Shown: positions 1 through 64,000 of the stretch, in pieces
Layout: each line of letters opens with the position of its first letter
Position numbering within the stretch: position 1 is the first letter of the stretch
DNA from: Halalkalibacter suaedae
GTDB lineage: Bacteria; Bacillota; Bacilli; Bacillales; Bacillaceae_D
Length of the DNA stretch: 64,000 bases
Assembly (NCBI RefSeq): GCF_017939705.1
Contig: NZ_JAGKSQ010000003.1
Coordinates: 248,001 to 312,000 of the forward strand
Direction: 5' to 3'
Notes under the pieces: model-generated
The model's input: only the letters and a program-made list of their open reading frames with translations
The model's database searches: none
What the model was told of the DNA's origin: nothing
Position numbers and translations under genes: made by a program

Positions 1-1257
1 GAAGAAAATAAGAATTAATAGGACAGCAAGGAAGCTCGTTATCGCACTTAACGGAAGTTCTCCAAGTGTTGCAAACAAAGCTAGTTCCACATTATTCATA
101 ACCAAATCACCAATTGGAGCAGTGCCTGCAATTTCAATATTAAGGGCAGTACCCCCAAAGGTAGTAAACCATATAACAGCTAGAACAGTTGGCACTAGAA
201 GAACACCAATCATGAATTCTCGAATCGTTCTCCCCCTAGAAATGCGGGCAATAAATATCCCCATAAAAGGTGCCCAAGCAATATGCCACGCCCAAAAGAA
301 AATCGTATTTGTACCAAGCCATGCACTCTCTGTGAATGGAGTCATCGTTAAACTCATTGATGCCACATTGGTAATATAGCCCCCAAGTGTCGTGACAAAG
401 CTTTCAGCGATAAATAATGTAGGCCCAACAATAATAACAAAAATCAATAGTAAACCAGCAACTGCTAAATTGATATTACTTAGTGTTTTTATTCCTTTAT
501 CCACGCCTTTTGCAGCGGAGAACATAAATAGAAACGTAACGATTGTTATAATAGTAATCTGTGTCCAAACATTATTTGGAATTGGTGAAATGTAGGATAG
601 ACCACCTGTTATCTGAAGTGCACTTAACCCGAATGTGGTTGCAACCCCTGTACACGTAGCAATTACAGCTAATATATCAATCCCTTGACCAAACCACCCG
701 TTTACACGATCACCGATTAGTGGATAAAATGCAGAACTAATTAAGGCCGGTCGGTCCTTTTTAAATTGCACATAAGCCAAGGTTAAACCGACAATTGAAA
801 ATATTGCCCATGGATGAAGGGCCCAGTGGTAGACAGCATAACGTAAACCAGCCACCGCTGCCTGGGGTGTTTCAGCAGTGAAGCCCATTGGTGGATCTAA
901 ATAGTACAAAACAGGCTCTGCAACTCCCCAAAAAACAAATCCAACCCCAATTCCTGCTGCAAACAGCATCCCAATCCATGAGTACCATGAATATTCTGGT
1001 CTCTCATCCGGCTTACCAAGTCGAATTCTTCCAAATGGACTAATAGCTAAAATAATAACAAACAAAACAAAAAATGCTGTAACAAGCATATAAAACCAGC
1101 CAAAATTATTTATCATCCAGCCTAATCCTTCACCAGCTGCTCTGTCTAGCGATTCTGGTGCAAGTGCTCCCCATGCAACAAAAAGACCGACAAGAATAGC
1201 TGAAATAATTAAGACACTACTCGGTCTCGATTCAACATTTGATTGATTTATCTTCAC
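1..1257 (-). CDS. BCCT-family osmolyte/betaine-type transporter (C-terminus cut by window)
   Basis: Secondary carrier of the betaine/choline/carnitine family, expected to import a compatible solute with Na+ or H+. It reads leftward from a GTG at 1257, behind an AAAGGGTGGAAGG ribosome site, and is still open at base 1, so 419 residues of a roughly 500-residue family are seen. The helix-3 substrate/ion segment AGIGVGFVFWGVAEP starts near residue 101. The conserved FIARISRGRT loop follows helix 8 near residues 336-345. In the aromatic-box segment, WAWHIAWAPF (322-331), a His stands where I would expect Trp, so the substrate is uncertain. Many hydrophobic spans are visible. It diverges from the DUF1659 gene. 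Confidence 0.9.
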   Translation of the reverse strand, partial: MKINQSNVESRPSSVLIISAILVGLFVAWGALAPESLDRAAGEGLGWMINNFGWFYMLVTAFFVLFVIILAISPFGRIRLGKPDERPEYSWYSWIGMLFAAGIGVGFVFWGVAEPVLYYLDPPMGFTAETPQAAVAGLRYAVYHWALHPWAIFSIVGLTLAYVQFKKDRPALISSAFYPLIGDRVNGWFGQGIDILAVIATCTGVATTFGLSALQITGGLSYISPIPNNVWTQITIITIVTFLFMFSAAKGVDKGIKTLSNINLAVAGLLLIFVIIVGPTLFIAESFVTTLGGYITNVASMSLTMTPFTESAWLGTNTIFFWAWHIAWAPFMGIFIARISRGRTIREFMIGVLLVPTVLAVIWFTTFGGTALNIEIAGTAPIGDLVMNNVELALFATLGELPLSAITSFLAVLLILIFF

Positions 1258-1415
1258 GCCTTCCACCCTTTCCCATCAGAAGAATTTATAGGTATTCCTA
1301 GCTTTTATTAATTACCCACTAACATCTTATTACAAACTCATCAATAAATTATTTTCTATCACTTCACCAGAAACTATTCAACCAAGCTATATAAATAATG
1401 AAAGGAGGTGATCAC

Positions 1416-1625
1416 ATGAATGAAGCACAACAAACTCGACTCTCACTTGTTTTTATTACCGGTGTAAATGAGGAAGGGAAAAACATCACGAAGACTAAAA
1501 GTTTTAGCAATGTCAAAGGTAGTGCTACAGACGAAAGCTTGGTTGCACTGACTAACGCCTTAGTAAGTCTTCAACAGCATCCACTTGCAGACTCTGTTCG
1601 TAACAATCATTACTCAGTTATCTAA
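1416..1625 (+). CDS. DUF1659 family small protein
   Basis: A 69-residue soluble protein of unknown function that resembles the DUF1659 family, which is usually found beside a DUF2922 gene. I chose the ATG at 1416 because GAAAGGAGGTGATC, a full match to the 16S rRNA 3' end, ends a few bases before it; an in-frame ATG at 1398 would lie upstream of that site. It is the first gene of a three-gene set (1416-2044) closed by a terminator. Residues are mostly polar, with a TKSFSNVKG stretch and no signal peptide or membrane span. Confidence 0.8.
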   Translation: MNEAQQTRLSLVFITGVNEEGKNITKTKSFSNVKGSATDESLVALTNALVSLQQHPLADSVRNNHYSVI

Positions 1626-1650
1626 AATATGAAAATGAGGAGGAATAGCA

Positions 1651-1866
1651 ATGAGCAAACGTTTAGAACTATTGTTTAAAAATGAGGAAGGTCGTTCAGT
1701 CACTTTATCCGTTGACGATCCAATCGAACCACTTGATCAGGTTTTGATTACGAACTCAATGAATGAGATTATTGCAGGGGATACAATTGTGACAAGTGGT
1801 GGAAACCTGGTTGCTATTATAGGAGCACGTGTTGTTGAAAGAAATGTCACACCTGTAGAGTTGTAA
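1651..1866 (+). CDS. DUF2922 family small protein
   Basis: A 71-residue protein matching the DUF2922 pattern: an N-terminal LELLFKNEEGRS strand, an internal SVDDP turn, then ITNSMNEII and a C-terminal GARVVERN. Its function is unknown. A GAGGAGG site precedes the ATG. It sits 25 bases after the DUF1659 gene and 1 base before the YvrJ-like gene, so the three are probably one transcript. The family is small and nearly always paired with DUF1659. Confidence 0.8.
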   Translation: MSKRLELLFKNEEGRSVTLSVDDPIEPLDQVLITNSMNEIIAGDTIVTSGGNLVAIIGARVVERNVTPVEL

Positions 1867-1867
1867 T

Positions 1868-2044
1868 ATGGATGGTCTTAATGTTTGGATGCCACTACTC
1901 GGAGAATACGGTTTTCCTGTCATGGTTACAATCTATTTACTCTACCGGCTCGAGCAGAAGATTGATAATGTAACGACAGCAATCGATCGTTTACCCGAGA
2001 AGCTTTCTTCCAATCAAGATGTCACGATTCGATCTATAAAGTAA
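1868..2044 (+). CDS. YvrJ-family small membrane protein
   Basis: A 58-residue protein with one hydrophobic segment around residues 14-26 (YGFPVMVTIYLLY), then LEQKIDNVTTAIDRL, which looks like a short amphipathic helix. This is the layout of the YvrJ family: a single membrane helix with a GFP motif and a cytoplasmic tail. It starts 1 base after the DUF2922 stop, which implies translational coupling. Function unknown. A hairpin terminator follows at once. Confidence 0.75.
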   Translation: MDGLNVWMPLLGEYGFPVMVTIYLLYRLEQKIDNVTTAIDRLPEKLSSNQDVTIRSIK

Positions 2045-2059
2045 AAGATTAGATCAGCA

Positions 2060-2097
2060 GTCACTGAAAAAGAAACTCTTTTTCGGTGGCTTTTTTG
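2060..2097 (+). terminator. Terminator of the DUF1659-DUF2922-yvrJ set
   Basis: Arms CACTGAAAAAG and CTTTTTCGGTG pair over 11 bp with one G-T wobble, and a GC then TTTTTT follow. It lies 15 bases past the last stop. Confidence 0.85.
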
Positions 2098-2194
2098 TGT
2101 TCAATTTCTTTGATCCAAGAAAATTCTGTTTGACTCGGTTAGAAAATTATTTAAGTGCCAAACTAGAACAACAGAAATAAACTGGAGGCATCTT

Positions 2195-2239
2195 ATGAAA
2201 ACACAGATCTATTTATTTAGCCCCTTCTTCCAACCATAG
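2195..2239 (+). CDS. Possible 14-residue leader peptide (weak)
   Basis: A short frame opens at an ATG with a good GGAGG site six bases upstream and stops after 14 codons (MKTQIYLFSPFFQP). It lies about 108 bases ahead of the membrane-protein gene at 2348. Only the ribosome site supports it; no attenuator hairpin is obvious, so it may be chance. Confidence 0.2.
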   Translation: MKTQIYLFSPFFQP

Positions 2240-2347
2240 AATGATTACTTTTGATCTCCCACTCCTTATCTTAAGTATATTTCACAATTAACAGATTCAT
2301 TTTGATCCCGCCCAGCTTATGCGGCGTCTTTTCAGAAGGGAGAATGT

Positions 2348-2833
2348 ATGGAAAAAGAAAAAAGGATGGAAGTCTTGTTTTGGTGTATTGCCTTTCCTGG
2401 GTTTGGGCAATTTTTAAATAAAAAGTACGCAAAAGGTTTCTTTTTCGTAATCCTCGAATTTACAGTAAATGTTCAAGCTCGATTAAATTTAGCCATTATT
2501 CCTAGCTTTTATGGCAACGGTGAAGCAGCGAACGCTGTTGTGAACTACCAATGGATTATGTTCTACCCATGTTTGTACTTATTTTCAATGTATGATGCTT
2601 ACCGGGATGCTGGTGGCGATAAGATACGCTACGCATTTGTTCCATTTGCGATATCGGCCTATTTCGGAACGGTTGGGGTTGTGTACTCTTCAACATTCTC
2701 CATATTTAACCACATACTCGGTGTTATCTGGGCACCTATCCTCTTTCATATAAGCGGTTATGTTGTTGGTATGCTCGTCCGAAAGCTGATTTTGATGGGG
2801 ATTGACTCAAACCTAAACAAAAATCCACTATGA
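2348..2833 (+). CDS. Integral membrane protein, unknown function
   Basis: A 161-residue protein with about four hydrophobic segments (near residues 12-22, 29-50, 68-82, and two between 98 and 150). The start, LFWCIAFPGFGQFLNKKYAKG followed by a hydrophobic helix, recalls the turn found in TM2-like small membrane proteins (GxGQFxNxxYxKG), but I do not recognise a named family. The ATG has an AAGGGAG site. It precedes msrA by 67 bases and could be cotranscribed with msrA-msrB; no terminator separates them. Confidence 0.75.
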   Translation: MEKEKRMEVLFWCIAFPGFGQFLNKKYAKGFFFVILEFTVNVQARLNLAIIPSFYGNGEAANAVVNYQWIMFYPCLYLFSMYDAYRDAGGDKIRYAFVPFAISAYFGTVGVVYSSTFSIFNHILGVIWAPILFHISGYVVGMLVRKLILMGIDSNLNKNPL

Positions 2834-2900
2834 GCATCTACTAAGTAAACAAGGATGTGACATGCTATACTAAGGACAAAGAAAAAGGGGGTAAGGCGTA

Positions 2901-3431
2901 ATGAAAACATCTTCCTTTGAGAAGGCAACATTTGCTGGCGGCTGCTTTTGGTGCATGGTCAAGCCATTTGATCAATACGATGGGATTGAATCTGTTATCT
3001 CTGGTTATACAGGTGGCCATACTGAAAATCCAACGTATAAAGAAGTGTGCTCCGAAACAACTGGACATTTTGAAGCAGTACAAATTACATTTGATCCAGC
3101 AATCTTTTCCTACGAAAAAATTGTTGATATTTTCTGGCAACAAATCGATCCGACTGATGCAGGTGGACAGTTTTTTGACAGAGGTGATTCATACCGAACC
3201 GCTATTTTTTATCATTCAGAAGAACAGAGAATAGTTGCTGAAAACTCAAAAGAGAAACTTGAAAATAGTGGACGCTTTTCAAAGCCAATAGCCACATTAA
3301 TCTTACCTGCGTCGACGTTTTATCCAGCTGAAGACTATCATCAAGACTACTATCAAAAGAATCCTGCACATTATTCAAGATATCGAAAAGGGTCTGGACG
3401 AGAAGACTATATTAATCGCCACTGGAGCTAG
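2901..3431 (+). CDS. msrA: Peptide methionine sulfoxide reductase A
   Basis: Reduces the S-epimer of methionine sulfoxide in proteins and free amino acid. The catalytic GCFWC motif is at residues 14-18 with nucleophile Cys15. The GYTGG and [10 protein letters not shown] signatures of the family follow. Length (176) is normal. The ATG has an AAAGGGGG site. It is followed 11 bases later by msrB, giving the common two-enzyme repair operon that covers both sulfoxide epimers. Cytoplasmic; no signal peptide. Confidence 0.96.
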
Positions 3432-3442
3432 GAGGAATTAGA

Positions 3443-3877
3443 ATGAGTAACGAAAAGAAGGAACAACTTAAACAGAAACTAACAGAGATGCAGTATCATG
3501 TCACACAGGAAAATGGAACTGAACCTCCATTTCGAAATGAATACTACGAAAACGAAGAAGATGGGATCTATGTTGACATCGTATCTGGCAAACCACTATT
3601 TAGCTCTAATGATAAATACGATGCAGGGTGTGGCTGGCCAAGCTTCACGAAACCTATCGTTGAAGAAGAAGTTATAGAAAAAGAAGACTTCAGTCACTCC
3701 ATGGTACGAACAGAGGTCCGTAGCAAAGAAGCCGATTCTCATCTTGGACATGTATTTAATGATGGTCCCGGACCAAATGGATTGCGCTACTGCATCAACT
3801 CTGCAGCCTTACGTTTCATTCCAAAACAAGACTTAGAAAAAGAAGGCTACAGCACATACAAAAAATTATTTGATTAA
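3443..3877 (+). CDS. msrB: Peptide methionine-R-sulfoxide reductase B
   Basis: Reduces the R-epimer of methionine sulfoxide. The family core is clear: AGCGWPSF at 61-68 (Cys63, probable resolving Cys) and [11 protein letters not shown] at 116-125 with catalytic Cys117. The [12 protein letters not shown] segment is intact. The paired CxxC zinc motifs of some MsrB proteins are missing, as is usual in this Firmicute type. Length is 144 residues; an AGGAGGAATT site precedes the ATG. It is the last gene of msrA-msrB and ends against a bidirectional terminator. Confidence 0.96.
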
Positions 3878-3879
3878 AA

Positions 3880-3916
3880 AAAACGATCTTGGAGAAATAC
3901 TCCAAGATCGTTTTTC
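3880..3916. terminator. Bidirectional terminator between msrB and the small gene at 3955
   Basis: The arms AACGATCTTGGAG and CTCCAAGATCGTT pair perfectly around AAATA, with an A-run on the left and a T-run on the right, so it can stop transcription from both sides. Confidence 0.9.
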
Positions 3917-3954
3917 CACTTACAATAAAACATGAAGAACTTCAAGAAAGATCC

Positions 3955-4140
3955 CTAAATAATTTCGTCATATGTATAACGAACAATATATTTTTCTGAT
4001 TGTAGTTTCTTTATTTCAACTAGAGGACCAATTTCATACCCATTCATCCAATTGTCTTCAATTTTTGCTTTTACACAACCAGCTTGAAACTTCGAGTAGA
4101 ACACTTGTTTATAATAAATCCACTTTGGTAGCTTTTTCAT
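3955..4140 (-). CDS. Small hypothetical protein (61 residues)
   Basis: Leftward gene with no family I recognise. I chose the ATG at 4140 because GAAAGGTGAGGG lies just upstream; an upstream in-frame ATG at 4164 lacks a site. The product begins MKKLPKWIYYKQVFY and is basic and aromatic-rich, with one Cys and no membrane span. It converges on msrB at a shared terminator and diverges from the yjcHGF operon, which argues for a real, independently transcribed gene. Confidence 0.55.
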   Translation of the reverse strand: MKKLPKWIYYKQVFYSKFQAGCVKAKIEDNWMNGYEIGPLVEIKKLQSEKYIVRYTYDEII

Positions 4141-4276
4141 GCCCTCACCTTTCTCGTATTTCATTTATCTTATTGTACAAAATATGTCGCAACTACTCAA
4201 TTCGTTCATCATAGCATTCTTCTGGCAAATTAGGTAAACTAAGAACAAGACATATTTCAAGAAAGGAATTGAGTTG

Positions 4277-5014
4277 ATGGCTAAAAAACCATTACAAGGG
4301 TCAATTACTGACGCTGTAATCAAAAGTAATGAGCTAAAAGAAGATATTTCACTACTTATTTATACACCTCCTGATTTTACACCTTTAAAGACATATGATC
4401 TGCTTATATGTCAGGACGGAAATGATTATTTCCAAATTGGTAGAATTCCTAGGCAAGCAGAGGCGCTAATGGAGGAAGGCGACATACGAGAAACGATTAT
4501 TGTTGGTGTTCCCTACCCTTCAGTCGATGAAAGAAGAGAGCGTTACTTTCCAAGAGCAAAAAAGAACGAAGCATATATACGCTTTCTAGCACATGAGTTA
4601 CTACCATTTCTTGACGAGGAATACCCACTTGAACCACTTGCCTCAGCACGGACATTAGCTGGTGATTCGCTTGCTGCAACGGTTTCTTTAATGACAGCGG
4701 TCCGCTATCCGAGCTTATTTGGGCAAGTAATGATGCACTCACCATTCGTAAATGAAGATGTCTTGACTGAGGTGAAGGCTTGTCAAAAGCCTGAAGAATT
4801 ATCACTCTATCATGTTATTGGTCTAAAGGAAACAGCAGTGAATACAACAGACGGAAACATTGTTGATTTTATACCGCCCAATCGTCAATTAACAGAGCTC
4901 ATTGAAGAGATGGATTTCACTTATTATTATCATGAGTTTGATGGGGATCATAAATGGACTTATTGGCAAAAGGATTTACCACGTGGACTAAAATCATTAC
5001 TTTCGTATACATAA
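4277..5014 (+). CDS. yjcH: YjcH-like esterase-family alpha/beta hydrolase
   Basis: Putative serine esterase of the Fes/esterase-D type. Probable nucleophile Ser131 lies in GDSLAA, a variant of GxSxG in which the last Gly is Ala; an HDG-like DGDHKWTYW near the C-terminus supplies the likely His. IIVGVPY and MHSPFVNED match the family. 245 residues, no signal peptide, so cytoplasmic. The ATG at 4277 is preferred over the adjacent in-frame TTG at 4274. It is followed 15 bases later by yjcG and then yjcF, the same trio as in B. subtilis but in reverse order. The natural substrate is unknown. Confidence 0.8.
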   Translation: MAKKPLQGSITDAVIKSNELKEDISLLIYTPPDFTPLKTYDLLICQDGNDYFQIGRIPRQAEALMEEGDIRETIIVGVPYPSVDERRERYFPRAKKNEAYIRFLAHELLPFLDEEYPLEPLASARTLAGDSLAATVSLMTAVRYPSLFGQVMMHSPFVNEDVLTEVKACQKPEELSLYHVIGLKETAVNTTDGNIVDFIPPNRQLTELIEEMDFTYYYHEFDGDHKWTYWQKDLPRGLKSLLSYT

Positions 5015-5029
5015 AAGGGAGGTTTTACG

Positions 5030-5542
5030 ATGAAATACGGAATTGCTCTTTTTCCTTCAAAACCATTACAGGATCAAGCGAATTCATTTCGGATGCGCTA
5101 TGACACACATTATGCCCAGATCCCACCGCATATCACATTGAAGGATCCATTTGAGCTAGAGGAAGATCAGCTTCCTCAATTACTTAAGTCATTGAAAGAA
5201 ATAGCGAAAAATGCTGATCCTGCTTATATTAAAGTATATAAGGTAGACAGCTTTTATCCACAGTCAAATACAATCTTCTTTAAAATTCAAGAGCATGAAA
5301 GCTTAACCTATTTATATAAAGCATTACACCAGGATTCAGAGGAAACAAAGCCTTACAGCTTCGTCCCCCATTTAACAATTGGTCAAGATTTATCAGAAGA
5401 TGAGCATGCAGATATTGTTGGTCGCTTAAAGATGAAAGAGTTCGAGCATGAGGAAACGATTGACCGCATGCAACTTTTATATCAACTTGAAAATGGTTCT
5501 TGGACCGTTTATGAAACATTTCGATTAGGAAAGGAAGCTTAA
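5030..5542 (+). CDS. yjcG: YjcG, 2H phosphoesterase (2'-5' RNA ligase-like)
   Basis: Member of the 2H/LigT superfamily, shown by the two catalytic HxT motifs: HIT at residues 34-36 and HLT at 114-116, about 80 residues apart as expected. 170 residues, the usual length. A GGGAGG site precedes the ATG. It lies between yjcH and yjcF with gaps of 15 and 7 bases, so it is cotranscribed. The substrate is not known; a cyclic phosphodiester is inferred from the family. Confidence 0.88.
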   Translation: MKYGIALFPSKPLQDQANSFRMRYDTHYAQIPPHITLKDPFELEEDQLPQLLKSLKEIAKNADPAYIKVYKVDSFYPQSNTIFFKIQEHESLTYLYKALHQDSEETKPYSFVPHLTIGQDLSEDEHADIVGRLKMKEFEHEETIDRMQLLYQLENGSWTVYETFRLGKEA

Positions 5543-5549
5543 GATACTT

Positions 5550-5984
5550 ATGAAAGTCCAACAGGTTATAAATAAACAACAGCTAGAAGATGCTTACAAA
5601 ATCAGAACAGAGGTATTTGTCGAAGAGCAACATGTGCCTATTGAAGAGGAAATTGATCAATATGAAGATCAGGCTATCCACTTTGTCGTATATAATGATC
5701 AAGAAGTACCTGCTGGAGCAGGTCGACTACGTTTTGTGGATGGCTATGGTAAAATCGAACGAATCTGCATTGCCAAAGTCGCTCGTGGTACAGGAGTAGG
5801 ACGATTGCTTATGCAGGACATTGAAACAACCATTTCTGATAAAGGATTCACAAAAGCAAAGTTAAATGCTCAACGACAAGCTGAGCCATTTTATGCGAAG
5901 CTTGGATATGAAACGGTTTCAGACGAATTCCTTGACGCAGGAATCCCACACGTGACAATGGTGAAACGATTGAATCGTGGCTAA
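5550..5984 (+). CDS. yjcF: YjcF, GNAT-family N-acetyltransferase
   Basis: A 144-residue GNAT protein. The acetyl-CoA pyrophosphate loop is ARGTGVGRLLM at residues 78-88, preceded by the RICIAKVAR strand. EVFVEEQHVP near residue 21 is typical of the YjcF/ElaA-like subgroup. The acceptor is unknown. Last gene of yjcH-yjcG-yjcF; the ATG has an AAGGAAG site overlapping the yjcG end. Confidence 0.88.
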   Translation: MKVQQVINKQQLEDAYKIRTEVFVEEQHVPIEEEIDQYEDQAIHFVVYNDQEVPAGAGRLRFVDGYGKIERICIAKVARGTGVGRLLMQDIETTISDKGFTKAKLNAQRQAEPFYAKLGYETVSDEFLDAGIPHVTMVKRLNRG

Positions 5985-6287
5985 ATTAAAGAACTTCTGT
6001 CTATAATTAAAAGCCATTAGGTGATCTTAACCGGTTAAGTTGACGGGGAGAAAAATGCAAATCACAATGAAAATATTATACTAATCAGCATATATATTAA
6101 CTGTTAATTGGCAATATAATGCAAGTTTAAACGCTCAGAAAAACAACTCGCTTAGTTTAGTGAACTATCTTAGATTAGTTTTAGCACAGACTTAACAACA
6201 TCGCATAAATTTTATGCGGTGTTGTTAAGTTGCATGGGTGTTGATCTGCTAATTAGTATAGTAAACGTCAAATTATTTCTATAACAA
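5985..6287. other. Intergenic stretch without a gene
   Basis: No credible frame with a ribosome site. It holds one long inverted repeat (6190-6230) and otherwise AT-rich sequence. I see no clear terminator for yjcF unless the inverted repeat serves as one. Confidence 0.6.
6190..6230. repeat. Long near-perfect inverted repeat
   Basis: The arms ACTTAACAACATCGCATAAA and TTTATGCGGTGTTGTTAAGT pair over about 20 bp with one G-T wobble. No U-tract follows on either strand, so it is not a canonical intrinsic terminator. It may be an operator, a weak terminator for yjcF, or a mobile repeat. Confidence 0.7.
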
Positions 6288-6332
6288 CAAAAAAGAGGAC
6301 ACCCATTCATATGCGAATTATGCCCTCTGTTA
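6288..6332 (-). terminator. Terminator of the thi operon
   Basis: Read leftward, AGAGGGCA and TGTCCTCT pair over 8 bp with one wobble and are followed by TTTTTT. It lies about 65 bases past the stop of the DUF1385-YqgV gene and closes the operon. Confidence 0.75.
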
Positions 6333-6397
6333 AGTCGTTATTTACTGATTTCCCGGATTAACCGAACCCACTATGACATTCTTAATGGCTTTTTCAA

Positions 6398-7486
6398 TCA
6401 TTCCGCTGAATTCTGTTGTGGATTGGCTTCGGTTAATTTAGACTGTACAGCCTCTAGCTTCCCTGCCATCGTTGATTGTTTATCACGTCGATCATCGATT
6501 CGAATATTTGTTGCCACTCGCTTAATACCATATGTAAATGGTACTTCATGGATCGCCTGAATTACTTCAAATAAGATTGGCAATTCTCCTTCAATTAATG
6601 TACTCATCGGTGTAAGCTGATAGTTTATTTTTCCTTCGTATGATTGAAGGACCTCTTGAATTTTTGCAACATACTGACTGACACTAGGTGTTTCGGTACC
6701 GATTGGGATAATCGTTACATCTACAATAGCCAATGATTTCTCCTCCTTCTTTGTTGATTTCCTTCTTACTATTAATCTTTCTGGAAATTCTTCTGCTGCT
6801 AGCTTGCGATAGGATTCAATTGATGCGAGGAGATGCTTGCGCTCAGGCTCCTCCGTAGTGACATAGACCTGAAGCCAATAGGAAATAGTAAGAATAGGCT
6901 TCCTAAAGAGAAAACCAACGTGCGGTAATTTCATAGATTTCTGAACAACTGGGATCATCAGTACACTACTGTATGATGCCAGCTCTATTGCCCGAAATAA
7001 AGGAAATTGTAAAATTAGAAGTACAAGACTAATGAATAGAACACTCAAGAAATAAATGACAACGGCATTCGTTGAGCAGTGTCGATTCGTAATTGCTGCT
7101 CTTTTAATAAGTGATAATCTTCCTCTTGATATAAGACCTTTGTAGCTGAATACTTTATGCTCCGCCCCATGATACTTTCTGAGTTGTTTCGGGAATATAA
7201 AGTGAGTTCCTAACATGAAATAAATTAAAAGGTAATACGGTAGTCCTTCCCATTGTAAAGCAGAGGACATCTTCGGTAAAAAAATAAGGGTAACAAGAAG
7301 AATCGGTATGATTTTAAACCACAGCGGCATGGCTAGAAATACTTGCTTCATCATTAAAGCCATCGTTTTCCCATTAACCGGCTTCACCCAACTCTGTAGA
7401 CGGCCACCTTCATGGTAGGCACATGATACATATTCTTTGCCAATATAAAAAATGCCCTTTTGGTAGGAAAGTCCTTTGACAACCAA
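6398..7486 (-). CDS. DUF1385 membrane domain fused to YqgV/MTH1187 thiamine-binding domain
   Basis: One 362-residue frame joins two families. Residues 1-235 resemble DUF1385 (YqhQ): hydrophobic helices, the KYHGAEHKVF motif near 104-113, NRHCSTNA replacing the usual RCGTS motif, and a YWLQ..TTEEP tail; the N-terminal GGQAV..G motif is absent. Residues 252-362 are a complete YqgV/MTH1187 (Thiamine_BP) domain: IVDVTIIPIGTETPSVS, YQLTPMSTLIEGEL, IDDRRDK. The full-length start is a TTG at 7486 behind GGTGGG. Inside the frame, AAGGAGG stands 8 bases before a TTG at 6733 (codon 252), exactly where free-standing YqgV begins, so a separate YqgV may also be made. It is the last gene of the TPP-riboswitch thi operon, 14 bases after the gene at 7501. 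A role in thiamine or precursor handling at the membrane is inference. Confidence 0.8.
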   Translation of the reverse strand: MVVKGLSYQKGIFYIGKEYVSCAYHEGGRLQSWVKPVNGKTMALMMKQVFLAMPLWFKIIPILLVTLIFLPKMSSALQWEGLPYYLLIYFMLGTHFIFPKQLRKYHGAEHKVFSYKGLISRGRLSLIKRAAITNRHCSTNAVVIYFLSVLFISLVLLILQFPLFRAIELASYSSVLMIPVVQKSMKLPHVGFLFRKPILTISYWLQVYVTTEEPERKHLLASIESYRKLAAEEFPERLIVRRKSTKKEEKSLAIVDVTIIPIGTETPSVSQYVAKIQEVLQSYEGKINYQLTPMSTLIEGELPILFEVIQAIHEVPFTYGIKRVATNIRIDDRRDKQSTMAGKLEAVQSKLTEANPQQNSAE

Positions 7487-7500
7487 TGATCAACCCACCT

Positions 7501-8067
7501 TTATTTAATTAGTATCCAATATGGAACATTTTCAGCTTCTCCAAAAGTCGGATCTTGAAAACTGGCATCATCTAAGTCTAAAGGAAGATGATTAGTCCAT
7601 GTATGAAGATAGCGAATCGAGATGTCTTCTGCTTTTACATTCTCCCCTGACATTACGACTTCAAATTCACCGCTATTGCCATAGCTAATTTGCTCAACCA
7701 ATTGATTACTAAACGAAAAAATTACACCGTTTTCGACAACCTTACCAGCGGTTTCTTCGATCACATCACCAGCATACAATAGCTTTAGCTCGGCAGTCTC
7801 TATGCTAAATGATTCATCCGATTCAATAAAAACACTGATATAATCATCTCCATATATCCCTTCTGAAGGCATAATTGTCCAGTCCCATTCTCCTTGAATA
7901 CGCAAGCCTTGGGATTGTTCGTCCACTTGCACATCAACCTCAATGACCTCTTTAAGTTCTTCATTTGTAAAAGTATCAGTATCACCTAAGAAATAATATC
8001 CACCTATAAACATAATAATCATTAAAATACCTGGTAAGATAAGTACTGGCTTATTTCCACTAAACAT
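7501..8067 (-). CDS. Membrane-anchored extracytoplasmic protein of the thi operon, unknown function
   Basis: A 188-residue product with an N-terminal membrane anchor (about residues 8-27, VLILPGILMIIMFIGGYYF) and an acidic outer part rich in alternating beta-type segments (IRIQ-like strands, WDWTIMPSEGIYGDD). I do not recognise the family. The ATG at 8067 directly follows the thiD stop (TAATATG), with AAAAAAGGTG as ribosome site inside thiD, so it is translationally coupled to thiD. It sits between thiD and the DUF1385-YqgV gene under the same riboswitch. A link to thiamine is inferred only from position. Confidence 0.7.
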   Translation of the reverse strand: MFSGNKPVLILPGILMIIMFIGGYYFLGDTDTFTNEELKEVIEVDVQVDEQSQGLRIQGEWDWTIMPSEGIYGDDYISVFIESDESFSIETAELKLLYAGDVIEETAGKVVENGVIFSFSNQLVEQISYGNSGEFEVVMSGENVKAEDISIRYLHTWTNHLPLDLDDASFQDPTFGEAENVPYWILIK

Positions 8068-8068
8068 A

Positions 8069-8887
8069 TTAAAGAACACCTTTTTTATTAGCTAATGTCC
8101 GATAGGCTGCGTGGTTAGTCGGCCCAATTCCATTTCCGATTTCTAAGGAATGAGAAATCGCAGATGTAATAAATTCCTTTGCTGTTTGAACAGCTTCATT
8201 AATCGGTTTGCCTTTGGCTAATTCAGCTGCTATAGCCGCTGCAAATGTGCACCCTGTGCCGTGTGTATGCTTTGTTTCAATACGTTCTGTTGCTAATTCA
8301 TGAATGTCTTGACCATCATATAATAAATCTACAGCTGGCCCTTCATGTAAATGCCCACCCTTGATCACAACATAATCCGGACCCATTTTGTGAAGTTCAA
8401 TTGCAGCATTCTTCATTTGTTCAATTGTAACGATTTCTTCTAGACCAAGTAATGTTGCTGCCTCAGGTAGATTTGGAGTAATTACTGTCGCAACCGGTAA
8501 TAGTTTTGTAACAAGGGCTTCTATTGCTTCTGTTTGAAGTAATTTTGCACCGCCCTTCGCAATCATAACTGGATCAACGACAACATTCTTCACATTATAT
8601 TGTGTTAACTTCTCAGCAACTAGAGTAATAATCTCTGCTGAAAACAGCATTCCTGTCTTGACTGCATCTGCACCGATATCAGACAGGACGGCATCAATTT
8701 GAGCTTCAATTGCTTCAAGTGACTGTGGAAATACCCCATGTACCCCGAGTGTATTTTGTGCTGTTAATGCTGTTATCACACTCATTCCAAACGTATCACG
8801 CTCTTGAAACGTTTTTAGATCTGCTTGAACCCCAGCACCTCCACCACTATCTGAACCGGCAATTGTTAGTGTTTTAGCAATTGTCAT
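8069..8887 (-). CDS. thiD: Hydroxymethylpyrimidine kinase / HMP-phosphate kinase
   Basis: Phosphorylates HMP to HMP-P and then HMP-PP, the pyrimidine partner in thiamine synthesis. Ribokinase-fold motifs are intact: GSDSGGGAGVQAD from residue 11, DPVMIAKGG near 105-113, and the catalytic anion-hole segment GTGCTFAAA at 210-218. Length 272 is usual. It lies 14 bases after thiO. In B. subtilis the same position is held by thiD of the tenA-thiD operon; a pyridoxine kinase activity is possible in this family but the operon argues for ThiD. Confidence 0.95.
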   Translation of the reverse strand: MTIAKTLTIAGSDSGGGAGVQADLKTFQERDTFGMSVITALTAQNTLGVHGVFPQSLEAIEAQIDAVLSDIGADAVKTGMLFSAEIITLVAEKLTQYNVKNVVVDPVMIAKGGAKLLQTEAIEALVTKLLPVATVITPNLPEAATLLGLEEIVTIEQMKNAAIELHKMGPDYVVIKGGHLHEGPAVDLLYDGQDIHELATERIETKHTHGTGCTFAAAIAAELAKGKPINEAVQTAKEFITSAISHSLEIGNGIGPTNHAAYRTLANKKGVL

Positions 8888-8901
8888 GCCTTTCTCTCCT
8901 T

Positions 8902-10011
8902 TTATGAAAATCGTTCTGGTCTACACGATGCTAACGGACCATAAATCTTACTTTCGTCAATTAAATCGGCAACAGCAATTGCGGTAACTGGACTAAGTAA
9001 TATTCCATTTCGGTAATGTCCTGTTGCAAAAATGACATGTGATGCTTGATCGAGTTTCCCTATCAGTGGGAACCCATCTTGAGTAGCTGGACGTAGACCT
9101 GCCCAAGTATGAAAAGGTGTCCTCGTTTCCAAGTGAGGGAAAACCTTTTTATTCCAATTCGTTAAACGGGCAATCCCTTTTTCAGTCACATCTGTTCTAA
9201 ACCCTGCAATGTCCTCAGATGCCCCGTTCACAAGAGTGCCATTAGCCTTTGGAACAAAGTACCCTTGGCTTGTATATACAATATGTTTTATGTCATTTTC
9301 TGGAAGATCATATGCACAGATTTGACCTCTAATTGGGTAGACAGGTATTCTAAGGCCAAACGTGTCCTGAAGTTCACTAGACCATGCCCCAGAACAAACG
9401 ACTAGGCGATCACCAGTAAATGTTTGATTATCCTTTGATTTTAATGCTACCCTTTCTTGCCATTCAACCACTTCAACAGTTTCTAGCTGATCATGAATAA
9501 TGACCCCATTCAACCGACAGGCAGTCTCAAGAGCCTTGACATAGTCAGGAGCAAAGACATGGCTTTCTTCAGGATAATACATTGCTGCAATTAAATCCTT
9601 TGAAAGAAGTGGCTCCATTTGCCGTAAGCGATTGCCAGAAATAAGCTCAGCCTCAGCTCCCCACTCTTTCTGCCAGGATTTACGTGTTTCTAGTGCTAGC
9701 ACATCAGCTTCATGATAGACAGCATGTAAACTGCCACTTTCACTATATTCAAAATCTAGTTTTGAAGCAGCTTTCACCTCTTGCTGCCACCTTTTAAAAA
9801 GACGTAAACTATCTAAACAAAGCTGGAAGAAATCGTCTGGGTCCTCCCCTATTTCTGAAAAAGGTGCGAGCATTCCAGCTGCTGCACCAGATGCCTGTCC
9901 ACCACAGACGTTTTTCTCTAGTATCGTCACTTGATGTCCTCTTTTATTTAATTCAAAGGCTGTTGCAAGACCAATGACACCGCCACCTAAAACAAGAACA
10001 TGTTCCCCCAA
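8902..10011 (-). CDS. thiO: Glycine oxidase ThiO
   Basis: FAD enzyme that oxidises glycine to the imine used for the thiazole ring. The dinucleotide fold VLVLGGGVIGLATA is at the very N-terminus and the C-terminal FATGHYRNGILLSP segment typical of ThiO is present. The start is uncertain: a GTG at 10032 has no ribosome site, whereas the TTG at 10011 has AAGGGGTGAG in front, so I chose the latter (369 residues). It starts just past the thiG stop, implying coupling. The enzyme is soluble and normal in length. Confidence 0.9.
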   Translation of the reverse strand: MGEHVLVLGGGVIGLATAFELNKRGHQVTILEKNVCGGQASGAAAGMLAPFSEIGEDPDDFFQLCLDSLRLFKRWQQEVKAASKLDFEYSESGSLHAVYHEADVLALETRKSWQKEWGAEAELISGNRLRQMEPLLSKDLIAAMYYPEESHVFAPDYVKALETACRLNGVIIHDQLETVEVVEWQERVALKSKDNQTFTGDRLVVCSGAWSSELQDTFGLRIPVYPIRGQICAYDLPENDIKHIVYTSQGYFVPKANGTLVNGASEDIAGFRTDVTEKGIARLTNWNKKVFPHLETRTPFHTWAGLRPATQDGFPLIGKLDQASHVIFATGHYRNGILLSPVTAIAVADLIDESKIYGPLASCRPERFS

Positions 10012-10037
10012 AAAACTCACCCCTTGCTTCACTGCTA

Positions 10038-10814
10038 CTAGTTAGAGATAAATGATGTAAGTCCACTACTAGCTGTTGCATACTTTTTCTTCGGTATTCG
10101 ACCTGCTTCAAATGAAAGTCTACCTGCCTCAATTGCATACTTCATCGCCTGAGCCATTTTCACAGGATCCTTCGCTTTCGCTACTGGTGTATTCATTAAC
10201 ACACCATCCGCCCCAAGCTCCATTGCTTGAGCCACATCCATTGCCGAACCCAAGCCAGCATCTACAATAATTGGCACATTAGATTGTTCGATAATTAACT
10301 GAAGATTATATGGGTTCAAAATCCCGAGTCCAGTCCCTATAGGTGCACCGCCCGGCATAACTGCAGCAGCACCAGCTTGTTCTAATTTCTTACAAAGAAC
10401 AGGATCATCCGAAGTATATGGAAGAACGATAAAACCTTCATTTACAAGAATTTCAGTTGCCTTTAATGTCTCAATTGGATCTGGTAGTAATGTTTTTTCA
10501 TCAACACTAATCTCAACCTTAATCCAATCACTTAATCCCGAAGCTTTAGCTAATCTGGCAATCCTTACTGCTTCCTCAGCAGTTTTCGCACCAGAGGTAT
10601 TAGGTAAGTAAGTGAACGGCATATCTTCTAAATGTTGCAAAATAGCATCTTCACTAGGTGCTTCTAAATTGACACGACGTATGGCAAACGTTAATACTTC
10701 TGCTCCTGATGCCTTAATCGCTTCATTCTGAACAAAAGGATTAGGATATCTTCCCGTCCCAAGGAAAAAACGAGATGAAAGCTCTTTTCCAGCTATTGTA
10801 AGTTTCTTTTCCAT
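10038..10814 (-). CDS. thiG: Thiazole synthase ThiG
   Basis: Builds the thiazole phosphate from deoxyxylulose phosphate, dehydroglycine and ThiS-thiocarboxylate. The Schiff-base lysine is Lys99 in [17 protein letters not shown] and [23 protein letters not shown] are the phosphate-binding and barrel signatures. 258 residues, complete. It follows thiS by 3 bases and precedes thiO, all under the TPP riboswitch. Expected to act as a complex with ThiS. Confidence 0.96.
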
Positions 10815-10817
10815 GGC

Positions 10818-11015
10818 TCATCCTCCTCCAACAAATTGAACTAATTCAATCTTCATTCCATCTTCAATCTCTGTCGCTTCCCACTGTGATCGATCTATAA
10901 TTTCCCCATTAACCTCAGTTACAACGAGTTGGGATTCTAGTTCAAAATGAGCAACAACCTCTGCAAGAGTACGCACAACTAAATGATGCTCATCACCATT
11001 GACAATCAATTGCAT
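10818..11015 (-). CDS. thiS: Sulfur carrier protein ThiS
   Basis: A 65-residue ubiquitin-fold sulfur carrier whose C-terminus is FVGGG, giving the Gly-Gly end that is adenylated and thiocarboxylated. It begins MQLIVNGDEH and contains VVTEVNGEIIDRSQW, both family-typical. It lies 4 bases after thiE and 3 before thiG. Activation needs ThiF, which is not in this operon but at 21922-22938. Confidence 0.95.
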   Translation of the reverse strand: MQLIVNGDEHHLVVRTLAEVVAHFELESQLVVTEVNGEIIDRSQWEATEIEDGMKIELVQFVGGG

Positions 11016-11019
11016 CTAC

Positions 11020-11646
11020 TTACACTCCCTTAGTCTCTAATTTCTGTATGAATTGTTTACAGACAGACTGGATATCTTCTGCACCAACAATTTCACTGAT
11101 CATACAAATTCTAGTTGCACCAGCTGCAAGAACTTGATCGACATTGTGAAGTTTAATCCCTCCAATTGCGACAAAAGGAATCTTGATCTCTGATGAAACT
11201 TGTCTAATATATTCTGTTGTTACAGGGTCAACCACATCGACTTTACTTTTTGTTTCAAATATTGGACCAACACCAATATAGTCCGCACCTTCTGCTTCCG
11301 CTAGGCGGGCTTCCTCAATATGATGTGTAGATAAGCCAATAATCTTATCTCCAACAAGCTTTCTCGCTTCTTGAATCGGTAAATCATCTTGTCCAATATG
11401 AATTCCGTCTGCATCAACAGCTAATGCAACATCGATGTGATCATTGACGATAAACGTTACATTATGTTTTTTCGTAAGTTCCCGCAGCTGCTTTGCCTTT
11501 TCGAATACTTCTTTTTTGCTACTCGTTTTATCTCTGAGCTGGATGATATCAACTCCACCCAAAATGGCTTCTTCCATTACATCCAGCAAGCTCTTCCCTT
11601 GATGAAACTCTTCTCCTGTAATTGCATATAACTTAAATTCTCTCAT
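11020..11646 (-). CDS. thiE: Thiamine-phosphate synthase ThiE
   Basis: Joins HMP-PP and thiazole phosphate into thiamine phosphate. A TIM-barrel of 208 residues with IIQLRDK, the FIVNDHIDVALAVDADGIHIGQDDLP region, GLSTH and GVGPIFETKSK, all in ThiE-like form. The TenI paralogue (thiazole tautomerase) often occupies this operon position but lacks the ND and GIHIGQ features, so ThiE is preferred. It is the first gene after the riboswitch; the terminator sits immediately upstream of its ATG. Confidence 0.88.
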   Translation of the reverse strand: MREFKLYAITGEEFHQGKSLLDVMEEAILGGVDIIQLRDKTSSKKEVFEKAKQLRELTKKHNVTFIVNDHIDVALAVDADGIHIGQDDLPIQEARKLVGDKIIGLSTHHIEEARLAEAEGADYIGVGPIFETKSKVDVVDPVTTEYIRQVSSEIKIPFVAIGGIKLHNVDQVLAAGATRICMISEIVGAEDIQSVCKQFIQKLETKGV

Positions 11647-11667
11647 TACCTTCCACCCCTTATAAAT

Positions 11668-11703
11668 TAAAAAGCCGTATCCCGAACATACGGAATACGG
11701 CTA
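11668..11703 (-). terminator. Riboswitch-controlled attenuator terminator
   Basis: Read leftward, AGCCGTATTCCGTATG and the following CGGGATACGGCT form a strong hairpin with TTTTT. It lies between the TPP aptamer and thiE, the place for the expression platform that stops transcription when TPP is bound. Confidence 0.88.
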
Positions 11704-11721
11704 CAGATGATATACTCTCAT

Positions 11722-11816
11722 TTGCATCGACTTCCCTACGCTGGTATTAGCCAGATCAGGTACGAGGGTAAAAGGATTGATCCTTTTTCTCAGTCAAAAT
11801 CGACACCCCTAGTCTT
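11722..11816 (-). promoter_or_regulatory. TPP riboswitch (THI box) for the thi operon
   Basis: Read leftward, the THI-box core is plain: ACTAGGGGTGTC, then CTGAGA, ACCC, ACCTGATCTGG, CTAATACCAGCGTAGGGAA. GACT at the 5' side pairs with AGTC at the 3' side to close helix P1. It is followed by the attenuator hairpin and thiE. TPP binding should switch off thiE-S-G-O-D and the two downstream genes. Confidence 0.97.
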
Positions 11817-11842
11817 CATTTTAAGTGCTATTCTTTGTCTCC

Positions 11843-11870
11843 ATTATGACAGAATGACCTTAAAATGCAA
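11843..11870 (-). promoter_or_regulatory. SigA-type promoter of the thi operon
   Basis: Read leftward: TTGCAT, 16-base spacer, CATAAT. The implied start lies about 20 bases ahead of the riboswitch P1 helix. Confidence 0.65.
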
Positions 11871-11874
11871 GAGA

Positions 11875-12999
11875 CTACTCTCCTAGAAGATTAATGATTG
11901 ATCCCTTATTGACATCATATACTTGTTCAAATTGCTCTCCAAGTAAAATCGCTTTTCCAGAAGGTGATATCTTTAATGGAAGATTACGTTCGAACGTTGC
12001 AAGCTTCTTTTCTGAATCTTCTTCTACGTTATAGGCAATCAATTCATATCCATCAGTATAGCTAAAGAAATCACTACTGTATTTGGGACGCATGTAATAA
12101 AAGAGATTTAATTGTTTGTCATATGTGTAATAAGGTACCCACCATTGTTCGGAATACGTATTCAATATCGGCATTTCAATTTCTCTAAAGGATTCCTGGT
12201 CCTTATAAAAAGTATATGATGAGTACAGAGCATCTGGTCGGTCGACCGTCACAGTAAGAGAGAGACCTTCAGAGAAACTCATATAGGCAATGACGTCATC
12301 TTTCCAAATTGATTTCTCTCCAGTTTCAATATCAAGTTCAAAGAGTGGTGCAAAATACGTTGGTTCAATTTCATCCCACTTCAAATAGGCGACCTTTGTG
12401 TCATCAACCCATTGCATATAGGACTGTTCTAGATCAATCTCATCAATTGAACCTTCCGTTACATCGACAACATAAGATGTGAACTGCCAATCCGGTAAGA
12501 AAGCGACTAAAACAAAAGTGTTTATGTTATAAGGATTCCAGAAGACAGAATACTCCTCTCCTAAATCTCTTATAACCAATTTTTCTTCCCCTAATTGATT
12601 GACAATGGTCAATTTTGCTCCCTCTGTCTCACTTAGTGTCTGAATAGCAAAAAGAGTTGAGTCTTCATTTGTTTGTGTATCAATAATCCAATCATCCGTT
12701 TCGAAAAAAACAGAAGATTGAGTTGTGTATAGCTCGTAAGTCATAAGCTTGGAACCTTGCTCGTTTTCCTCTAAATAAAGAATCGTTTCATCATTAACCC
12801 ACCCTACTACTTCAATAAAAGATGGGGACCTCTTTTGTAAAGGGATAATTGCCGAAGCTTCTACGAAAGATTCAGGAACTTCAACCTTTTCTGACTTCTC
12901 TTTCTTTGTTAATGGGGATGGAGTTACCTCAAGTGGTTCCGCGGTTGAACATGCAGTAAGTACAAATAAAACAATCATATAAAAAAAGATGTATCTCAA
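11875..12999 (-). CDS. yqgU: YqgU-like lipoprotein
   Basis: A 374-residue lipoprotein: residues 1-16 form a signal peptide ending in the lipobox LTAC with the lipidated Cys at 17. The mature part has repeated strand-turn units with W and acidic turns (WVNDETILYLEE, WNPYNINTFVLV, WVDDTKVAYLKW), suggesting a beta-propeller. I assign YqgU on its architecture and because YqgU normally precedes YqgV; here a thi operon lies between the two. Function unknown. Its end is about 5 bases from the thi promoter. Confidence 0.75.
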   Translation of the reverse strand: MRYIFFYMIVLFVLTACSTAEPLEVTPSPLTKKEKSEKVEVPESFVEASAIIPLQKRSPSFIEVVGWVNDETILYLEENEQGSKLMTYELYTTQSSVFFETDDWIIDTQTNEDSTLFAIQTLSETEGAKLTIVNQLGEEKLVIRDLGEEYSVFWNPYNINTFVLVAFLPDWQFTSYVVDVTEGSIDEIDLEQSYMQWVDDTKVAYLKWDEIEPTYFAPLFELDIETGEKSIWKDDVIAYMSFSEGLSLTVTVDRPDALYSSYTFYKDQESFREIEMPILNTYSEQWWVPYYTYDKQLNLFYYMRPKYSSDFFSYTDGYELIAYNVEEDSEKKLATFERNLPLKISPSGKAILLGEQFEQVYDVNKGSIINLLGE

Positions 13000-13116
13000 G
13001 ATGACTTTCTCCCCCTCCTCACCGCATTATCTCATGTTCTATCTTAAACGACAATTTCTTCTTTATGTATATTAGACGATTTTTTTCCCTATTACGTTTC
13101 ACTTTTTTCTAAAAAA

Positions 13117-13167
13117 ACAAAAAAAGATTTGTCACAAAAGGAATAAATGCAACCTTTGGACAAATCT
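13117..13167 (-). terminator. Terminator of aspA
   Basis: Read leftward, AGATTTGTC-CAAAGG pairs with CCTTTTG-TGACAAATCT, then TTTTTTT. It lies about 105 bases past the aspA stop. Confidence 0.85.
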
Positions 13168-13270
13168 CTAAGCACTGATGGTGTTACTGTATCTTTCAGG
13201 AACCTTGCAATATGTGTGATAAAAAGGGAATCTACTTATTTATTTTGGTACTTTGAGACAACCACGTCTG

Positions 13271-14689
13271 TCATGAGCCTTCTATAAATCTAGCTCCAGC
13301 AATACCTGGACTAGTCATTTCATTAGGATCAAGGATCTCATTTAGCTCCTCTTCTGAAAGGATCCCTCTTTCTAAGCAAATCTCTCTAACAGAACGATTT
13401 GTCTTGATCGCTTCCTTCGCAACACGTGAGGCCATTTCATAACCGACATGAGGATTAATCGCGGTTATGATCCCAACACTTCGTTCGACCTGTTCGAGAC
13501 AACGATCAATATTGGCCGTAATCCCTTCAACTGCATAGATTCGAAAAACATGTATTCCATTTTTCAAGATAGACAATGATTGTAATAAATTAAAAATAAG
13601 AACAGGTTCCATAACATTAAGTTCAAGTTGTCCAGCCTCTGACGCCATTGTAATGGTTTGGTCATTCCCAATCACTTGAAAGGAGATTTGGTTAATCACT
13701 TCGCACATGACTGGATTAACCTTCCCTGGCATGATTGAAGAACCAGGCTGCCTTGATGGCAAATTAATTTCATTGAACCCCGTTCGAGGCCCTGAACTCA
13801 TCAAACGCAGATCATTAGCCATCTTAGAAAGATTAATGGCAAGGATCTTTAACGTGCTTGATAATGTCGTATAAGCATCTGTATTTTGAGTTAAATCTAC
13901 TAGATCCTCCGAAGTTTTAAATGGAAAGCCCGTACATTGTGCTAAGTGAAAAACAACCTTTTTAATATAATCAACCTTAGCATTCAAACCGGTCCCGATC
14001 GCAGTTGCACCCATATTCACTTCAAATAAATGATTGCTAGATTGCTCAATTCGTTTTAAGTCACGAGATATAACACGGCGATACGCCCCAAACTCTTGAC
14101 CTAATCTTATTGGTACAGCATCCTGTAAATGCGTTCTACCCATCTTTAGGACAGAATGAAATTCCCGCTCCTTCTCTTCTAATGTATGAATGAACTTTTT
14201 AATCTCATCACATAATTGATTAACAAGTCTTAGCGAAGAAATATGAATGGCAGTTGGAAATACATCATTTGTTGACTGTGCCATGTTAACATGTGTATTT
14301 GGACTAACGCGTAAATACTCACCTTTTTCTCCACCTAGAAGCTCGATTGCTCGATTAGCAATCACTTCATTTGCATTCATATTAAAAGAAGTGCCGGCTC
14401 CTCCTTGTATAGCATCTACAATGAAATGATCATTAAGAAGACCTTCAATGACTTCTTCAGATGCTTTAACAATGGCATCAGCAATATCCTTCTTTAGAGT
14501 TCCTACCTCTTTATTCGAAAGAGCTGCTGCTTTCTTTACATAGCCAAATGCTCTAATAAGCTCTGGATGCGGGGGATAGCCTGTAATCGGAAAGTTTTCT
14601 ACTGCTCGCATCGTTTGAATGCCGTAATAGGCACTTTTTGGTACCTTCTTCTCACCCAGAAGATCTCGCTCTGTACGGTATTCTAACAT
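13271..14689 (-). CDS. aspA: Aspartate ammonia-lyase
   Basis: Interconverts aspartate with fumarate and ammonia. The fumarase/aspartase superfamily motifs are intact: NTHVNMAQSTND (131-142), GRTHLQDAVP (184-193) and the catalytic-loop signature GSSIMPGKVNP (316-326). A length of 472, the N-terminal MLEYRTERDLLGEKKVP and AYYGIQTMRAVENF favour aspartase over class II fumarase. It stands alone with its own terminator; an asparaginase partner is not adjacent. This gene is not in the yqg block of B. subtilis, so it is an insertion relative to it. Confidence 0.92.
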   Translation of the reverse strand: MLEYRTERDLLGEKKVPKSAYYGIQTMRAVENFPITGYPPHPELIRAFGYVKKAAALSNKEVGTLKKDIADAIVKASEEVIEGLLNDHFIVDAIQGGAGTSFNMNANEVIANRAIELLGGEKGEYLRVSPNTHVNMAQSTNDVFPTAIHISSLRLVNQLCDEIKKFIHTLEEKEREFHSVLKMGRTHLQDAVPIRLGQEFGAYRRVISRDLKRIEQSSNHLFEVNMGATAIGTGLNAKVDYIKKVVFHLAQCTGFPFKTSEDLVDLTQNTDAYTTLSSTLKILAINLSKMANDLRLMSSGPRTGFNEINLPSRQPGSSIMPGKVNPVMCEVINQISFQVIGNDQTITMASEAGQLELNVMEPVLIFNLLQSLSILKNGIHVFRIYAVEGITANIDRCLEQVERSVGIITAINPHVGYEMASRVAKEAIKTNRSVREICLERGILSEEELNEILDPNEMTSPGIAGARFIEGS

Positions 14690-14756
14690 CCTCTAGTCCC
14701 CTTTATACATCAACTTTAACAAGTCATACCATATATGTATAAAGGAGAACGAGTAA

Positions 14757-15719
14757 TTATGATAGTTGCTTCGCTATCCAAGCCCCACCAATGACACCAG
14801 CATCATTTCCGAGTGTTGCAATTTTAAATTCTGCTCCTTCAGCTACTCTTGGCAGAGCGAATCGTCTAAATTCAGACTCTAGAGGATCTAAAAGGTGCTG
14901 ACCTGCTTTTGAAACTCCCCCACCGACGACTATTTTCGCAGGATTTAGGGCATTCGCTAAATTAGCCAACGCTAATCCTAAATGGAAGCAAACTTCATGG
15001 ACAACCGATTGCGCTACTTCGTCACCTAATTCAGCTGCTTCAAATACTTCTTTTGAGCTAATAGCTCCATGCTGCTCCAATAGATCAGCTAAAGTCGATG
15101 GTGAACCATCTGCTAAAGCGTTCATCGCAAGTCTTTTAATCCCAGTTGCAGAGGCAACGGTTTCTAGACAACCAGTCTTGCCACAATTACAAGGCATTCC
15201 ACCCTCAGCGATCACTGTGTTATGGCCGATTTCACCAGCCATCCCGTTCGCTCCATTTAAGATCTGTCCGTTGGCAACAATTCCCCCACCAACACCTGTG
15301 CCTAGTGTGACACAAAGAAGATCGCGTGCCCCATCACCTGATCCACGCCACATCTCTCCAAGGGCAGCGATATTTGCGTCATTGTCTACGGTTACAGGCA
15401 ATCCTGTTTCTTTTTCAAGTAGATCCTTTAACGCGAAATCTTTCCATCCTATATTAACCGCTTGATAAATGAAGCCTGTATCCATATTAATGAATCCAGG
15501 TGCACCTACTCCAATTGCTTGAAGGTGGTCTACAGATTCACCCAATTCAGCAGATTTTTGACGAATTGCCTCAGCAATGTCCTCTGGAATTTCCGTTCCA
15601 CCATTGGCGGTATTAGTCGGTATTTCCCATTTTGAAATAATTTCTCCTTCACCTGTTACAAAGGCCATCTTAATTGTTGTACCGCCAATATCTACCCCTA
15701 CAAACCACTTCTCCATCAT
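14757..15719 (-). CDS. glcK: ROK-family glucokinase
   Basis: Phosphorylates glucose with ATP. The N-terminal phosphate motif DIGGTTIKMAF and the ROK zinc motif CNCGKTGCLE are intact, with GEIGHNT just before it. About 320 residues, as in B. subtilis GlcK. The start is an ATG at 15719 (or 15716) behind AGAGGG; an upstream GTG lies inside that site. It follows yqgQ by 9 bases, the same pair as in B. subtilis, so the two are cotranscribed. Confidence 0.93.
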   Translation of the reverse strand: MMEKWFVGVDIGGTTIKMAFVTGEGEIISKWEIPTNTANGGTEIPEDIAEAIRQKSAELGESVDHLQAIGVGAPGFINMDTGFIYQAVNIGWKDFALKDLLEKETGLPVTVDNDANIAALGEMWRGSGDGARDLLCVTLGTGVGGGIVANGQILNGANGMAGEIGHNTVIAEGGMPCNCGKTGCLETVASATGIKRLAMNALADGSPSTLADLLEQHGAISSKEVFEAAELGDEVAQSVVHEVCFHLGLALANLANALNPAKIVVGGGVSKAGQHLLDPLESEFRRFALPRVAEGAEFKIATLGNDAGVIGGAWIAKQLS

Positions 15720-15728
15720 ATCCACCCT

Positions 15729-15926
15729 CTACTCTCGTACTGTGCTCATTTCATTTCGTAAGATGCGAAGACCTGCGATATACAATGTCCTCTCTATTAT
15801 ATTCCATTCGTGCAACTCTCTTAATTCTTCCTCCATTAGAGCAAGATCTAGTGCACGATCGCCAGTATAAATAATTGTCCCATGCTTCTTTAGTAATTGT
15901 TGGACATCGTACATCGTCTTCATCAT
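15729..15926 (-). CDS. yqgQ: YqgQ family (DUF910) small protein
   Basis: A 65-residue protein of the YqgQ family, recognised from MYDVQQLLKKHGTIIYTGDR and the acidic helix ALMEEELRELHE. The family folds as a three-helix bundle that may bind nucleic acid, but its role is unknown. The ATG at 15926 lies behind AGGAGTGAGGTG. Directly upstream of glcK, as in B. subtilis. Confidence 0.9.
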   Translation of the reverse strand: MMKTMYDVQQLLKKHGTIIYTGDRALDLALMEEELRELHEWNIIERTLYIAGLRILRNEMSTVRE

Positions 15927-15942
15927 ACTCACCTCACTCCTA

Positions 15943-16455
15943 TTATAACAGTTTAATTACTGTTACGAAAAGAAGCCAGACTAATGGAATGAATGAAATA
16001 TAGGTAGATCGACGGGCCATCTGTAGGAATCGAATTTGAATAAATAGACCAAAGGCAAGAGCAGCTGTAAATATAACACCTGCAGTCAACGTAAAAAATG
16101 TCCTCATTTCAAGTAATCCGTATTCAAAACCAATCAAAAAGAAAATAACCGCCAGAACCAGTAGGACTACTTTGTCTTCGGGATGAAAAAATCCAAATGT
16201 TGGATGGTATCTTGATATACTTGCTACAATAAATAGCAGAGCAAAAATAGATAGAATAATTTCAATAAAACGAAAACCGATCCACCCAGTTAAAAACATA
16301 CCTGCTAGCATACCTATATAACAAAGGATCGAGAAAAATAATGAAAACAGAAATAGGTGAATGGGTCTTGGGGGGTCTTTCGGTGCTGCAAGCAATCCTC
16401 CAATAGTGACGCCGATTGTAAAAATAAAAATCAGTACTAACATTATTAACCACAT
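15943..16455 (-). CDS. Integral membrane protein, unknown function
   Basis: About 170 residues with five or six hydrophobic helices and short loops; PKDPPRPIH lies between helices 1 and 2. I do not recognise the family. The ATG at 16455 has AAGGAG nine bases upstream; an earlier ATG at 16473 lacks a site. It is 16 bases upstream of yqgQ, so it probably heads a yqgQ-glcK transcript. Confidence 0.7.
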   Translation of the reverse strand: MWLIMLVLIFIFTIGVTIGGLLAAPKDPPRPIHLFLFSLFFSILCYIGMLAGMFLTGWIGFRFIEIILSIFALLFIVASISRYHPTFGFFHPEDKVVLLVLAVIFFLIGFEYGLLEMRTFFTLTAGVIFTAALAFGLFIQIRFLQMARRSTYISFIPLVWLLFVTVIKLL

Positions 16456-16546
16456 CAGCAACATCTCCTTCATATTTTATTCACTTTATATCTTATGTCG
16501 ATAAGGATAAGATAAGAAGGACAAACATAAGGAAAGAGGGATAGAT

Positions 16547-16942
16547 ATGGACCAGAAAATGAAGGATATTCTTGACCGAGGTATCTATGGTGCACCAGAA
16601 ATAAAATCAGAGGAGCGTAGCCTATTTCTTACAACCATTATTGAAAGAATCTACATTGCTTTAACCAAAAAGCAAGTATTCAAAAAAGGGACCTACCCTG
16701 AGGTTATTACGAAAATGAAAACAAAACCAAATGCACATTTATACATAAATAATGACTTAAGCTACCCCCATTATTCAAATTACATCCAAGAGGCGTCAAA
16801 ACTAGGGATTCGCTATACGATCGTTAATCCTCAACAAGATACACCAATTGGTCTAGTATTAGCACATGAGTCACAGGCAGTTGATGAGAAGGAAATTTTT
16901 ATTAAGGATGATTTGTACGAGAAGGATTTTAAGGAAGAGTAA
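16547..16942 (+). CDS. yueI: YueI family (DUF1694) protein
   Basis: A 131-residue soluble protein matching YueI: an N-terminal GIYGAPEIKSEERSLFLTTIIER, then LTKKQVFKKGTYPE, and a C-terminal Rossmann-like half with YTIVNPQQDTPIGLVLAH. The function of the family is unknown. A single gene, diverging from the membrane-protein/yqgQ/glcK group; an AAGAGGG site precedes the ATG. Confidence 0.88.
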   Translation: MDQKMKDILDRGIYGAPEIKSEERSLFLTTIIERIYIALTKKQVFKKGTYPEVITKMKTKPNAHLYINNDLSYPHYSNYIQEASKLGIRYTIVNPQQDTPIGLVLAHESQAVDEKEIFIKDDLYEKDFKEE

Positions 16943-16973
16943 AGAAAATCCGAACAATTGATACGTAGAAAGA

Positions 16974-17110
16974 TGCTTCGAATAGGCTACCGGGATGGGG
17001 GGCACGCTTTCCGCAGGCGGGCGTTGAACTAACCGGCTACGCCGGTGGATTTCAACCTGCCCTTTCTTCCTGCAGGAGTCGGCCCGCCCATCCCGTCCGC
17101 TTTGATGAAA
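16974..17110. repeat. REP-like structured repeat, type A copy 1
   Basis: About 137 bases that fold on themselves: GGGATGGGGGGC pairs with GCCCGCCCATCCC, CTTTCCGCAGG with CCTGCAGGAG, and a central ACCGGC/GCCGGT hairpin. A second, inverted copy lies at 59113-59249. Paired changes between copies keep the stems. No coding frame. Confidence 0.85.
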
Positions 17111-17530
17111 GGTAAGATAGAATCTTTCTTCTCTTAATAGTGAATTTCAAAAGATTAGTAAAACTTTTTGGATGGGTCTTCTGATCACAAAACGTCTACT
17201 TATTCAGACTCGTTAAAGTCAAACGAGAAATTCAATAAAAGTGATACGAAAAATCTTTTCCTAAGGATGGCATGCATATGCAAGTTCAGGGTGCTACTAC
17301 AATTTTCTAGTTAATCTGAATCGAATCATGAAACCAAAAAACAAAAATAAGGAGACAGGTCTAGATCATCCATAATGTGGGTCATCTTTTCCTGTACTCC
17401 TATTTTTTACTCCAAACAGCTCAAAAATGGACATTTACCAGTGGCATATTTCATCCACTTGGTTATGTCGAGCCTCTTACTATACATTACATATTCAAAA
17501 GAAATTCAGCTCTACGATTTATATTTTCTC
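17111..17530. other. Intergenic stretch without a convincing gene
   Basis: Between the repeat and the spoVAF stop I see no frame with a ribosome site and no clear hairpin terminator. Open frames here have random composition. Confidence 0.55.
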
Positions 17531-18997
17531 TTAGCGATCGCTATCTTGAGGATGGAGAACTGAAGGGCGCTGTCTTCTGTGTGGCATGGCTCTTCTTACT
17601 AGTACATCTAAAAAGGCTTTTGGTTTGAATGGTAGGAATGGCCATAGGTATGGTGTACCAAGGGCACTTAAATTGACAAGCATTAGGATCCATACCGTTA
17701 TACCAATCACCAGTCCTGCCATCCCAAATGCTGCTGTTGAAACAAGTAATGCCACTCTGACAAGACGATTTGCTAGGCTTAACTCATAACTCGGAGTAGC
17801 AAATGACCCTACTGCGACAACTGCTAGGTACAATACAACCTCAGGTGAAAACAGCCCAACATTAATTGCAACGTCTCCTATAAGCAATGCAGCCACTAAT
17901 CCTAGTGCTGTCGCTAGCGCATTCGGAGTATGTATCGCGGCCATCCTTAGCATCTCAATCCCCATTTCAGCAATCAAGAACTGGACAAATAGCGGAATTG
18001 CTCCGGTCTTTTCTTCGCCTATGAATTCAAGTGCTGCCGGCACATAAAAAGAATTTGTAGCTAGCAAATACCATAAAGGTAATAGAAATAACGAAGCCCA
18101 TACCGCCACATAACGAACCAATCTATGACTTGCACCAACAACAGGCTTTTGTCTGTATTCTTCCGCATGCTGAAGATGGTGCCAGAAGGTAACAGGGGCA
18201 ATCATAACACTTGGAGACCCGTCCACAATAATGATTATATGTCCTTCAAACAAATGCGAGGCAGCTACATCTGGTCTTTCCGTATAACGAACTAATGGGT
18301 ATGGATTGGAATGATGTCCGAAAACAAATTCTTCAATCGTTTTGTCTGCCATTGACAAACCATCTGTGTCTATTTTTTTTATTGCTTTTTTTATTTGCTT
18401 TACATACCCTGGGTCAGCAATATCAGCAATGTAAGACACAGCAATATCCGTTTTGGAACGCTTACCAATTTGAATATATTCCACTCTCATCGTTCGATCT
18501 CTAACTCGACGTCGAATAAGAGCCGCATTCATTACAATCGTTTCAACAAATCCATCCTTCGATCCACGAATAACTTGCTCAGTGTCTGGTTCTTCTGGAC
18601 CACGAACAGGATATTCTCTTGTATCAATAAGGATGACCTTATCAAGCCCATCAACAACTAATGCGGCCGGACCTGATAACACTAGATCGACGACCTTATC
18701 TAAATCATCGACAGCTTCAATCTCTACATAAGGAATATGATGCTTAATCAATTTCTCTAGCGGCTTCTCATCAAGGTCTTCTGCCTTCATCAATATCAAT
18801 TGACGTTGAATTTGTGTGATGGCCTGATCTTTTCCAAAACCATCAACAAGAAATAAGCCCATTTGTCGTTCAGCATATTCAAGCTCTAGATGAATCAAAT
18901 CAAAGCTATCATCGACAGCCAATTCTTTTTTTAGAAAAGCGATATTCTGATCAAAATTTGATGTCACCGGGTTTTTAATATTTGTTTTCGTAGTCAT
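17531..18997 (-). CDS. spoVAF: SpoVAF-type (GerA family) spore germination protein
   Basis: A 488-residue protein of the GerA/SpoVAF family. The soluble N-terminal half has LVDGFGKDQ, DTREYPVRGPEEPDTEQVIRG and the RRRVRD segment, then SPFVMIAP-like SPSVMIAPVTFW and five to six membrane helices. The C-terminal RRAMPHRRQRPSVLHPQD is SpoVAF-like rather than GerAA-like. In B. subtilis spoVAF is the last gene of spoVA; here it stands alone. The ATG at 18997 is chosen because GGGGG precedes it; an ATG at 19048 has no site. Expected in the inner spore membrane. Confidence 0.82.
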   Translation of the reverse strand: MTTKTNIKNPVTSNFDQNIAFLKKELAVDDSFDLIHLELEYAERQMGLFLVDGFGKDQAITQIQRQLILMKAEDLDEKPLEKLIKHHIPYVEIEAVDDLDKVVDLVLSGPAALVVDGLDKVILIDTREYPVRGPEEPDTEQVIRGSKDGFVETIVMNAALIRRRVRDRTMRVEYIQIGKRSKTDIAVSYIADIADPGYVKQIKKAIKKIDTDGLSMADKTIEEFVFGHHSNPYPLVRYTERPDVAASHLFEGHIIIIVDGSPSVMIAPVTFWHHLQHAEEYRQKPVVGASHRLVRYVAVWASLFLLPLWYLLATNSFYVPAALEFIGEEKTGAIPLFVQFLIAEMGIEMLRMAAIHTPNALATALGLVAALLIGDVAINVGLFSPEVVLYLAVVAVGSFATPSYELSLANRLVRVALLVSTAAFGMAGLVIGITVWILMLVNLSALGTPYLWPFLPFKPKAFLDVLVRRAMPHRRQRPSVLHPQDSDR

Positions 18998-19118
18998 TAT
19001 AATAGCCCCCAATTCTCTTACATTATTTGCTTTTGTGCCAAATTCCATTCATCAAAGCATAAAAGAGCTTTTTCAGACATATAAATGTCGCAAATAGTTT
19101 GTCCATTGGAGGGACACC

Positions 19119-19994
19119 ATGAAAAAAATAACATTCACGATTGTTCTAGTTATCATGTCATTTTTAGTTGGATTATTTCTTGTTTTTTCGATCAAACCTG
19201 AACCATTAAAAGATGCCCTCATCTTCTTCCCAATTGATTCGAATGCATCATTTAGTGAGAAGCACTCTTCCATTAATTTTCAATCATTTGAGGATGAGGA
19301 TGAATACCGTTTGAATTGGGAGGTATCTTCAAAGCTTGACCAAGAGGCTTATTTACGGCAGGATGTTTCTCTTTTATTTGAAGATGGCTATTTAAAAGAT
19401 ACGTTATCAAAATGGAAGGAGAAAACAGACTATGTAGAAATGGAAAAGGAGGTCCAATCAGATGATAGTGGCCACTATCGTGTTGTAACCTTCCATCATG
19501 CTGAACTTCATTATCCAAATGAAGAAATCAAAAGTGCTCAGTCTCTAAGCTTTGATCAGCTCTATGTGATTGATTCACCATTAAGTCCACTTCATTCCTT
19601 TCGTGTTCCAGATACAGAAGAAGAACATGAAAGTAAACGAATCCTAGACTATATCCTTTCTCAGCAACAAACATTTGACTGGGAGGAATTATTTACTTAC
19701 TTTAATCTACCTGCTGAAGAATACGAGAAAATTCCTTTAACGGCTCTTGCTGATTATGAGAATGCACTACCAGGGCTTAGCGAGGAACAAACAGCAACAT
19801 TTCTAGGCGGATTATGGGAAGGATTATACAAGAACTATGTTCTCGGTATTAGAAAACAAGACGGTACAACCGTCAGTCCAATCGGGAGTACCGTCCCACT
19901 CATATTGATTCCAGAGAAACCAGATCACTTCTTTGTCCTATTTCGTACAGCTGACGGTGAACCAGTTCAACTACTGCAAACAATCTCACCGTAG
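19119..19994 (+). CDS. N-terminally anchored extracytoplasmic protein, unknown function
   Basis: A 291-residue protein: Lys-rich start, membrane helix at about 5-25 (FTIVLVIMSFLVGLFLVFSI), then an acidic outer domain without Cys. It has no motif I recognise. A GGAGGGACACC site precedes the ATG. Divergent from spoVAF and convergent with gluP, the two stop codons being directly adjacent with no terminator visible between them. Confidence 0.72.
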   Translation: MKKITFTIVLVIMSFLVGLFLVFSIKPEPLKDALIFFPIDSNASFSEKHSSINFQSFEDEDEYRLNWEVSSKLDQEAYLRQDVSLLFEDGYLKDTLSKWKEKTDYVEMEKEVQSDDSGHYRVVTFHHAELHYPNEEIKSAQSLSFDQLYVIDSPLSPLHSFRVPDTEEEHESKRILDYILSQQQTFDWEELFTYFNLPAEEYEKIPLTALADYENALPGLSEEQTATFLGGLWEGLYKNYVLGIRKQDGTTVSPIGSTVPLILIPEKPDHFFVLFRTADGEPVQLLQTISP

Positions 19995-21524
19995 CTATTC
20001 GTTTGACAATTCATTATACAAATCTAAATACTGTTGATTTGAATCGAGTTCCATTGCTCGGGAAACGGCCTCCCGAGCCTTTTCTATTTGATTAAATTCT
20101 AGATATACTAGAGCTAGGTTATAGTGGGCTTCATGAAAATCTGGTCGCTCCGTAATTGTCGTTTCCAAAAGCTGATGTGCTTCTTGATAATTCCCTCTCA
20201 TTGCCTCAGCGTATGCAAGTAAAAATGTTGCCTCAGGCATCGTTGGGTCAATCTCGACAGCTCTTTGTAAAAAAGGATAGGCCTCATCAACATTCTCAGC
20301 CATCAAATATTCCTGCCCAAGCGAGAGCTCCGTTAGTGGATCCACTGTTTTTTGATCATTGTTCCACCCATAAAACAAAAGGATAGCCATTGTCGCTGCA
20401 GTAGCAATCGCAGCTAGAAATTGCTTATAGGAACGAGTATGTTTTGGTAAATGTAGCATTGCAGAAGCAAGAAATCCTCCAACTAATCCGCCGATATGGG
20501 CACCGTTGTCAACCACTTGAACCGAGAAACCAAAGATAAGATTAAGGGCCAGCACGAAAAAAAGGTTTTTCCCCATCGTTCGGAAGAAAAGCTTTGGATG
20601 AATCGTACCAAAGTAGAGTAATGCACCAAAGCAACCAAAGATTGCTCCAGAAGCCCCAGCTGATACCTTTGTATTAAATGCAAAGCTTGCAATCGAACCA
20701 ATCAACCCAGCAATGAGATAAATAATTAAAAAGCGACGGGTCCCGTACATCCTCTCGACTGCCCCACCTAAATAAATGAGGGCTAATGAGTTCATAGCTA
20801 AGTGAACAAAGCCAATATGTAAAAACATGCTTGTGAAAAAGCGCCACCATTCTCCTTCAATAATGAGAGGATTATATTTCGCACCAAACTCGATCAAGGT
20901 CAGGATTGATGTACTTCCGCCACTTCTTTCAAGAAAAAAGAACAAAATAGCTACCGTGGCTAACAAAAGATAAGTCGCAATTGGTTTTCCAAATAGAAAC
21001 AAGTTCTTCTCGTTTTCAAGACGTGCTCTAATTCCCGTTTGTACCTCTTGTTTCAACTTCTGTATCTGCTGTTCTAATTGTTCAACATCTTCATTTGATT
21101 GTAGAGTATCTAAGGCAAGTAAAACGGAATCATCCTTATCCAAATGCCCTTCTCCCTCTTTTGTCAGTAATGAAGTAACAACCTTTGTTTTTTGTTTTTC
21201 GTTAATGAAAAAGGGTTTAACAATATCCTCCCATGAATCAACGGGCGGATATACTGATATGAATAGATTTTTCCCTACTAATTCTCTGACGCTTAAATGC
21301 TGACGAATACGTTCAAATGCTTTTACTGACTGAATGACATTATTTCTTAATGAATTTGCCCAATCAATGTCAGTTCGAATAACACGAATGACTTCTCGAG
21401 GCTTAGATCCTTCATTTTCCAGCCAAATTTCATTTGTGCGTTGGTCTAATACACGCCATTTTAATGTAAACACATAATGGTGAACAATTTTCCAGAAAAG
21501 GTAATCTTGTTTAAGTATGTTCAT
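19995..21524 (-). CDS. gluP: Rhomboid intramembrane serine protease with TPR tail (GluP/YqgP)
   Basis: A 509-residue rhomboid. A cytosolic N-terminal domain of about 175 residues is followed by a seven-helix rhomboid core: His236/Asn245 (FLHIGFVHLAMNS), nucleophile Ser292 in GASGAIFG, and catalytic His343 in GAHIGG. TPR repeats occupy about 395-505 (MAENVDEAYPFLQRAVEIDP and two more). In B. subtilis GluP/YqgP takes part in membrane protein turnover, including that of a Mg transporter. This is its conserved position upstream of yqgQ-glcK, although spoVAF and others intervene. Confidence 0.94.
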   Translation of the reverse strand: MNILKQDYLFWKIVHHYVFTLKWRVLDQRTNEIWLENEGSKPREVIRVIRTDIDWANSLRNNVIQSVKAFERIRQHLSVRELVGKNLFISVYPPVDSWEDIVKPFFINEKQKTKVVTSLLTKEGEGHLDKDDSVLLALDTLQSNEDVEQLEQQIQKLKQEVQTGIRARLENEKNLFLFGKPIATYLLLATVAILFFFLERSGGSTSILTLIEFGAKYNPLIIEGEWWRFFTSMFLHIGFVHLAMNSLALIYLGGAVERMYGTRRFLIIYLIAGLIGSIASFAFNTKVSAGASGAIFGCFGALLYFGTIHPKLFFRTMGKNLFFVLALNLIFGFSVQVVDNGAHIGGLVGGFLASAMLHLPKHTRSYKQFLAAIATAATMAILLFYGWNNDQKTVDPLTELSLGQEYLMAENVDEAYPFLQRAVEIDPTMPEATFLLAYAEAMRGNYQEAHQLLETTITERPDFHEAHYNLALVYLEFNQIEKAREAVSRAMELDSNQQYLDLYNELSNE

Positions 21525-21604
21525 TGATAACCTCTCTTTATTTCTTTTTCATTCATTATATCAACGATGCACCGTTGTGCACATGAAAAGCAACCACATT
21601 GTAA

Positions 21605-21647
21605 TTAAAAGGGCCTATCCTTGTAATGATTCTCGGACAGACCCTTC
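21605..21647 (-). terminator. Terminator of the small gene at 21652
   Basis: Read leftward, AAGGGTCTGTCC pairs with GGATAGGCCCTT over 12 bp with two wobbles, then TTTAAT. It begins five bases past the stop. Confidence 0.75.
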
Positions 21648-21651
21648 AAGG

Positions 21652-21855
21652 CTAGTTATTCATCTGTGGACGTTTGTACTGTAGGACTGATCCAAGAACC
21701 TTATCACGAATAAACGGGATTTGCATCGCAAGGCTTACTGCCAGCTTCCGTAAAATACGACGCCCTAAAAACGCATTTAATACTCTGTAACGATATTTGT
21801 AAGCAAAGTAAAAAGAAATAACAAACGATACAAGCGAAAATAAACGTTGGAACAT
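21652..21855 (-). CDS. Small basic membrane-associated protein, unknown
   Basis: 67 residues: MFQRLFSLVSFVISFYFAYKYRYR, then RRILRKLAVSLAMQIPFIRDKVL. One hydrophobic helix at 5-18 and many Arg/Lys, so probably at the inner membrane face. The ATG at 21855 has GGAGGG upstream; an earlier in-frame ATG does not. It has its own terminator. No family recognised. Confidence 0.65.
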   Translation of the reverse strand: MFQRLFSLVSFVISFYFAYKYRYRVLNAFLGRRILRKLAVSLAMQIPFIRDKVLGSVLQYKRPQMNN

Positions 21856-21921
21856 TTTTAGCCCTCCTTTGCTATTAATGTGCAACGATATTCTCGATTT
21901 TATCCATCCTTCCTTCTTACT

Positions 21922-22938
21922 TTAGCCACCAATGTATTTATTAAATAATGATTTTGCCCTCACAAGATCCTCTGTACCCTGAACTAAAACTCTGCCATCA
22001 GGAAACAAAACGAATCTTTCTCCCTCAACAAGCTGTGCCCGAATTAAAAAAGGCGTAACCTTAACATCTGAAACCTTACCAAGTCTTTCTGCCCATAGAT
22101 TTAACTCTAAAGGGTGTCCAGCTTGAATTTGTACCGTTTCTCGTCCACAAAGCGTTGTCATATGATCGTCTTCTTCGGTTAACGCGGGATAGTTCTTAAG
22201 CTGACATGTCGGACAATTGTCTTTCGGCTTGTCCATTTTTAAATCAAATTGATGGTTTCCCCACAAATCAAAGCTTTTGAGGGTATGTCTTAGTGACTTT
22301 ATATCTCCGACAAGATACTTCATTGCTTCTACAACCTGATACGAGGCAACAATATCAACAACAGGGCTAATAACGCCAATCGTATCACATGTTTGTCCAC
22401 TTCCTGCTCCTTGCCCAATAAAACAGCGTAAACAAGGTGTTTGACCTGGAATGAACAATGCTGACATACCTCTTGAACTTACAGCTCCTCCATAAGCAAA
22501 CGGCACACCCAATTTATAGCACATATCATTAAGTAGAAATCTAGTTTTGAAATTGTCTGTTCCATCCAGAACAAGATCGATTCCTTCAATAAGCTCTGGT
22601 AAACTTTCAATCGTTACATCTGTTACCACTGCTTCTATTTCAACATCAGAGTTGATTGCTTTCAGCTTATTTTTGGCAGCAATCGCTTTCGGTAGACTCG
22701 ATTCTACATCGTGTTCATCAAAAAGCATTTGTCTTTGGAGATTACTCATTTCTACGTAGTCTCTGTCTGCAAGGCGGACAAGGCCAACACCCGCCCTAAC
22801 AAGATGGTTAGCAAGTACTGTTCCTAATGCTCCAACACCGACAATGAGAACGGCCTTTTCTGATAAACGTTCCTGTCCTAATTCACCAATTGGTGAAAAG
22901 CGCATCTGTCTTGAATATCGTTCATTTTTCTCTCCCAT
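21922..22938 (-). CDS. thiF: ThiF/MoeB-type adenylyltransferase
   Basis: E1-like enzyme that adenylates the C-terminal Gly of ThiS (or MoaD). It begins NERYSRQMRFSPIG, typical of ThiF, with the ATP loop VGVGALGTVLA, the Asp/Arg motif SNLQRQ, and two zinc CxxC pairs, CLRC and CPTC. A C-terminal extension with TTLCGRETVQI is seen in Bacillus ThiF. 338 residues from an ATG behind GAGGAGG. In B. subtilis thiF is inside the thiazole operon; here it is 10 kb away, next to DUF92 and yqgN, with no riboswitch seen. Confidence 0.88.
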   Translation of the reverse strand: MGEKNERYSRQMRFSPIGELGQERLSEKAVLIVGVGALGTVLANHLVRAGVGLVRLADRDYVEMSNLQRQMLFDEHDVESSLPKAIAAKNKLKAINSDVEIEAVVTDVTIESLPELIEGIDLVLDGTDNFKTRFLLNDMCYKLGVPFAYGGAVSSRGMSALFIPGQTPCLRCFIGQGAGSGQTCDTIGVISPVVDIVASYQVVEAMKYLVGDIKSLRHTLKSFDLWGNHQFDLKMDKPKDNCPTCQLKNYPALTEEDDHMTTLCGRETVQIQAGHPLELNLWAERLGKVSDVKVTPFLIRAQLVEGERFVLFPDGRVLVQGTEDLVRAKSLFNKYIGG

Positions 22939-22949
22939 GATTTCCCTCC

Positions 22950-23732
22950 TCAAAATGCGGACCAACTCGTCATGATCGCTATTAATGCTCCTACAAAAGT
23001 ACAGGTTATATTCACGATATCATTGTTTACCCATTTCCATCCTTTTATTTGCTCAGTAGGTTGCATACAATGCGACAATCGCTCTGTCTCCATCCCGCAT
23101 ATATGGCAACGGTAAGTAACTTGTCCGTAAGCACCTAATACAGTATCGAAACAATTTCCAAGGAAGCCAGCAATTGTAATAAGAACAACAAAGGCTAGAA
23201 CCAAACTACCAAAGTCAAAAAATAATAATGATGTAAGGGCAATGACCAAGCTACCTACTATAGCAGCTAGTGTACCTCTAATAGAAATCGCACCCGAGGT
23301 TCCTTTCTCGACATGTTGCCACGTTCTAATATGCCAAGGTCTTCTCCGACTTAAAGGGCCAATCTCTGATGCCCATGTATCAGCAGTTGCTGCAGCTATA
23401 CTACCTAGAAAACCCAAAATCCAAATGGATGATGGATCAAGCTTATACATCATTGCACATAGAGCAGCTATTCCTCCATTCGCTAACACCTGCATTGCAT
23501 CGCGTCTGCTACCTTTTTCATTAATCTCTTCTTCTTTGCTCTCTTTCTTAAATGAACTTAAGTAGCTAGAGCTAAAAAAGAACAAACCTAAAACAAAAAG
23601 ACCTTCTAACCCTAAACCATATGCGATAGCAACTCCAACAATCATTGCTGTCACGGCACCTGAACGGGTAAGCTTCTCTGTTTTATAAGCATAATAGGCA
23701 AGCAATAAAATTCCTGGTATCAGCATACTCAT
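22950..23732 (-). CDS. DUF92 family membrane protein
   Basis: A 260-residue polytopic protein of the DUF92/TMEM19 family, shown by the motif ATADTWASEIGPLSRR near 115-130 and GFLGNCFDTVLGAYGQ near 188-203; the family includes phytol-phosphate-kinase-like enzymes, but the substrate in bacilli is unknown. A cytosolic CHICGMETERLSHC pair could bind metal. It overlaps the yqgN stop by 4 bases and precedes thiF by 11, so the three form one transcript. Confidence 0.85.
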   Translation of the reverse strand: MSMLIPGILLLAYYAYKTEKLTRSGAVTAMIVGVAIAYGLGLEGLFVLGLFFFSSSYLSSFKKESKEEEINEKGSRRDAMQVLANGGIAALCAMMYKLDPSSIWILGFLGSIAAATADTWASEIGPLSRRRPWHIRTWQHVEKGTSGAISIRGTLAAIVGSLVIALTSLLFFDFGSLVLAFVVLITIAGFLGNCFDTVLGAYGQVTYRCHICGMETERLSHCMQPTEQIKGWKWVNNDIVNITCTFVGALIAIMTSWSAF

Positions 23733-24289
23733 TTAATGAACCCATTTGGTGTAAGGAGATGATCAACAGGTAGATCATGATAATCGAGTGGGATTTCCGG
23801 TAGAATTTGTTCCGTTAATGCAAGTGACAATGTTCTAGCATTACAAATTTGTAAAAAGCGATCATAAAATCCACCACCATAGCCAAGCCTATAACCACGT
23901 TGATCAAAGGCAACTCCTGGTACTAGCAAAAGATCAATTTGGCTAGGTGGGATTTCGATCGTCTCAGTTGGCCTTGGCTCCTTGATCCCATATGAACGCG
24001 TTTCAAGCTGATCGAAATGAGTAATTATGTAAAAGACCATTGTCTTATTATTGAAATTTGTCCGAGGAACCATAACCTGCTTTCCTTCAGACCAAGCTCG
24101 TTGAATAATAGCTGATGTATCGATCTCTCGGTCTCGGGAAATTGTTGTAGCAATTCTAGTTGTTTCTTGCCAATAAGCAGACCTAAACAAATGTTCAGCG
24201 ATCTCTTGACAGGCTCTATCAAATAATTGGTCTGGCATTGTTTTCAGTTCTCTTTGAATCTGATTCCGACATTCTTGTTTTAATGACAT
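23729..24289 (-). CDS. yqgN: 5-formyltetrahydrofolate cyclo-ligase
   Basis: Converts 5-formyl-THF to methenyl-THF with ATP. The substrate/ATP loop GYRLGYGGGFYDRFL near 140-154 is diagnostic, and LLLVPGVAFD precedes it. 186 residues from the ATG at 24289, which has GAGGGAG upstream. It heads a yqgN-DUF92-thiF transcript and follows rpmG, as in B. subtilis. Confidence 0.93.
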   Translation of the reverse strand: MSLKQECRNQIQRELKTMPDQLFDRACQEIAEHLFRSAYWQETTRIATTISRDREIDTSAIIQRAWSEGKQVMVPRTNFNNKTMVFYIITHFDQLETRSYGIKEPRPTETIEIPPSQIDLLLVPGVAFDQRGYRLGYGGGFYDRFLQICNARTLSLALTEQILPEIPLDYHDLPVDHLLTPNGFIK

Positions 24290-24325
24290 GAAAGGCCGCT
24301 CCCTCATCAAATTAGTCTATAAAAA

Positions 24326-24356
24326 CAAAAAAAAGCAGTGGAAGATCCAACTGCTT
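24326..24356 (-). terminator. Terminator of rpmG
   Basis: Read leftward, AGCAGT and ACTGCT flank a 10-base loop and are followed by eight T. The hairpin begins within the rpmG stop codon. Confidence 0.85.
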
Positions 24357-24504
24357 ACTTTGTTTCGCGGTGAAGCGTATGACGCTTTAATCTTGGGCTA
24401 TATTTTTTGAATTCAATACGCTCAGGATTCGTACGTTTATTTTTTGTAGTAATATAATTACGATCGCCTGTCTCAGTGCAAGCAAGAGTTACTTGTACAC
24501 GCAT
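24355..24504 (-). CDS. rpmG: 50S ribosomal protein L33 (zinc-independent form)
   Basis: A 49-residue L33: [20 protein letters not shown] and [11 protein letters not shown], ending HTLHRETK. Of the usual four zinc cysteines only one (Cys9) remains: the CxxC is CTET and the later pair is replaced ([12 protein letters not shown]), so it is the C-minus form that does not bind zinc. In Bacillus such forms can coexist with C-plus L33. A GGAGGG site precedes the ATG. Too short to be found by length alone, but unmistakable. Confidence 0.96.
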
Positions 24505-24587
24505 GTGCTATCCCTCCAAACTGTGCTTTGTTCATACTTGAATATGATAGCAAATCTTCCCGACAGGATCAAGTCTTTTTTCTTTAC

Positions 24588-24767
24588 AGTGTTTAGTAAA
24601 AAAGGAATGCCCTTCCCTTTTTCACTAAACACTGTGCAATGGGCGCTAGACGATGCCGTTTTTTAGTTAGCGGCGAGTGGCCTTCTCTTTGCCCTCGGGC
24701 ATCGATCTAAGCCTTTGCCTTTTATTAATAACGCAAGGAATGACCTTCTCCTTTTTTACTAAGCACT
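24588..24767. mobile_element. MITE-like 180-bp element with terminal inverted repeats
   Basis: The left end, AGTGTTTAGTAAAAAAGG, and the reverse complement of the right end, AGTGCTTAGTAAAAAAGG, agree at 17 of 18 bases. An inner pair, GATGCC and GGGCATC, adds a stem, and a perfect 12-bp inverted repeat sits at the left end (24586-24635). There is no coding frame. Its right edge falls on the stop codon of the next gene. Confidence 0.65.
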
Positions 24768-25396
24768 TATAAAATTTGTTTAGCAACAAATCCAAGATGG
24801 TTGTATTCTAATCTTTGGAAGTGAGCTTGCTGAACGTCTTCTTCTGTTTCTCCTTGCACTCCCCAGACCCTACCAACTCTTTCTTCATTTTTGGACATGT
24901 GCAATTCAGTCACCATCATACTTTCTTGAGACCCACGCCAGATCGGAGACAACGTTAGGTTTCCTGTCTTCTCGTTCCAAATCGTTCCTCTCTCACCAAC
25001 AGCTAAATGAAAATTCTCGTGCTGAAAAAAGTGAGTAGCAAGAAGAGATATTTTATTCCCATTATAATGCATCACTGTTTTCTCTGATGATGACACCATT
25101 GAAACGACTTGTTCATCATTGGAATTGCTATTATGATGATAAACAAATTTTATTACTCTATCGCGATTAGAATGATTTTTTATTGTAAACGTATAATCAA
25201 AATGGGAAGCTTGATGTAATCTCTCTTGTAAGATGGTTACATGTATTTTCCATACTTTATGAAAGGCAGCAATCACAGTCACATTCGTTTCTTTCATTTC
25301 AGTAGGGGAAATATCCCACTCGAGACTATTTAACCAAGAACAATGTCCATCCATCCATATTCCAAACGGTTTAAGTGTTTGATTATAATTGTACAT
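24767..25396 (-). CDS. Unknown protein of the GH57-GT cluster
   Basis: A 209-residue soluble protein with alternating beta-type segments, such as IHVTILQERLHQ, FDYTFTIKNHSN and VIKFVYHHNSNSN. This resembles a beta-sandwich like the accessory domain of some glucoamylases, but that is speculative; I do not recognise a family. The ATG at 25396 has AAGGTAGGTGA upstream. It is the last gene of the cluster, 37 bases after the nucleotidyltransferase, and its stop lies on the edge of a MITE-like element. Confidence 0.65.
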   Translation of the reverse strand: MYNYNQTLKPFGIWMDGHCSWLNSLEWDISPTEMKETNVTVIAAFHKVWKIHVTILQERLHQASHFDYTFTIKNHSNRDRVIKFVYHHNSNSNDEQVVSMVSSSEKTVMHYNGNKISLLATHFFQHENFHLAVGERGTIWNEKTGNLTLSPIWRGSQESMMVTELHMSKNEERVGRVWGVQGETEEDVQQAHFQRLEYNHLGFVAKQIL

Positions 25397-25433
25397 TATT
25401 ACGGTCACCTACCTTTTGTATTTGTATATCAAA

Positions 25434-26159
25434 TTAGATCGCTAATTCTTCAGGGTCAATCATCTGGAGCCAATCATGTTGTGCTTGATGATATTGCTTT
25501 AATGTTCCGATATCAGACCAATATCCGTTTGCATGGTATCCATACAACTGTCCACTATCAATTACTCTTGGAAATACATCTAAGCTGAAATCGAGTTGAA
25601 CCTTTTCTTGCATGTGGGAGAAAATACTAGGATCCATAATATAAATACCGGTATTCACAGTGTTACTAAAACATTCACTTACCTTAGGCTTCTCTAGAAA
25701 TCGGATAATTTGGTTATGTTGATTTGTCTGAATGACACCGAAGGAAAAAGGATTATCAACTTCTTTCATAAAAACAGTTACTAGACTATTTCTACTCTGA
25801 TGAAAATCAATACCTTCCTTTAAATTAAAATTCGTTAATGCATCACCACTAATGACAACAAAAGGTTCATCCAAGAAAGTTTCTGCCTGTTTCACACTTC
25901 CTGCTGTTCCAAGTGGAGTGAATTCTTCAAAATAGGTTAGTCTCACTCCAAAATCAGATCCATCACCGAAATAATCTCGAATCACTTCAGGAAGATAATG
26001 AACAGTCACTGCAATATCAGTAATTCCATGTTTTTTGAGCAACTCTATGCTATATTGCATCACTGGTTTCTGCATTAACGGAACCATTGGTTTTGGCATA
26101 GAACTCGTTAACGGACGTAATCTCGTACCTTTTCCACCTGCAAGAATGACACCCTTCAT
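25434..26159 (-). CDS. Sugar-1-phosphate nucleotidyltransferase
   Basis: Makes an NDP-sugar from a sugar-1-phosphate. The signature GGKGTRLRPLT is at residues 8-18, PKPMVPLMQKPVMQY follows, and SGDALTNFNL holds the metal-binding Asp. The 241 residues stop after the catalytic domain; there is no C-terminal beta-helix. The sequence is close to mannose-1-phosphate guanylyltransferase-type enzymes, but a glucose-1-phosphate substrate would fit the branching enzyme next to it. It lies 17 bases after the GH57-GT gene in one transcript. Confidence 0.88.
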   Translation of the reverse strand: MKGVILAGGKGTRLRPLTSSMPKPMVPLMQKPVMQYSIELLKKHGITDIAVTVHYLPEVIRDYFGDGSDFGVRLTYFEEFTPLGTAGSVKQAETFLDEPFVVISGDALTNFNLKEGIDFHQSRNSLVTVFMKEVDNPFSFGVIQTNQHNQIIRFLEKPKVSECFSNTVNTGIYIMDPSIFSHMQEKVQLDFSLDVFPRVIDSGQLYGYHANGYWSDIGTLKQYHQAQHDWLQMIDPEELAI

Positions 26160-26176
26160 GACAACCCCTCCTTAAG

Positions 26177-28936
26177 TTAAGCTTGCTGTTTAGCGAGACA
26201 GCGTTCCATTTCCACTTCGGTAGAAGAAGCAATCGCATCCCAGTGAAAGGTTGATTTCACATCGCGCTGACCTTGTGTCGCTAATCCTTCTCTTAAAATT
26301 GGATGATTATATAAATAGAGCACCTGTTTGACCAAATCATCATGATTTCCAGGCTCGAATAATACGCCATTCTCGTTATGACGAATGATACTCGCCATTC
26401 CACCTGTGTTTGCTACAATCGTTGCCTTGCCCGCTGCTAAGCTTTCTAGAGCGACAATGCCGAATGGTTCATAGAGACTCGGAAATACAGTTGCATCACA
26501 CTGTCTGAACCAAGCATTTCTTTCTTCATCGCTAATATACCCAATAAATTCAATATGAGAGGTAAGGTCTTGTTCGTTGATCTGATGCATATAATCCTCA
26601 AGCATTGGCCCCTTACCAGCAACTACAAATTTCAGTTGAACATTTTTTTCTTTTAATTGCTTTGCAGCTTCAATTAATGTTTGGTACCCTTTTTCCTTCA
26701 CCAATCGTCCAACAGAAAAGATCGTAAACTGATTTGTTGTTACGCAATGAGTTGAAGGTGTTAAAAACACACTCATATCAACACCATTTGGTATGACAGT
26801 TATCTTCTCTTGAGATAATGAGAAAACAGTTTGAAGCTCTTCTCTCATATACTCACTGCAAACAATAATCTGGTCAGCTTCATGTGTGAGCTCCCATTCC
26901 TTCTGGTTGATCTCGTATTGTAGATCTGTATGAATTCCATTATTTCTACCATGCTCTGTCGCATGGATTGTGACTAATAATGGGATTTTTAATTGGTTTT
27001 TTAGTGCTTTTGCTGCTACTCCAACCAACCAATCATGTGCATGAATAAAGTCAAATTGTATTTTTCTCGTTAGCTTCTTAACATAGTGGACCATGGCAAA
27101 ATTCAAGCTTCCAACCCAATCAAAAAAGATATCCGTATGCGGTTGTAAACATTGAATCCTATGAACATGGACGCCATGATCAAGCTCATAGTCTGGTACT
27201 CCTTCCACAGAAGAGGTCACAATATGAACCTCATGCCCTAGCCTCACGAGAGCTTGAGACAGGTCATAGACATGCCGAGCCAGTCCACCAACTACTAATG
27301 GCGGGTATTCCCAACTTAATAGCAAGATCGACCGCTTATCAGAAGTGATTTGCTCTTGTTTTGCTAAGACATATGCGTCATGTGGTGAAAAAAAGATTTG
27401 TTCATTCACATCTGCTAAAAACGGAAATCCATTTTCCATTTCTTCAAGCCATCTAACATCAATCGCTGAAGTATGCAATTTTTCCTTTAGTAAATAAAAA
27501 CGATTCATATGCGTATCAAAACGCTCTTTAGCATATTGTACAGAGGTTTGTCCATCGATAATAAATGCCCAATCACTGCTGATGGCAAGCATCCATTCCC
27601 GCACCATTTGCTTTAATACCCGTTTTTGTTCATCTGAAGGTTCAGAATAGAGAGCAACCATTGTTGCTAAATCTATTTCCATTCGATGATGGTAGCGGTA
27701 CAATTCCTCATTTGTTTCATTAATCCAAACATGACCATAACCGTCTCTCCCCCAAGTAGAGAAAGAAACATGTACAGTTTCAAAGTCTTGATAATACCGC
27801 TCACAATATGTTTCAGGAGAAATAAATGCAATGCTCTCTTGTCCTTTTGCTAATAATTGACCAATCCAAGCTGGACCCTCAAACCACCAGTGACCAAATA
27901 ATTCAGCATCAAATGGGGTCACCATCAAGTAAGGTGGAAAACATTGATCACCATGCTTGGCAGTTTCAGAATGAATGGATTCAATGAAATGATCTACCTG
28001 TTTGTGCACCTTGTTCAACGCCCATTCAGGCACATATCCCTCCTTGTGCTCAGAATCACCTGTAATTCGTTTATGTTTGATTCCTGAATCAATTCGGATT
28101 CCTTCTGGTAGAAATGGTTTAATTTCCTCCCAGTCTCTTTCATAAGCAATGTCGCGATAAAATTCACGATAATCAACATCACCAGGATATCCGGTGGTCG
28201 AGCTCCAAATCTGACTTGATAGAACCGAATGACGAGGAAATAAAATGAGCCCATGTGGAGAATATACTGGTGCACCAATCCCTTTCGAAGGTGTTGGGTC
28301 CCCTGTTAACACTGTATGCTCATCAACAAAGGTGTAACGAATACCCTCTTCTACCAAAATCCGATCAATACCAGGAGCTATTGCACATTCTGGTAACCAA
28401 AAACCCTTTGGCTTTTCTCCAAAGTATTTCTCAAAACAACGAATTGCTTCAACAACTTGGGAGCGAATAGCTGCCTTCGTTTTTAAATATGGCAGGAATG
28501 CATGTGTTGCAGAACTCGTAATACAACGAATCATGCCAGCATTCTTTAAGGCTTGAAAGCCAACTAATATATTTTTACCAAGATCTAGGTATATTTTTTT
28601 AATCTTCTGATAACGATTAAGATAGTAGATCATTAATGAACGTTCATTATCATCCTTCGGTTCGGCAATTTCCTTTTCAAGCAATTGAATCGTCATCGTG
28701 AGATACGCCAGATAGCGCTCTTGCATTAGTGGATCTGAAAGCATTTCCATGACGGGTGGAGAAAATGAAATGGTTATGGCATCCTCTACCTGTTTTTCTT
28801 CTAACTCGATTAATAGTGGTATATATGATTCGGTTATTGCTTCAAAAAGCCAACGTTCTTCCATTCTACCTTCTTCATTGTGACGAACGTATGGAAGATG
28901 GGCATGCAAAACCAATGAGTAGTATCCTTGTTTCAT
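26177..28936 (-). CDS. GH57 1,4-alpha-glucan branching enzyme fused to GT4 glycosyltransferase
   Basis: A 919-residue bifunctional protein. Residues 1-~530 are a GH57/DUF1957 branching enzyme: VLHAHLPYVR at 9-18, nucleophile Glu183 in GFWLPEC, acid/base Asp343 in TPFDAELFGHWW. Residues ~536-919 are a GT-B glycosyltransferase of the glycogen-synthase/GT4 kind: SWEYPPLVVGGLARH at 541-555, VGRLVKEKGYQTLIEA, and the donor-site EPFGIVALESLAAGK. Both active sites look intact. It would elongate and branch an alpha-glucan in the cytosol. No signal peptide. It lies between the DUF4912 gene (10 bases upstream) and the nucleotidyltransferase. Polymer and donor are not known. Confidence 0.88.
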   Translation of the reverse strand: MKQGYYSLVLHAHLPYVRHNEEGRMEERWLFEAITESYIPLLIELEEKQVEDAITISFSPPVMEMLSDPLMQERYLAYLTMTIQLLEKEIAEPKDDNERSLMIYYLNRYQKIKKIYLDLGKNILVGFQALKNAGMIRCITSSATHAFLPYLKTKAAIRSQVVEAIRCFEKYFGEKPKGFWLPECAIAPGIDRILVEEGIRYTFVDEHTVLTGDPTPSKGIGAPVYSPHGLILFPRHSVLSSQIWSSTTGYPGDVDYREFYRDIAYERDWEEIKPFLPEGIRIDSGIKHKRITGDSEHKEGYVPEWALNKVHKQVDHFIESIHSETAKHGDQCFPPYLMVTPFDAELFGHWWFEGPAWIGQLLAKGQESIAFISPETYCERYYQDFETVHVSFSTWGRDGYGHVWINETNEELYRYHHRMEIDLATMVALYSEPSDEQKRVLKQMVREWMLAISSDWAFIIDGQTSVQYAKERFDTHMNRFYLLKEKLHTSAIDVRWLEEMENGFPFLADVNEQIFFSPHDAYVLAKQEQITSDKRSILLLSWEYPPLVVGGLARHVYDLSQALVRLGHEVHIVTSSVEGVPDYELDHGVHVHRIQCLQPHTDIFFDWVGSLNFAMVHYVKKLTRKIQFDFIHAHDWLVGVAAKALKNQLKIPLLVTIHATEHGRNNGIHTDLQYEINQKEWELTHEADQIIVCSEYMREELQTVFSLSQEKITVIPNGVDMSVFLTPSTHCVTTNQFTIFSVGRLVKEKGYQTLIEAAKQLKEKNVQLKFVVAGKGPMLEDYMHQINEQDLTSHIEFIGYISDEERNAWFRQCDATVFPSLYEPFGIVALESLAAGKATIVANTGGMASIIRHNENGVLFEPGNHDDLVKQVLYLYNHPILREGLATQGQRDVKSTFHWDAIASSTEVEMERCLAKQQA

Positions 28937-28946
28937 CGAACCCCTC

Positions 28947-29570
28947 CTACTTCAACTTTTCATAATAGGAATATGTACTAAAATGCTCTAACCATTGCGG
29001 CTCATCGACATGACCATTCTTCCAGTTCATGACGGCATCTACATGATAATGATTGTCTTCACCAATTTGTCTTGGTGTATCTATTGGATTTGAACGTAAA
29101 AGTGATAAAAATGTACCTTGCTTTGATTCCACGCCAACATCTACAACATACGTACAATTCGGCTCTAGATCTCGTACGAACCAATTATTTGTCATCTCAG
29201 GTAAGCCAATATCAAAATAACGATGAGCATTATGACCATTAAACAAAATCATTGTCACATCATATACCCTAAGCACTTTTTTTAACTTAGCCCAAGGCGT
29301 TCGACACTGGTGCTCTACCATCTTTTCTAAATCAAAGCTAATATCCCAATAAGCATAAATGACGGTCGGACTTTGGGCAATAATCGTACATTCATCCTCT
29401 CGGTAAACTGTCGGTGGATTTTCAATACTATTGTCGTTTTTTTGAATGTCTTTCGTTTCCTCATATTTCCGGAAACAGTATTGTACTTTTCCAACAGTTG
29501 TATCAAGTTCACGAGCGATTTTTCTAAATGAATACCCTTGTTCTCTTAGCGGAAGAATTTGCTCAATCAT
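28947..29570 (-). CDS. DUF4912 protein with N-terminal helix-turn-helix
   Basis: 207 residues. Residues 1-40 look like a homeodomain-like helix-turn-helix (LPLREQGYSFRKIARELDTT VGKVQYCFRKYEE, split here for length). From about 58 the DUF4912 pattern follows: ECTIIAQSPTVIYAYWDIS, then LRVYDVT, YVVDVG and FLSLLRSNPIDTPR. DUF4912 is typically seen beside GH57 and glycosyltransferase genes; its function is unknown and a carbohydrate-binding fold is often suggested. First gene of the cluster, with AGGGGTGG as ribosome site. Confidence 0.82.
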   Translation of the reverse strand: MIEQILPLREQGYSFRKIARELDTTVGKVQYCFRKYEETKDIQKNDNSIENPPTVYREDECTIIAQSPTVIYAYWDISFDLEKMVEHQCRTPWAKLKKVLRVYDVTMILFNGHNAHRYFDIGLPEMTNNWFVRDLEPNCTYVVDVGVESKQGTFLSLLRSNPIDTPRQIGEDNHYHVDAVMNWKNGHVDEPQWLEHFSTYSYYEKLK

Positions 29571-29602
29571 TTGGCCACCCCTACTGTATTTCTGTTAAAT
29601 TC

Positions 29603-29631
29603 ATCATACCCTGCTCATTTTCAAGGAACAA
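29603..29631 (-). promoter_or_regulatory. Probable SigA promoter of the GH57-GT cluster
   Basis: Read leftward: TTGTTC, 17-base spacer, TATGAT. It lies about 33 bases before the DUF4912 start. I see no sporulation sigma pattern there. Confidence 0.5.
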
Positions 29632-29838
29632 GCAGTCGAATTTGTCCTAATTTGTCGGGTCTATATGCACCATACGTTCAATTTACGAAAAAAATTAATC
29701 GACTATTTTCGCTAGTTAAATTTGTCAGTAACCAGCGTCGAAATATAGCGAAACGAACACTGCTATTACCATATGTATTCACTCTTTTAGACAATTGTCG
29801 ATTAGCCACGTATTATGAATCAAAAAAATGACACCTTC

Positions 29839-29866
29839 TTGATTGAATTAAAACCGTGTGTAATAC
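29839..29866 (+). promoter_or_regulatory. Probable promoter of the gene at 29904
   Basis: TTGATT, 16-base spacer, TAATAC, 38 bases before the ATG. The rest of the 29571-29903 gap holds no gene that I can support. Confidence 0.45.
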
Positions 29867-29903
29867 TAATTAATACGTTGAAGAAAAAGGAGCACAGTTA
29901 TTC

Positions 29904-30278
29904 ATGATAGACATAATGATCATTGTTTTATTTAGCTTGTCTCTTTTGCTCTTTATTCTGGCTTATTTCAAAAAGGACCGAATAAAAGAGCTTGAGAAAC
30001 AATTAGAAGAAATGTCGATTACACAGATGCAAGAGTTGTATATATTAAAAAAGAAGATTCGATCACTAGAAGAGCAGGCAACCCTTGACGAGCAACAAAC
30101 GACTTTTATTAGACAAGCCAAATCAAATTCGAAGCAGCAATTATTAAGAGAAGTGATAAGTCTGTATACTCAAGGATTCCAAATTGAAGACATTGCCCAA
30201 CAAACAAGCTTAACGCATGGAGAAGTCGAACTCTTTCTTGACTCATATCTTTCAGCTGAAAAAGAAAGGGATGAGTAA
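29904..30278 (+). CDS. Membrane-anchored coiled-coil protein with C-terminal helix-turn-helix
   Basis: 124 residues in three parts: a membrane helix at 4-22, a Lys/Glu-rich coiled coil at about 24-65 (RIKELEKQLEEM, LKKKIRSLEEQ), and a C-terminal LREVISLYTQGFQIEDIAQQTSLTHGEVELFL, a helix-turn-helix of the small DUF6115-like type. Function unknown. It overlaps or abuts the next gene, so the two are coupled. Confidence 0.75.
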   Translation: MIDIMIIVLFSLSLLLFILAYFKKDRIKELEKQLEEMSITQMQELYILKKKIRSLEEQATLDEQQTTFIRQAKSNSKQQLLREVISLYTQGFQIEDIAQQTSLTHGEVELFLDSYLSAEKERDE

Positions 30279-30279
30279 T

Positions 30280-30729
30280 GTGAGTGCCAAAAACATTCAA
30301 CACTTCGCTGGTGGAATTTTTCTAGCAACATCGCTCTTAGCTGGGGCCTACTACTACAACTCTACTGAAACACAAGAACCAGTAACTGTAGTCGAGGAAA
30401 TCATTCCAACATCTGCAGAAATGAAAGAAACATTGGAAGATGAAGGATATATTGTCCTAACGGCTGAAGAATATGAAGAAACAAAGGAAGTGACTCCAAC
30501 AGAAGTTGAGACTGAGGTAGAAATCAGGTATACAATGCTGCTACAGATCCGCGAAGGAATGACAAGTCAGGAAATTGCTGCAATCCTTGTCCGTGGCAAC
30601 ATCATTGATGATTCTTCAGAGTTTACCGAGTTTGTACAAGACCAACAATTAACACAGGTAATCCGAACAGGAGAATATGAGCTAACGAGTACAATGACGA
30701 TAGCGGAAATCGTTGAGTTAATCACATAA
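30280..30729 (+). CDS. MltG LysM-like domain protein lacking the lytic domain
   Basis: About 149 residues. A membrane helix (GGIFLATSLLAGAYYY) is followed by an acidic linker and then LQIREGMTSQEIAAILVRGNIIDD..SEFTEFV..IRTGEYELTSTMTIAEIVELI, which matches the LysM-like N-terminal region of MltG (YceG). The catalytic transglycosylase domain is absent. A GTG at 30280 is chosen because GAAAGGG lies nine bases upstream; an ATG at 30271 abuts that site. Coupled to the coiled-coil gene. A role in binding peptidoglycan is inference. Confidence 0.72.
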   Translation: MSAKNIQHFAGGIFLATSLLAGAYYYNSTETQEPVTVVEEIIPTSAEMKETLEDEGYIVLTAEEYEETKEVTPTEVETEVEIRYTMLLQIREGMTSQEIAAILVRGNIIDDSSEFTEFVQDQQLTQVIRTGEYELTSTMTIAEIVELIT

Positions 30730-30777
30730 GAAAAAAGGATGCGACAATGGTCAGATAACCATACGCATCCTTTTTTA
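30730..30777. terminator. Strong bidirectional terminator
   Basis: AAAAAAGGATGCG and CGCATCCTTTTTT pair perfectly, with an inner ATGGT/ACCAT stem. It serves the gene at 30280 and pbpA on the other strand. Confidence 0.92.
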
Positions 30778-30783
30778 AATTAT

Positions 30784-32889
30784 TTATTCAACTTCCATTT
30801 GTTCCTCATCTTCATCGACATTTTCTAATAAAGGCTCAGCAACTTTTTGCGGACCTTGACGAGCCTTTTTCATTTCGATGAAATACTGATCTAAAATCTC
30901 TTCAGCTATGTTTTGAGCCATTCCATCTCGTCCACCATTACCTTTTAGTTTAACTTTTGGAACGACAACAGCTATCGCTATCTCTGGGTTGTCAAAAGGT
31001 GCATAAGCCACAAAGGTTTGGTTGTTACCTTTTATACCATTTAGAGCTGTCTGAGCAGTTCCTGTTTTTGCAGCCAATTGATATGGTTTATTTCCAAAAG
31101 TTTTATTAGCTGTTCCTTTTGCTCCTGTGACGACATCTCTTAAACCTAACTGAACCTGATTAATAAACGCATCAGACATATCGACTCGATTCAAAATCGT
31201 TGGTTCAAATTTATGCAAAACTGCACCTATTTGTTCTGGATCTGTAACAGGCTCACGCACCTCACTTACAATTCTCGGCTTCATCCTATAACCGTCATTA
31301 GCAATCGTCGAGATATACTGGGCCAATTGAAGTGGCGTATATGCATCGTACTGTCCAATTAGCAAATCCAGAAGGGTCCCTGGAAGTCCTGGTTCGCCAA
31401 TAAATCCACTTGAAGTTGAAGGTAAATCAATCCCTGTTTCAGAACCCAATCCAAACTGGCTGAAATTATATCGTACCTTTTCATAACTTTCTAAAGTTGA
31501 CTTTGTCGGGAAAGAACAATTCATTGGATTTGAATTATAACACCCCATCATTCTTAAACCAATTTCAAACATATATACGTTTGAAGAAACCCGCAAAGCA
31601 TACCGGTCATTAATTAGACCATATTCATTCTTACCAAACGAACTCTTTTCAATTCCACCTGGTAGTCGAATCACACGGTCATTTAGTCTTGAGTTAGGAC
31701 TAATAATTCCTTCCTGATACCCTGTTAACACACTTGCACCTTTAACAGAAGAACCCATCTCGAATACTTTGTTCACGTTTCCGATGTGATCAGCGGTACT
31801 CGTTTGCTCTTCACCAGCGTTATCTAAAAATCCTGCCATAGACAGAATATCGCCTGTTCGTGGATCCATTAAAACAACATATGCTGATGAATCACGTATA
31901 AACGGATTTCCTGGCTTACTAAGTTCATTATTAATCGCATTTTCTGTTACCTGCTGTAACTCCATATCAAGGGTTAGCATTAAATCATTTCCCCGTTGAC
32001 CTAGCTTCTCATTAACAGAGCTGTCGATCGTTTGGCCACCGGTTGAAGTCATAATACTCTCAACTACAGCCTTCTGACCACGCAAAACCTCCTCATACTG
32101 TTCTTCAAGAAAACTAGTGCCAACAATATCAGAACGTTCATATCCCCTTGAAAGAAAATGATCTACGCTTTCTTTAGGAATGGACCCCGTGCTTCCGAAG
32201 AAGCCTCTAAAAGAGTCACCATATGCATAGCTTCGTCGTGAATCTCTTAGTATATCAATCCCTGGTAGACGGTAGAGATTCTCACTTATAATATGAACTT
32301 CCTCCTCAGTAATATTTCGTTTAATTCGTTGAGGAGAGTTAGCATACCCGCGTACCATTTCTCTAAATATCGCAATGACCTTCTCATCTTTCTCTGTAAG
32401 CTTGTCAAGATCTTCTTGAGTGATAGCTTTAATCTCTAATTTATATTGCTCGGAATTGTCGAGGTCGCCGCGCTCTTCACGAGTCACAAGCTCATACCTT
32501 TCCTCTTCCGTCATATTCAATAGGATGTAATCCTGTTTATCCCTATCTAGTAACTTATCTGTTTCAACTTCTAATAAGGGTTCTAGGTCACGTGCAATCT
32601 CGAGCATCTTCTTGTTCGAGATCCCACCTGGATTTGTGTATGTAACAGATAACTCAAGCTCATTATCCACCACTACATTACCAAAGCGATCATACATAAG
32701 TCCTCGTGGTGCATCAATACGTGCGGTTGTATTACTCGTTCGTTCAAGTTCCTTTGTGAACTCTTCACCTTCAACAATCTGTACAATTCCAAGCCTAAGA
32801 ATTAAGGCAGAAAATAAAATAAATACAGCAAAGAATAGAATATTCAGTCTGGCGGGAACATGATATTTTTTCTTTTTTGATTTCCCCAT
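30784..32889 (-). CDS. pbpA: Class B penicillin-binding protein PbpA (PBP2-type transpeptidase)
   Basis: A 701-residue elongasome-type transpeptidase. A basic N-terminus and one membrane helix (15-36) are followed by the PBP dimerisation region (APRGLMYDRFGNVV, 60-73) and the transpeptidase domain with SxxK at Ser380-Lys383, SxN at 435-437 and KTG at 608-610. The C-terminal 30 residues are acidic (LLENVDEDEEQ). It has the position of B. subtilis pbpA next to yqgE and sodA. It cross-links lateral wall peptidoglycan, outside the membrane. An ATG with GAGGAGG is used. Confidence 0.95.
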   Translation of the reverse strand: MGKSKKKKYHVPARLNILFFAVFILFSALILRLGIVQIVEGEEFTKELERTSNTTARIDAPRGLMYDRFGNVVVDNELELSVTYTNPGGISNKKMLEIARDLEPLLEVETDKLLDRDKQDYILLNMTEEERYELVTREERGDLDNSEQYKLEIKAITQEDLDKLTEKDEKVIAIFREMVRGYANSPQRIKRNITEEEVHIISENLYRLPGIDILRDSRRSYAYGDSFRGFFGSTGSIPKESVDHFLSRGYERSDIVGTSFLEEQYEEVLRGQKAVVESIMTSTGGQTIDSSVNEKLGQRGNDLMLTLDMELQQVTENAINNELSKPGNPFIRDSSAYVVLMDPRTGDILSMAGFLDNAGEEQTSTADHIGNVNKVFEMGSSVKGASVLTGYQEGIISPNSRLNDRVIRLPGGIEKSSFGKNEYGLINDRYALRVSSNVYMFEIGLRMMGCYNSNPMNCSFPTKSTLESYEKVRYNFSQFGLGSETGIDLPSTSSGFIGEPGLPGTLLDLLIGQYDAYTPLQLAQYISTIANDGYRMKPRIVSEVREPVTDPEQIGAVLHKFEPTILNRVDMSDAFINQVQLGLRDVVTGAKGTANKTFGNKPYQLAAKTGTAQTALNGIKGNNQTFVAYAPFDNPEIAIAVVVPKVKLKGNGGRDGMAQNIAEEILDQYFIEMKKARQGPQKVAEPLLENVDEDEEQMEVE

Positions 32890-32977
32890 ACCTAGCTCCT
32901 CCTCTTCAATTAGTCTTTAGTCATTTTTATACAATAGAATAGACACCTACATATTTAGGTGCCTAGTTGGATGTAAT

Positions 32978-33178
32978 AAATTGTAACCCGCGTATGCCGT
33001 TGCTTCAGTTGTTTCATGAACCTACACTCGTAGGTGGGTGCTCGCAGAATCTCGTCCAGCGTCCAGAGCAAGCTGGCATGCTGTCTGAGGTTCAATATAA
33101 AGCTCCCTTTTTAAAATCAAGGTTCGAAACAAGGAGAAGCTAACTAACACGGCAGGCAACGTCCGTTCTTCTAATTGG
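32978..33178 (-). ncRNA. ssrS: Probable 6S RNA
   Basis: A roughly 200-base transcript with no open frame. TGCCGT near the 5' end pairs with ACGGCA near the 3' end to close the rod. The 3' half, CACCTACGAGTGTAGG then TTCATGAAACAACTGAAGC and ACGGCAT, lines up with the same part of E. coli 6S (CACCUUGAACCAAGGG..GCGGCGGCAU), and the 5' GTGTTAGTTAGC fits GUUCGCAAGC there. A near-perfect SigA promoter sits in front. 6S RNA binds SigA-RNA polymerase. The 3' end is uncertain by about 15 bases. Confidence 0.65.
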
Positions 33179-33184
33179 TTTTAT

Positions 33185-33212
33185 TATACCATATCGAGAT
33201 ACATTGTCAAAA
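33185..33212 (-). promoter_or_regulatory. Consensus SigA promoter of the 6S RNA candidate
   Basis: Read leftward: TTGACA, 16-base spacer ending TGG, TATAAT. Both hexamers are perfect, as expected for an abundant RNA. It may also drive pbpA. Confidence 0.85.
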
Positions 33213-33234
33213 TGATAACGTAGCCAATTTTTGC

Positions 33235-34530
33235 TTATACAGTTGTCCCCCCAGAGTCTCCTTCCCCCTTATCCTGCCTTGCAAATGCGTATCCTTCACC
33301 GCCAATATTGTCTTTGAATGATACTTTGCGGACAAAGAAGTAAATTACCGTGTGACCCGCTCCGAGTACTAACAATAGGATAGGAATCCCTTTTTCCTCT
33401 GAAAAAAAAGTAATTGTTGCTAAAAAGGCTAAGACTGAGCTAATTCTTCCCATATTCAAGAACAACTCACGCACAACGATATACTCAACCCGCATTTCAG
33501 CTGCCTTCCAGCCTTTTCCTATAACATCAAACGTAAGTGAAACATATGGCACAAGAAGGACTGGATAAGCAATCGAGACAACAATTCCATAAATAATGAG
33601 TTTTGTGAAGGTCAAATCTCCTAGCACAATAATAAAGATGGCTCCATAAAGGACCAGACCTCCAAATAATATAAGTCTTTTTCTTATATGTGATTTAATC
33701 ACTCTTGTAACTACATAGTACGCAACAAATTGGACGGCAGATGCAACTAACCCATATGTACCTATCGCTAGTTCACTGCCAGTCGATACGAACACCCAAA
33801 CGACAATGACAAAGACAAATGTACCTTCTCGAAGCCCTTGGAAAAAATGAGCAAATAATATATTTCTCCAATTGGGATTCTTCTTTCTCTCTGCAATTAT
33901 TTTTCGAAAGTAAAACTTCCCTTCAGCTGCTCGACGTTTTAACATAAAGCTTGTTAAAATCGCTCCAACAAACAAGACCAATGAAATGGTAAAAATAACC
34001 GTGTAACCAGTAAATTCCTCCATTCTTGTGATAATGAAGCCTGATAGGATCGGACCAATCATCCCCGCAAATGAAGTAAGCAACCCCAAAAAACCATTAA
34101 AGAAATCTCTTGTTTCGGGCTCTGTAATTTCAAATGTCAATACATTAAATGCAAGCCAGTAAAAACCAAAACCTGTTCCAATCAGTACACCAAGTAAAAT
34201 GATAAATTGATTGGCGTGCTCACCTAAAAATAAAACGGTTGAGAAAAAAATTGCCAAAGAAATGACCCCTATTCTCAAAACAATAACTCGGTCAATTTTT
34301 TTGGCAACTTTTCCTGCAATAATAAAAGCAATAGGTTGCATAATCACTGAGCCTAAATTATATAAGGCTAAATCAACAAATTCACCTGACTGCTTCCACA
34401 AATAAACATTAACAAACGTATTTGAAAGTGCAATGCTTAGTGCGTATAATCCACCTACGATAAGCAGTAAGGTCAATTCCCTTGTAATTTCTATATCACC
34501 AATTACTTTTTTAATCATTGACGTTCTCAC
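33235..34530 (-). CDS. yqgE: MFS transporter, YqgE-like
   Basis: About 431 residues with roughly 12 membrane helices. The order yqgE-pbpA next to sodA is that of B. subtilis. The loop IAGKVAKKIDRVIVLRIG is a weak MFS motif A. The substrate is unknown. The GTG at 34530 is preferred because GGTGGAG is just upstream; an ATG at 34548 has no site. The C-terminal tail is hydrophilic (RQDKGEGDSGG). Confidence 0.82.
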   Translation of the reverse strand: MRTSMIKKVIGDIEITRELTLLLIVGGLYALSIALSNTFVNVYLWKQSGEFVDLALYNLGSVIMQPIAFIIAGKVAKKIDRVIVLRIGVISLAIFFSTVLFLGEHANQFIILLGVLIGTGFGFYWLAFNVLTFEITEPETRDFFNGFLGLLTSFAGMIGPILSGFIITRMEEFTGYTVIFTISLVLFVGAILTSFMLKRRAAEGKFYFRKIIAERKKNPNWRNILFAHFFQGLREGTFVFVIVVWVFVSTGSELAIGTYGLVASAVQFVAYYVVTRVIKSHIRKRLILFGGLVLYGAIFIIVLGDLTFTKLIIYGIVVSIAYPVLLVPYVSLTFDVIGKGWKAAEMRVEYIVVRELFLNMGRISSVLAFLATITFFSEEKGIPILLLVLGAGHTVIYFFVRKVSFKDNIGGEGYAFARQDKGEGDSGGTTV

Positions 34531-34650
34531 TGACTCCACCACCCTCATATCTAGTGTGTCACCTAAAAATGCGGATATACAAAAAGCCGGTGTTAAAACG
34601 TCTTTTTCTCAAATTACTGTAAACACATTTTTAAAAACATTCATGTATGC

Positions 34651-34681
34651 AAAAAAATAAGCCTAGACATATGTCTAGGCC
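34651..34681 (-). terminator. Terminator of sodA
   Basis: The perfect palindrome GCCTAGACATATGTCTAGGC is followed leftward by TTATTTTTTT. A second small hairpin (GTTGAA..TTCAAC) lies between it and the stop. Confidence 0.88.
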
Positions 34682-34710
34682 CCTCAGTTGAAATTTGTTA
34701 CTTCAACTTT

Positions 34711-35319
34711 TTATTTAGCTGCATTGAAACGCTTAGATACTTCATCCCAATTTACAACATTCCAGAATGCATTTATGTAATCTGGACGACGGTTTTGATA
34801 GTTAAGGTAGTAAGCGTGCTCCCATACATCAAGACCTAGAACTGGTGTCTTACCTTCCATAAGTGGAGTATCTTGATTTGGTGTGCTTGTTACAGCAAGC
34901 TTTCCGCCATCAACGATTAACCAAGCCCACCCAGAACCAAAACGATTAGCACCTGCATTAGCAAATTCTTCTTTGAAAGAATCAAAGCTACCGAATGCTT
35001 CATCAATTGCAGCAGCTAGTTCTCCTGTTGGAGCACCACCACCATTTGGGCTAAGGATTTGCCAGAAGAATGTGTGGTTAGCATGACCTCCACCATTGTT
35101 ACGAACAGCTCCACGGATGCTCTCAGGTACAGCGTCAAGATCTGAAACTAATTCTTCAATACTCTTGCTTGCAAGCTCATCATGTCCTTCTAGAGCTGCA
35201 TTTAGCTTAGTGATATACGTGTTATGGTGCTTACCGTGGTGAATGTTCATTGTAGCCTCATCGATATGTGGCTCAAGTGCGTTTGCTGCATAAGGTAATT
35301 GCGGTAGTTCATATGCCAT
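34711..35319 (-). CDS. sodA: Superoxide dismutase [Mn/Fe]
   Basis: Converts superoxide to peroxide and oxygen. All four metal ligands are in place: His27 (NIHHGKHH), His82 ([10 protein letters not shown]), Asp164 and His168 ([12 protein letters not shown]). GGG before His80 and the Gln/Gly pattern fit the Mn form. 202 residues with no signal peptide. It lies between tRNAs and yqgE, as in B. subtilis. An inverted repeat 36-58 bases upstream may be an operator. Confidence 0.97.
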
Positions 35320-35354
35320 GTTAAATCTCCTCCTAAAATAGGTTCAATTTTTTA

Positions 35355-35377
35355 TTTTGGAACATTTTATTCCAAAA
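35355..35377. promoter_or_regulatory. Inverted repeat upstream of sodA, possible operator
   Basis: TTTTGGAA, 7 bases, TTCCAAAA: a perfect 8-7-8 dyad covering a TAAAAT that could be the sodA -10 box. It is not a PerR or Fur consensus. The remaining sequence to 35630 shows no gene. Confidence 0.4.
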
Positions 35378-35629
35378 AGTCTAGACTTAAGAAACAAGAA
35401 TGTTTACTAAGTCTTTCCATTCATACATTACCAAAATTTTCTCATTCTTGCAATGATTAAACCTTATCACAAGACTGGAATAAAGCCTTTTATACTTTAC
35501 CCATCTTCACTAAGGTTTAAACTGAGCTCCTATCTGATAAGAACACATTTATGTTGATAAAGGCTAACGTTTTTGTAAACAGATGTAGATCAAGAGGAAT
35601 TCATCAATTAGGACTTACTAATGAAAACA

Positions 35630-35668
35630 GAAAAAGCCTTTGAGAAATAAATTCTCAAAGGCTTTTTC
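35630..35668 (-). terminator. Terminator of the tRNA cluster
   Basis: AAAAAGCCTTTGAGAA and TTCTCAAAGGCTTTTT pair perfectly across ATAAA; it follows the last tRNA by about 10 bases when read leftward. Confidence 0.9.
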
Positions 35669-35676
35669 TAACATGA

Positions 35677-35766
35677 AGGAGGAAGAGGGATTCGAACCCC
35701 CGCGCGGTTTGACCCGCCTGTCGGTTTTCAAGACCGATCCCTTCAGCCGGACTTGGGTATTCCTCC
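35677..35766 (-). tRNA. tRNA-Ser (UGA)
   Basis: Class II tRNA with GGAGGAA/TTCCTCC acceptor, a long variable arm, and anticodon loop CTTGAAA giving UGA. Length is about 90. CCA is not encoded. It is the last tRNA of the operon. Confidence 0.93.
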
Positions 35767-35776
35767 ATAAGCTTAT

Positions 35777-35853
35777 TGGTGGACCCTGTAGGACTCGAAC
35801 CTACGACCGATCGGTTATGAGCCGACTGCTCTAACCAACTGAGCTAAGGGTCC
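35777..35853 (-). tRNA. tRNA with CAU anticodon, probably tRNA-Ile2
   Basis: Full cloverleaf with GGACCCT acceptor, anticodon loop CTCATAA and CCA encoded. The body resembles Bacillus tRNA-Ile2, whose CAU is changed to lysidine-AU, rather than the elongator Met tRNA next to it. The modification cannot be seen in DNA. Confidence 0.85.
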
Positions 35854-35871
35854 ACACTTTCAAAAAAGAAG

Positions 35872-35945
35872 TAGCGGCGGAGGGAGTCGAACCCACGACC
35901 TCACGGGTATGAACCGTACGCTCTAGCCAGCTGAGCTACACCGCC
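35872..35945 (-). tRNA. tRNA-Met (CAU), elongator
   Basis: GGCGGTG acceptor, anticodon loop TTCATAC, TTCGACT T-loop. The body matches Bacillus elongator Met tRNA. The T-stem GTGGG/CCCTC leaves a U-U mismatch. CCA is not encoded. Confidence 0.92.
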
Positions 35946-35949
35946 ATAA

Positions 35950-36024
35950 TGGCTCCACAGGTAGGACTCGAACCTACGACCGATCGGTTAACAGCCGATA
36001 GCTCTACCACTGAGCTACTGTGGA
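35950..36024 (-). tRNA. tRNA-Asn (GUU)
   Basis: TCCACAG acceptor, anticodon loop CTGTTAA giving GUU, T-loop TTCGAGT, CCA encoded. First tRNA of the Asn-Met-Ile2-Ser operon. Confidence 0.95.
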
Positions 36025-36045
36025 ATAATAAGAAAGACAAGAATT

Positions 36046-36075
36046 ATAATAACATATAACTTGAACATAAGTCAA
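36046..36075 (-). promoter_or_regulatory. Promoter of the tRNA operon
   Basis: Read leftward: TTGACT, 18-base spacer ending in TGT, TATTAT, an extended -10 promoter about 20 bases before tRNA-Asn. Confidence 0.65.
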
Positions 36076-36168
36076 CATATTATTTTATTTGCTTTCAAAA
36101 ACACTGCTTTCCTAAATTAACATAAACATTTGAAATAGACAAGCCTTTTTAAAAAATTAAATTAAAAA

Positions 36169-36405
36169 GAGGCTAGGACATAAGTGATTTAACTAATAGA
36201 AAAATCGAACAATGATAGTTAGCGGACATAAACCGCTCCTGAAATATACTTCGCTTTCCGCGGGAAGCCGGTGAGCCTCCTCGGCTACGCCTGTGGGGTC
36301 TCACCTTTGGCTTTATCATCCCGCAGGAGTCTTCGTATATTTCATCCGCTACGTGATTGCTTTGTTCGGTATTTCAGTTAGACACTTTAGCTATGTCCCA
36401 GTCCC
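36169..36405. repeat. REP-like structured repeat, type B copy 1, with long outer arms
   Basis: A roughly 237-base imperfect inverted repeat. Outer arms: GGACATAAGTG..TAACT..CGAACAA against the reverse complement GGACATA..AAGTG..TAACT..CGAACAAAG. Inner core: CGCTTTCCGCGGG, GTGAGCCTCC, GTCTCACC, CCCGCAGGAGTC. The core recurs at 58842-58968. Its left arm may also end the nptA transcript. No coding frame. Confidence 0.8.
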
Positions 36406-36413
36406 ATAGTATT

Positions 36414-38036
36414 TTAGTATTCCTCGATAACCGCTTCAGCAATATTCACTGAGTGGTCACCAATACGTTCTAAATTACTGACAATATCAACGAAAACAAT
36501 TCCAGCTGCACCAGAACATTTGCCCTCGTTAATACGAAGAATATGTTTCTTTCTTAGCTTGCGTTCCATCTGATCAATCATCTCTTCCTTCTCGATAACA
36601 GAACGAGCCATCTCGACATCAACATGTTCAAGTGCTCGGATTGCTGCTTGAAGTGTTGATAATGTTAACTCACACATTTCTTTTAGATCGTCAATTGCAC
36701 CATCAGTAAGAACAACCTTATTGGCTTTTTGATAATCTTTTAATTCAACAATATTCTCTATATGGTCACCAATTCGCTCGATATCCCTTACTGTATCAAG
36801 GAGCATCGAGTGTAGTCTCGAGTCCTGCTCTGATAATGAACGAGAGGATATTTGGATTAGATAATCAGTGATTTTACGATCTAGATTATTTATTGCTTCT
36901 TCAAACTGAACAGACATTTCTGCATGTTTCTTTTGACCGTTTTCAAGGTAATGACTTACTTCGATAAGCCCTTTTTCGGAAAAGTCAGCCATACGTAGAA
37001 CCTCTTGTTTTGCTTGTCCTAGAGCAATCGCAGGAGAACTTCCAATAAACCTCGGATCAAGATGCTTCGCTTTATATTCAATACTAAATTCTTCACCTGG
37101 CACTAACTTTGTGACGATTATAGCCAACAATGCAATAAACGGCATCTGTATAAGCGTATTGGAAACGTTAAAAATACCATGTGCAAATGCAATTTGCATA
37201 CTTTCATTTAAACCAAGCTCTACCGCCAAGAAACTAACCAGGTTTAGGAAAGGAACAAATAAAACTAAGACAATAACAGTCCCTATCAAATTAAAGATTA
37301 CATGGGTTAATGCAGCACGCTTAGCTGCTACAGAAGCTCCTATTGAGGCAAGAACAGCTGTTATTGTTGTACCGATATTGTCTCCAAATAACACTGGTAA
37401 TGCAGCATCTAGCCCTATTGCTCCTTGTTCATATAATTGTTGTAGCATCCCAATCGATGCACTTGAGCTTTGAACAACCATTGTAAAGAGCGTCCCAATA
37501 AAGACACCTAATAACGGCGATTCACTCATTGAAATCGTTAAATCCGTGAAAGCTTGAAGGCCACGTAATGGCTTCATTCCGTCACCCATTAATTCCAATC
37601 CGTAAAAAAGTGCTCCAAACCCAAAAATAACTTGGCCATAATTATTTATCTTTTTGCTCTTGAAAAAGAAAATAAAAGCAGCACCTACAGCAATAATAGG
37701 TAAAGCATACTGAGAAATTTTAATTCCAATAATGAAAGCTGTTACCGTTGTACCGATATTGGCCCCCATGATAACACCAATTGCCTGCTTTAACGTCATA
37801 AAACCTGCATTAACAAGTCCAATCGTTAAAACCGTTGTTCCCGAACTAGTCTGCAACAAGATCGTAACAAAGAGTCCTGCAATAATCCCCATAATTGGAT
37901 TCGTAGTAAATTTATCAAGCAAATCACGAAGTCGCTCCCCTGCAACCTTCTGTAATCCATCTCCCATAAATTTAATACCAAATAAGAAAATCCCTAGGCC
38001 TCCAAAAAACATGAACAAGAGCGTCTGTAAATCCAC
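36414..38036 (-). CDS. Na+/phosphate cotransporter with PhoU-like domain
   Basis: 540 residues. Two inverted Na/Pi repeats carry the QTSSGTT (about 61-67) and QSSSASI (about 188-194) signatures, with eight or so helices to residue ~310, followed by a cytosolic PhoU-like helical domain (~340-540; DTVRDIERIGDHIENI and VSNLERIGDHSVNIAEA). Expected to take up phosphate driven by Na+. The start is a GTG behind GGATGAGG. Not in the yqg block of B. subtilis; NptA/YqeW-like. The REP-like repeat lies just past its stop. Confidence 0.92.
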   Translation of the reverse strand: MDLQTLLFMFFGGLGIFLFGIKFMGDGLQKVAGERLRDLLDKFTTNPIMGIIAGLFVTILLQTSSGTTVLTIGLVNAGFMTLKQAIGVIMGANIGTTVTAFIIGIKISQYALPIIAVGAAFIFFFKSKKINNYGQVIFGFGALFYGLELMGDGMKPLRGLQAFTDLTISMSESPLLGVFIGTLFTMVVQSSSASIGMLQQLYEQGAIGLDAALPVLFGDNIGTTITAVLASIGASVAAKRAALTHVIFNLIGTVIVLVLFVPFLNLVSFLAVELGLNESMQIAFAHGIFNVSNTLIQMPFIALLAIIVTKLVPGEEFSIEYKAKHLDPRFIGSSPAIALGQAKQEVLRMADFSEKGLIEVSHYLENGQKKHAEMSVQFEEAINNLDRKITDYLIQISSRSLSEQDSRLHSMLLDTVRDIERIGDHIENIVELKDYQKANKVVLTDGAIDDLKEMCELTLSTLQAAIRALEHVDVEMARSVIEKEEMIDQMERKLRKKHILRINEGKCSGAAGIVFVDIVSNLERIGDHSVNIAEAVIEEY

Positions 38037-38284
38037 AAATCCTCATCCCTTCATTTGAAAGTCATGCTAATGTTCCCTCTCTCTTTTTTCGACAAACATC
38101 AACACGGACACCTTGTCTATTATTAAGTATTTACAAAGGTTTTGTAAACAAAAATATCTTAATTTCTTTAATCTTACTTTTAGCAGTTCAATTAAAGTTA
38201 TACTAAATGCTTTGTTTGAAATTGTTAATAGCATTTTATTTGCTAGTTCGATAAAATAAAACATAGTAAAAGAAAGGGGTTCTT

Positions 38285-39061
38285 ATGCATTTTCTTACTT
38301 GGTTTACTAAAAGTCTCTATCAATTAAAAATAATTGCTTACAGCCGTCTACGGCCAATAACTTCCACAATATGGCATATTTTATTTTTAACATTTATTGC
38401 AAGTATCCCTTATTTATTTTCAATAAATACTTTTATTTACTCTGCAGTGAATGATCTTGAACAATCACTCCATAGCGATCTCCCTTCTTTTACAATTGAT
38501 GATGGGGTTCTGCAAATGGATAGCTCGGATGTGTATATCCTTAATCAAAATAGTGACATCGGATTTCTTCTATTCGATCCGACAAACTCTTACACAAATG
38601 AAGACCTTCTTGTGCTTGGTACAGGGATTACCTTTGGGAAAGATCAGCTTCTATATGTAAAAAACGAGCAAATCCAATCGATTCCTTATACACTACTCGG
38701 AATTGAGCAATTGACTACAGCTGAAATCATAGAACGTATCGACCAGTTACAAGGATTCTTACCACTTCTTCTTGGTATTATTACCTTAGGACTATATGTT
38801 GCCCTTGCTGGACTTGCTTTTCTCGGTATTACGATCATTGCAATGTTCAGTTTATTCTTGAGAAGTGGACGCTCACTAGAATATAGACATTTGTGGAATA
38901 TAGCTGCACATGCCATTACATTGCCAACAATTTTGTACTATTGGGTTGATGTTTTACTATTATCGTTACCAAGCATTGTTTATTTTATCGTTTGTTTATT
39001 AGTAATTTACCTTTCAATACGAACCATTCCAAATCGCAAGAATAAAGCGAAAGCTAACTAA
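38285..39061 (+). CDS. yqgB: DUF1189 membrane protein (YqgB-like)
   Basis: A 258-residue protein with an N-terminal helix (36-56), an outside loop of about 100 residues (DLPSFTIDDGVLQMDS) and four C-terminal helices. The start FLTWFTKSLYQLKIIAYSRLR and the TIDDGVL segment are typical of DUF1189. Its position near sodA and yqgE agrees with yqgB of B. subtilis. Function unknown. GAAAGGGG precedes the ATG. Confidence 0.82.
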   Translation: MHFLTWFTKSLYQLKIIAYSRLRPITSTIWHILFLTFIASIPYLFSINTFIYSAVNDLEQSLHSDLPSFTIDDGVLQMDSSDVYILNQNSDIGFLLFDPTNSYTNEDLLVLGTGITFGKDQLLYVKNEQIQSIPYTLLGIEQLTTAEIIERIDQLQGFLPLLLGIITLGLYVALAGLAFLGITIIAMFSLFLRSGRSLEYRHLWNIAAHAITLPTILYYWVDVLLLSLPSIVYFIVCLLVIYLSIRTIPNRKNKAKAN

Positions 39062-39063
39062 AA

Positions 39064-39113
39064 ATTGAAAAAGGGCATTGAAAAAAGTGTAATACCTTTT
39101 TCAATGCCCTTAT
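39064..39113. terminator. Bidirectional terminator between yqgB and the NfeD gene
   Basis: AAGGGCATTGAAAAA and TTTTTCAATGCCCTT pair perfectly around an 11-base loop; A- and T-rich flanks allow use on both strands. Confidence 0.85.
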
Positions 39114-39126
39114 CATTTCATTCATC

Positions 39127-39756
39127 CTATTCTTTCTTCTTAACGACAATTCTCGTTCCATCCACTGCCGAAACAATAACTTCCATATTCGCTTCCAGCC
39201 ATTGACCACCACTTGTTGCACTATATTGCTGACCATTAATTTCTACTGTACCTGTTGGACGAAAAGGACTAATCGTTTTTCCTTCTTCTCCTACAAGACC
39301 AAGGTATTTCTCATTAATTGAATTATAACCAAGCTCTCCTGTTAAACGATCTTTCAGGGTCATTTTCGCCCATAAATTTCTTGAAGGGAAGACTTTTAGA
39401 AAAAGGATGGAACTAAATCCCCCTACTAGAAATCCCATTGAAACAAGTATTCCATATACTAATGTTGGAGCAGGGATCGCCAGTCCAATAATCATCATTA
39501 TTACTCCTAACAGAGCGACTGTTCCGTCCGTAATGACCTTACCATCAATAATAATAAGCAATAGTCCCACTACGTATAGAATAACGACCCAAAGACCAAC
39601 ATCTCCTGTTAAATGAAATGAAAAATAGCATGCCATTATTGCAATCCCTAGTATACCAAAAAGACCCTTTGCTCTAACAAGTAATTCCCCAATCAGAAAC
39701 AATGTCCCTAAAAAGACAACGAGAAACCCTACTGACTCTGAGTTTAACCACTCCAT
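39127..39756 (-). CDS. NfeD family membrane protein
   Basis: About 209 residues: four to five membrane helices to ~125, then a C-terminal OB-fold (VGEEGKTISPFRPTGTVEINGQ, then VIVSAVDGTRIVV), the NfeD layout. NfeD proteins usually act with flotillin/SPFH partners in membrane microdomains; none is adjacent here. The short form lacks the ClpP-like protease domain. AAAGGAGG precedes the ATG at 39756 (39759 is also possible). Confidence 0.85.
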   Translation of the reverse strand: MEWLNSESVGFLVVFLGTLFLIGELLVRAKGLFGILGIAIMACYFSFHLTGDVGLWVVILYVVGLLLIIIDGKVITDGTVALLGVIMMIIGLAIPAPTLVYGILVSMGFLVGGFSSILFLKVFPSRNLWAKMTLKDRLTGELGYNSINEKYLGLVGEEGKTISPFRPTGTVEINGQQYSATSGGQWLEANMEVIVSAVDGTRIVVKKKE

Positions 39757-39830
39757 CATTTGACCTCCTTTATTCGTTATTTCCATATACGCAGGAGAGA
39801 ATCGTTACGTTTCAAATAAATACAAGATCG

Positions 39831-39875
39831 AAAAAAGAGGTTGATTAAGAAATTCTCGAGATTCTGAATCAACCT
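39831..39875 (-). terminator. Terminator of the DUF1002 gene
   Basis: Read leftward, AGGTTGATT and AATCAACCT pair with further inner pairing, then CTTTTTT. Confidence 0.85.
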
Positions 39876-39883
39876 GTTGGATA

Positions 39884-40756
39884 TTAACTAAAGATACCCC
39901 GAATCGAATCAATCAAGCTGTTTATCAAATCAAGAAAACGTTGAATAAACCCTTGAGTTTCCTCACTATTCAAATATTCTCCTAGGTTATCTCTAACCTT
40001 TGTAATTTGATCTTGAACTTGGTCCCAATCAATATTAAGATCCTTCATTCGCATAAATAAAGAAACCAGACCATTTAATTCTTCTTCAGTAAGCGTAATT
40101 CCCATTTCATTTGCAATTCTTTGAATTAACGCTCGTAGATCATCTTCATTTTCCACTGGATTACTCGCAAGCTCTTCTTTAATTCTGTTCATTAGATCAG
40201 TCGCTTCTTCTACACCAATTGAACGACTTAACTCACCAGTTTTGACCATTTCTTCATTTGCGACTTGTTTTTGTTCCTCAGGTATCTCAATATCTGCTGC
40301 AATTTCATATGCTTTGATTAATCCAGTAAGAGCAGCTGTACCTGAAACAGAAATTGGCGAAGTCACGTAAATTTCTGCATCTTCAACACCTGCTGTTATA
40401 AGAGCATTCGCATACATTTCGTCTGAAATCCAATCAATATTGTTTGATTCAACAATAAGACCTGAACCGTTTTCTCCTAGCGTGATCTTAGAAGAGGATA
40501 GTGCATTAGTTCCAATTCGTGCAGCACTAATATAACTACCTAAATACTGATGTTCTTCTTCATTCGTTACATAAATAATATTATTTTCTGCTGTCACGCC
40601 CATTTCTGTCATCAACTGGTTTTTTTGGGCTTCTGTTAAATCTTCACCTAAAGTAACAATGATATCTCCTGGTATTGCATCAGCTAGTACAACTATTGGT
40701 AAGGCTAATGTAAATAACAGTGTTAAGACAATGCACTTTCTTAAGACGCTCTTCAT
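39884..40756 (-). CDS. Secreted DUF1002 protein (YpuA-like)
   Basis: 290 residues with a signal peptide (MKSVLRKCIVLTLLF...VVLADA, cleavage near 26). The mature part has GDIIVTLGEDLTEAQ, a family hallmark, and later ISVSGTAALTGLIKAYE. YpuA-type proteins of this family are cell-surface proteins of unknown role. GGAGTGG precedes the ATG at 40756. It has its own terminator; the upstream MFS gene reads the same way with a 109-base gap. Confidence 0.85.
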   Translation of the reverse strand: MKSVLRKCIVLTLLFTLALPIVVLADAIPGDIIVTLGEDLTEAQKNQLMTEMGVTAENNIIYVTNEEEHQYLGSYISAARIGTNALSSSKITLGENGSGLIVESNNIDWISDEMYANALITAGVEDAEIYVTSPISVSGTAALTGLIKAYEIAADIEIPEEQKQVANEEMVKTGELSRSIGVEEATDLMNRIKEELASNPVENEDDLRALIQRIANEMGITLTEEELNGLVSLFMRMKDLNIDWDQVQDQITKVRDNLGEYLNSEETQGFIQRFLDLINSLIDSIRGIFS

Positions 40757-40865
40757 TAAATCCACTCCTTATTGGCTTGCTTTGGCCATTAAATTAGACG
40801 AAGGCACTACTCATAAAGAAACACTTTTTAAAAGCATAAAAAAAGAGGCTTTGGACTTATTTAAT

Positions 40866-42098
40866 TTAAATATGTGAAAAATTATCTTGACCACACGGCT
40901 TACCAATTGGTAAACATGGCCAACTATATAGCATAATTACCCCATTAAAACATAGTAAAAACAGTGCATTATAAACCATTTGCAAAGTATCCCCAACCCA
41001 GAATCCAAAAATCAGTGGACCAAAAGCAACGCCTAAAAATCGAAACATGGCATAGAACGAAAAGATTCTCCCTCGAAGATAGGGTGTGATAATTGAAGCT
41101 AGAGCTGCATTAGCTGCAGGTAAAAAACTTCCAAAACCACAGCCATATATCATTAACCCTATAATAGCAAGAGCTAGTCCATCTCCTAACAATAAACTCC
41201 CCACAGCAACTATCATTACACATATGCTATAAATCATTATACGCTTGTAGGAATCTTCATTCCCTTTCAAATACCTTCCAGTTAAATAAGAAATTATCGT
41301 TAAACCAAGTAAAGGTAGTGAAAGAATAAGACCTTTAACAAAGGAGTGAGTTATATTAACCTCTTCAACTAAAAAAGAAAAGTAAAATAAAAAACCAAAT
41401 AATAATAGCATGCCGATCCCACCACTTAGAAATATCGGAACAAGCCAACGCCATTGAAGCCTAAACTCGTTCATTAATTGCTTTTTTCTATTACAAGTCT
41501 GTTCCGCTTCTGTTATATCTTCAGCTTGTTCTTGAATAAAAATCATAATTCCTGTCATAGCAAGCACGCTCATGGCTAGTAAAAGGACAAAACTTATTGT
41601 CCATGATACCCCCAATATCACACCACCAATTACCGGACTAATTACCTTACCTATTCCATTGAAGACCTCCATACTACCTAATGCTCTCGTTCGTTGTTCT
41701 CCTTGATATAAATCACTAACCATAGTCATTGCTAGAGGTGTAACAGTCCCTGCCCCAAGCCCTTGGATCACCCTGCCGATCAATAGAAATGGGAAAACAT
41801 CTATAACTAGCATATTGGCAATTGCTGCAATAAAACAACCAAAGGCTATAGTCATTAACCCAAGTAGAGCAACTTTCTTCCTCCCGAAGCGATCAGACAA
41901 GAAACCACCTATTGGCACGAATAGGGCAGCCGGAATAGAAAAACTTGTTAAAAGCCAACCGCTCTCAACAGTTGTTAACATTAAATCATATTGCATCTGG
42001 GGTAGTAGCGGAATAAACATTGAATTTCCAATTGCCATAATAAGTGGAATCATCCCTATAAAGAACAACATATAGAATGGACGAGTGTCTTTCCTCAT
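40866..42098 (-). CDS. MFS transporter, drug/H+ antiporter type
   Basis: About 410 residues and 12 helices. Motif A is clear (GGFLSDRFGRKKV at about 65-77), and GRVIQGLGAG with VISPVIGGVILG matches motif C of antiporters, so export is likely. The substrate is unknown; it could be a drug or lipid. The ATG at 42098 is preferred because AAGGAG stands nine bases upstream. It diverges from yqfZ. Not part of the B. subtilis order here. Confidence 0.88.
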   Translation of the reverse strand: MRKDTRPFYMLFFIGMIPLIMAIGNSMFIPLLPQMQYDLMLTTVESGWLLTSFSIPAALFVPIGGFLSDRFGRKKVALLGLMTIAFGCFIAAIANMLVIDVFPFLLIGRVIQGLGAGTVTPLAMTMVSDLYQGEQRTRALGSMEVFNGIGKVISPVIGGVILGVSWTISFVLLLAMSVLAMTGIMIFIQEQAEDITEAEQTCNRKKQLMNEFRLQWRWLVPIFLSGGIGMLLLFGFLFYFSFLVEEVNITHSFVKGLILSLPLLGLTIISYLTGRYLKGNEDSYKRIMIYSICVMIVAVGSLLLGDGLALAIIGLMIYGCGFGSFLPAANAALASIITPYLRGRIFSFYAMFRFLGVAFGPLIFGFWVGDTLQMVYNALFLLCFNGVIMLYSWPCLPIGKPCGQDNFSHI

Positions 42099-42207
42099 AC
42101 TATTCACTCCTTCTTAGAAAATAACAAGAAATTTTCTCCAAATCTTGTCATAATCTCGTTGGACAAAACATATACTCTTAACAAAAGGAAGCAAAGGGGA
42201 CAAGTAT

Positions 42208-42564
42208 ATGAAGCGGATTGCCGGGATTTTTATCATTTTAATTTTTTTATATAGCACTTATTATGATCTTACAATTGGTACTTTACCCAGCGAAATCTCA
42301 AAAGCATCCGAGCCGGAAAATGAACAAAAGGTCAGTGTAGAGTCAACTGAGGAGGATACAATGACCGAAGAGCCAATGTCTGAGCCCTTTCAAGCAGTTA
42401 CCGTAGAACCCGGAAATACGGTTCTCTCTATCGTAGAGCACTTACATGAAGGCCCTTACCCTGCCACAATCCAAGACATTATTTATGATTTTAAGGAACT
42501 AAATGGGATTGAACCGGAAGAAATGCAGATTGGTGAGGAGTATTTATTCCCCTTGTACCAGTAA
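42208..42564 (+). CDS. yqfZ: YqfZ-like LysM-domain protein
   Basis: 118 residues: membrane anchor or signal (IAGIFIILIFLYSTYY), an acidic linker, then a divergent LysM domain at ~66-118 (TVEPGNTVLSIVEHL, FKELNGIEPEEMQIGEEYLFPLY). It would bind peptidoglycan from outside. It sits directly upstream of ispG, where B. subtilis also has yqfZ and yqfY (ispG) as neighbours. AAAGGGG precedes the ATG. Confidence 0.8.
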   Translation: MKRIAGIFIILIFLYSTYYDLTIGTLPSEISKASEPENEQKVSVESTEEDTMTEEPMSEPFQAVTVEPGNTVLSIVEHLHEGPYPATIQDIIYDFKELNGIEPEEMQIGEEYLFPLYQ

Positions 42565-42682
42565 ATCTTACTTCACCTAAACATAATCCTTGCCAAACAA
42601 AGAGGGTCATTGATAAAATGAATACAATTCTGTATATAGAATTTGCTGAAGAATTTTCTTCATACAAAGGAGCGATTGGTCA

Positions 42683-43792
42683 ATGACCGAATTAGTACAT
42701 CGTACAAAAACACGTCCTGTGAAGGTCGGCAATTTGACGATTGGTGGAAACAATGAGGTTGTCATTCAAAGTATGACAACAACTAAGACCCATGATGTCG
42801 AAGCAACTGTAGCGGAAATTAAACGTCTTGAAGAAGCAGGATGTCAAGTAGTCAGGGTGGCTTGCCCTGATATGCGAGCAGCTGAAGCAATAGCTGATAT
42901 CAAGGCTCAAATAAATATCCCCCTTGTTGTTGATATCCACTTTGACTATAAGTTAGCTTTGAAAGCAATTGAGGGCGGAGCAGATAAAATTCGAATTAAC
43001 CCAGGTAATATTGGTAAAAGACATAAGGTTGAAGCCGTTGTAAAGGCTGCTAAGGAAAAAGGAATTCCTATTCGAATTGGTGTAAATGCCGGCTCATTAG
43101 AAAAACGAATCATTGAAAAGTATGGCTATCCAACTGCTGATGGTATGGTTGAAAGTGCCTTGCATCATATCCAAATCCTTGAAGAACTCGACTTTCATGA
43201 TATTATCGTATCGATGAAAGCCTCTGATGTTAATTTAGCGATTGAAGCATATGAAAAGGCTGCAAAGGCTTTTGATTATCCTCTACACCTTGGTATTACA
43301 GAATCAGGTACCTTATTCGCTGGTACCATCAAGAGTGCGGCTGGTCTTGGAGCCATCTTAAACATGGGAATCGGTAACACTGTACGAATTTCTTTAAGTG
43401 CTGATCCAGTTGAAGAGGTAAAGGTGGCAAGAGAACTTTTAAAATCATTTGGACTCGCAGCAAATGCCGCTACATTAATTTCCTGTCCGACATGTGGGCG
43501 AATCGAGATTGACTTAATCAGCATTGCTAACGAAGTGGAAGATTATATTGCTACGATCAAAGCACCGATAAAAGTGGCTGTGTTAGGTTGTGCAGTTAAT
43601 GGACCTGGTGAAGCTCGCGAAGCTGATATTGGGATAGCTGGTGCACGTGGCGAAGGCTTATTGTTCCGCAAAGGCGAAATTGTTCGTAAAGTCCCTGAGA
43701 GCATTATGGTTGAAGAATTGAAGAAAGAAATAGATATTATTGCAGAAGAACACTACAAGAAACAACGTGAAGCTGCTGAAACAACCGTATAA
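42683..43792 (+). CDS. ispG: 4-hydroxy-3-methylbut-2-en-1-yl diphosphate synthase (GcpE)
   Basis: Reduces MEcPP to HMBPP in the MEP isoprenoid pathway, using a [4Fe-4S] cluster. Cluster ligands are Cys268 and Cys271 (ISCPTCGR), Cys303 (CAVNGPGE) and Glu310. The N-terminal barrel begins [12 protein letters not shown]. 369 residues, complete. The next enzyme of the pathway, IspH, is also in this window (57735). AAAGGAG precedes the ATG. Confidence 0.97.
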
Positions 43793-43795
43793 CCT

Positions 43796-43832
43796 TAAAA
43801 AGAGCATAGGCCATAGGCCTATGCTTTTCTTG
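43796..43832. terminator. Terminator after ispG
   Basis: AGCATAGGC and GCCTATGCT form a perfect 9-bp stem with a T-rich tail on the right and an A-rich one on the left, so it may also stop yqfX. Confidence 0.85.
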
Positions 43833-43855
43833 TTCCCCTCTACCCCATTGTTATG

Positions 43856-44323
43856 TTAAAAAAACGGGGAAAAAAACACGGTCATGAGTATCGATATTGC
43901 ACCAATCCCTATTGCCCAATTACCTAGACCAGTTGAACCAGCACGTCTGGAAATGAATCCAATTACAATTCCAGCTGCTCCAAGTAAGATCGGTAAAAAG
44001 AATAGGGATAGGATAGAAAGCACAATAGCAAATGTCCCCACACCACGACCAGCGGTAACATCATCAGGGTTCATTTCTGCTGTTTCCCTGCTCTCTTTAT
44101 CATAAAATGTTGCACTATTCATTCCATTAGCATATTCAATTGCCGTTTCCTCTTCATATGAAGGAGTGACTCTTGGGTCGTTTGGATTAAGATCAGGATA
44201 TGCACTTAATCCCTCACCATCATCGCTACCTTCCACATGATTATCTACAAGCGTAAGTGAACGATCATCTTCATCTACTAGACGGATCGGTTCCTTGTCT
44301 TCACGGTCTCTATAATCTGCCAT
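43856..44323 (-). CDS. yqfX: YqfX-like membrane protein (DUF4190-type)
   Basis: 155 residues: an acidic hydrophilic N-terminal 90 (DREDKEPIRLVDEDDRS) followed by two helices (VGTFAIVLSILSLFFLPILLG and GNWAIGIGAISILMTVFF) of the DUF4190 type. It lies between ispG and yqfW, as YqfX does in B. subtilis. Function unknown. It converges on ispG at a shared terminator. Confidence 0.8.
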   Translation of the reverse strand: MADYRDREDKEPIRLVDEDDRSLTLVDNHVEGSDDGEGLSAYPDLNPNDPRVTPSYEEETAIEYANGMNSATFYDKESRETAEMNPDDVTAGRGVGTFAIVLSILSLFFLPILLGAAGIVIGFISRRAGSTGLGNWAIGIGAISILMTVFFSPFF

Positions 44324-44484
44324 ACGAATCCCTCACTTTCCTTTTGTTTTGGGGGAACATTAATTAGTATGCCGTTTCAAACATTCAATTATGGGTGCCA
44401 ACAATTTCATACTAAGGAAATCACTCTAGACCATTGCTGTAAATTCGTGTATCGTTAATGAATGAATGAATTGAGGTGACTATA

Positions 44485-45060
44485 ATGAACAAAAAGAAAA
44501 GAATGGGTCTTGATATCGACGGAACGATTACCGATCCTAATACGTTTATACCCTATTTAAATAAGCATTTCAAAAAACAATTAACTCTTGATGATTTAAT
44601 TGAGTATGATTTAACTTCAATTCTTGGAATTACAGAAATTGAATTTTGGGATTGGATGGGACTTCATGAGGCAACTATCTACAAAGAAGCTCCTATCGCT
44701 CTAAACGCTGAACAAATCCTTCATGAATGGACAAAAGTTCATGACTTGATTTATATAACGGCACGAAGAGAGCATTTAGCAGAAATCACTCATCAATGGT
44801 TTGATACTAAATCACTCCCTTATGATCATATTGAGTTGGTCGGTAAGCACGATAAACTTGACGCTGTTAGAAAGCATAAGCTTGATATCTTTTTTGAAGA
44901 CAAACATGATAATGCTGTAGCGATTGCTGAAGAATTCAACATTCCCGTTATTTTAATGGACACGCCGTACAATAGGCTTCCAGCACCCAAAAATGTTATT
45001 CGTGCACATAATTGGTTTGAGGCAAAGGATTGGGTTGACAACTGGATCAAAGAATCATAA
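44485..45060 (+). CDS. yqfW: HAD-family nucleotidase (YqfW-like)
   Basis: A 191-residue HAD phosphatase of the 5'(3')-deoxyribonucleotidase type. Motif I is GLDIDGTITD (nucleophile Asp in DID, acid DG); ITARREH is motif II, and FFEDKHDNAV with the basic patch provides motifs III and IV. The ATG at 44485 has GAGGTGA; an upstream GTG at 44476 is in that site. The substrate is inferred. Located as in B. subtilis. Confidence 0.85.
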   Translation: MNKKKRMGLDIDGTITDPNTFIPYLNKHFKKQLTLDDLIEYDLTSILGITEIEFWDWMGLHEATIYKEAPIALNAEQILHEWTKVHDLIYITARREHLAEITHQWFDTKSLPYDHIELVGKHDKLDAVRKHKLDIFFEDKHDNAVAIAEEFNIPVILMDTPYNRLPAPKNVIRAHNWFEAKDWVDNWIKES

Positions 45061-45063
45061 ACA

Positions 45064-45103
45064 ATAAAAAGTCCCAAGGGTGAATACCCTTGGGACTTCT
45101 TCG
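45064..45103. terminator. Bidirectional terminator after yqfW
   Basis: AAGTCCCAAGGG and CCCTTGGGACTT pair over 12 bp around TGAATA, AT-rich on both sides. Confidence 0.88.
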
Positions 45104-45106
45104 TTA

Positions 45107-45328
45107 CTATGATTCTTTTGGTCTAAACGTATGACAGCAGGTCTGGGCGATGTTCTTGGCTTTGTCCTTATGTTCAGCCATTTCGTAAGGTTCCTCGCCT
45201 GCCTCCATCGTATAGTCTCGATTGGCATGTGCATCAATTTCAACTAATATCGAATCTGCCTGGCACTTATTCCCTTCTCCCCAGAAGGTACAGTTAGCAA
45301 CATTACATTTCACAAGTGGCTTGTCCAT
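45107..45328 (-). CDS. DUF1540 cysteine-rich small protein
   Basis: 73 residues with the DUF1540 pattern: VKCNVANCTFWGEGNKCQADSI near the start and a second CCHTF near the end, five Cys in all, likely for metal binding. Function unknown. GGGAGGGG precedes the ATG. Its terminator is shared with yqfW. It may respond to metals given zur next door, but that is a guess. Confidence 0.85.
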   Translation of the reverse strand: MDKPLVKCNVANCTFWGEGNKCQADSILVEIDAHANRDYTMEAGEEPYEMAEHKDKAKNIAQTCCHTFRPKES

Positions 45329-45403
45329 AAAATCATCCCCTCCCTACTAATAGAATGGGTGGATTAACGGACATTCAATCACTAAAAATATTGGTAATAA
45401 TGC

Positions 45404-45817
45404 TTAAGACATACACTGTTCACATTTGCCGTATATTTCAAATTTATGACCGGTAATTTGAAATTCAGGGAACTTTTCTTGTAATGCCTCCATTGGACAA
45501 TCATGGATATGCTTCGTCTTACCGCAATCTAAACAAATAAGGTGATGGTGATGATGACTTGTCGAGCAACTGAAGCGAAAACGCTTCTCTCCCTCTAATT
45601 CAGTAGCCTCTAGAATACCTAACTCTGAGAATAGTGACAGATTTCGGTAAATCGTATCGAAACTCATTCCTGGATAATCACTTTGAAGGTTTTCTAGCAC
45701 ATCCTTTGCCGATAAATAGCGTTTTTGCTCAGCAAAAAGATGTAACATATCCTCTCTCTTACCTGTATGCTTATAACCAAGTTCTTTTAATCGTTCCATA
45801 GCATCATTCACATTCAT
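45404..45817 (-). CDS. zur: Fur-family regulator, probably Zur
   Basis: 137 residues. A winged helix (KHTGKREDMLHLF, SFDTIYRNLSLF) is followed by a metal domain: His-rich SHHHHH (88-92), structural zinc Cys95/Cys98 (CLDCG), and Cys132/Cys135 at the C-terminus (CEQC). HIHDCP supplies more ligands. Among Fur, PerR and Zur, context favours Zur: it is the last gene of the zinc-type ABC operon and overlaps its permease stop (TAATG). B. subtilis zur (yqfV) occupies the same block. Confidence 0.88.
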   Translation of the reverse strand: MNVNDAMERLKELGYKHTGKREDMLHLFAEQKRYLSAKDVLENLQSDYPGMSFDTIYRNLSLFSELGILEATELEGEKRFRFSCSTSHHHHHLICLDCGKTKHIHDCPMEALQEKFPEFQITGHKFEIYGKCEQCMS

Positions 45818-46659
45818 TAAGCAGCCCTCCTTTTCAAGCCATAAAAACGTATTTTTTTAAACAGTAGGACGAGTAACAAAATAGTTAACGCAACAAGGAC
45901 AATCATTCCACCTGTAGCAATCATGAATTGATAAGAAAGATACAATCCAATTATGACAGCTAACTCAGAAAACAAAATTCCTAAACCAATTAATTGCTTA
46001 AAGCTTTTGGCAAGCTGAATACTTGTTGCAACTGGAATGACCACCATTGCACCAACTAATAGGATTCCAACAATCTTCATTGACATTGAGATAACGAGAG
46101 CAGTCAAGACAGCGAAGATAAGATTAACCTTTTTTACAGGAATTCCGGAAATTTTGGCAAACTCCTGATCAAATGAAATTGAGATGAATTCTTTATAAAA
46201 AAACAGTACAAGAACTAGTGCCAATAATGCCGTTATTACTATAAATTTTACATCATCTGAGGTTACACTCACAATACTTCCGAACATATAAGAATACCAT
46301 TCAGTATATCCTGTACGTGCAAGGCTAATGAATATCGCACTTAAACCAATTCCTGTCGATAAAATAATTGGGACAGCTAGTTCCTGAAAATGTTTATAAA
46401 CGACTCGCAATCTTTCAGTAATAAGTGCACCTGCCAAAGCAAAAATCAAACCAAAATAGAGAGGGTTTATTGCTTGGAAAAATTGACCGATAGTACCTAA
46501 AAACACACCAAAAGAGATTCCAGTAAGCGTAATATGAGAAATTGATTCTGAAATCACAGAGACTCTTCTCACAAGAAGAAAAGATCCTACTAACGGTGCA
46601 ATTAAACCGATAATCAATCCAGCAATGATCCCTCGTTCAATAAAACCTATTTCAATCAT
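45817..46659 (-). CDS. Metal ABC transporter permease, second of two
   Basis: 280 residues, eight or nine helices, of the ZnuB/MntB (ABC-3) family: RRVSVISESISHITLTGIS near 27-45 and KIVGILLVGAMVVIPVATS. It overlaps the first permease by 8 bases and the zur start by 1. The two permeases are clearly paralogous, so a heterodimeric channel is likely. Zinc is inferred from zur; manganese is an alternative, since mntC/mntD of B. subtilis are also paired. Confidence 0.88.
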   Translation of the reverse strand: MIEIGFIERGIIAGLIIGLIAPLVGSFLLVRRVSVISESISHITLTGISFGVFLGTIGQFFQAINPLYFGLIFALAGALITERLRVVYKHFQELAVPIILSTGIGLSAIFISLARTGYTEWYSYMFGSIVSVTSDDVKFIVITALLALVLVLFFYKEFISISFDQEFAKISGIPVKKVNLIFAVLTALVISMSMKIVGILLVGAMVVIPVATSIQLAKSFKQLIGLGILFSELAVIIGLYLSYQFMIATGGMIVLVALTILLLVLLFKKIRFYGLKRRAA

Positions 46660-47506
46660 TTACGGCCACCTTCCTTCCCCTCGGTCGCCATTTCACTGTA
46701 ATAGATAACAATAAAATAAATACAGCAATGAGTACGATCATCCCACCAGGAGCAACATCAAAATAATAAGCAGAAATCAAACCAGCAATAACCGAAATTT
46801 CTCCAAAACAAATCGAATATACGAACATTTGCTTAAAACCTTTAGCAAAACGCATAGCAGCCGCAACAGGTAGTGTCATTAAGGCTGATACAAGTAAAAT
46901 CCCAACAATTTTCATCGAGGCAACAATCACTAATGCAACGATGATGATGAAGATGAAATCGACAAGTTTACGATTGATTCCTGAAACAATCGCTTGCTCT
47001 TCATCAAAGGATAGAAAGAATAATTCTTTAAAGAAGAAAATAATAGTGATTAGTACCAAAATTGTAATACTAGTGATCATCCATAGATCAGAACGGCTAA
47101 CTGCGATAACGCTACCAAATAAGTATTGGAATAGATCGTTATTAAAACCACCAGCAAGAGATAAGAAAACAACACTTAATCCAATCCCCGCAGATAGAAT
47201 AATTGGAATCGCAATCTCTTTATAAAATTTGTATGCCTTTCTTAATCTTTCAATTAATAGAGATCCTCCGATGGAAAAAATAATCCCCATCGTTAAAGGA
47301 TTAATCGTCGCAAAAGCCGGGAAGCTCTTGGTCAGTAAAAGGCTTGCTGCAATTCCTGAAAGTGCAATATGTGAGAGTGCATCAGCAATTAGAGATAGGC
47401 GACGAACAACGAGAAAAACACCTAACAAAGGTGCTAAAAGCCCAATCATTAATCCAGTATAAAATGCATTTTGTAGAAATTCATACTTTAAGAAAAGATC
47501 CAACAT
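46652..47506 (-). CDS. Metal ABC transporter permease, first of two
   Basis: 284 residues, ABC-3 family: RRLSLIADALSHIALSGIA at 29-47 and KIVGILLVSALMTLPVAAA. The C-terminus is basic (RPRGRKVAVND). It starts 3 bases after the ATPase stop and overlaps the second permease by 8. No substrate-binding lipoprotein gene is adjacent. Confidence 0.88.
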   Translation of the reverse strand: MLDLFLKYEFLQNAFYTGLMIGLLAPLLGVFLVVRRLSLIADALSHIALSGIAASLLLTKSFPAFATINPLTMGIIFSIGGSLLIERLRKAYKFYKEIAIPIILSAGIGLSVVFLSLAGGFNNDLFQYLFGSVIAVSRSDLWMITSITILVLITIIFFFKELFFLSFDEEQAIVSGINRKLVDFIFIIIVALVIVASMKIVGILLVSALMTLPVAAAMRFAKGFKQMFVYSICFGEISVIAGLISAYYFDVAPGGMIVLIAVFILLLSITVKWRPRGRKVAVND

Positions 47507-47509
47507 TCT

Positions 47510-48274
47510 TTAATGTCCTCCATGGCTATGATTATGTGTCAATAGGTGAACATCATGTCCATAGAATGTTGATAAATCTTGACTTGACTCGAACTGTGCA
47601 GTATTTCCGTGGAAATGAAGGAATTTGTTCAAACAAGCAACATCTGTGACATGATCTGTCATCGCCCCAATATCATGAGTTACCATGATGAGGGTAATCC
47701 CACGTTCACGATTAAGTCGATCAAGTAAATCATAGAACTGTTTGACGCTGTTTGCATCGACTCCAACAGTTGGTTCATCCAGAATCAGAAGCTCAGGATC
47801 ACTCACCAACGCTCTAGCAATGAATACACGTTGTTGTTGCCCACCAGACAATTCGCCAATATTCTGGTATAAGAACTCACCCATTCCAACTAAATCGACC
47901 GCTTCTCGTACCTTTTGTTTATGTTTCTTGTTTAAAAAGCGAAAAAGACCTACTTTTCCATAAAGCCCCATTGATACAACCTCAAATACGGTTGCAGGAA
48001 ATCCGCTGTTAAAGCTATTAGCTTTTTGTGAAACAAAACCAATCTTATCCCATTTCCGAAACTTGCTTATATTTGTCCCAAATAATCGAATTTCTCCTTG
48101 TTGCAGTGGTAATAAACCGAGCATTAGTTTAATTAGTGTTGATTTGCCTGAACCGTTCGGTCCGACCAAGCCTAAAAAAGACCCTTTATTCACTTTCAGT
48201 GTTATTTGTTCAAGAACATCTCGTTGGCCATATTGAAAAGTGACCCCATCAATGCTAATAACTTCATTATCCAC
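47510..48274 (-). CDS. znuC: Metal ABC transporter ATP-binding protein with His-rich tail
   Basis: A 254-residue ABC ATPase: Walker A GPNGSGKST at 38-46, signature LSGGQQQR, Walker B LLILDEP, and H-loop VTHD. The last residues are HNHSHGGH, a His cluster that could bind zinc. First gene of ATPase-permease-permease-zur. A sequence like a Zur half-site lies between its putative -10 and -35 boxes. Confidence 0.88.
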   Translation of the reverse strand: MDNEVISIDGVTFQYGQRDVLEQITLKVNKGSFLGLVGPNGSGKSTLIKLMLGLLPLQQGEIRLFGTNISKFRKWDKIGFVSQKANSFNSGFPATVFEVVSMGLYGKVGLFRFLNKKHKQKVREAVDLVGMGEFLYQNIGELSGGQQQRVFIARALVSDPELLILDEPTVGVDANSVKQFYDLLDRLNRERGITLIMVTHDIGAMTDHVTDVACLNKFLHFHGNTAQFESSQDLSTFYGHDVHLLTHNHSHGGH

Positions 48275-48305
48275 TTATATCCCCTCATTTTAAGTCTTCT
48301 CATCC

Positions 48306-48334
48306 ATTATAAGAACAATTACGATTTATATATG
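48306..48334 (-). promoter_or_regulatory. Candidate Zur-regulated promoter of the zinc ABC operon
   Basis: Read leftward, TATAAT (48311-48306) is a good -10; the spacer contains AAATCGTAAT (48327-48318), one perfect half of the Bacillus Zur box, with a degraded second half. The -35 is weak. A bound Zur would block RNA polymerase here. Confidence 0.45.
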
Positions 48335-48441
48335 TCCTTTCCTATTATAGACTTTTTTCAGTATCTGTCTAGACATAAGCATCTTCCATTTCTTTTTGTT
48401 ATACTTGTCCTATAGAGCAACTAGCAAGGGGTGGAAGTTAG

Positions 48442-49989
48442 ATGACAGGTAAGTTATTTGCAATTATTGATATGGGTTCGAATTCAATTCGACTCGTGAT
48501 TAACGAGATTGATAAGAATGGCCGCTATAAAGAGCTACATAATTATAAAACAGTGGCTAGGTTGAGCTCCCATATAAATGACGAAGGGTTTTTAACAGAT
48601 AATGGTAAAATGATTGTTGTTGATACACTAAAACGATTTAAGGAAGTTATTGAATATCACAATGTTAAAAAAGTGACGACAATTGCAACTGCTGCAATGA
48701 GAAAAGCACAAAATCGCGAAGAGGTTACTGAGCTCATTTATAACCAGCTTGGTTTTGAGATTCGGATTTTAACCGAATATGAAGAGGCATTCTACGGTTA
48801 TTTAGCAGTAGTTAATTCTACCAATATTATTGATGGAATTACGGTTGATATCGGTGGTGGGAGTACTGAAGTGACGCTCTTTGAAGATCGACAGCTTAAG
48901 CACTATCACAGCTTTCCGTTTGGGGCAGTCACTTTACAGCAACAATTTTTCTTGAGTTCAGAACCTCTTTCATCTCAGATTAAGCAAATAAAGAGATATA
49001 TCTTAGAGCAGTTACAAACTTTGCCATGGCTAAAAGAATTAAAATCAACAAATGCTGTCATTGGGATAGGTGGGAGTGCCAGAAATTTATCGTTGATCCA
49101 TCAACGCCAAGTCGGCTATCCTCTTGGCGGAATTCATCAATATGAATTTCCTGCTAAAGACCTTTACAATATCAATCAATTGCTACAAATGTCGTCATAT
49201 GAAGAACGACTAAATATTGACGGATTATCAAAAGAACGTGCCGATATTATTGTCCCAGCCGCAGAGGTTATTTCTTCAATTGTTCATTATGTGGGTGCTG
49301 ATACGTTTGTTATGAGTGGCAAAGGCCTTCGCGATGGTGTCTTTTATGAAGAAATTCTAAGAAAGATGGAAACAACACATTTCCCAAACGTAGCTGAGGA
49401 AAGTTTCTTTCAGCTTTCATATACGTATGAAGTAAACATTGATCACATTAATCAGATTAATTATATTGCACAAAAATTATATGCAGGACTTTCTCCATAT
49501 CATCCACTAGAAACTGACGATACAGAAGCAAAGCGACTCATAAGTCAAAGTGCAAGAGTCTTATATATCGGTCAATTCATTAATAGTGAAGCAAGTAGTC
49601 AAAATACCTTTTACCTTTTGACAAATATGACGATTGAAGGGGTATCACATCAAGAACGATTAGCGATCGCTTTAATATCTTCATTTAAATCAAAATCTCA
49701 AATGTACCACTATGCAAAGCCATTTAAGCAACTACTTACAAAAAAGCAGCTTAAGCTATATGAATTTCTAGGAGCAATTATGAAATTAGCCTACGCCCTT
49801 GATCGTACCCAAAGAAAAGCGGTTACCGATATTGGCGTAATTGAGAGGACAAAGAATAAATTAACCATTCCGATTTTCTATCAAAAAGATGGTTATTTCG
49901 AGGAATTATACGCAGAAAAAAATTTAAAACACTTAGAGAAATCGATGAAAAAAATAGTTGATTGTAGATATTTGTCAGTTCTTAACTAG
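48442..49989 (+). CDS. ppx: Exopolyphosphatase / guanosine pentaphosphatase family
   Basis: 515 residues. Phosphate-binding motifs of the actin-like Ppx/GppA fold are present: DMGSNSIRLVI at 10-20, TVDIGGGSTEV near 134-144 and VIGIGGSARNL. The C-terminal half is an HD-like helical domain. It sits 67 bases before ppk in the same direction, so it very likely degrades the polyphosphate that Ppk makes. Cytoplasmic. Confidence 0.92.
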   Translation: MTGKLFAIIDMGSNSIRLVINEIDKNGRYKELHNYKTVARLSSHINDEGFLTDNGKMIVVDTLKRFKEVIEYHNVKKVTTIATAAMRKAQNREEVTELIYNQLGFEIRILTEYEEAFYGYLAVVNSTNIIDGITVDIGGGSTEVTLFEDRQLKHYHSFPFGAVTLQQQFFLSSEPLSSQIKQIKRYILEQLQTLPWLKELKSTNAVIGIGGSARNLSLIHQRQVGYPLGGIHQYEFPAKDLYNINQLLQMSSYEERLNIDGLSKERADIIVPAAEVISSIVHYVGADTFVMSGKGLRDGVFYEEILRKMETTHFPNVAEESFFQLSYTYEVNIDHINQINYIAQKLYAGLSPYHPLETDDTEAKRLISQSARVLYIGQFINSEASSQNTFYLLTNMTIEGVSHQERLAIALISSFKSKSQMYHYAKPFKQLLTKKQLKLYEFLGAIMKLAYALDRTQRKAVTDIGVIERTKNKLTIPIFYQKDGYFEELYAEKNLKHLEKSMKKIVDCRYLSVLN

Positions 49990-50056
49990 AAATCTTTACA
50001 TAAAATTTACAATTACCTGTTAAAATGGAAGAATAATTGTAGAGAGGTTGAGGATC

Positions 50057-52171
50057 ATGAATAACGAACAAATAACAAAAGAACTAATCGACCTAAATAA
50101 TCCAACCTTTTATAACAACCGTGAGTTAAGTTGGCTCGCTTTTAATGAACGCGTGTTAGAAGAAGCTATCGACGAACGTAATCCATTACTTGAACGTTTA
50201 AAGTTTTTAGCGATTTTCAGTTCTAATCTCGACGAATTTTTTATGGTTCGGGTAGCAGGACTAAAGGACCAAGTAAAGGCTGGCTTTAATCGTCCTGAAA
50301 ATAAAGCCGGTCTTACACCAAAGCAACAACTAAAAAAAATCTCTGAAAAAAACCAAACACTTGTTAAATTACAGGATACGGTTTTTAATGAGACGCTACT
50401 CCCTATGCTTTACCATGAGGGATTTCAATTTCTCTCCATGGATGAATGTAACGAAGAGCAGCTTTCTTTTTTAGAATATCGGTTTAACCATTACATTTTC
50501 CCTGTTTTAACACCGATGGCAATCGATGCATATCGACCATTTCCGATGCTATTAAATAAAAGCTTAAATCTGGCTGTCCTTTTACAGAAACAAGATAAAA
50601 GCAAGAAGGATCAATTGGCGATTGTACAAGTACCAGCTGTTCTAACTCGTTATATTAAGCTACCTCCTTCAGGTGGAAAAGAACAATTTATTCTTCTCGA
50701 AAATGTGATAAGTCACTTTATCGGTGAGTTATTTAACGGTTTTCTTGTGAAATCTGTTTCTCCATTTCGAATAACAAGAAATGCGGATATGACGATTCAT
50801 GAAGAAGGAGCTAGAGATCTTTTAAGTGAAATCGAGAAAGAATTAAAGAAACGCAAATGGGGCGCTGCTGTCCGCTTAGAAATGCAAGAAGGAATGATGG
50901 ATACTAACGTTCTTAACCTTCTTCTTGATGTTCTAGAAATTCACAAAAATGATATCTATTCCTTAAAGGGACCTTTAGATTTGACGTTTCTATTTAAGTT
51001 ATTTCAACAACTATCGGTTGAGTACGAGCACTTAGCTAATGAAACACTTATCCCTCAACCCCCTGAAGATCTTGTTGGAGAGGACGATATCTTTCAATCG
51101 ATCCTAAAAAAAGATATTTTTCTGCACCATCCATATGAGTCATTTCAACCAGTTATAGACTTCATCACAAAAGCTGCCGAAGATCCCAATGTGTTAGCAA
51201 TTAAACAAACTCTTTACCGCGTTAGTGGTGACTCACCAATTATCAATGCACTCGCTCTCGCTGCAGAAAAAGGAAAACAGGTAACTGTACTTGTTGAATT
51301 GAAGGCTAGATTTGATGAAGAAAATAATATTCAATGGGCAAAAAAGCTAGAGAAATCTGGAGTGCATGTTATATATGGAATTACTTCATTAAAGACACAT
51401 AGTAAAATTACTCTAGTCATTCGTCATGATAGAGATCAAATTCAACGTTTTGTTCATCTTGGGACAGGCAATTACAATGATTCTACAGCGAAGTTATATA
51501 CAGATATGGGGATTTTTACAGCTGATGAAAAAATGGGAATTGATGCCACAAATTTCTTTAATCATTTAAGCGGTTATAGTGAAAAGCCATTATGGTATCA
51601 CCTATCGACCGCGCCCTTTGATATTCGTGAGCGTTTCTTACAATTAATTGATGAGGAAATTCAATCACACAAAGAAACAGGAACTGGGCGCATTATCGCA
51701 AAAATGAATTCACTAACTGATAAACCTATCATCTTAAAGCTATACGAGGCGTCACAAGCAGGAGTTAAAATCGATTTAGTTATTCGTGGGATCTGTTGTC
51801 TTCGACCAGGGATCGAAGGTGTCAGTGATAATATTCGTGTTGTTAGTATCGTCGATCGTTTTCTTGAACATAGTCGCGTTTTCTATTTTCATCACGCAGG
51901 AGAAGATAGAATTTTTCTCTCCTCTGCTGATTGGATGACACGCAATATGGAAAAGCGGATAGAAATTCTTTTCCCGATCATTAATGTCCGTATTAAAGAT
52001 CGTATTAAAGAAATATTAAGCATTACCTTAATTGATAATACAAAGGCTCGTGAGCAAGATTCTGATGGGATTTACCATTATATTAATCGGCCTCATCATG
52101 ACCAACCCATTCAAAGTCAGCTACAATTTTATGAGTTAGCGTCCCGTTTTAACGAAAGCAATGCAGAGTGA
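50057..52171 (+). CDS. ppk: Polyphosphate kinase 1
   Basis: 704 residues. Makes polyphosphate reversibly from ATP. The N-terminal ELSWLAFNERVLEEA and the PLD-like catalytic core are clear: the phosphorylated His is in LKTHSKITLV, and a second catalytic His lies in HLGTGNYND. LFLHHPYESF and IKQTLYRVSGDSPI are also typical. The ATG at 50057 has GAGGTTGAGG upstream; an in-frame TTG at 50048 falls in that site. Partner of ppx. Confidence 0.96.
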   Translation: MNNEQITKELIDLNNPTFYNNRELSWLAFNERVLEEAIDERNPLLERLKFLAIFSSNLDEFFMVRVAGLKDQVKAGFNRPENKAGLTPKQQLKKISEKNQTLVKLQDTVFNETLLPMLYHEGFQFLSMDECNEEQLSFLEYRFNHYIFPVLTPMAIDAYRPFPMLLNKSLNLAVLLQKQDKSKKDQLAIVQVPAVLTRYIKLPPSGGKEQFILLENVISHFIGELFNGFLVKSVSPFRITRNADMTIHEEGARDLLSEIEKELKKRKWGAAVRLEMQEGMMDTNVLNLLLDVLEIHKNDIYSLKGPLDLTFLFKLFQQLSVEYEHLANETLIPQPPEDLVGEDDIFQSILKKDIFLHHPYESFQPVIDFITKAAEDPNVLAIKQTLYRVSGDSPIINALALAAEKGKQVTVLVELKARFDEENNIQWAKKLEKSGVHVIYGITSLKTHSKITLVIRHDRDQIQRFVHLGTGNYNDSTAKLYTDMGIFTADEKMGIDATNFFNHLSGYSEKPLWYHLSTAPFDIRERFLQLIDEEIQSHKETGTGRIIAKMNSLTDKPIILKLYEASQAGVKIDLVIRGICCLRPGIEGVSDNIRVVSIVDRFLEHSRVFYFHHAGEDRIFLSSADWMTRNMEKRIEILFPIINVRIKDRIKEILSITLIDNTKAREQDSDGIYHYINRPHHDQPIQSQLQFYELASRFNESNAE

Positions 52172-52182
52172 GAATGAAAAAT

Positions 52183-52232
52183 AGGGTGATTCAGAGGTTG
52201 CCTGTATCGGCGTCATCTGAATCACCCTTAAA
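52183..52232 (+). terminator. Terminator of ppx-ppk
   Basis: AGGGTGATTCAGA and TCTGAATCACCCT form a long perfect stem with an 18- to 20-base loop; the T-run is weak (TTAAATCTTT). Confidence 0.7.
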
Positions 52233-52296
52233 TCTTTGTGTATAAACGCAGAGAAATCATACCCTATAATTACAATAGGGAATTATCTAACATCTA

Positions 52297-53403
52297 TTAT
52301 TCCAACGGTAATCCTAGCGTTACTGTTGTTCCAATGTTATATGTACTGTCAACCTTGAAATCCCCACCATGATCTTCAATAATCTTTTTACATAGCGGAA
52401 TTCCAATTCCGGTCCCACTTGGTTTTGTTGTAAAGAACGGTCTTCCAAGTTTACTCAGAATCTCCTCAGGCATTCCTTGTCCGTTGTCCTTCACATGTAT
52501 AACAAACATATTATCTTCTATCTTTGTCTCAATTTGAAGGTTTTTCTCCGAATCACTTTTCTCAAACGCCTCAATTGAATTTCTCAGTAGGTTTAACATC
52601 ACTTGTTTTATCATTGATTCATTAACATGCACCTTCTTTGAGGTATCTGTAAAATCATACTGTAACCGAACCCCATGCAGTAAGCATTCGGACTTCATAA
52701 TTTCCACTAATGATTGCATAATGTCTACGGGTGATTGATATTTTCTTTCGATTTTTTTCCGTGACACAGACAGAAAATCTTCAATGATAAGGTTCATTCG
52801 ATCTAACTCACTTAATATCGTTTCATAGTATTTATTATAATCATTTGTTAAATCAGCCAGTTGAATAAACCCTTTGATAACGGATAATGGGTTTCTTAGT
52901 TCATGAGCAACACCAGCTGCAATATGAGAGACTGCTTCCATTTGGTGATGGAATGTTAGTAGACTTTGGAATTGTTTCTGTAGTGACTTATCCTCATAGA
53001 TAACATAGACTATTTCATCTGCTTGGAAAGGAATAACTCGAATCCTACAGAGAACATCACCATTCTCGTAATCTTGCTCAACTTTATTCTGACTTAACAG
53101 TGATTCATGAATAAGAGAAAGTGTCCGCAAAAAAAGTGGGTTTCTTGAGCCCAAGTCTTCAATCGAGAATTCATTTAATTCTGATTCTAGTATGTTTGTT
53201 AACTCTAAAAAGGCTCGATTCCATTTTAATGTATGTAATTGGTTACTAACCTTAAGAAAAGGAATTCCGAGCTCTTCAATAAGAAAGTGTTGTTCAATAA
53301 TATGTTCATCTGAGATTGCAACTCGATCATTCCAGCTCGTTGCATACATAGACGTCTTACTCCCTCTTGGGGCTACCTGGTTGTTTAGGTGCTTTTCATC
53401 CAT
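52297..53403 (-). CDS. Cytoplasmic PAS-type sensor histidine kinase, orphan
   Basis: 368 residues with no membrane span. Residues ~32-150 form a PAS-like sensor region; the H-box HELRNPLSVIKGF has phospho-acceptor His167; N-box LNLLRNSIEAF, G1 DNGQGMP and G2 GTGIGIPLC make up the HATPase. No response regulator is adjacent. Its build resembles the Spo0F-directed sporulation kinases KinA/KinE, and a sporulation role is an inference only. AGGGGTAGGG precedes the ATG. Confidence 0.85.
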   Translation of the reverse strand: MDEKHLNNQVAPRGSKTSMYATSWNDRVAISDEHIIEQHFLIEELGIPFLKVSNQLHTLKWNRAFLELTNILESELNEFSIEDLGSRNPLFLRTLSLIHESLLSQNKVEQDYENGDVLCRIRVIPFQADEIVYVIYEDKSLQKQFQSLLTFHHQMEAVSHIAAGVAHELRNPLSVIKGFIQLADLTNDYNKYYETILSELDRMNLIIEDFLSVSRKKIERKYQSPVDIMQSLVEIMKSECLLHGVRLQYDFTDTSKKVHVNESMIKQVMLNLLRNSIEAFEKSDSEKNLQIETKIEDNMFVIHVKDNGQGMPEEILSKLGRPFFTTKPSGTGIGIPLCKKIIEDHGGDFKVDSTYNIGTTVTLGLPLE

Positions 53404-53569
53404 AAGCCCTACCCCTTCTTTCTCCTAAACTGCTGCATTGGCTATACAAAAAATATACGACATGACACCTAATTCGATAAAACTTCTAAGTTTTCCTTTT
53501 TTTTCTGCACAATTTCTTTCAATCGCACATAAACTGTCTACATGTTTAGTTTTGAAAAGGGGTGCTAAA

Positions 53570-53833
53570 ATGAATGCCATTATGCAACAATTGGTTAATC
53601 AAAAGGTAAATTCACTTTCGTCTCAAGACCTTCTTCAACTAGCTGCACAGTACAATATCTCACTGTCAACAAAACAGGCGGATCAAGTTATCGCGATCCT
53701 TCGATCCGAACAAATTAATGTGGCTGACCAAGCCCAAATTCAACGAATTCTTCAGCGGCTCCAAACTGAGGTTGACAGTCATGTGTCATCCGTAATCCGG
53801 CAATTACTTCAACAATTTAGTCAATACTTATAG
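53570..53833 (+). CDS. yqfT: DUF2624 protein (YqfT-like)
   Basis: 87 residues: MNAIMQQLVNQKVNSLSSQDLL then QLAAQYNISLSTKQADQVIAIL, the DUF2624 pattern of B. subtilis YqfT, with helical, Gln-rich composition. The ATG at 53570 is chosen because AAAAGGGGTG precedes it; the frame is open further upstream without a site. Adjacent to nfo as in B. subtilis. Function unknown. Confidence 0.85.
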   Translation: MNAIMQQLVNQKVNSLSSQDLLQLAAQYNISLSTKQADQVIAILRSEQINVADQAQIQRILQRLQTEVDSHVSSVIRQLLQQFSQYL

Positions 53834-53888
53834 AATTCCTATTTTCAAAGACGCTATCTATCCTTTAATTATCTTCAGTAATACCATA

Positions 53889-53929
53889 GAAAAAACCCGT
53901 AATGAGCATTTACTCATTACGGGTTTCAC
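53889..53929. terminator. Bidirectional terminator between yqfT and nfo
   Basis: AAACCCGTAATGAG and CTCATTACGGGTTT pair perfectly around CATTTA, with an A-run on the left that serves nfo. Confidence 0.9.
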
Positions 53930-54826
53930 TTAAGCTTCTAGCATTTTCATACGAATGTCTTCAATAAACTTACCCTCTTTTAGCATATTAATTTCATGCA
54001 TATAAGGGGGTTTCTTATTTTTCTTATCTTCACCCACAAAAGGAGTTTCGAGAATCTTAGGTACGTCCTTTAATTGAGGATGATGAACGATATAATGGAG
54101 TGCATTGAATCCGATATGACCAAATCCGATATTTTCATGCCTATCTTTAGCTGCACCACGTTCATTCTTACTATCATTCACGTGTAATACTTTTAATCGG
54201 TTTATTCCAATGATTCGGTCAAAAGTATCTAAGACCCCATCAAAATCATTAACGATGTCATACCCTGCATCATGTGTATGACAAGTATCAAAGCATACGG
54301 ATAATCGCTCATTATGAGTGACTCCATCAAAAATGGCTGCCAACTCTTCGAATGTACGTCCACACTCTGAGCCTTTCCCTGCCATTGTTTCAAGAGCAAT
54401 TTGAACGTCACGCTTCTCTTCAAACACTTCATTTAATCCTTCAATAATCTTTTTAATACCTTCTTCAGCTCCAGCTCCAACATGTGCACCTGGATGAAGA
54501 ACAATTTGCTTTGCTCCTAAAGCTTCTGTTCTTTCAATTTCAGAGCGAAGAAATCGAACACCAAGCTCAAATGTTTCTGGTTTTGTTGTATTAGCAATAT
54601 TAATAATATATGGAGCATGTACAACTATATCAGCTAACCCGTTCTCTTTCATATGGGCCATTCCTTCTTCGATGTTTAACTCCTCAATCGCTTTTCTTCG
54701 AGTATTCTGAGGAGCACCAGTATAGATCATAAAAGTTGAGGCTCCATAAGATGCTGCCTCTTCACTCGCACCTAACAGCATTTTCTTCCCATTCATGGAT
54801 ACATGCGAACCAATTTTCACTGTCAT
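53930..54826 (-). CDS. nfo: Endonuclease IV (AP endonuclease)
   Basis: Cleaves abasic sites in DNA. 298 residues of the Nfo TIM-barrel: [12 protein letters not shown] at the N-terminus, [32 protein letters not shown] and [13 protein letters not shown] hold the trinuclear zinc ligands, ending with [20 protein letters not shown]. Complete. It follows cshB by 21 bases, the yqfR-yqfS order of B. subtilis, so both are probably cotranscribed. Confidence 0.96.
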
Positions 54827-54847
54827 ATTCTACTCTCCCTTGAACCC

Positions 54848-56203
54848 TTACTTTTTCTTATTAATTCGTCTTTGGCGTTGTTCTTCTTTATTTTGTCTGT
54901 ACTTAGCTTTCTTTTTATATGCTGGTTTAACTTTTCTCGGCTTTGCCGTTGCTTTTCCACCAGTTGCCTTTTTCTCAGCTGGCTTACTCTGAGTTGGCTT
55001 AATCGTCGTACTTGTTCTAACATGTCTTCGCTTACCTGGTACACCTAATGGAGCTTTGTCGAGCTTCGTCCACTCTCCATTTTTAAAATCATAGTACGTA
55101 AAGCGAATACCCTTTTTAATTAATTTCTCAATTGACTCTTGATCGGAATCCTCATAAATCGTCAATGCAATTCCATCAGCCCCAGCACGAGCAGTACGTC
55201 CAACTCGGTGGACATAGAAATCAAGATCTTTCGGTAATCCGAAATTGATAATATGAGTAACACCCTTAATATCAATCCCTCTAGCAGCTAGGTCTGTCGC
55301 TACGAGAAATTGAACTTTCACATCATTAACGAGCTTCATCACTTGTTTACGTTGTCTAGCCTGTAGTCCACCATGAAGTCTATCAACATTTAAACCAGCA
55401 CTTTCCATTGCATTCGCAACTTCATCTGCCTGTTCTTTCGTATTAGTGAACACAATGGCGAGATAGGGATTTAGCGATTTAGCGATTTTAACAACAAAAT
55501 CTAACTTATCACGATGACGTAATGACACAATACGGTGTTCAATTTTCGTTGCGGTGGCATGCTTTGGTTCAACATGTACATGACGTGGGTCAGTCATGTA
55601 TTTCTTCAAAAATGGTTGAAGCTTCTCAGGAATCGTTGCCGAGAAAACCATCATTTGTAGGTTTTCAGCCATCTTTGAGGCAACCTTATCAACGTCATCA
55701 ATGAAACCCATATCTAACATTTGATCTGCTTCATCAACAACAAGCATTTTGGCAGTGAATACTTGAAGAGCATTTTCTTTTACTAGATCAGCTAACCGTC
55801 CAGTTGTCCCAACAACAATCTGTGGCTGGATCTTAAGTCGTTCAATCGTTCGAGCCCGATCCGTTCCACCAACCAATAGTTTGGCTTGAACCCGTTCATC
55901 TTCGGGTGCAACATCAATTAGTTTCTTTAGTTCATCAAATAACTGTGTTGCTAATTCACGTGTTGGTGCAGTAATCACTGCTTGAACTTCATGGCGAGTT
56001 ACATCAATTCGGTCGATAATTGGCAATAAAAAGGAAAGTGTTTTTCCTGTTCCAGTTTGAGATTGTCCGATGACATCTCGTCCGTTTTTAATTGCTGGAA
56101 TCAGTCGCTCCTGTATTTCAGTTGGTAACGTGAATCCTTGTTCACTTAGTGCCTCAATTAAAAATGGCTTTAATTCAAAACGCTTAAAATTATCAGATTT
56201 CAT
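54848..56203 (-). CDS. cshB: DEAD-box RNA helicase CshB
   Basis: About 451 residues. Motif Q (FELKPFLIEAL), Walker A SQTGTGKT, DEAD in VVDEADQMLD, SAT in VFSATIP, and HRVGRTAR are intact. The C-terminal tail (~375-451) is Lys/Arg-rich (KKKAKYRQNKEEQRQRR), likely for RNA binding. In B. subtilis CshB (YqfR) is a cold-shock-linked helicase at this locus. The ATG at 56203 has GTGGGAAG; an ATG at 56227 has no site. Confidence 0.94.
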   Translation of the reverse strand: MKSDNFKRFELKPFLIEALSEQGFTLPTEIQERLIPAIKNGRDVIGQSQTGTGKTLSFLLPIIDRIDVTRHEVQAVITAPTRELATQLFDELKKLIDVAPEDERVQAKLLVGGTDRARTIERLKIQPQIVVGTTGRLADLVKENALQVFTAKMLVVDEADQMLDMGFIDDVDKVASKMAENLQMMVFSATIPEKLQPFLKKYMTDPRHVHVEPKHATATKIEHRIVSLRHRDKLDFVVKIAKSLNPYLAIVFTNTKEQADEVANAMESAGLNVDRLHGGLQARQRKQVMKLVNDVKVQFLVATDLAARGIDIKGVTHIINFGLPKDLDFYVHRVGRTARAGADGIALTIYEDSDQESIEKLIKKGIRFTYYDFKNGEWTKLDKAPLGVPGKRRHVRTSTTIKPTQSKPAEKKATGGKATAKPRKVKPAYKKKAKYRQNKEEQRQRRINKKK

Positions 56204-56401
56204 TTTCTTCCCACTTTCTTCCTGCATCTTTGCAATAGTTCATTTTATCATACATTGTCGTCTTTTGGCTATTGACTATTCTTTCTCACAGCTCTCTACC
56301 AAGGTGCATATAACTACTTATAAGGAATAACATTTCATTATATTTATACTCTTACCCATTTTAATGAGTACTACACTAGTAAGAAGAAAGGAGTTTACAT
56401 T

Positions 56402-56992
56402 ATGTATCAATTTGGACCACCCTTTGGTTCGATCCCAATGCAATCGGCAATGACCGGAGGCATGTTCTCACCCTCCTCGCCGTTCACTTCAGCTACTGGC
56501 CCTCTTTCAACAGGACTTAGTAATATGCCAGGAGGAGTCGGTGGTGCAGCACGGGGTGGTGGACTATTAGCTCGTTTATTTGGAAGAGGTGCAGCTCAAT
56601 CAGCTGGGTCTTCTCTTCTCGGAGGAGGACTTCAATCTGCAGCAGCGAGTGGCGGAATGAATTTCTCTTCAATGCTTACAAATGCTCAAAAGGTTGTTGG
56701 ATTAACCCAACAAGTAATGCCGATGGTGCATCAGTACGGACCATTAATTCGCAACATGCCGATGATATGGAAAATCATGAGAAGTAATAATAGTTCCGAT
56801 GTTGAAGAAACCCCTCTTTCAGGAGAGGAAATCCAGCCTACAACCACTCAAGATTCTAGTATAGATGAAATACAATTTAGTAATAATATGGATAGTGAAC
56901 AACCTAATTTTGCGGATGTATCCTCAACTCAAAAGAAAATATTCAAACCAAAGACTGTAGAGGGAATTCCCTTACCGAAACTCTATATTTAA
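56402..56992 (+). CDS. yqfQ: YqfQ/VrrA-family protein
   Basis: 196 residues. The N-terminal third is rich in Gly, Ser, Met and Pro (GGVGGAARGGGLLARLFGRG), the middle has the conserved TNAQKVVGLTQQVMPMV and QYGPLIRNMPMIWKIMR, and the acidic C-terminus is variable. This matches the YqfQ/VrrA family, spore-associated in bacilli. Located between cshB and ispH as in B. subtilis. AAAGGAG precedes the ATG. Confidence 0.87.
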   Translation: MYQFGPPFGSIPMQSAMTGGMFSPSSPFTSATGPLSTGLSNMPGGVGGAARGGGLLARLFGRGAAQSAGSSLLGGGLQSAAASGGMNFSSMLTNAQKVVGLTQQVMPMVHQYGPLIRNMPMIWKIMRSNNSSDVEETPLSGEEIQPTTTQDSSIDEIQFSNNMDSEQPNFADVSSTQKKIFKPKTVEGIPLPKLYI

Positions 56993-57030
56993 GAGTTTAA
57001 AATTAAGTACAAAAAATAGAGATATTTTTG

Positions 57031-57060
57031 TTGACAAAAATCGAGTAAGGATAGTAAAAT
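57031..57060 (+). promoter_or_regulatory. SigA promoter of the CarD-family gene
   Basis: TTGACA, 18-base spacer, TAAAAT, about 58 bases before the ATG. Confidence 0.7.
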
Positions 57061-57117
57061 TTACTTTTATATTTTTTTATGTTACACTATTGGTATTACT
57101 CGATTGGAGGTATGCCC

Positions 57118-57612
57118 ATGTTTAAAGTTGGTGACCACGTAGTCTATCCTTATCACGGTGCAGGAACGATTCAGGACATTGAGGAGAAAGATGTTCTAGG
57201 TGAAACACATTCATACTTTATCCTTAATTTCCCACTTGTTGATGTGAAGCTAATGCTACCTGAAAACAAGATTAACGATTCCGGATTACGTAAAGTGATA
57301 GACCAATCAGAGTTGGATAATCTTGTAGATGCCTTACAAAACGGTCCAGACATTCCACCATCTACAAGTCATTTCTCTCGTGAAACCGAAAACCTTTTAA
57401 AGAGTGGTAGCATAATTGATGCAGCCCATCTTATTTCTTCTCTTTCAAGGAAGCAAACAGAACGGGCAAACGGTCTCCATATTCAAGACCGTAATCATCT
57501 ACAAAAGGCTCGTCAAATGATCGCAAGTGAACTTGTGTTGGTTAACGACTTTACTGAAGAACAGGCATATGAATTTATTGATGATGCCTTACTTGAGTTA
57601 AGACAGGCGTAA
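57118..57612 (+). CDS. CarD/CdnL-family transcription regulator
   Basis: 164 residues. The N-terminal ~60 form the RNA-polymerase-binding Tudor-like domain (FKVGDHVVYPYHGAGTI, YFILNF, VKLMLPENKI); the C-terminal helical part has LSRKQTERANGL and QARQMIASEL-like segments. CdnL-type proteins bind the RNAP beta subunit and stabilise open promoters. The ATG at 57118 has GGAGGT upstream. B. subtilis keeps its CarD homologue (YdeB) elsewhere, so this is an insertion between yqfQ and ispH. Confidence 0.88.
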   Translation: MFKVGDHVVYPYHGAGTIQDIEEKDVLGETHSYFILNFPLVDVKLMLPENKINDSGLRKVIDQSELDNLVDALQNGPDIPPSTSHFSRETENLLKSGSIIDAAHLISSLSRKQTERANGLHIQDRNHLQKARQMIASELVLVNDFTEEQAYEFIDDALLELRQA

Positions 57613-57734
57613 TCATTGTCACATGAAGCAAAGTCCTTTATACTAAATAGGAACATCAATACACCATTCGTTTATTCGAATGGTGTATTATGTGTAGAAT
57701 TGTGATAAAGGAACTCATTTAGGAGGCCTAATGA

Positions 57735-58679
57735 ATGATGAAAGTAACTAAAATATCGCCAAGAGGCTATTGTTATGGAGTTGTAGATGCAATGGTTCTT
57801 GCTCGTCAAGCCGCTGCAAATCTAGACTTGCCTAGACCGATTTATATCCTTGGAATGATCGTCCACAACAAACACGTAACCGATGCATTTTCAGAAGATG
57901 GAATAGTTTCTTTAGATGGACCAAATCGTGTAGACATTCTTAAAAAGGTTGAGAAGGGTACAGTAATTTTTACTGCACATGGTGTATCCCCTGAGGTTAG
58001 AAAGCTTGCAAAAGATAAAGGGTTAACAGTTGTTGATGCAACTTGCCCAGATGTAACTAGGACCCATGACCTTATCAGAGAAAAACAAGAAGAGGGATAT
58101 GAATTTATTTATGTCGGCAAAAAGGGACACCCTGAGCCTGAAGGAGCGATTGGTGTTGCTCCAGAAGCTGTTCACTTAGTTGAATCAGTTCAAGATGTAC
58201 TTGACCTTGATCTTTCTGCTAAGAAAATCATTATTACAAATCAGACAACGATGAGCCAATGGGACGTAAGTGATATTATGAAAAAAGCAATGGAACTATA
58301 TCCACAAGCTGAGGTTCATAATGAAATTTGTCTTGCGACACAGGTTCGACAAGAAGCCGTTGCCGAACAAGCGAAAGAATGTGATCTTGTCATTGTTGTC
58401 GGAGATCCTAAAAGCAATAACTCTAATCGCCTTGCTCAAGTTTCCGAACAAATTGCCGGTACAAAGGCTTATCGGATTGGAGATATTTCAGAGCTTAAGC
58501 TTGAGTGGTTACAAGGAATTGAAACTGTCGGTGTAACTTCAGGAGCATCTACACCTACTCCGATTACAAAAGAAGTCATCAACTTCCTTGAGCAATACAA
58601 TCCTGAAGATGAATCAACTTGGGGCTTAGAAAAAAAAGTAGCACTAAAAAAGATCTTACCGAAAGTAAAGGTAAAATAA
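57735..58679 (+). CDS. ispH: 4-hydroxy-3-methylbut-2-enyl diphosphate reductase
   Basis: Reduces HMBPP to IPP and DMAPP, the last MEP-pathway step. 314 residues: Cys13 or 14 in GYCYGV, the second cluster Cys in [11 protein letters not shown] and the third in [19 protein letters not shown] and [11 protein letters not shown] carry the diphosphate-binding His, and TSGASTPTP closes the site. AGGAGG precedes the ATG. Complete; followed by a strong terminator. IspG lies 14 kb to the left. Confidence 0.96.
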
Positions 58680-58721
58680 ATAAACGAAAGATCATGAAGA
58701 GGTTACTCATTCATGATTTCG

Positions 58722-58764
58722 AAAAAACGACTTTGAGAATTAATTTCTCAAAGTCGTTTTTTGT
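58722..58764 (+). terminator. Terminator of ispH
   Basis: AAAAAACGACTTTGAGAA and TTCTCAAAGTCGTTTTTT pair perfectly around TTAAT. A smaller ATCATGA/TCATGAT hairpin lies just upstream. Confidence 0.92.
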
Positions 58765-58841
58765 ATTTTGAATAAGTTGTATTTTTCCAGGTTGGTTACA
58801 ATTTCAGTTTATTCCAGTAAAAATTGGTTGGTGGATAGCCC

Positions 58842-58968
58842 GTTGATTTTCGCTACACTTAGCTCGCTTTCCACGGGCGGACCGTGAGCCTCCTCGGACA
58901 AGCACCTCCGGGTTCTCACCTTGTCACGCTTTTCCCGCAGAAGTCTCGCACGCTTCGCTACAATCAAC
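58842..58968. repeat. REP-like structured repeat, type B copy 2
   Basis: Shares its core with 36169-36405: CTCGCTTTCC.CGGGCGG, CGTGAGCCTCCTCGG, TTCTCACC, TCCCGCAG.AGTC. GTTGATTTTCGCTAC and GTAGCGAAG..AATCAAC-type ends pair. No coding frame. Confidence 0.8.
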
Positions 58969-59112
58969 TATGTTCCTGCTCTGTACTAAAATAAAAACAT
59001 AGGAATACGAAAATGCAAGATTCTTCAGAAACTCACCTTCATACTTTTTCGACTAATTACACACTTCACTTCTGATAGTAACAATATCACAAGAAAGTTC
59101 CAATCTCGCCTC

Positions 59113-59249
59113 TACCAAAGCGGACGGGATGGGTGGGCCGACTCCTGCAGGAAAAAAGGGCATATGGAAATCCACTGGCGGAGCCAGTTAGTTCCATGCC
59201 CTCCTGCGGAAAGCGTGCCCCCCATCCCGGTAGCGGAGTCGAAGCGTCT
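59113..59249. repeat. REP-like structured repeat, type A copy 2 (inverted)
   Basis: Reverse complement of the element at 16974-17110 with many shared blocks (GCTACCGGGATGGGGGGCAC, CCTGCAGGAGTCGGCCC). Differences fall in pairs that preserve stems: ACCGGC/GCCGGT becomes ACTGGC/GCCAGT, and TTGAA/TTCAA becomes TGGAA/TTCCA. It lies just past the yqfO stop. Confidence 0.88.
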
Positions 59250-59265
59250 CATCATGGCAATTTTT

Positions 59266-60384
59266 TTAAACAAATCTAAATGGATCAGTGTTTAGCTTTG
59301 AAGCTATGACAGTTGTGTCATACTTTTTCTGTGCAAAAAACTGTTCAAAAACCTTTTTGACGCCTTCCTTCATGACTTTCTCTACATTATGACCTGGGTC
59401 GACGATACTTAGTCCATCCATCATTGCATCATGTGCAACATGGTAATAGACATCACCGGTAACAAACACGTCTGCCCCTTTAAAAATTGCGTCTTTCATG
59501 TACTTATTCCCATCGCCACCAAGGACAGCTACTCTTTTGATACGACGATCCATATCCCCCACTACTCTGGCACCAGTTACATCGAACACTGCTTTCACAT
59601 GTGCAGTAAATTCACCTAATGACATTTCGTTCTCAAGGCTACCGATTCGTCCGAGTCCGAGTACCTCTCCCTTATTTGCTAAAGGATACAGATCATACGC
59701 AGGTTCTTCATATGGGTGTGCTTTAATTAAAGCGTTGATCACTCTTTTTTGCAGGTGAGTTGGAAAAATTGTCTCTATCTTCGTTTCTTCAACCTCCGTA
59801 AACGCACCTACAGAACCGATATGAGGGTTTGTTCCTTCTTCAGGGATAAATGTTCCTATCCCCTCTGTATTGAATGTACAGTGGCTGTAGTTACCGATAT
59901 GCCCGGCTCCAGCATTCCCTATTGCTTCTTTGACATTGTTCGCATCTTCACGAGGGACAAATACAGCCAGCTTTATTAGCGATGTTTCTTGGATCGGTGC
60001 TAATACTTCTGTCTCACTAAGTCCCAATGCTTCTGCCATCATATCATTCACTCCACCGACAGCTACATCTAAATTAGTATGTGCAGCATAAATCGTTATA
60101 TCATGTTTGATTGCTTTTTCAACAATACGTCCATGTGTTGTCGAAACATCGATTTTCTTTAGAGGACGAAAGAGAATTGGATGATGTGCAATAATTAAAT
60201 CAACTTGTTCTGTAATCGCCTCGTCCATCACTTCTTCTAATACATCTAAAGCAATCATAACTCTTTTAATTGGTTTATTTAATGTGCCAATCATCAATCC
60301 ATTTTTGTCTCCTTCAACAGCAAATGATTTGGGAGACCATGCTTCAAAATGCTGAATTAGTGCTTGTCCATTAACAAAACTCAT
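59266..60384 (-). CDS. yqfO: Nif3-like dinuclear metal-center protein (YqfO)
   Basis: 372 residues, the long NIF3/DUF34 form with an inserted PII-like domain at ~125-235. Metal ligands: IIAHHPILF (two His), AHTNLD, and the C-terminal GDVYYHVAHDAM and DPGHNVEK. Often named GTP cyclohydrolase I type 2, but the true activity is unsettled. It overlaps trmK by 4 bases, as in B. subtilis (yqfN-yqfO), so the two are coupled. Confidence 0.92.
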   Translation of the reverse strand: MSFVNGQALIQHFEAWSPKSFAVEGDKNGLMIGTLNKPIKRVMIALDVLEEVMDEAITEQVDLIIAHHPILFRPLKKIDVSTTHGRIVEKAIKHDITIYAAHTNLDVAVGGVNDMMAEALGLSETEVLAPIQETSLIKLAVFVPREDANNVKEAIGNAGAGHIGNYSHCTFNTEGIGTFIPEEGTNPHIGSVGAFTEVEETKIETIFPTHLQKRVINALIKAHPYEEPAYDLYPLANKGEVLGLGRIGSLENEMSLGEFTAHVKAVFDVTGARVVGDMDRRIKRVAVLGGDGNKYMKDAIFKGADVFVTGDVYYHVAHDAMMDGLSIVDPGHNVEKVMKEGVKKVFEQFFAQKKYDTTVIASKLNTDPFRFV

Positions 60385-61091
60385 GATAAAACCTCCTCGA
60401 CCATTTTAATTAATTCTTCAAACTCTAACCGTTTTTGATTCAATTTTTCGTTACTCTCTTTCGCTTGTTCAAATTGTGTTAGGATCCGTTTCCAATTTTC
60501 AAGTTCAGATTTCCACTTTTTTTGAAAAGGTTCACTCATTTCCTTGAGCAGATAAGGCCCCAGCAACAGTTTCTTTTCTTCTTCACTTAGATAAAGCTCC
60601 AGATCATCACCAGGAACAGCCACTAGTATTTCATAAATTTTGCCATCTTCCTCTAGAATATCTTCTGCTTGCAAAAACCAATTATTTTCCCTTAACCATT
60701 TTCTAATGAGGTCAGCAGATACATTCGGCTGTAGAACAAGTCTCTTTACCCCATCTAGCTTCAATTTCCCTTCATCTAATATCGTAGCGATCAATCCACC
60801 ACCCATACCAGCTATCGTAATTACATCAACCTCTCCTGGTGAAATAACAGCTAGACCATTTCCTTTACGTACAGAAATTTGTGATTGTAAGCCAGCACGG
60901 ACTACTTGGGATAAGGCTGATTGATATGGCCCATCGTTCACTTCGCCAGCAATAGCAAAAGGTGTGTGCTTCTGCAAGCACAAATAGCTCGGTAAGTAAG
61001 CATGATCTGAACCTATATCAGCAACAGTCATGCCAGTTGGTACAAAATTCGCTACACGAATCAATCGATCCGATAATTGCGATTCGTTCAT
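60381..61091 (-). CDS. trmK: tRNA (adenine-22-N1)-methyltransferase TrmK
   Basis: Methylates N1 of A22 in tRNA with SAM. The 236 residues show a Rossmann SAM loop (VADIGSDHAYLPSYL near 24-38), AGEVNDGPYQSAL, and the IAGMGGGLIATIL motif, then a C-terminal coiled-coil (LENWKRILTQFEQAKESNEKLNQ, split across the family) typical of TrmK. Overlaps yqfO. Known as YqfN in B. subtilis. Confidence 0.93.
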   Translation of the reverse strand: MNESQLSDRLIRVANFVPTGMTVADIGSDHAYLPSYLCLQKHTPFAIAGEVNDGPYQSALSQVVRAGLQSQISVRKGNGLAVISPGEVDVITIAGMGGGLIATILDEGKLKLDGVKRLVLQPNVSADLIRKWLRENNWFLQAEDILEEDGKIYEILVAVPGDDLELYLSEEEKKLLLGPYLLKEMSEPFQKKWKSELENWKRILTQFEQAKESNEKLNQKRLEFEELIKMVEEVLS

Positions 61092-61134
61092 CTTTACACC
61101 TTCCTTATTTATGTATGTCTATCTTTAGTAAACA

Positions 61135-61166
61135 CAGAAAAGACGAGAGTTATACTCTCGTCTTTA
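61135..61166 (-). terminator. Terminator of cccA
   Basis: Read leftward, AAGACGAGAGT and ACTCTCGTCTT pair around ATA, then TTTTCTG. It begins a few bases past the stop. Confidence 0.85.
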
Positions 61167-61168
61167 TT

Positions 61169-61546
61169 TTATTGCGATTGCGATAACACATATTGAGCGA
61201 TTGCATCTGCTTCTGCATCACTTAAATTCGAGAATGCAGGCATTGCTCCACGTCCATTATGGATAATATCCACGATCTCTTCAGCTGAATAAACGCCTTC
61301 AAGTGCGTTTAATGCTGGACCGACACCACCTTCAAGATTTCCCCCGTGACAGGAAACGCAAGAATTAGTATACAACTCTTGTCCAGCTACAATCGGGTCA
61401 TCTATAACCATTTCTTCTCCAGTGTCACCTTCTTCTCCTGCCTCTCTATCTGCACGTTGGTCTAACCCAACAAATGAGAGAGCAACCATCAACAAAATTC
61501 CAATAATCGCAGTAATTGCAAAAGGTAATAGCGGTCTTCCCTTCAA
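61169..61546 (-). CDS. cccA: Membrane-anchored cytochrome c-550 (CccA)
   Basis: 125 residues. An N-terminal anchor helix (8-27) leads to an acidic linker and a small cytochrome c domain outside: heme-binding CVSCH at 63-67 and probable axial Met in RGAMPAF. It carries electrons in the membrane respiratory chain. Complete and in the B. subtilis position between trmK and sigA. Confidence 0.95.
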   Translation of the reverse strand: MKGRPLLPFAITAIIGILLMVALSFVGLDQRADREAGEEGDTGEEMVIDDPIVAGQELYTNSCVSCHGGNLEGGVGPALNALEGVYSAEEIVDIIHNGRGAMPAFSNLSDAEADAIAQYVLSQSQ

Positions 61547-61692
61547 TGTTATATCCTCCTTCAGTTGTAATCAATATAGCTCGTCAACTAATTATGTAGA
61601 CGCTTAAGATTTCCCTTTTCATTCTACTTGAATTTAAAGACAATGAAAAGAGATTACATTAATTTTTGCTTTTTTTGTCACTCTTTCTTCCC

Positions 61693-62220
61693 CTAGAATG
61701 CGAGATAGACAGCAATAACTATCCCTAATATACCAATGATAAGAAATAGTCTAATCTTCAGAAACCATCCTATCGTCAACCACAGCAACCCATGAATAAC
61801 TGTAGCAACACTAATATATAAACCATTCTCTGCTTCAGTCCATACGCCTACTTGTAATGTTAAGAAATAGAGAAGAAATACTCCCATTAAAAGGTAAAGA
61901 GAAGCAAGAAAACGCGAAAAACTTTTTGTCTTCTTAGCTATATACCATATAGCTATTGTAAAAAGAATTCCAATTACTATTTGCATTATGATTGGAATAT
62001 CAGTAAAATAAAAAATAAGAGTTGCAGATAAAAAGAGAACTTGCACCATGATAAATGGTAGGATGAATTGTTTATCAAACCGAAATGATTTACTAGTTCC
62101 TTGCTCGTCACCCTCAGTATAGAGGGTCAATAAGAAGTTACAATACTGCTCAGGTAATAATTTGTTTTTCTTCCAATATTTTATTTCATTTACAACAATT
62201 TCTTTTCTCTCTTTCTTCAT
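61693..62220 (-). CDS. Integral membrane protein, unknown (between sigA and cccA)
   Basis: 175 residues. The hydrophilic N-terminal 50 (EIKYWKKNKLLPEQYCNFLLTLYTEGD) recalls the start of DUF2157-like proteins, and about five helices follow. I do not recognise a named gene. GGAGG precedes the ATG. It is cotranscribed or separated from sigA by a terminator 20-80 bases upstream. Confidence 0.7.
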   Translation of the reverse strand: MKKERKEIVVNEIKYWKKNKLLPEQYCNFLLTLYTEGDEQGTSKSFRFDKQFILPFIMVQVLFLSATLIFYFTDIPIIMQIVIGILFTIAIWYIAKKTKSFSRFLASLYLLMGVFLLYFLTLQVGVWTEAENGLYISVATVIHGLLWLTIGWFLKIRLFLIIGILGIVIAVYLAF

Positions 62221-62238
62221 TTTCTTCCTCCATCAGGA

Positions 62239-62302
62239 TAAAAAGAGAACAGAGGCTGCTTGATATGACACGAATGTTCATGTCTATACTAACAGCCCCT
62301 GC
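62239..62302 (-). terminator. Terminator of sigA
   Basis: Read leftward, CAGGGGCTG pairs with CAGCCTCTG, with an inner GACATG/CGTGTC stem, then TTCTCTTTTT. Confidence 0.7.
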
Positions 62303-62347
62303 TTAAATGACGATTATCTTTTTTTCCCCATACACTTAACCATTAGC

Positions 62348-63469
62348 CTATTCTAAAAAGTCCTTCAATCGTTTACTGCGGCTTGGATGTCTCAGCTTAC
62401 GCAGGGCTTTAGCCTCAATTTGACGAATTCTCTCACGAGTAACGCCAAATACCTTACCGACTTCTTCTAATGTTCTAGTTCGACCATCATCTAGACCAAA
62501 TCTTAAACGTAATACGTTCTCTTCTCGATCAGTTAACGTGTCGAGTACATCCTCGAGTTGCTCTTTCAACAACTCATAAGCTGCTGCATCAGATGGAGCA
62601 AGAGCTTCTTGGTCTTCAATAAAGTCACCAAGATGCGAATCATCTTCCTCACCAATTGGGGTTTCTAAAGAAACAGGTTCTTGAGCAATTTTCAATATTT
62701 CACGAACCTTTTCAGGAGTTAATTCCATTTCTTCAGCTACTTCTTCTGGAGTTGGTTCACGTCCAAAATCTTGTAATAACTGGCGTTGTACACGTATTAG
62801 CTTGTTAATTGTTTCAACCATATGAACAGGTATCCGGATTGTACGTGCTTGGTCTGCAATAGCACGAGTAATCGCCTGACGAATCCACCACGTTGCATAC
62901 GTACTAAATTTATATCCCTTTTCGTAGTCAAACTTCTCAACTGCTTTTATTAAACCCATATTACCTTCTTGAATTAAATCAAGGAACAACATTCCACGAC
63001 CAACGTATCTCTTAGCGATTGAAACAACTAGACGTAAATTGGCTTCAGCTAATCGACGCTTGGCCTCTTCATCACCTTGTTCAATTCTTTTTGCTAGTTC
63101 AATTTCTTCCTCTGCAGAAAGAAGTGGTACACGACCAATTTCCTTGAGATACATCCGAACAGGATCGTTGATCTTGATTCCAGGTGGAACACTTAGATCG
63201 TTTAAATCAAATTCCTCTTCTTCTTTTGCAGCCTGTTGAAGATTCGGAACAACATCTTCTGATTCATTTAAAATTTCTACACCTTGTTCACCTAGGTATT
63301 CAAAAAACTCGTCCATTTGATCCGAGTCTTGGTCAAACGCAGCTAACTTTTCTGTAATTTCAGCATATGTTAACACACCGCGTTTTTTACCAACCTCTAC
63401 TAATTGTTCCTTTACTTGATCGATAGATAATTCACCTTCCGCTAATGGGCGTAATGGTTTATCAGCCAT
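62348..63469 (-). CDS. sigA: Primary sigma factor SigA (RpoD)
   Basis: 373 residues. Region 1.1-like N-terminus, then [18 protein letters not shown] (1.2), [19 protein letters not shown] (2.2), [16 protein letters not shown] (2.3-2.4, -10 recognition), region 3, and [21 protein letters not shown] (4.2, -35 recognition). Complete. GGAGGGG precedes the ATG. Between dnaG and cccA, the usual macromolecular synthesis operon. Confidence 0.98.
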
Positions 63470-63512
63470 TCGATCCCCTCCTTCCGTTGTTCACAAACAT
63501 ACTTTATCGTCT

Positions 63513-64000
63513 TTAAGATAATAACTGTTTCATTTGATGGATTTCCTGTAATAACATCGCAGCCTTTAAGGGATCCTTCTCCCTCTTCATTTCAATTTCC
63601 TTTTGTTGAATCTCTACCCTTTTTGGGTATGTTTCAATCTGTCTCATGTAATCAATTATTTCCTGTTCCTGATAATCTTCATTAATTGTTAGCATCGCTA
63701 GTTCCGTTGCAATACGTCTTAGTTTCTCATCAGTTAAGTCCTGGATGAATTGACTAGGATTCGGTTCATAGCCTTGCCCGTAGAAAGCGAACAAATAAGC
63801 TGCGATTGCTTGGTGTTCATCTATATTAAAAGCACCGCCAAGCCGTTCTTGAACTAGTTCTGCAACCTGCTCCTCTCTCATCATATGTGCCAGTAGTAAT
63901 CGCTCTGCATTATGATAAGCTGGCAAGAGTTTTTTTGATTCAAGTGGCTTTTTTAATGGAGATCTGTTTTCTTTTGCCTTATATTGTTTCTCCTTTGCAC
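63513..64000 (-). CDS. dnaG: DNA primase DnaG, C-terminal part (5' end beyond window)
   Basis: The last 162 codons of dnaG; the frame is open to the window edge. It carries the C-terminal helicase-interaction domain, recognised from LPAYHNAERLLLAHMM and the helical EQEIIDYMRQIE.. KKEIEMKRE region. The catalytic Toprim core lies outside. It precedes sigA by 43 bases, so the two are cotranscribed as in other bacilli. Confidence 0.93.
   Translation of the reverse strand, partial: AKEKQYKAKENRSPLKKPLESKKLLPAYHNAERLLLAHMMREEQVAELVQERLGGAFNIDEHQAIAAYLFAFYGQGYEPNPSQFIQDLTDEKLRRIATELAMLTINEDYQEQEIIDYMRQIETYPKRVEIQQKEIEMKREKDPLKAAMLLQEIHQMKQLLS

Follow-up and report, generated by a model that had tools for sequence, protein, structure and literature searches.

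Genes at the locus

The window, the 64,000-nucleotide stretch of Halalkalibacter suaedae DNA analyzed here, carries on its minus strand an unbroken frame of 362 codons (7486-6398, first codon TTG) that joins a compact DUF1385 membrane domain to a YqgV domain of the MTH1187/Thiamine_BP family (fused gene, 6398..7486). Residues 1-250 comprise the DUF1385 domain and a linker (6737..7486, minus strand). A Shine-Dalgarno-like AGGTGG (7495..7500, minus strand), read directly from the sequence, serves the first start codon, TTG at 7486-7484, and adjoins the stop codon of the upstream gene. Within the frame, a Shine-Dalgarno sequence, AAGGAGG (6742..6748, read 6748-6742 on the minus strand and kept across 65 fused genes), is followed eight bases on by TTG (6731..6733, read 6733-6731), which is residue 252 of the fusion and residue 1 of YqgV. 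The YqgV frame that begins at this internal TTG (6398..6733, minus strand) has 111 codons plus the stop.

Upstream and on the same strand lie a gene for a 192-residue protein, here called U192 (7501..8079), thiD (8069..8887; TIGR00097, 365.2 bits), and thiG (10038..10814; PF05690, 372 bits at G000:C24:258065-258799 of the window genome). Three further open reading frames, found in the same order in relatives, we take from the operon order to be thiO (8902..10032), thiS (10818..11015), and thiE (11020..11646). The operon is headed by a TPP riboswitch aptamer (11716..11820, minus strand; RF00059, 70.8 bits, gathering threshold 54.3) with a terminator-like stem of 12 pairs just downstream of it (11673..11702, minus strand). 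Beyond it is yqgU, an old neighbor of yqgV (11875..12999, minus strand; PF21101, 145.4 bits; also placed by synteny). An earlier, sequence-only reading of this DNA had the fused gene closing a TPP-riboswitch operon with yqgU on the far side, and the covariance and profile matches agree with it. The close spacing of the genes suggests that a transcript from the riboswitch probably runs through to the fusion. A promoter scan performed no better than chance (20 found, 20.4 expected), and inspection of the open reading frames of the operon by eye found no ABC-type transporter.

Domains of the fused protein

Each half of the protein scored above the curated cutoffs of its family. Pfam DUF1385 (PF07136) matched residues 36-229 at 46.5 bits (cutoff 22.1) over profile positions 35-224 of 227, Pfam Thiamine_BP (PF01910) matched residues 255-348 at 108.9 bits (cutoff 24.9), and NCBIfam TIGR00106 matched residues 253-351 at 115.8 bits (cutoff 54.7). 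The DUF1385 homology on which the sequence-only reading depended is thus present by HMM, as is the fusion of the two domains in one frame. An AlphaFold2 model of the fusion (mean pLDDT 93.0, pTM 0.70) contains two confident domains separated by a linker at residues 241-250 with a mean pLDDT of 61.

The compact DUF1385 domain retains the HGAEHK and NRxCST motifs and the closing LQ-TT-EP segment; HGAEHK, a downstream Cys motif, and this segment are shared with the DUF1385/YqhQ family. Across compact domains, HxxFP and HxAEH are invariant, HxAEHK is nearly so, and an NxxCST motif is also present. In an alignment of 28 rows, H106, A108, E109, H110, C137, S138, and T139 were invariant, K111 was present in at least 90%, and G107 in fewer. 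An hhalign comparison of compact with canonical DUF1385 gave a probability of 99.3 and an E value of 1.2e-20. Hydrophobic stretches, basic loops, and the model suggest about four membrane helices, the N and C termini both being cytosolic, which would make YqgV cytosolic as well. The HGAEHK motif and the downstream Cys motif in the alignment, together with membrane helices in the hydropathy profile and the model, place the domain in the same Pfam family as YqhQ, but it is not YqhQ. Full canonical frames are 315-334 aa, compared to about 250 aa here, and intact fusions scored about 40-59 bits while full YqhQ proteins of sister species scored about 259-273 bits; the domain of the fusion is compact, divergent, and joined to YqgV. 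Among control genomes, the DUF1385 family ranges from Bacillus to Thermus and Thermotoga. Canonical DUF1385 (YqhQ; L136-L145) is patchy in the window's family, being full length in 7 of 41 genomes and partial or broken in G003, G014, and G015. The window genome yielded no second DUF1385. For the DUF1385 half, a sequence search found no PDB match, and Foldseek returned nothing at an E value of 0.001.

The C-terminal domain is a whole member of the MTH1187/YqgV family (DUF77, PF01910, TIGR00106) by sequence and by fold. Besides scoring above both curated cutoffs, it has the ferredoxin-like fold of the family; Foldseek matched it to 1lxn (E value 1.7e-7, TMt 0.84) and also to 2eky, 1yqh, and 1vk8, and all 14 matches at an E value of 0.001 or better were MTH1187/DUF77/TM0486-type proteins. 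Members of this family form oligomers (dimers or tetramers). Its relatives in the outgroup are separate genes with frames of mostly about 100-130 aa, whereas here the domain is joined to a membrane domain and has its own start too. Further matches to the YqgV region in the family search were only 25-32% identical. The sole other Thiamine_BP match in the window genome is distant (30% identity), a 91-aa gene on another contig (L206 4293-4568, G000:C11), and the two genes adjoining it presumably encode deoxynucleoside kinases.

Distribution of the fusion

Frames were checked one by one in 41 genomes of the window's family. The end-to-end fusion occupies one frame in 33 of them; the parts are separate frames in four (G029, G030, G032, and G037), the frames are broken in three (G003, G022, and G036), and one genome (G031) has neither part. 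A chance run-on or a sequencing error was rejected as the origin of the frame on the basis of the same 33 genomes. The search for this architecture across relatives, suggested in the sequence-only reading, also found it outside the family: in an order-wide sample, at least 31 of 299 genomes carry the fusion in one frame, in seven families (the window's and six further). Fusion-bearing genera, alkali-loving relatives of Bacillus, include Halalkalibacter, Alkalihalophilus, Alkalihalobacillus, Halalkalibacterium, Anaerobacillus, Evansella, Salipaludibacillus, Shouchella, Litchfieldia, and others, and the aligned fused proteins diverge from that of the window by up to 60% in sequence.

A phylum search with the compact DUF1385 matched 10 other genomes of 398 at an E value of 1e-12, the best at 63.8 bits (G481) and the remainder at 48-53 bits; these matches are presumably canonical DUF1385. 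A plasmid search found no fusion, only MTH1187-region matches in seven Priestia plasmids. On one of these, Priestia megaterium plasmid pS188 (L180, 45129-45428), the MTH1187 gene lies among general and universal stress protein genes. Among the matches listed in the literature searched, which covered few subscription journals, no account of a DUF1385-YqgV fusion was found; one paper there, PMC3597751, contains the term DUF1385.

Conservation of the internal start

All 67 distinct fused genes encode YqgV residue 1 by a start codon (ATG in 57, TTG in 9, and GTG in 1), without a single exception among the fused rows. The first reading of the junction covered 71 distinct rows, including 65 fused ones. 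Rows L048, L119, and L172 had first been dropped, their BLAST matches not beginning at YqgV residue 1; they carry GTG, TTG, and ATG, respectively, at the junction, each behind AAGGAGG. L048 and L119 were later added to give 67 fused rows, L172 has a broken frame and stays outside the count, and L064 is counted as fused though a frameshift cuts its DUF1385 part. Every leucine at the internal start is encoded by TTG, which accounts for 14% of leucine codons, and the ATG/TTG pattern implies at least eight changes on the tree (66 scored rows of 68).

The sequence ahead of this codon is constrained as well. The anti-Shine-Dalgarno energy at the internal start averaged -10.66 kcal/mol, compared to -5.08 under synonymous recoding, with 0 of 100 replicate means below -5.88 (65 rows; this and the other energy and RNA structure tests are without L048 and L119). 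A core five-mer (AGGAG, GGAGG, or GAGGT) was present in 59 of 65 rows and lacking in 6, versus at most 20 rows in 200 replicates. Other in-frame ATG, TTG, and GTG codons (n = 1315) averaged -1.80. Of 295 codon positions, none had a stronger mean energy than the junction; a second, distinct peak (-7.40 near codon +53, null -6.54) is largely explained by amino acids. When 280 positions were ranked by their excess over the null, offsets -2 to +2 came first to fifth (z of -12.7 to -18.1), offsets 45-49 departed from the null as well (z down to -10.8), though their energies were near -2, and z values at the other positions had a standard deviation of 1.97, but the rows are related by descent, so that z values overstate certainty and are not probabilities. 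With the same reservation, local RNA structure at the junction was weaker than under synonymous recoding (z of 4.9, the highest of 10 positions tested). Part of the Shine-Dalgarno signal is shared with the junction amino acids K-E, which the null keeps fixed, and the Shine-Dalgarno sequence is kept where its amino acids differ (e.g., L032 and L058). The internal Shine-Dalgarno sequence and start codon are conserved beyond amino acid constraint. The suggestion in the sequence-only reading that a preserved internal start could yield tethered and free forms of YqgV is borne out at the level of the start itself, with a start codon in 67 of 67 genes and anti-Shine-Dalgarno pairing twice that of synonymous recoding.

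Loci with separate or missing domains

Where the two parts are separate genes, they part at the junction. In L133, L165, L166, and L167, DUF1385 ends there and YqgV starts at the same codon as the internal start of the fused genes. G032 has a single in-frame TGA just ahead of the YqgV ATG, and in G029, G030, and G037 the DUF1385 and YqgV frames overlap; all four genomes have the YqgV start at that codon. An out-of-frame overlap of the two parts occurs in another family (G171), and L169 is also a split state (overlapping frames or a single stop). The split state is nested inside the fused clade and amounts to one change in a reduced tree of 68 rows without L069, L168, L169, and L170; on a tree containing these long branches, four changes are required for the split label. 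The four rows were part of the first tree (64 rows, near-copies left out).

G031 retains glcK, aspA, thiE-S-G-O-D, and U192, followed directly by the next conserved gene; DUF1385, YqgV, and the acetyltransferase gene were not found in this stretch. A single deletion would explain this state, and the joint absence of DUF1385 and YqgV ties the two together. Because G031 keeps its thi operon, with ThiG present, while lacking both, DUF1385 and YqgV are not needed for thiamine synthesis. Two other loci have the compact DUF1385 on its own. In G264 (L168), U192 and compact DUF1385 are kept with no YqgV match, and in Brevibacillus fluminis (L069 7968-8663) the stretch examined contains a compact DUF1385 but no YqgV; DUF1385 can therefore persist without YqgV. 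The gene next to the compact DUF1385 in G264 (L168 5255-6565) presumably encodes a metallo-beta-lactamase-like hydrolase, and the genes flanking the compact DUF1385 in L069 are presumably radical-SAM-like and carbonic-anhydrase-like.

Gene neighborhood and probable order of events

The usual partner of the fusion is U192, missed by the sequence-only reading and detected in 47 of 51 neighborhood records (some genomes are represented twice). It has one predicted membrane helix (10-32) and a strand-rich domain (AlphaFold2 mean pLDDT of 93.4) that would face outward. The end of U192 falls between -11 and +38 bases from the aligned start of DUF1385 in 66 of 70 rows; of the exceptions, L009 and L010 lie at a distance of about 100 bases, and the loci of L064 and L172 are broken. 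W65, W67, P71, G77, H159, and W161 are invariant in the alignment. No Pfam family scored above its cutoff for U192. Five U192 proteins gave only weak matches (E value of 0.013 or worse) that look like chance, and membership of U192 in a known family was rejected.

Genes of thiamine synthesis are a less constant feature. Upstream thi genes were detected in 29 of the 51 records and not detected in 20; of the other two, L061 is truncated by the end of its contig and L069 belongs to the outgroup, Brevibacillus. All 20 records without a detected thi gene upstream carry compact DUF1385, with YqgV except in L168. A TPP riboswitch was found in six of eight relatives' loci scanned, and the other two (L051 and L053) have neither a riboswitch nor, as far as detected there, thi genes.

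In outgroup records with stand-alone yqgV, yqgU directly precedes it in 4 of 12, lies about 1.6 kb away in 1, and was undetected in 7, and the 4 records agree with the earlier description of yqgU as the normal neighbor of yqgV. Stand-alone yqgV in the outgroup has its own Shine-Dalgarno sequence at the same place as the internal one of the fusion. In Evansella (L056), the gene order is glcK, yqgU, U192, and the fusion. Probably, U192 and DUF1385 entered between yqgU and yqgV and DUF1385 then joined yqgV, whose start was kept; the thi operon was probably added later, in part of the group, although thi genes may instead have been lost from the lineages now lacking them. The sequence-only reading had thi genes inserted between yqgU and yqgV first and DUF1385 joined afterwards. 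We rejected this order, as the fusion is present in records with no upstream thi gene detected; because 20 of 51 records carry compact DUF1385 with no thi genes detected, the thi insertion did not cause the fusion.

Two proposed products from one gene

The fusion, its wide conservation, and the nucleotide-level constraint on its internal start are established by the comparisons above. Our reading of them, to which we assign a probability of about 0.7, is that one gene gives two in-frame products, tethered and free YqgV, which probably share an oligomer in a putative thiamine- or HMP-binding membrane assembly. Translation from the first TTG would produce a compact DUF1385 membrane protein bearing YqgV on a short flexible linker, and translation from the internal Shine-Dalgarno sequence and TTG would produce free YqgV. 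We infer that the cell makes both and that free and tethered YqgV assemble into a common oligomer. Held against the membrane's inner face near the conserved HGAEHK/NRxCST loop of DUF1385, the resulting assembly would bind thiamine or HMP, and U192 would lie on the opposite, outer face. The fusion and the thi genes of the window probably share a transcript controlled by the TPP riboswitch, so that the products would be expected at low TPP. As a guess from the YqgV domain and, in the window, the thi operon, the assembly most likely serves in the handling or uptake of thiamine or a precursor.

Internal starts of this kind have precedents. As proposed here, an in-frame internal start yields a shorter C-terminal product from a single gene in the endolysins LysIME-EF1 (PMC7098653) and CTP1L (PMC4777826), in Rpn (PMC10327210), and reportedly in Spa33 (PMC6925163). 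In LysIME-EF1, the tetramer is built from one long chain and three short ones (PMC7098653), and by analogy we hold that the long and short forms of the fusion would share an oligomer. These proteins differ from the fusion in family, and the long form of the fusion is a membrane protein. The internal start of the fusion itself was most plausibly the start of a separate gene that survived the joining.

Among other readings, the one that fares best supposes that only free YqgV is useful, the fusion being read-through between tightly coupled genes whose splitting or joining is of little consequence. The split loci L133, L165-L167, and L169, where the frames overlap or are parted by a single stop, fit this, and coupled or overlapping genes are common (PMC10666635 and PMC12548453). 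It is nevertheless unlikely, considering that the frame is kept in 33 of 41 family genomes, that the splits there trace to one change, and that G031 is without both domains together. It is more improbable still that the fusion is the sole product, its internal Shine-Dalgarno sequence and start being left over from a separate yqgV gene. Stand-alone yqgV of the outgroup does have a Shine-Dalgarno sequence of its own at that place, and internal initiation within a translated frame can be weak. However, at up to 60% protein divergence unselected silent sites should have drifted, whereas the Shine-Dalgarno signal is about twice the synonymous expectation and persists over differing amino acids (L032 and L058 again), and ATG has been replaced only by TTG or GTG. 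Least probable is that tethered YqgV is a TPP or thiamine sensor controlling DUF1385, with the free form a competing decoy rather than a fellow subunit: the TPP riboswitch above the gene, found in the window and in six of the eight relatives' loci examined, and the Rpn short forms that block the long form (PMC10327210) favor it, but no thi gene was detected in the examined stretch of 12 of the 35 genome-contig loci carrying both DUF1385 and YqgV.

The two-product reading can be extended to a role for DUF1385, tentatively and with the odds against it: DUF1385 might be the membrane part of a device for uptake or salvage of vitamin B1 precursors, in which the mixed YqgV oligomer would feed or sense ligand at the HGAEHK/NRxCST loop, with U192 as the outer partner. 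If true, this would be the first function for DUF1385 and a case of a fusion keeping an old start to set a subunit ratio. The conserved fusion to a thiamine-binding-type domain is in any case a direct lead to the role of DUF1385, and the gene offers an example, spanning many species, of a fusion with continuing constraint on its inner start. Gene callers can be expected to annotate one protein at such a locus, which would hide a second product.

Among the sources consulted, YkoF (1sbr) is the only family member found described with bound thiamin. YkoF, of the ykoC-F HMP transporter, belongs to the same superfamily of thiamin/HMP-binding domains as YqgV; it differs in being an internal repeat of the fold and in accompanying a putative ABC-type transporter (PMC3779223, PMC5627462).
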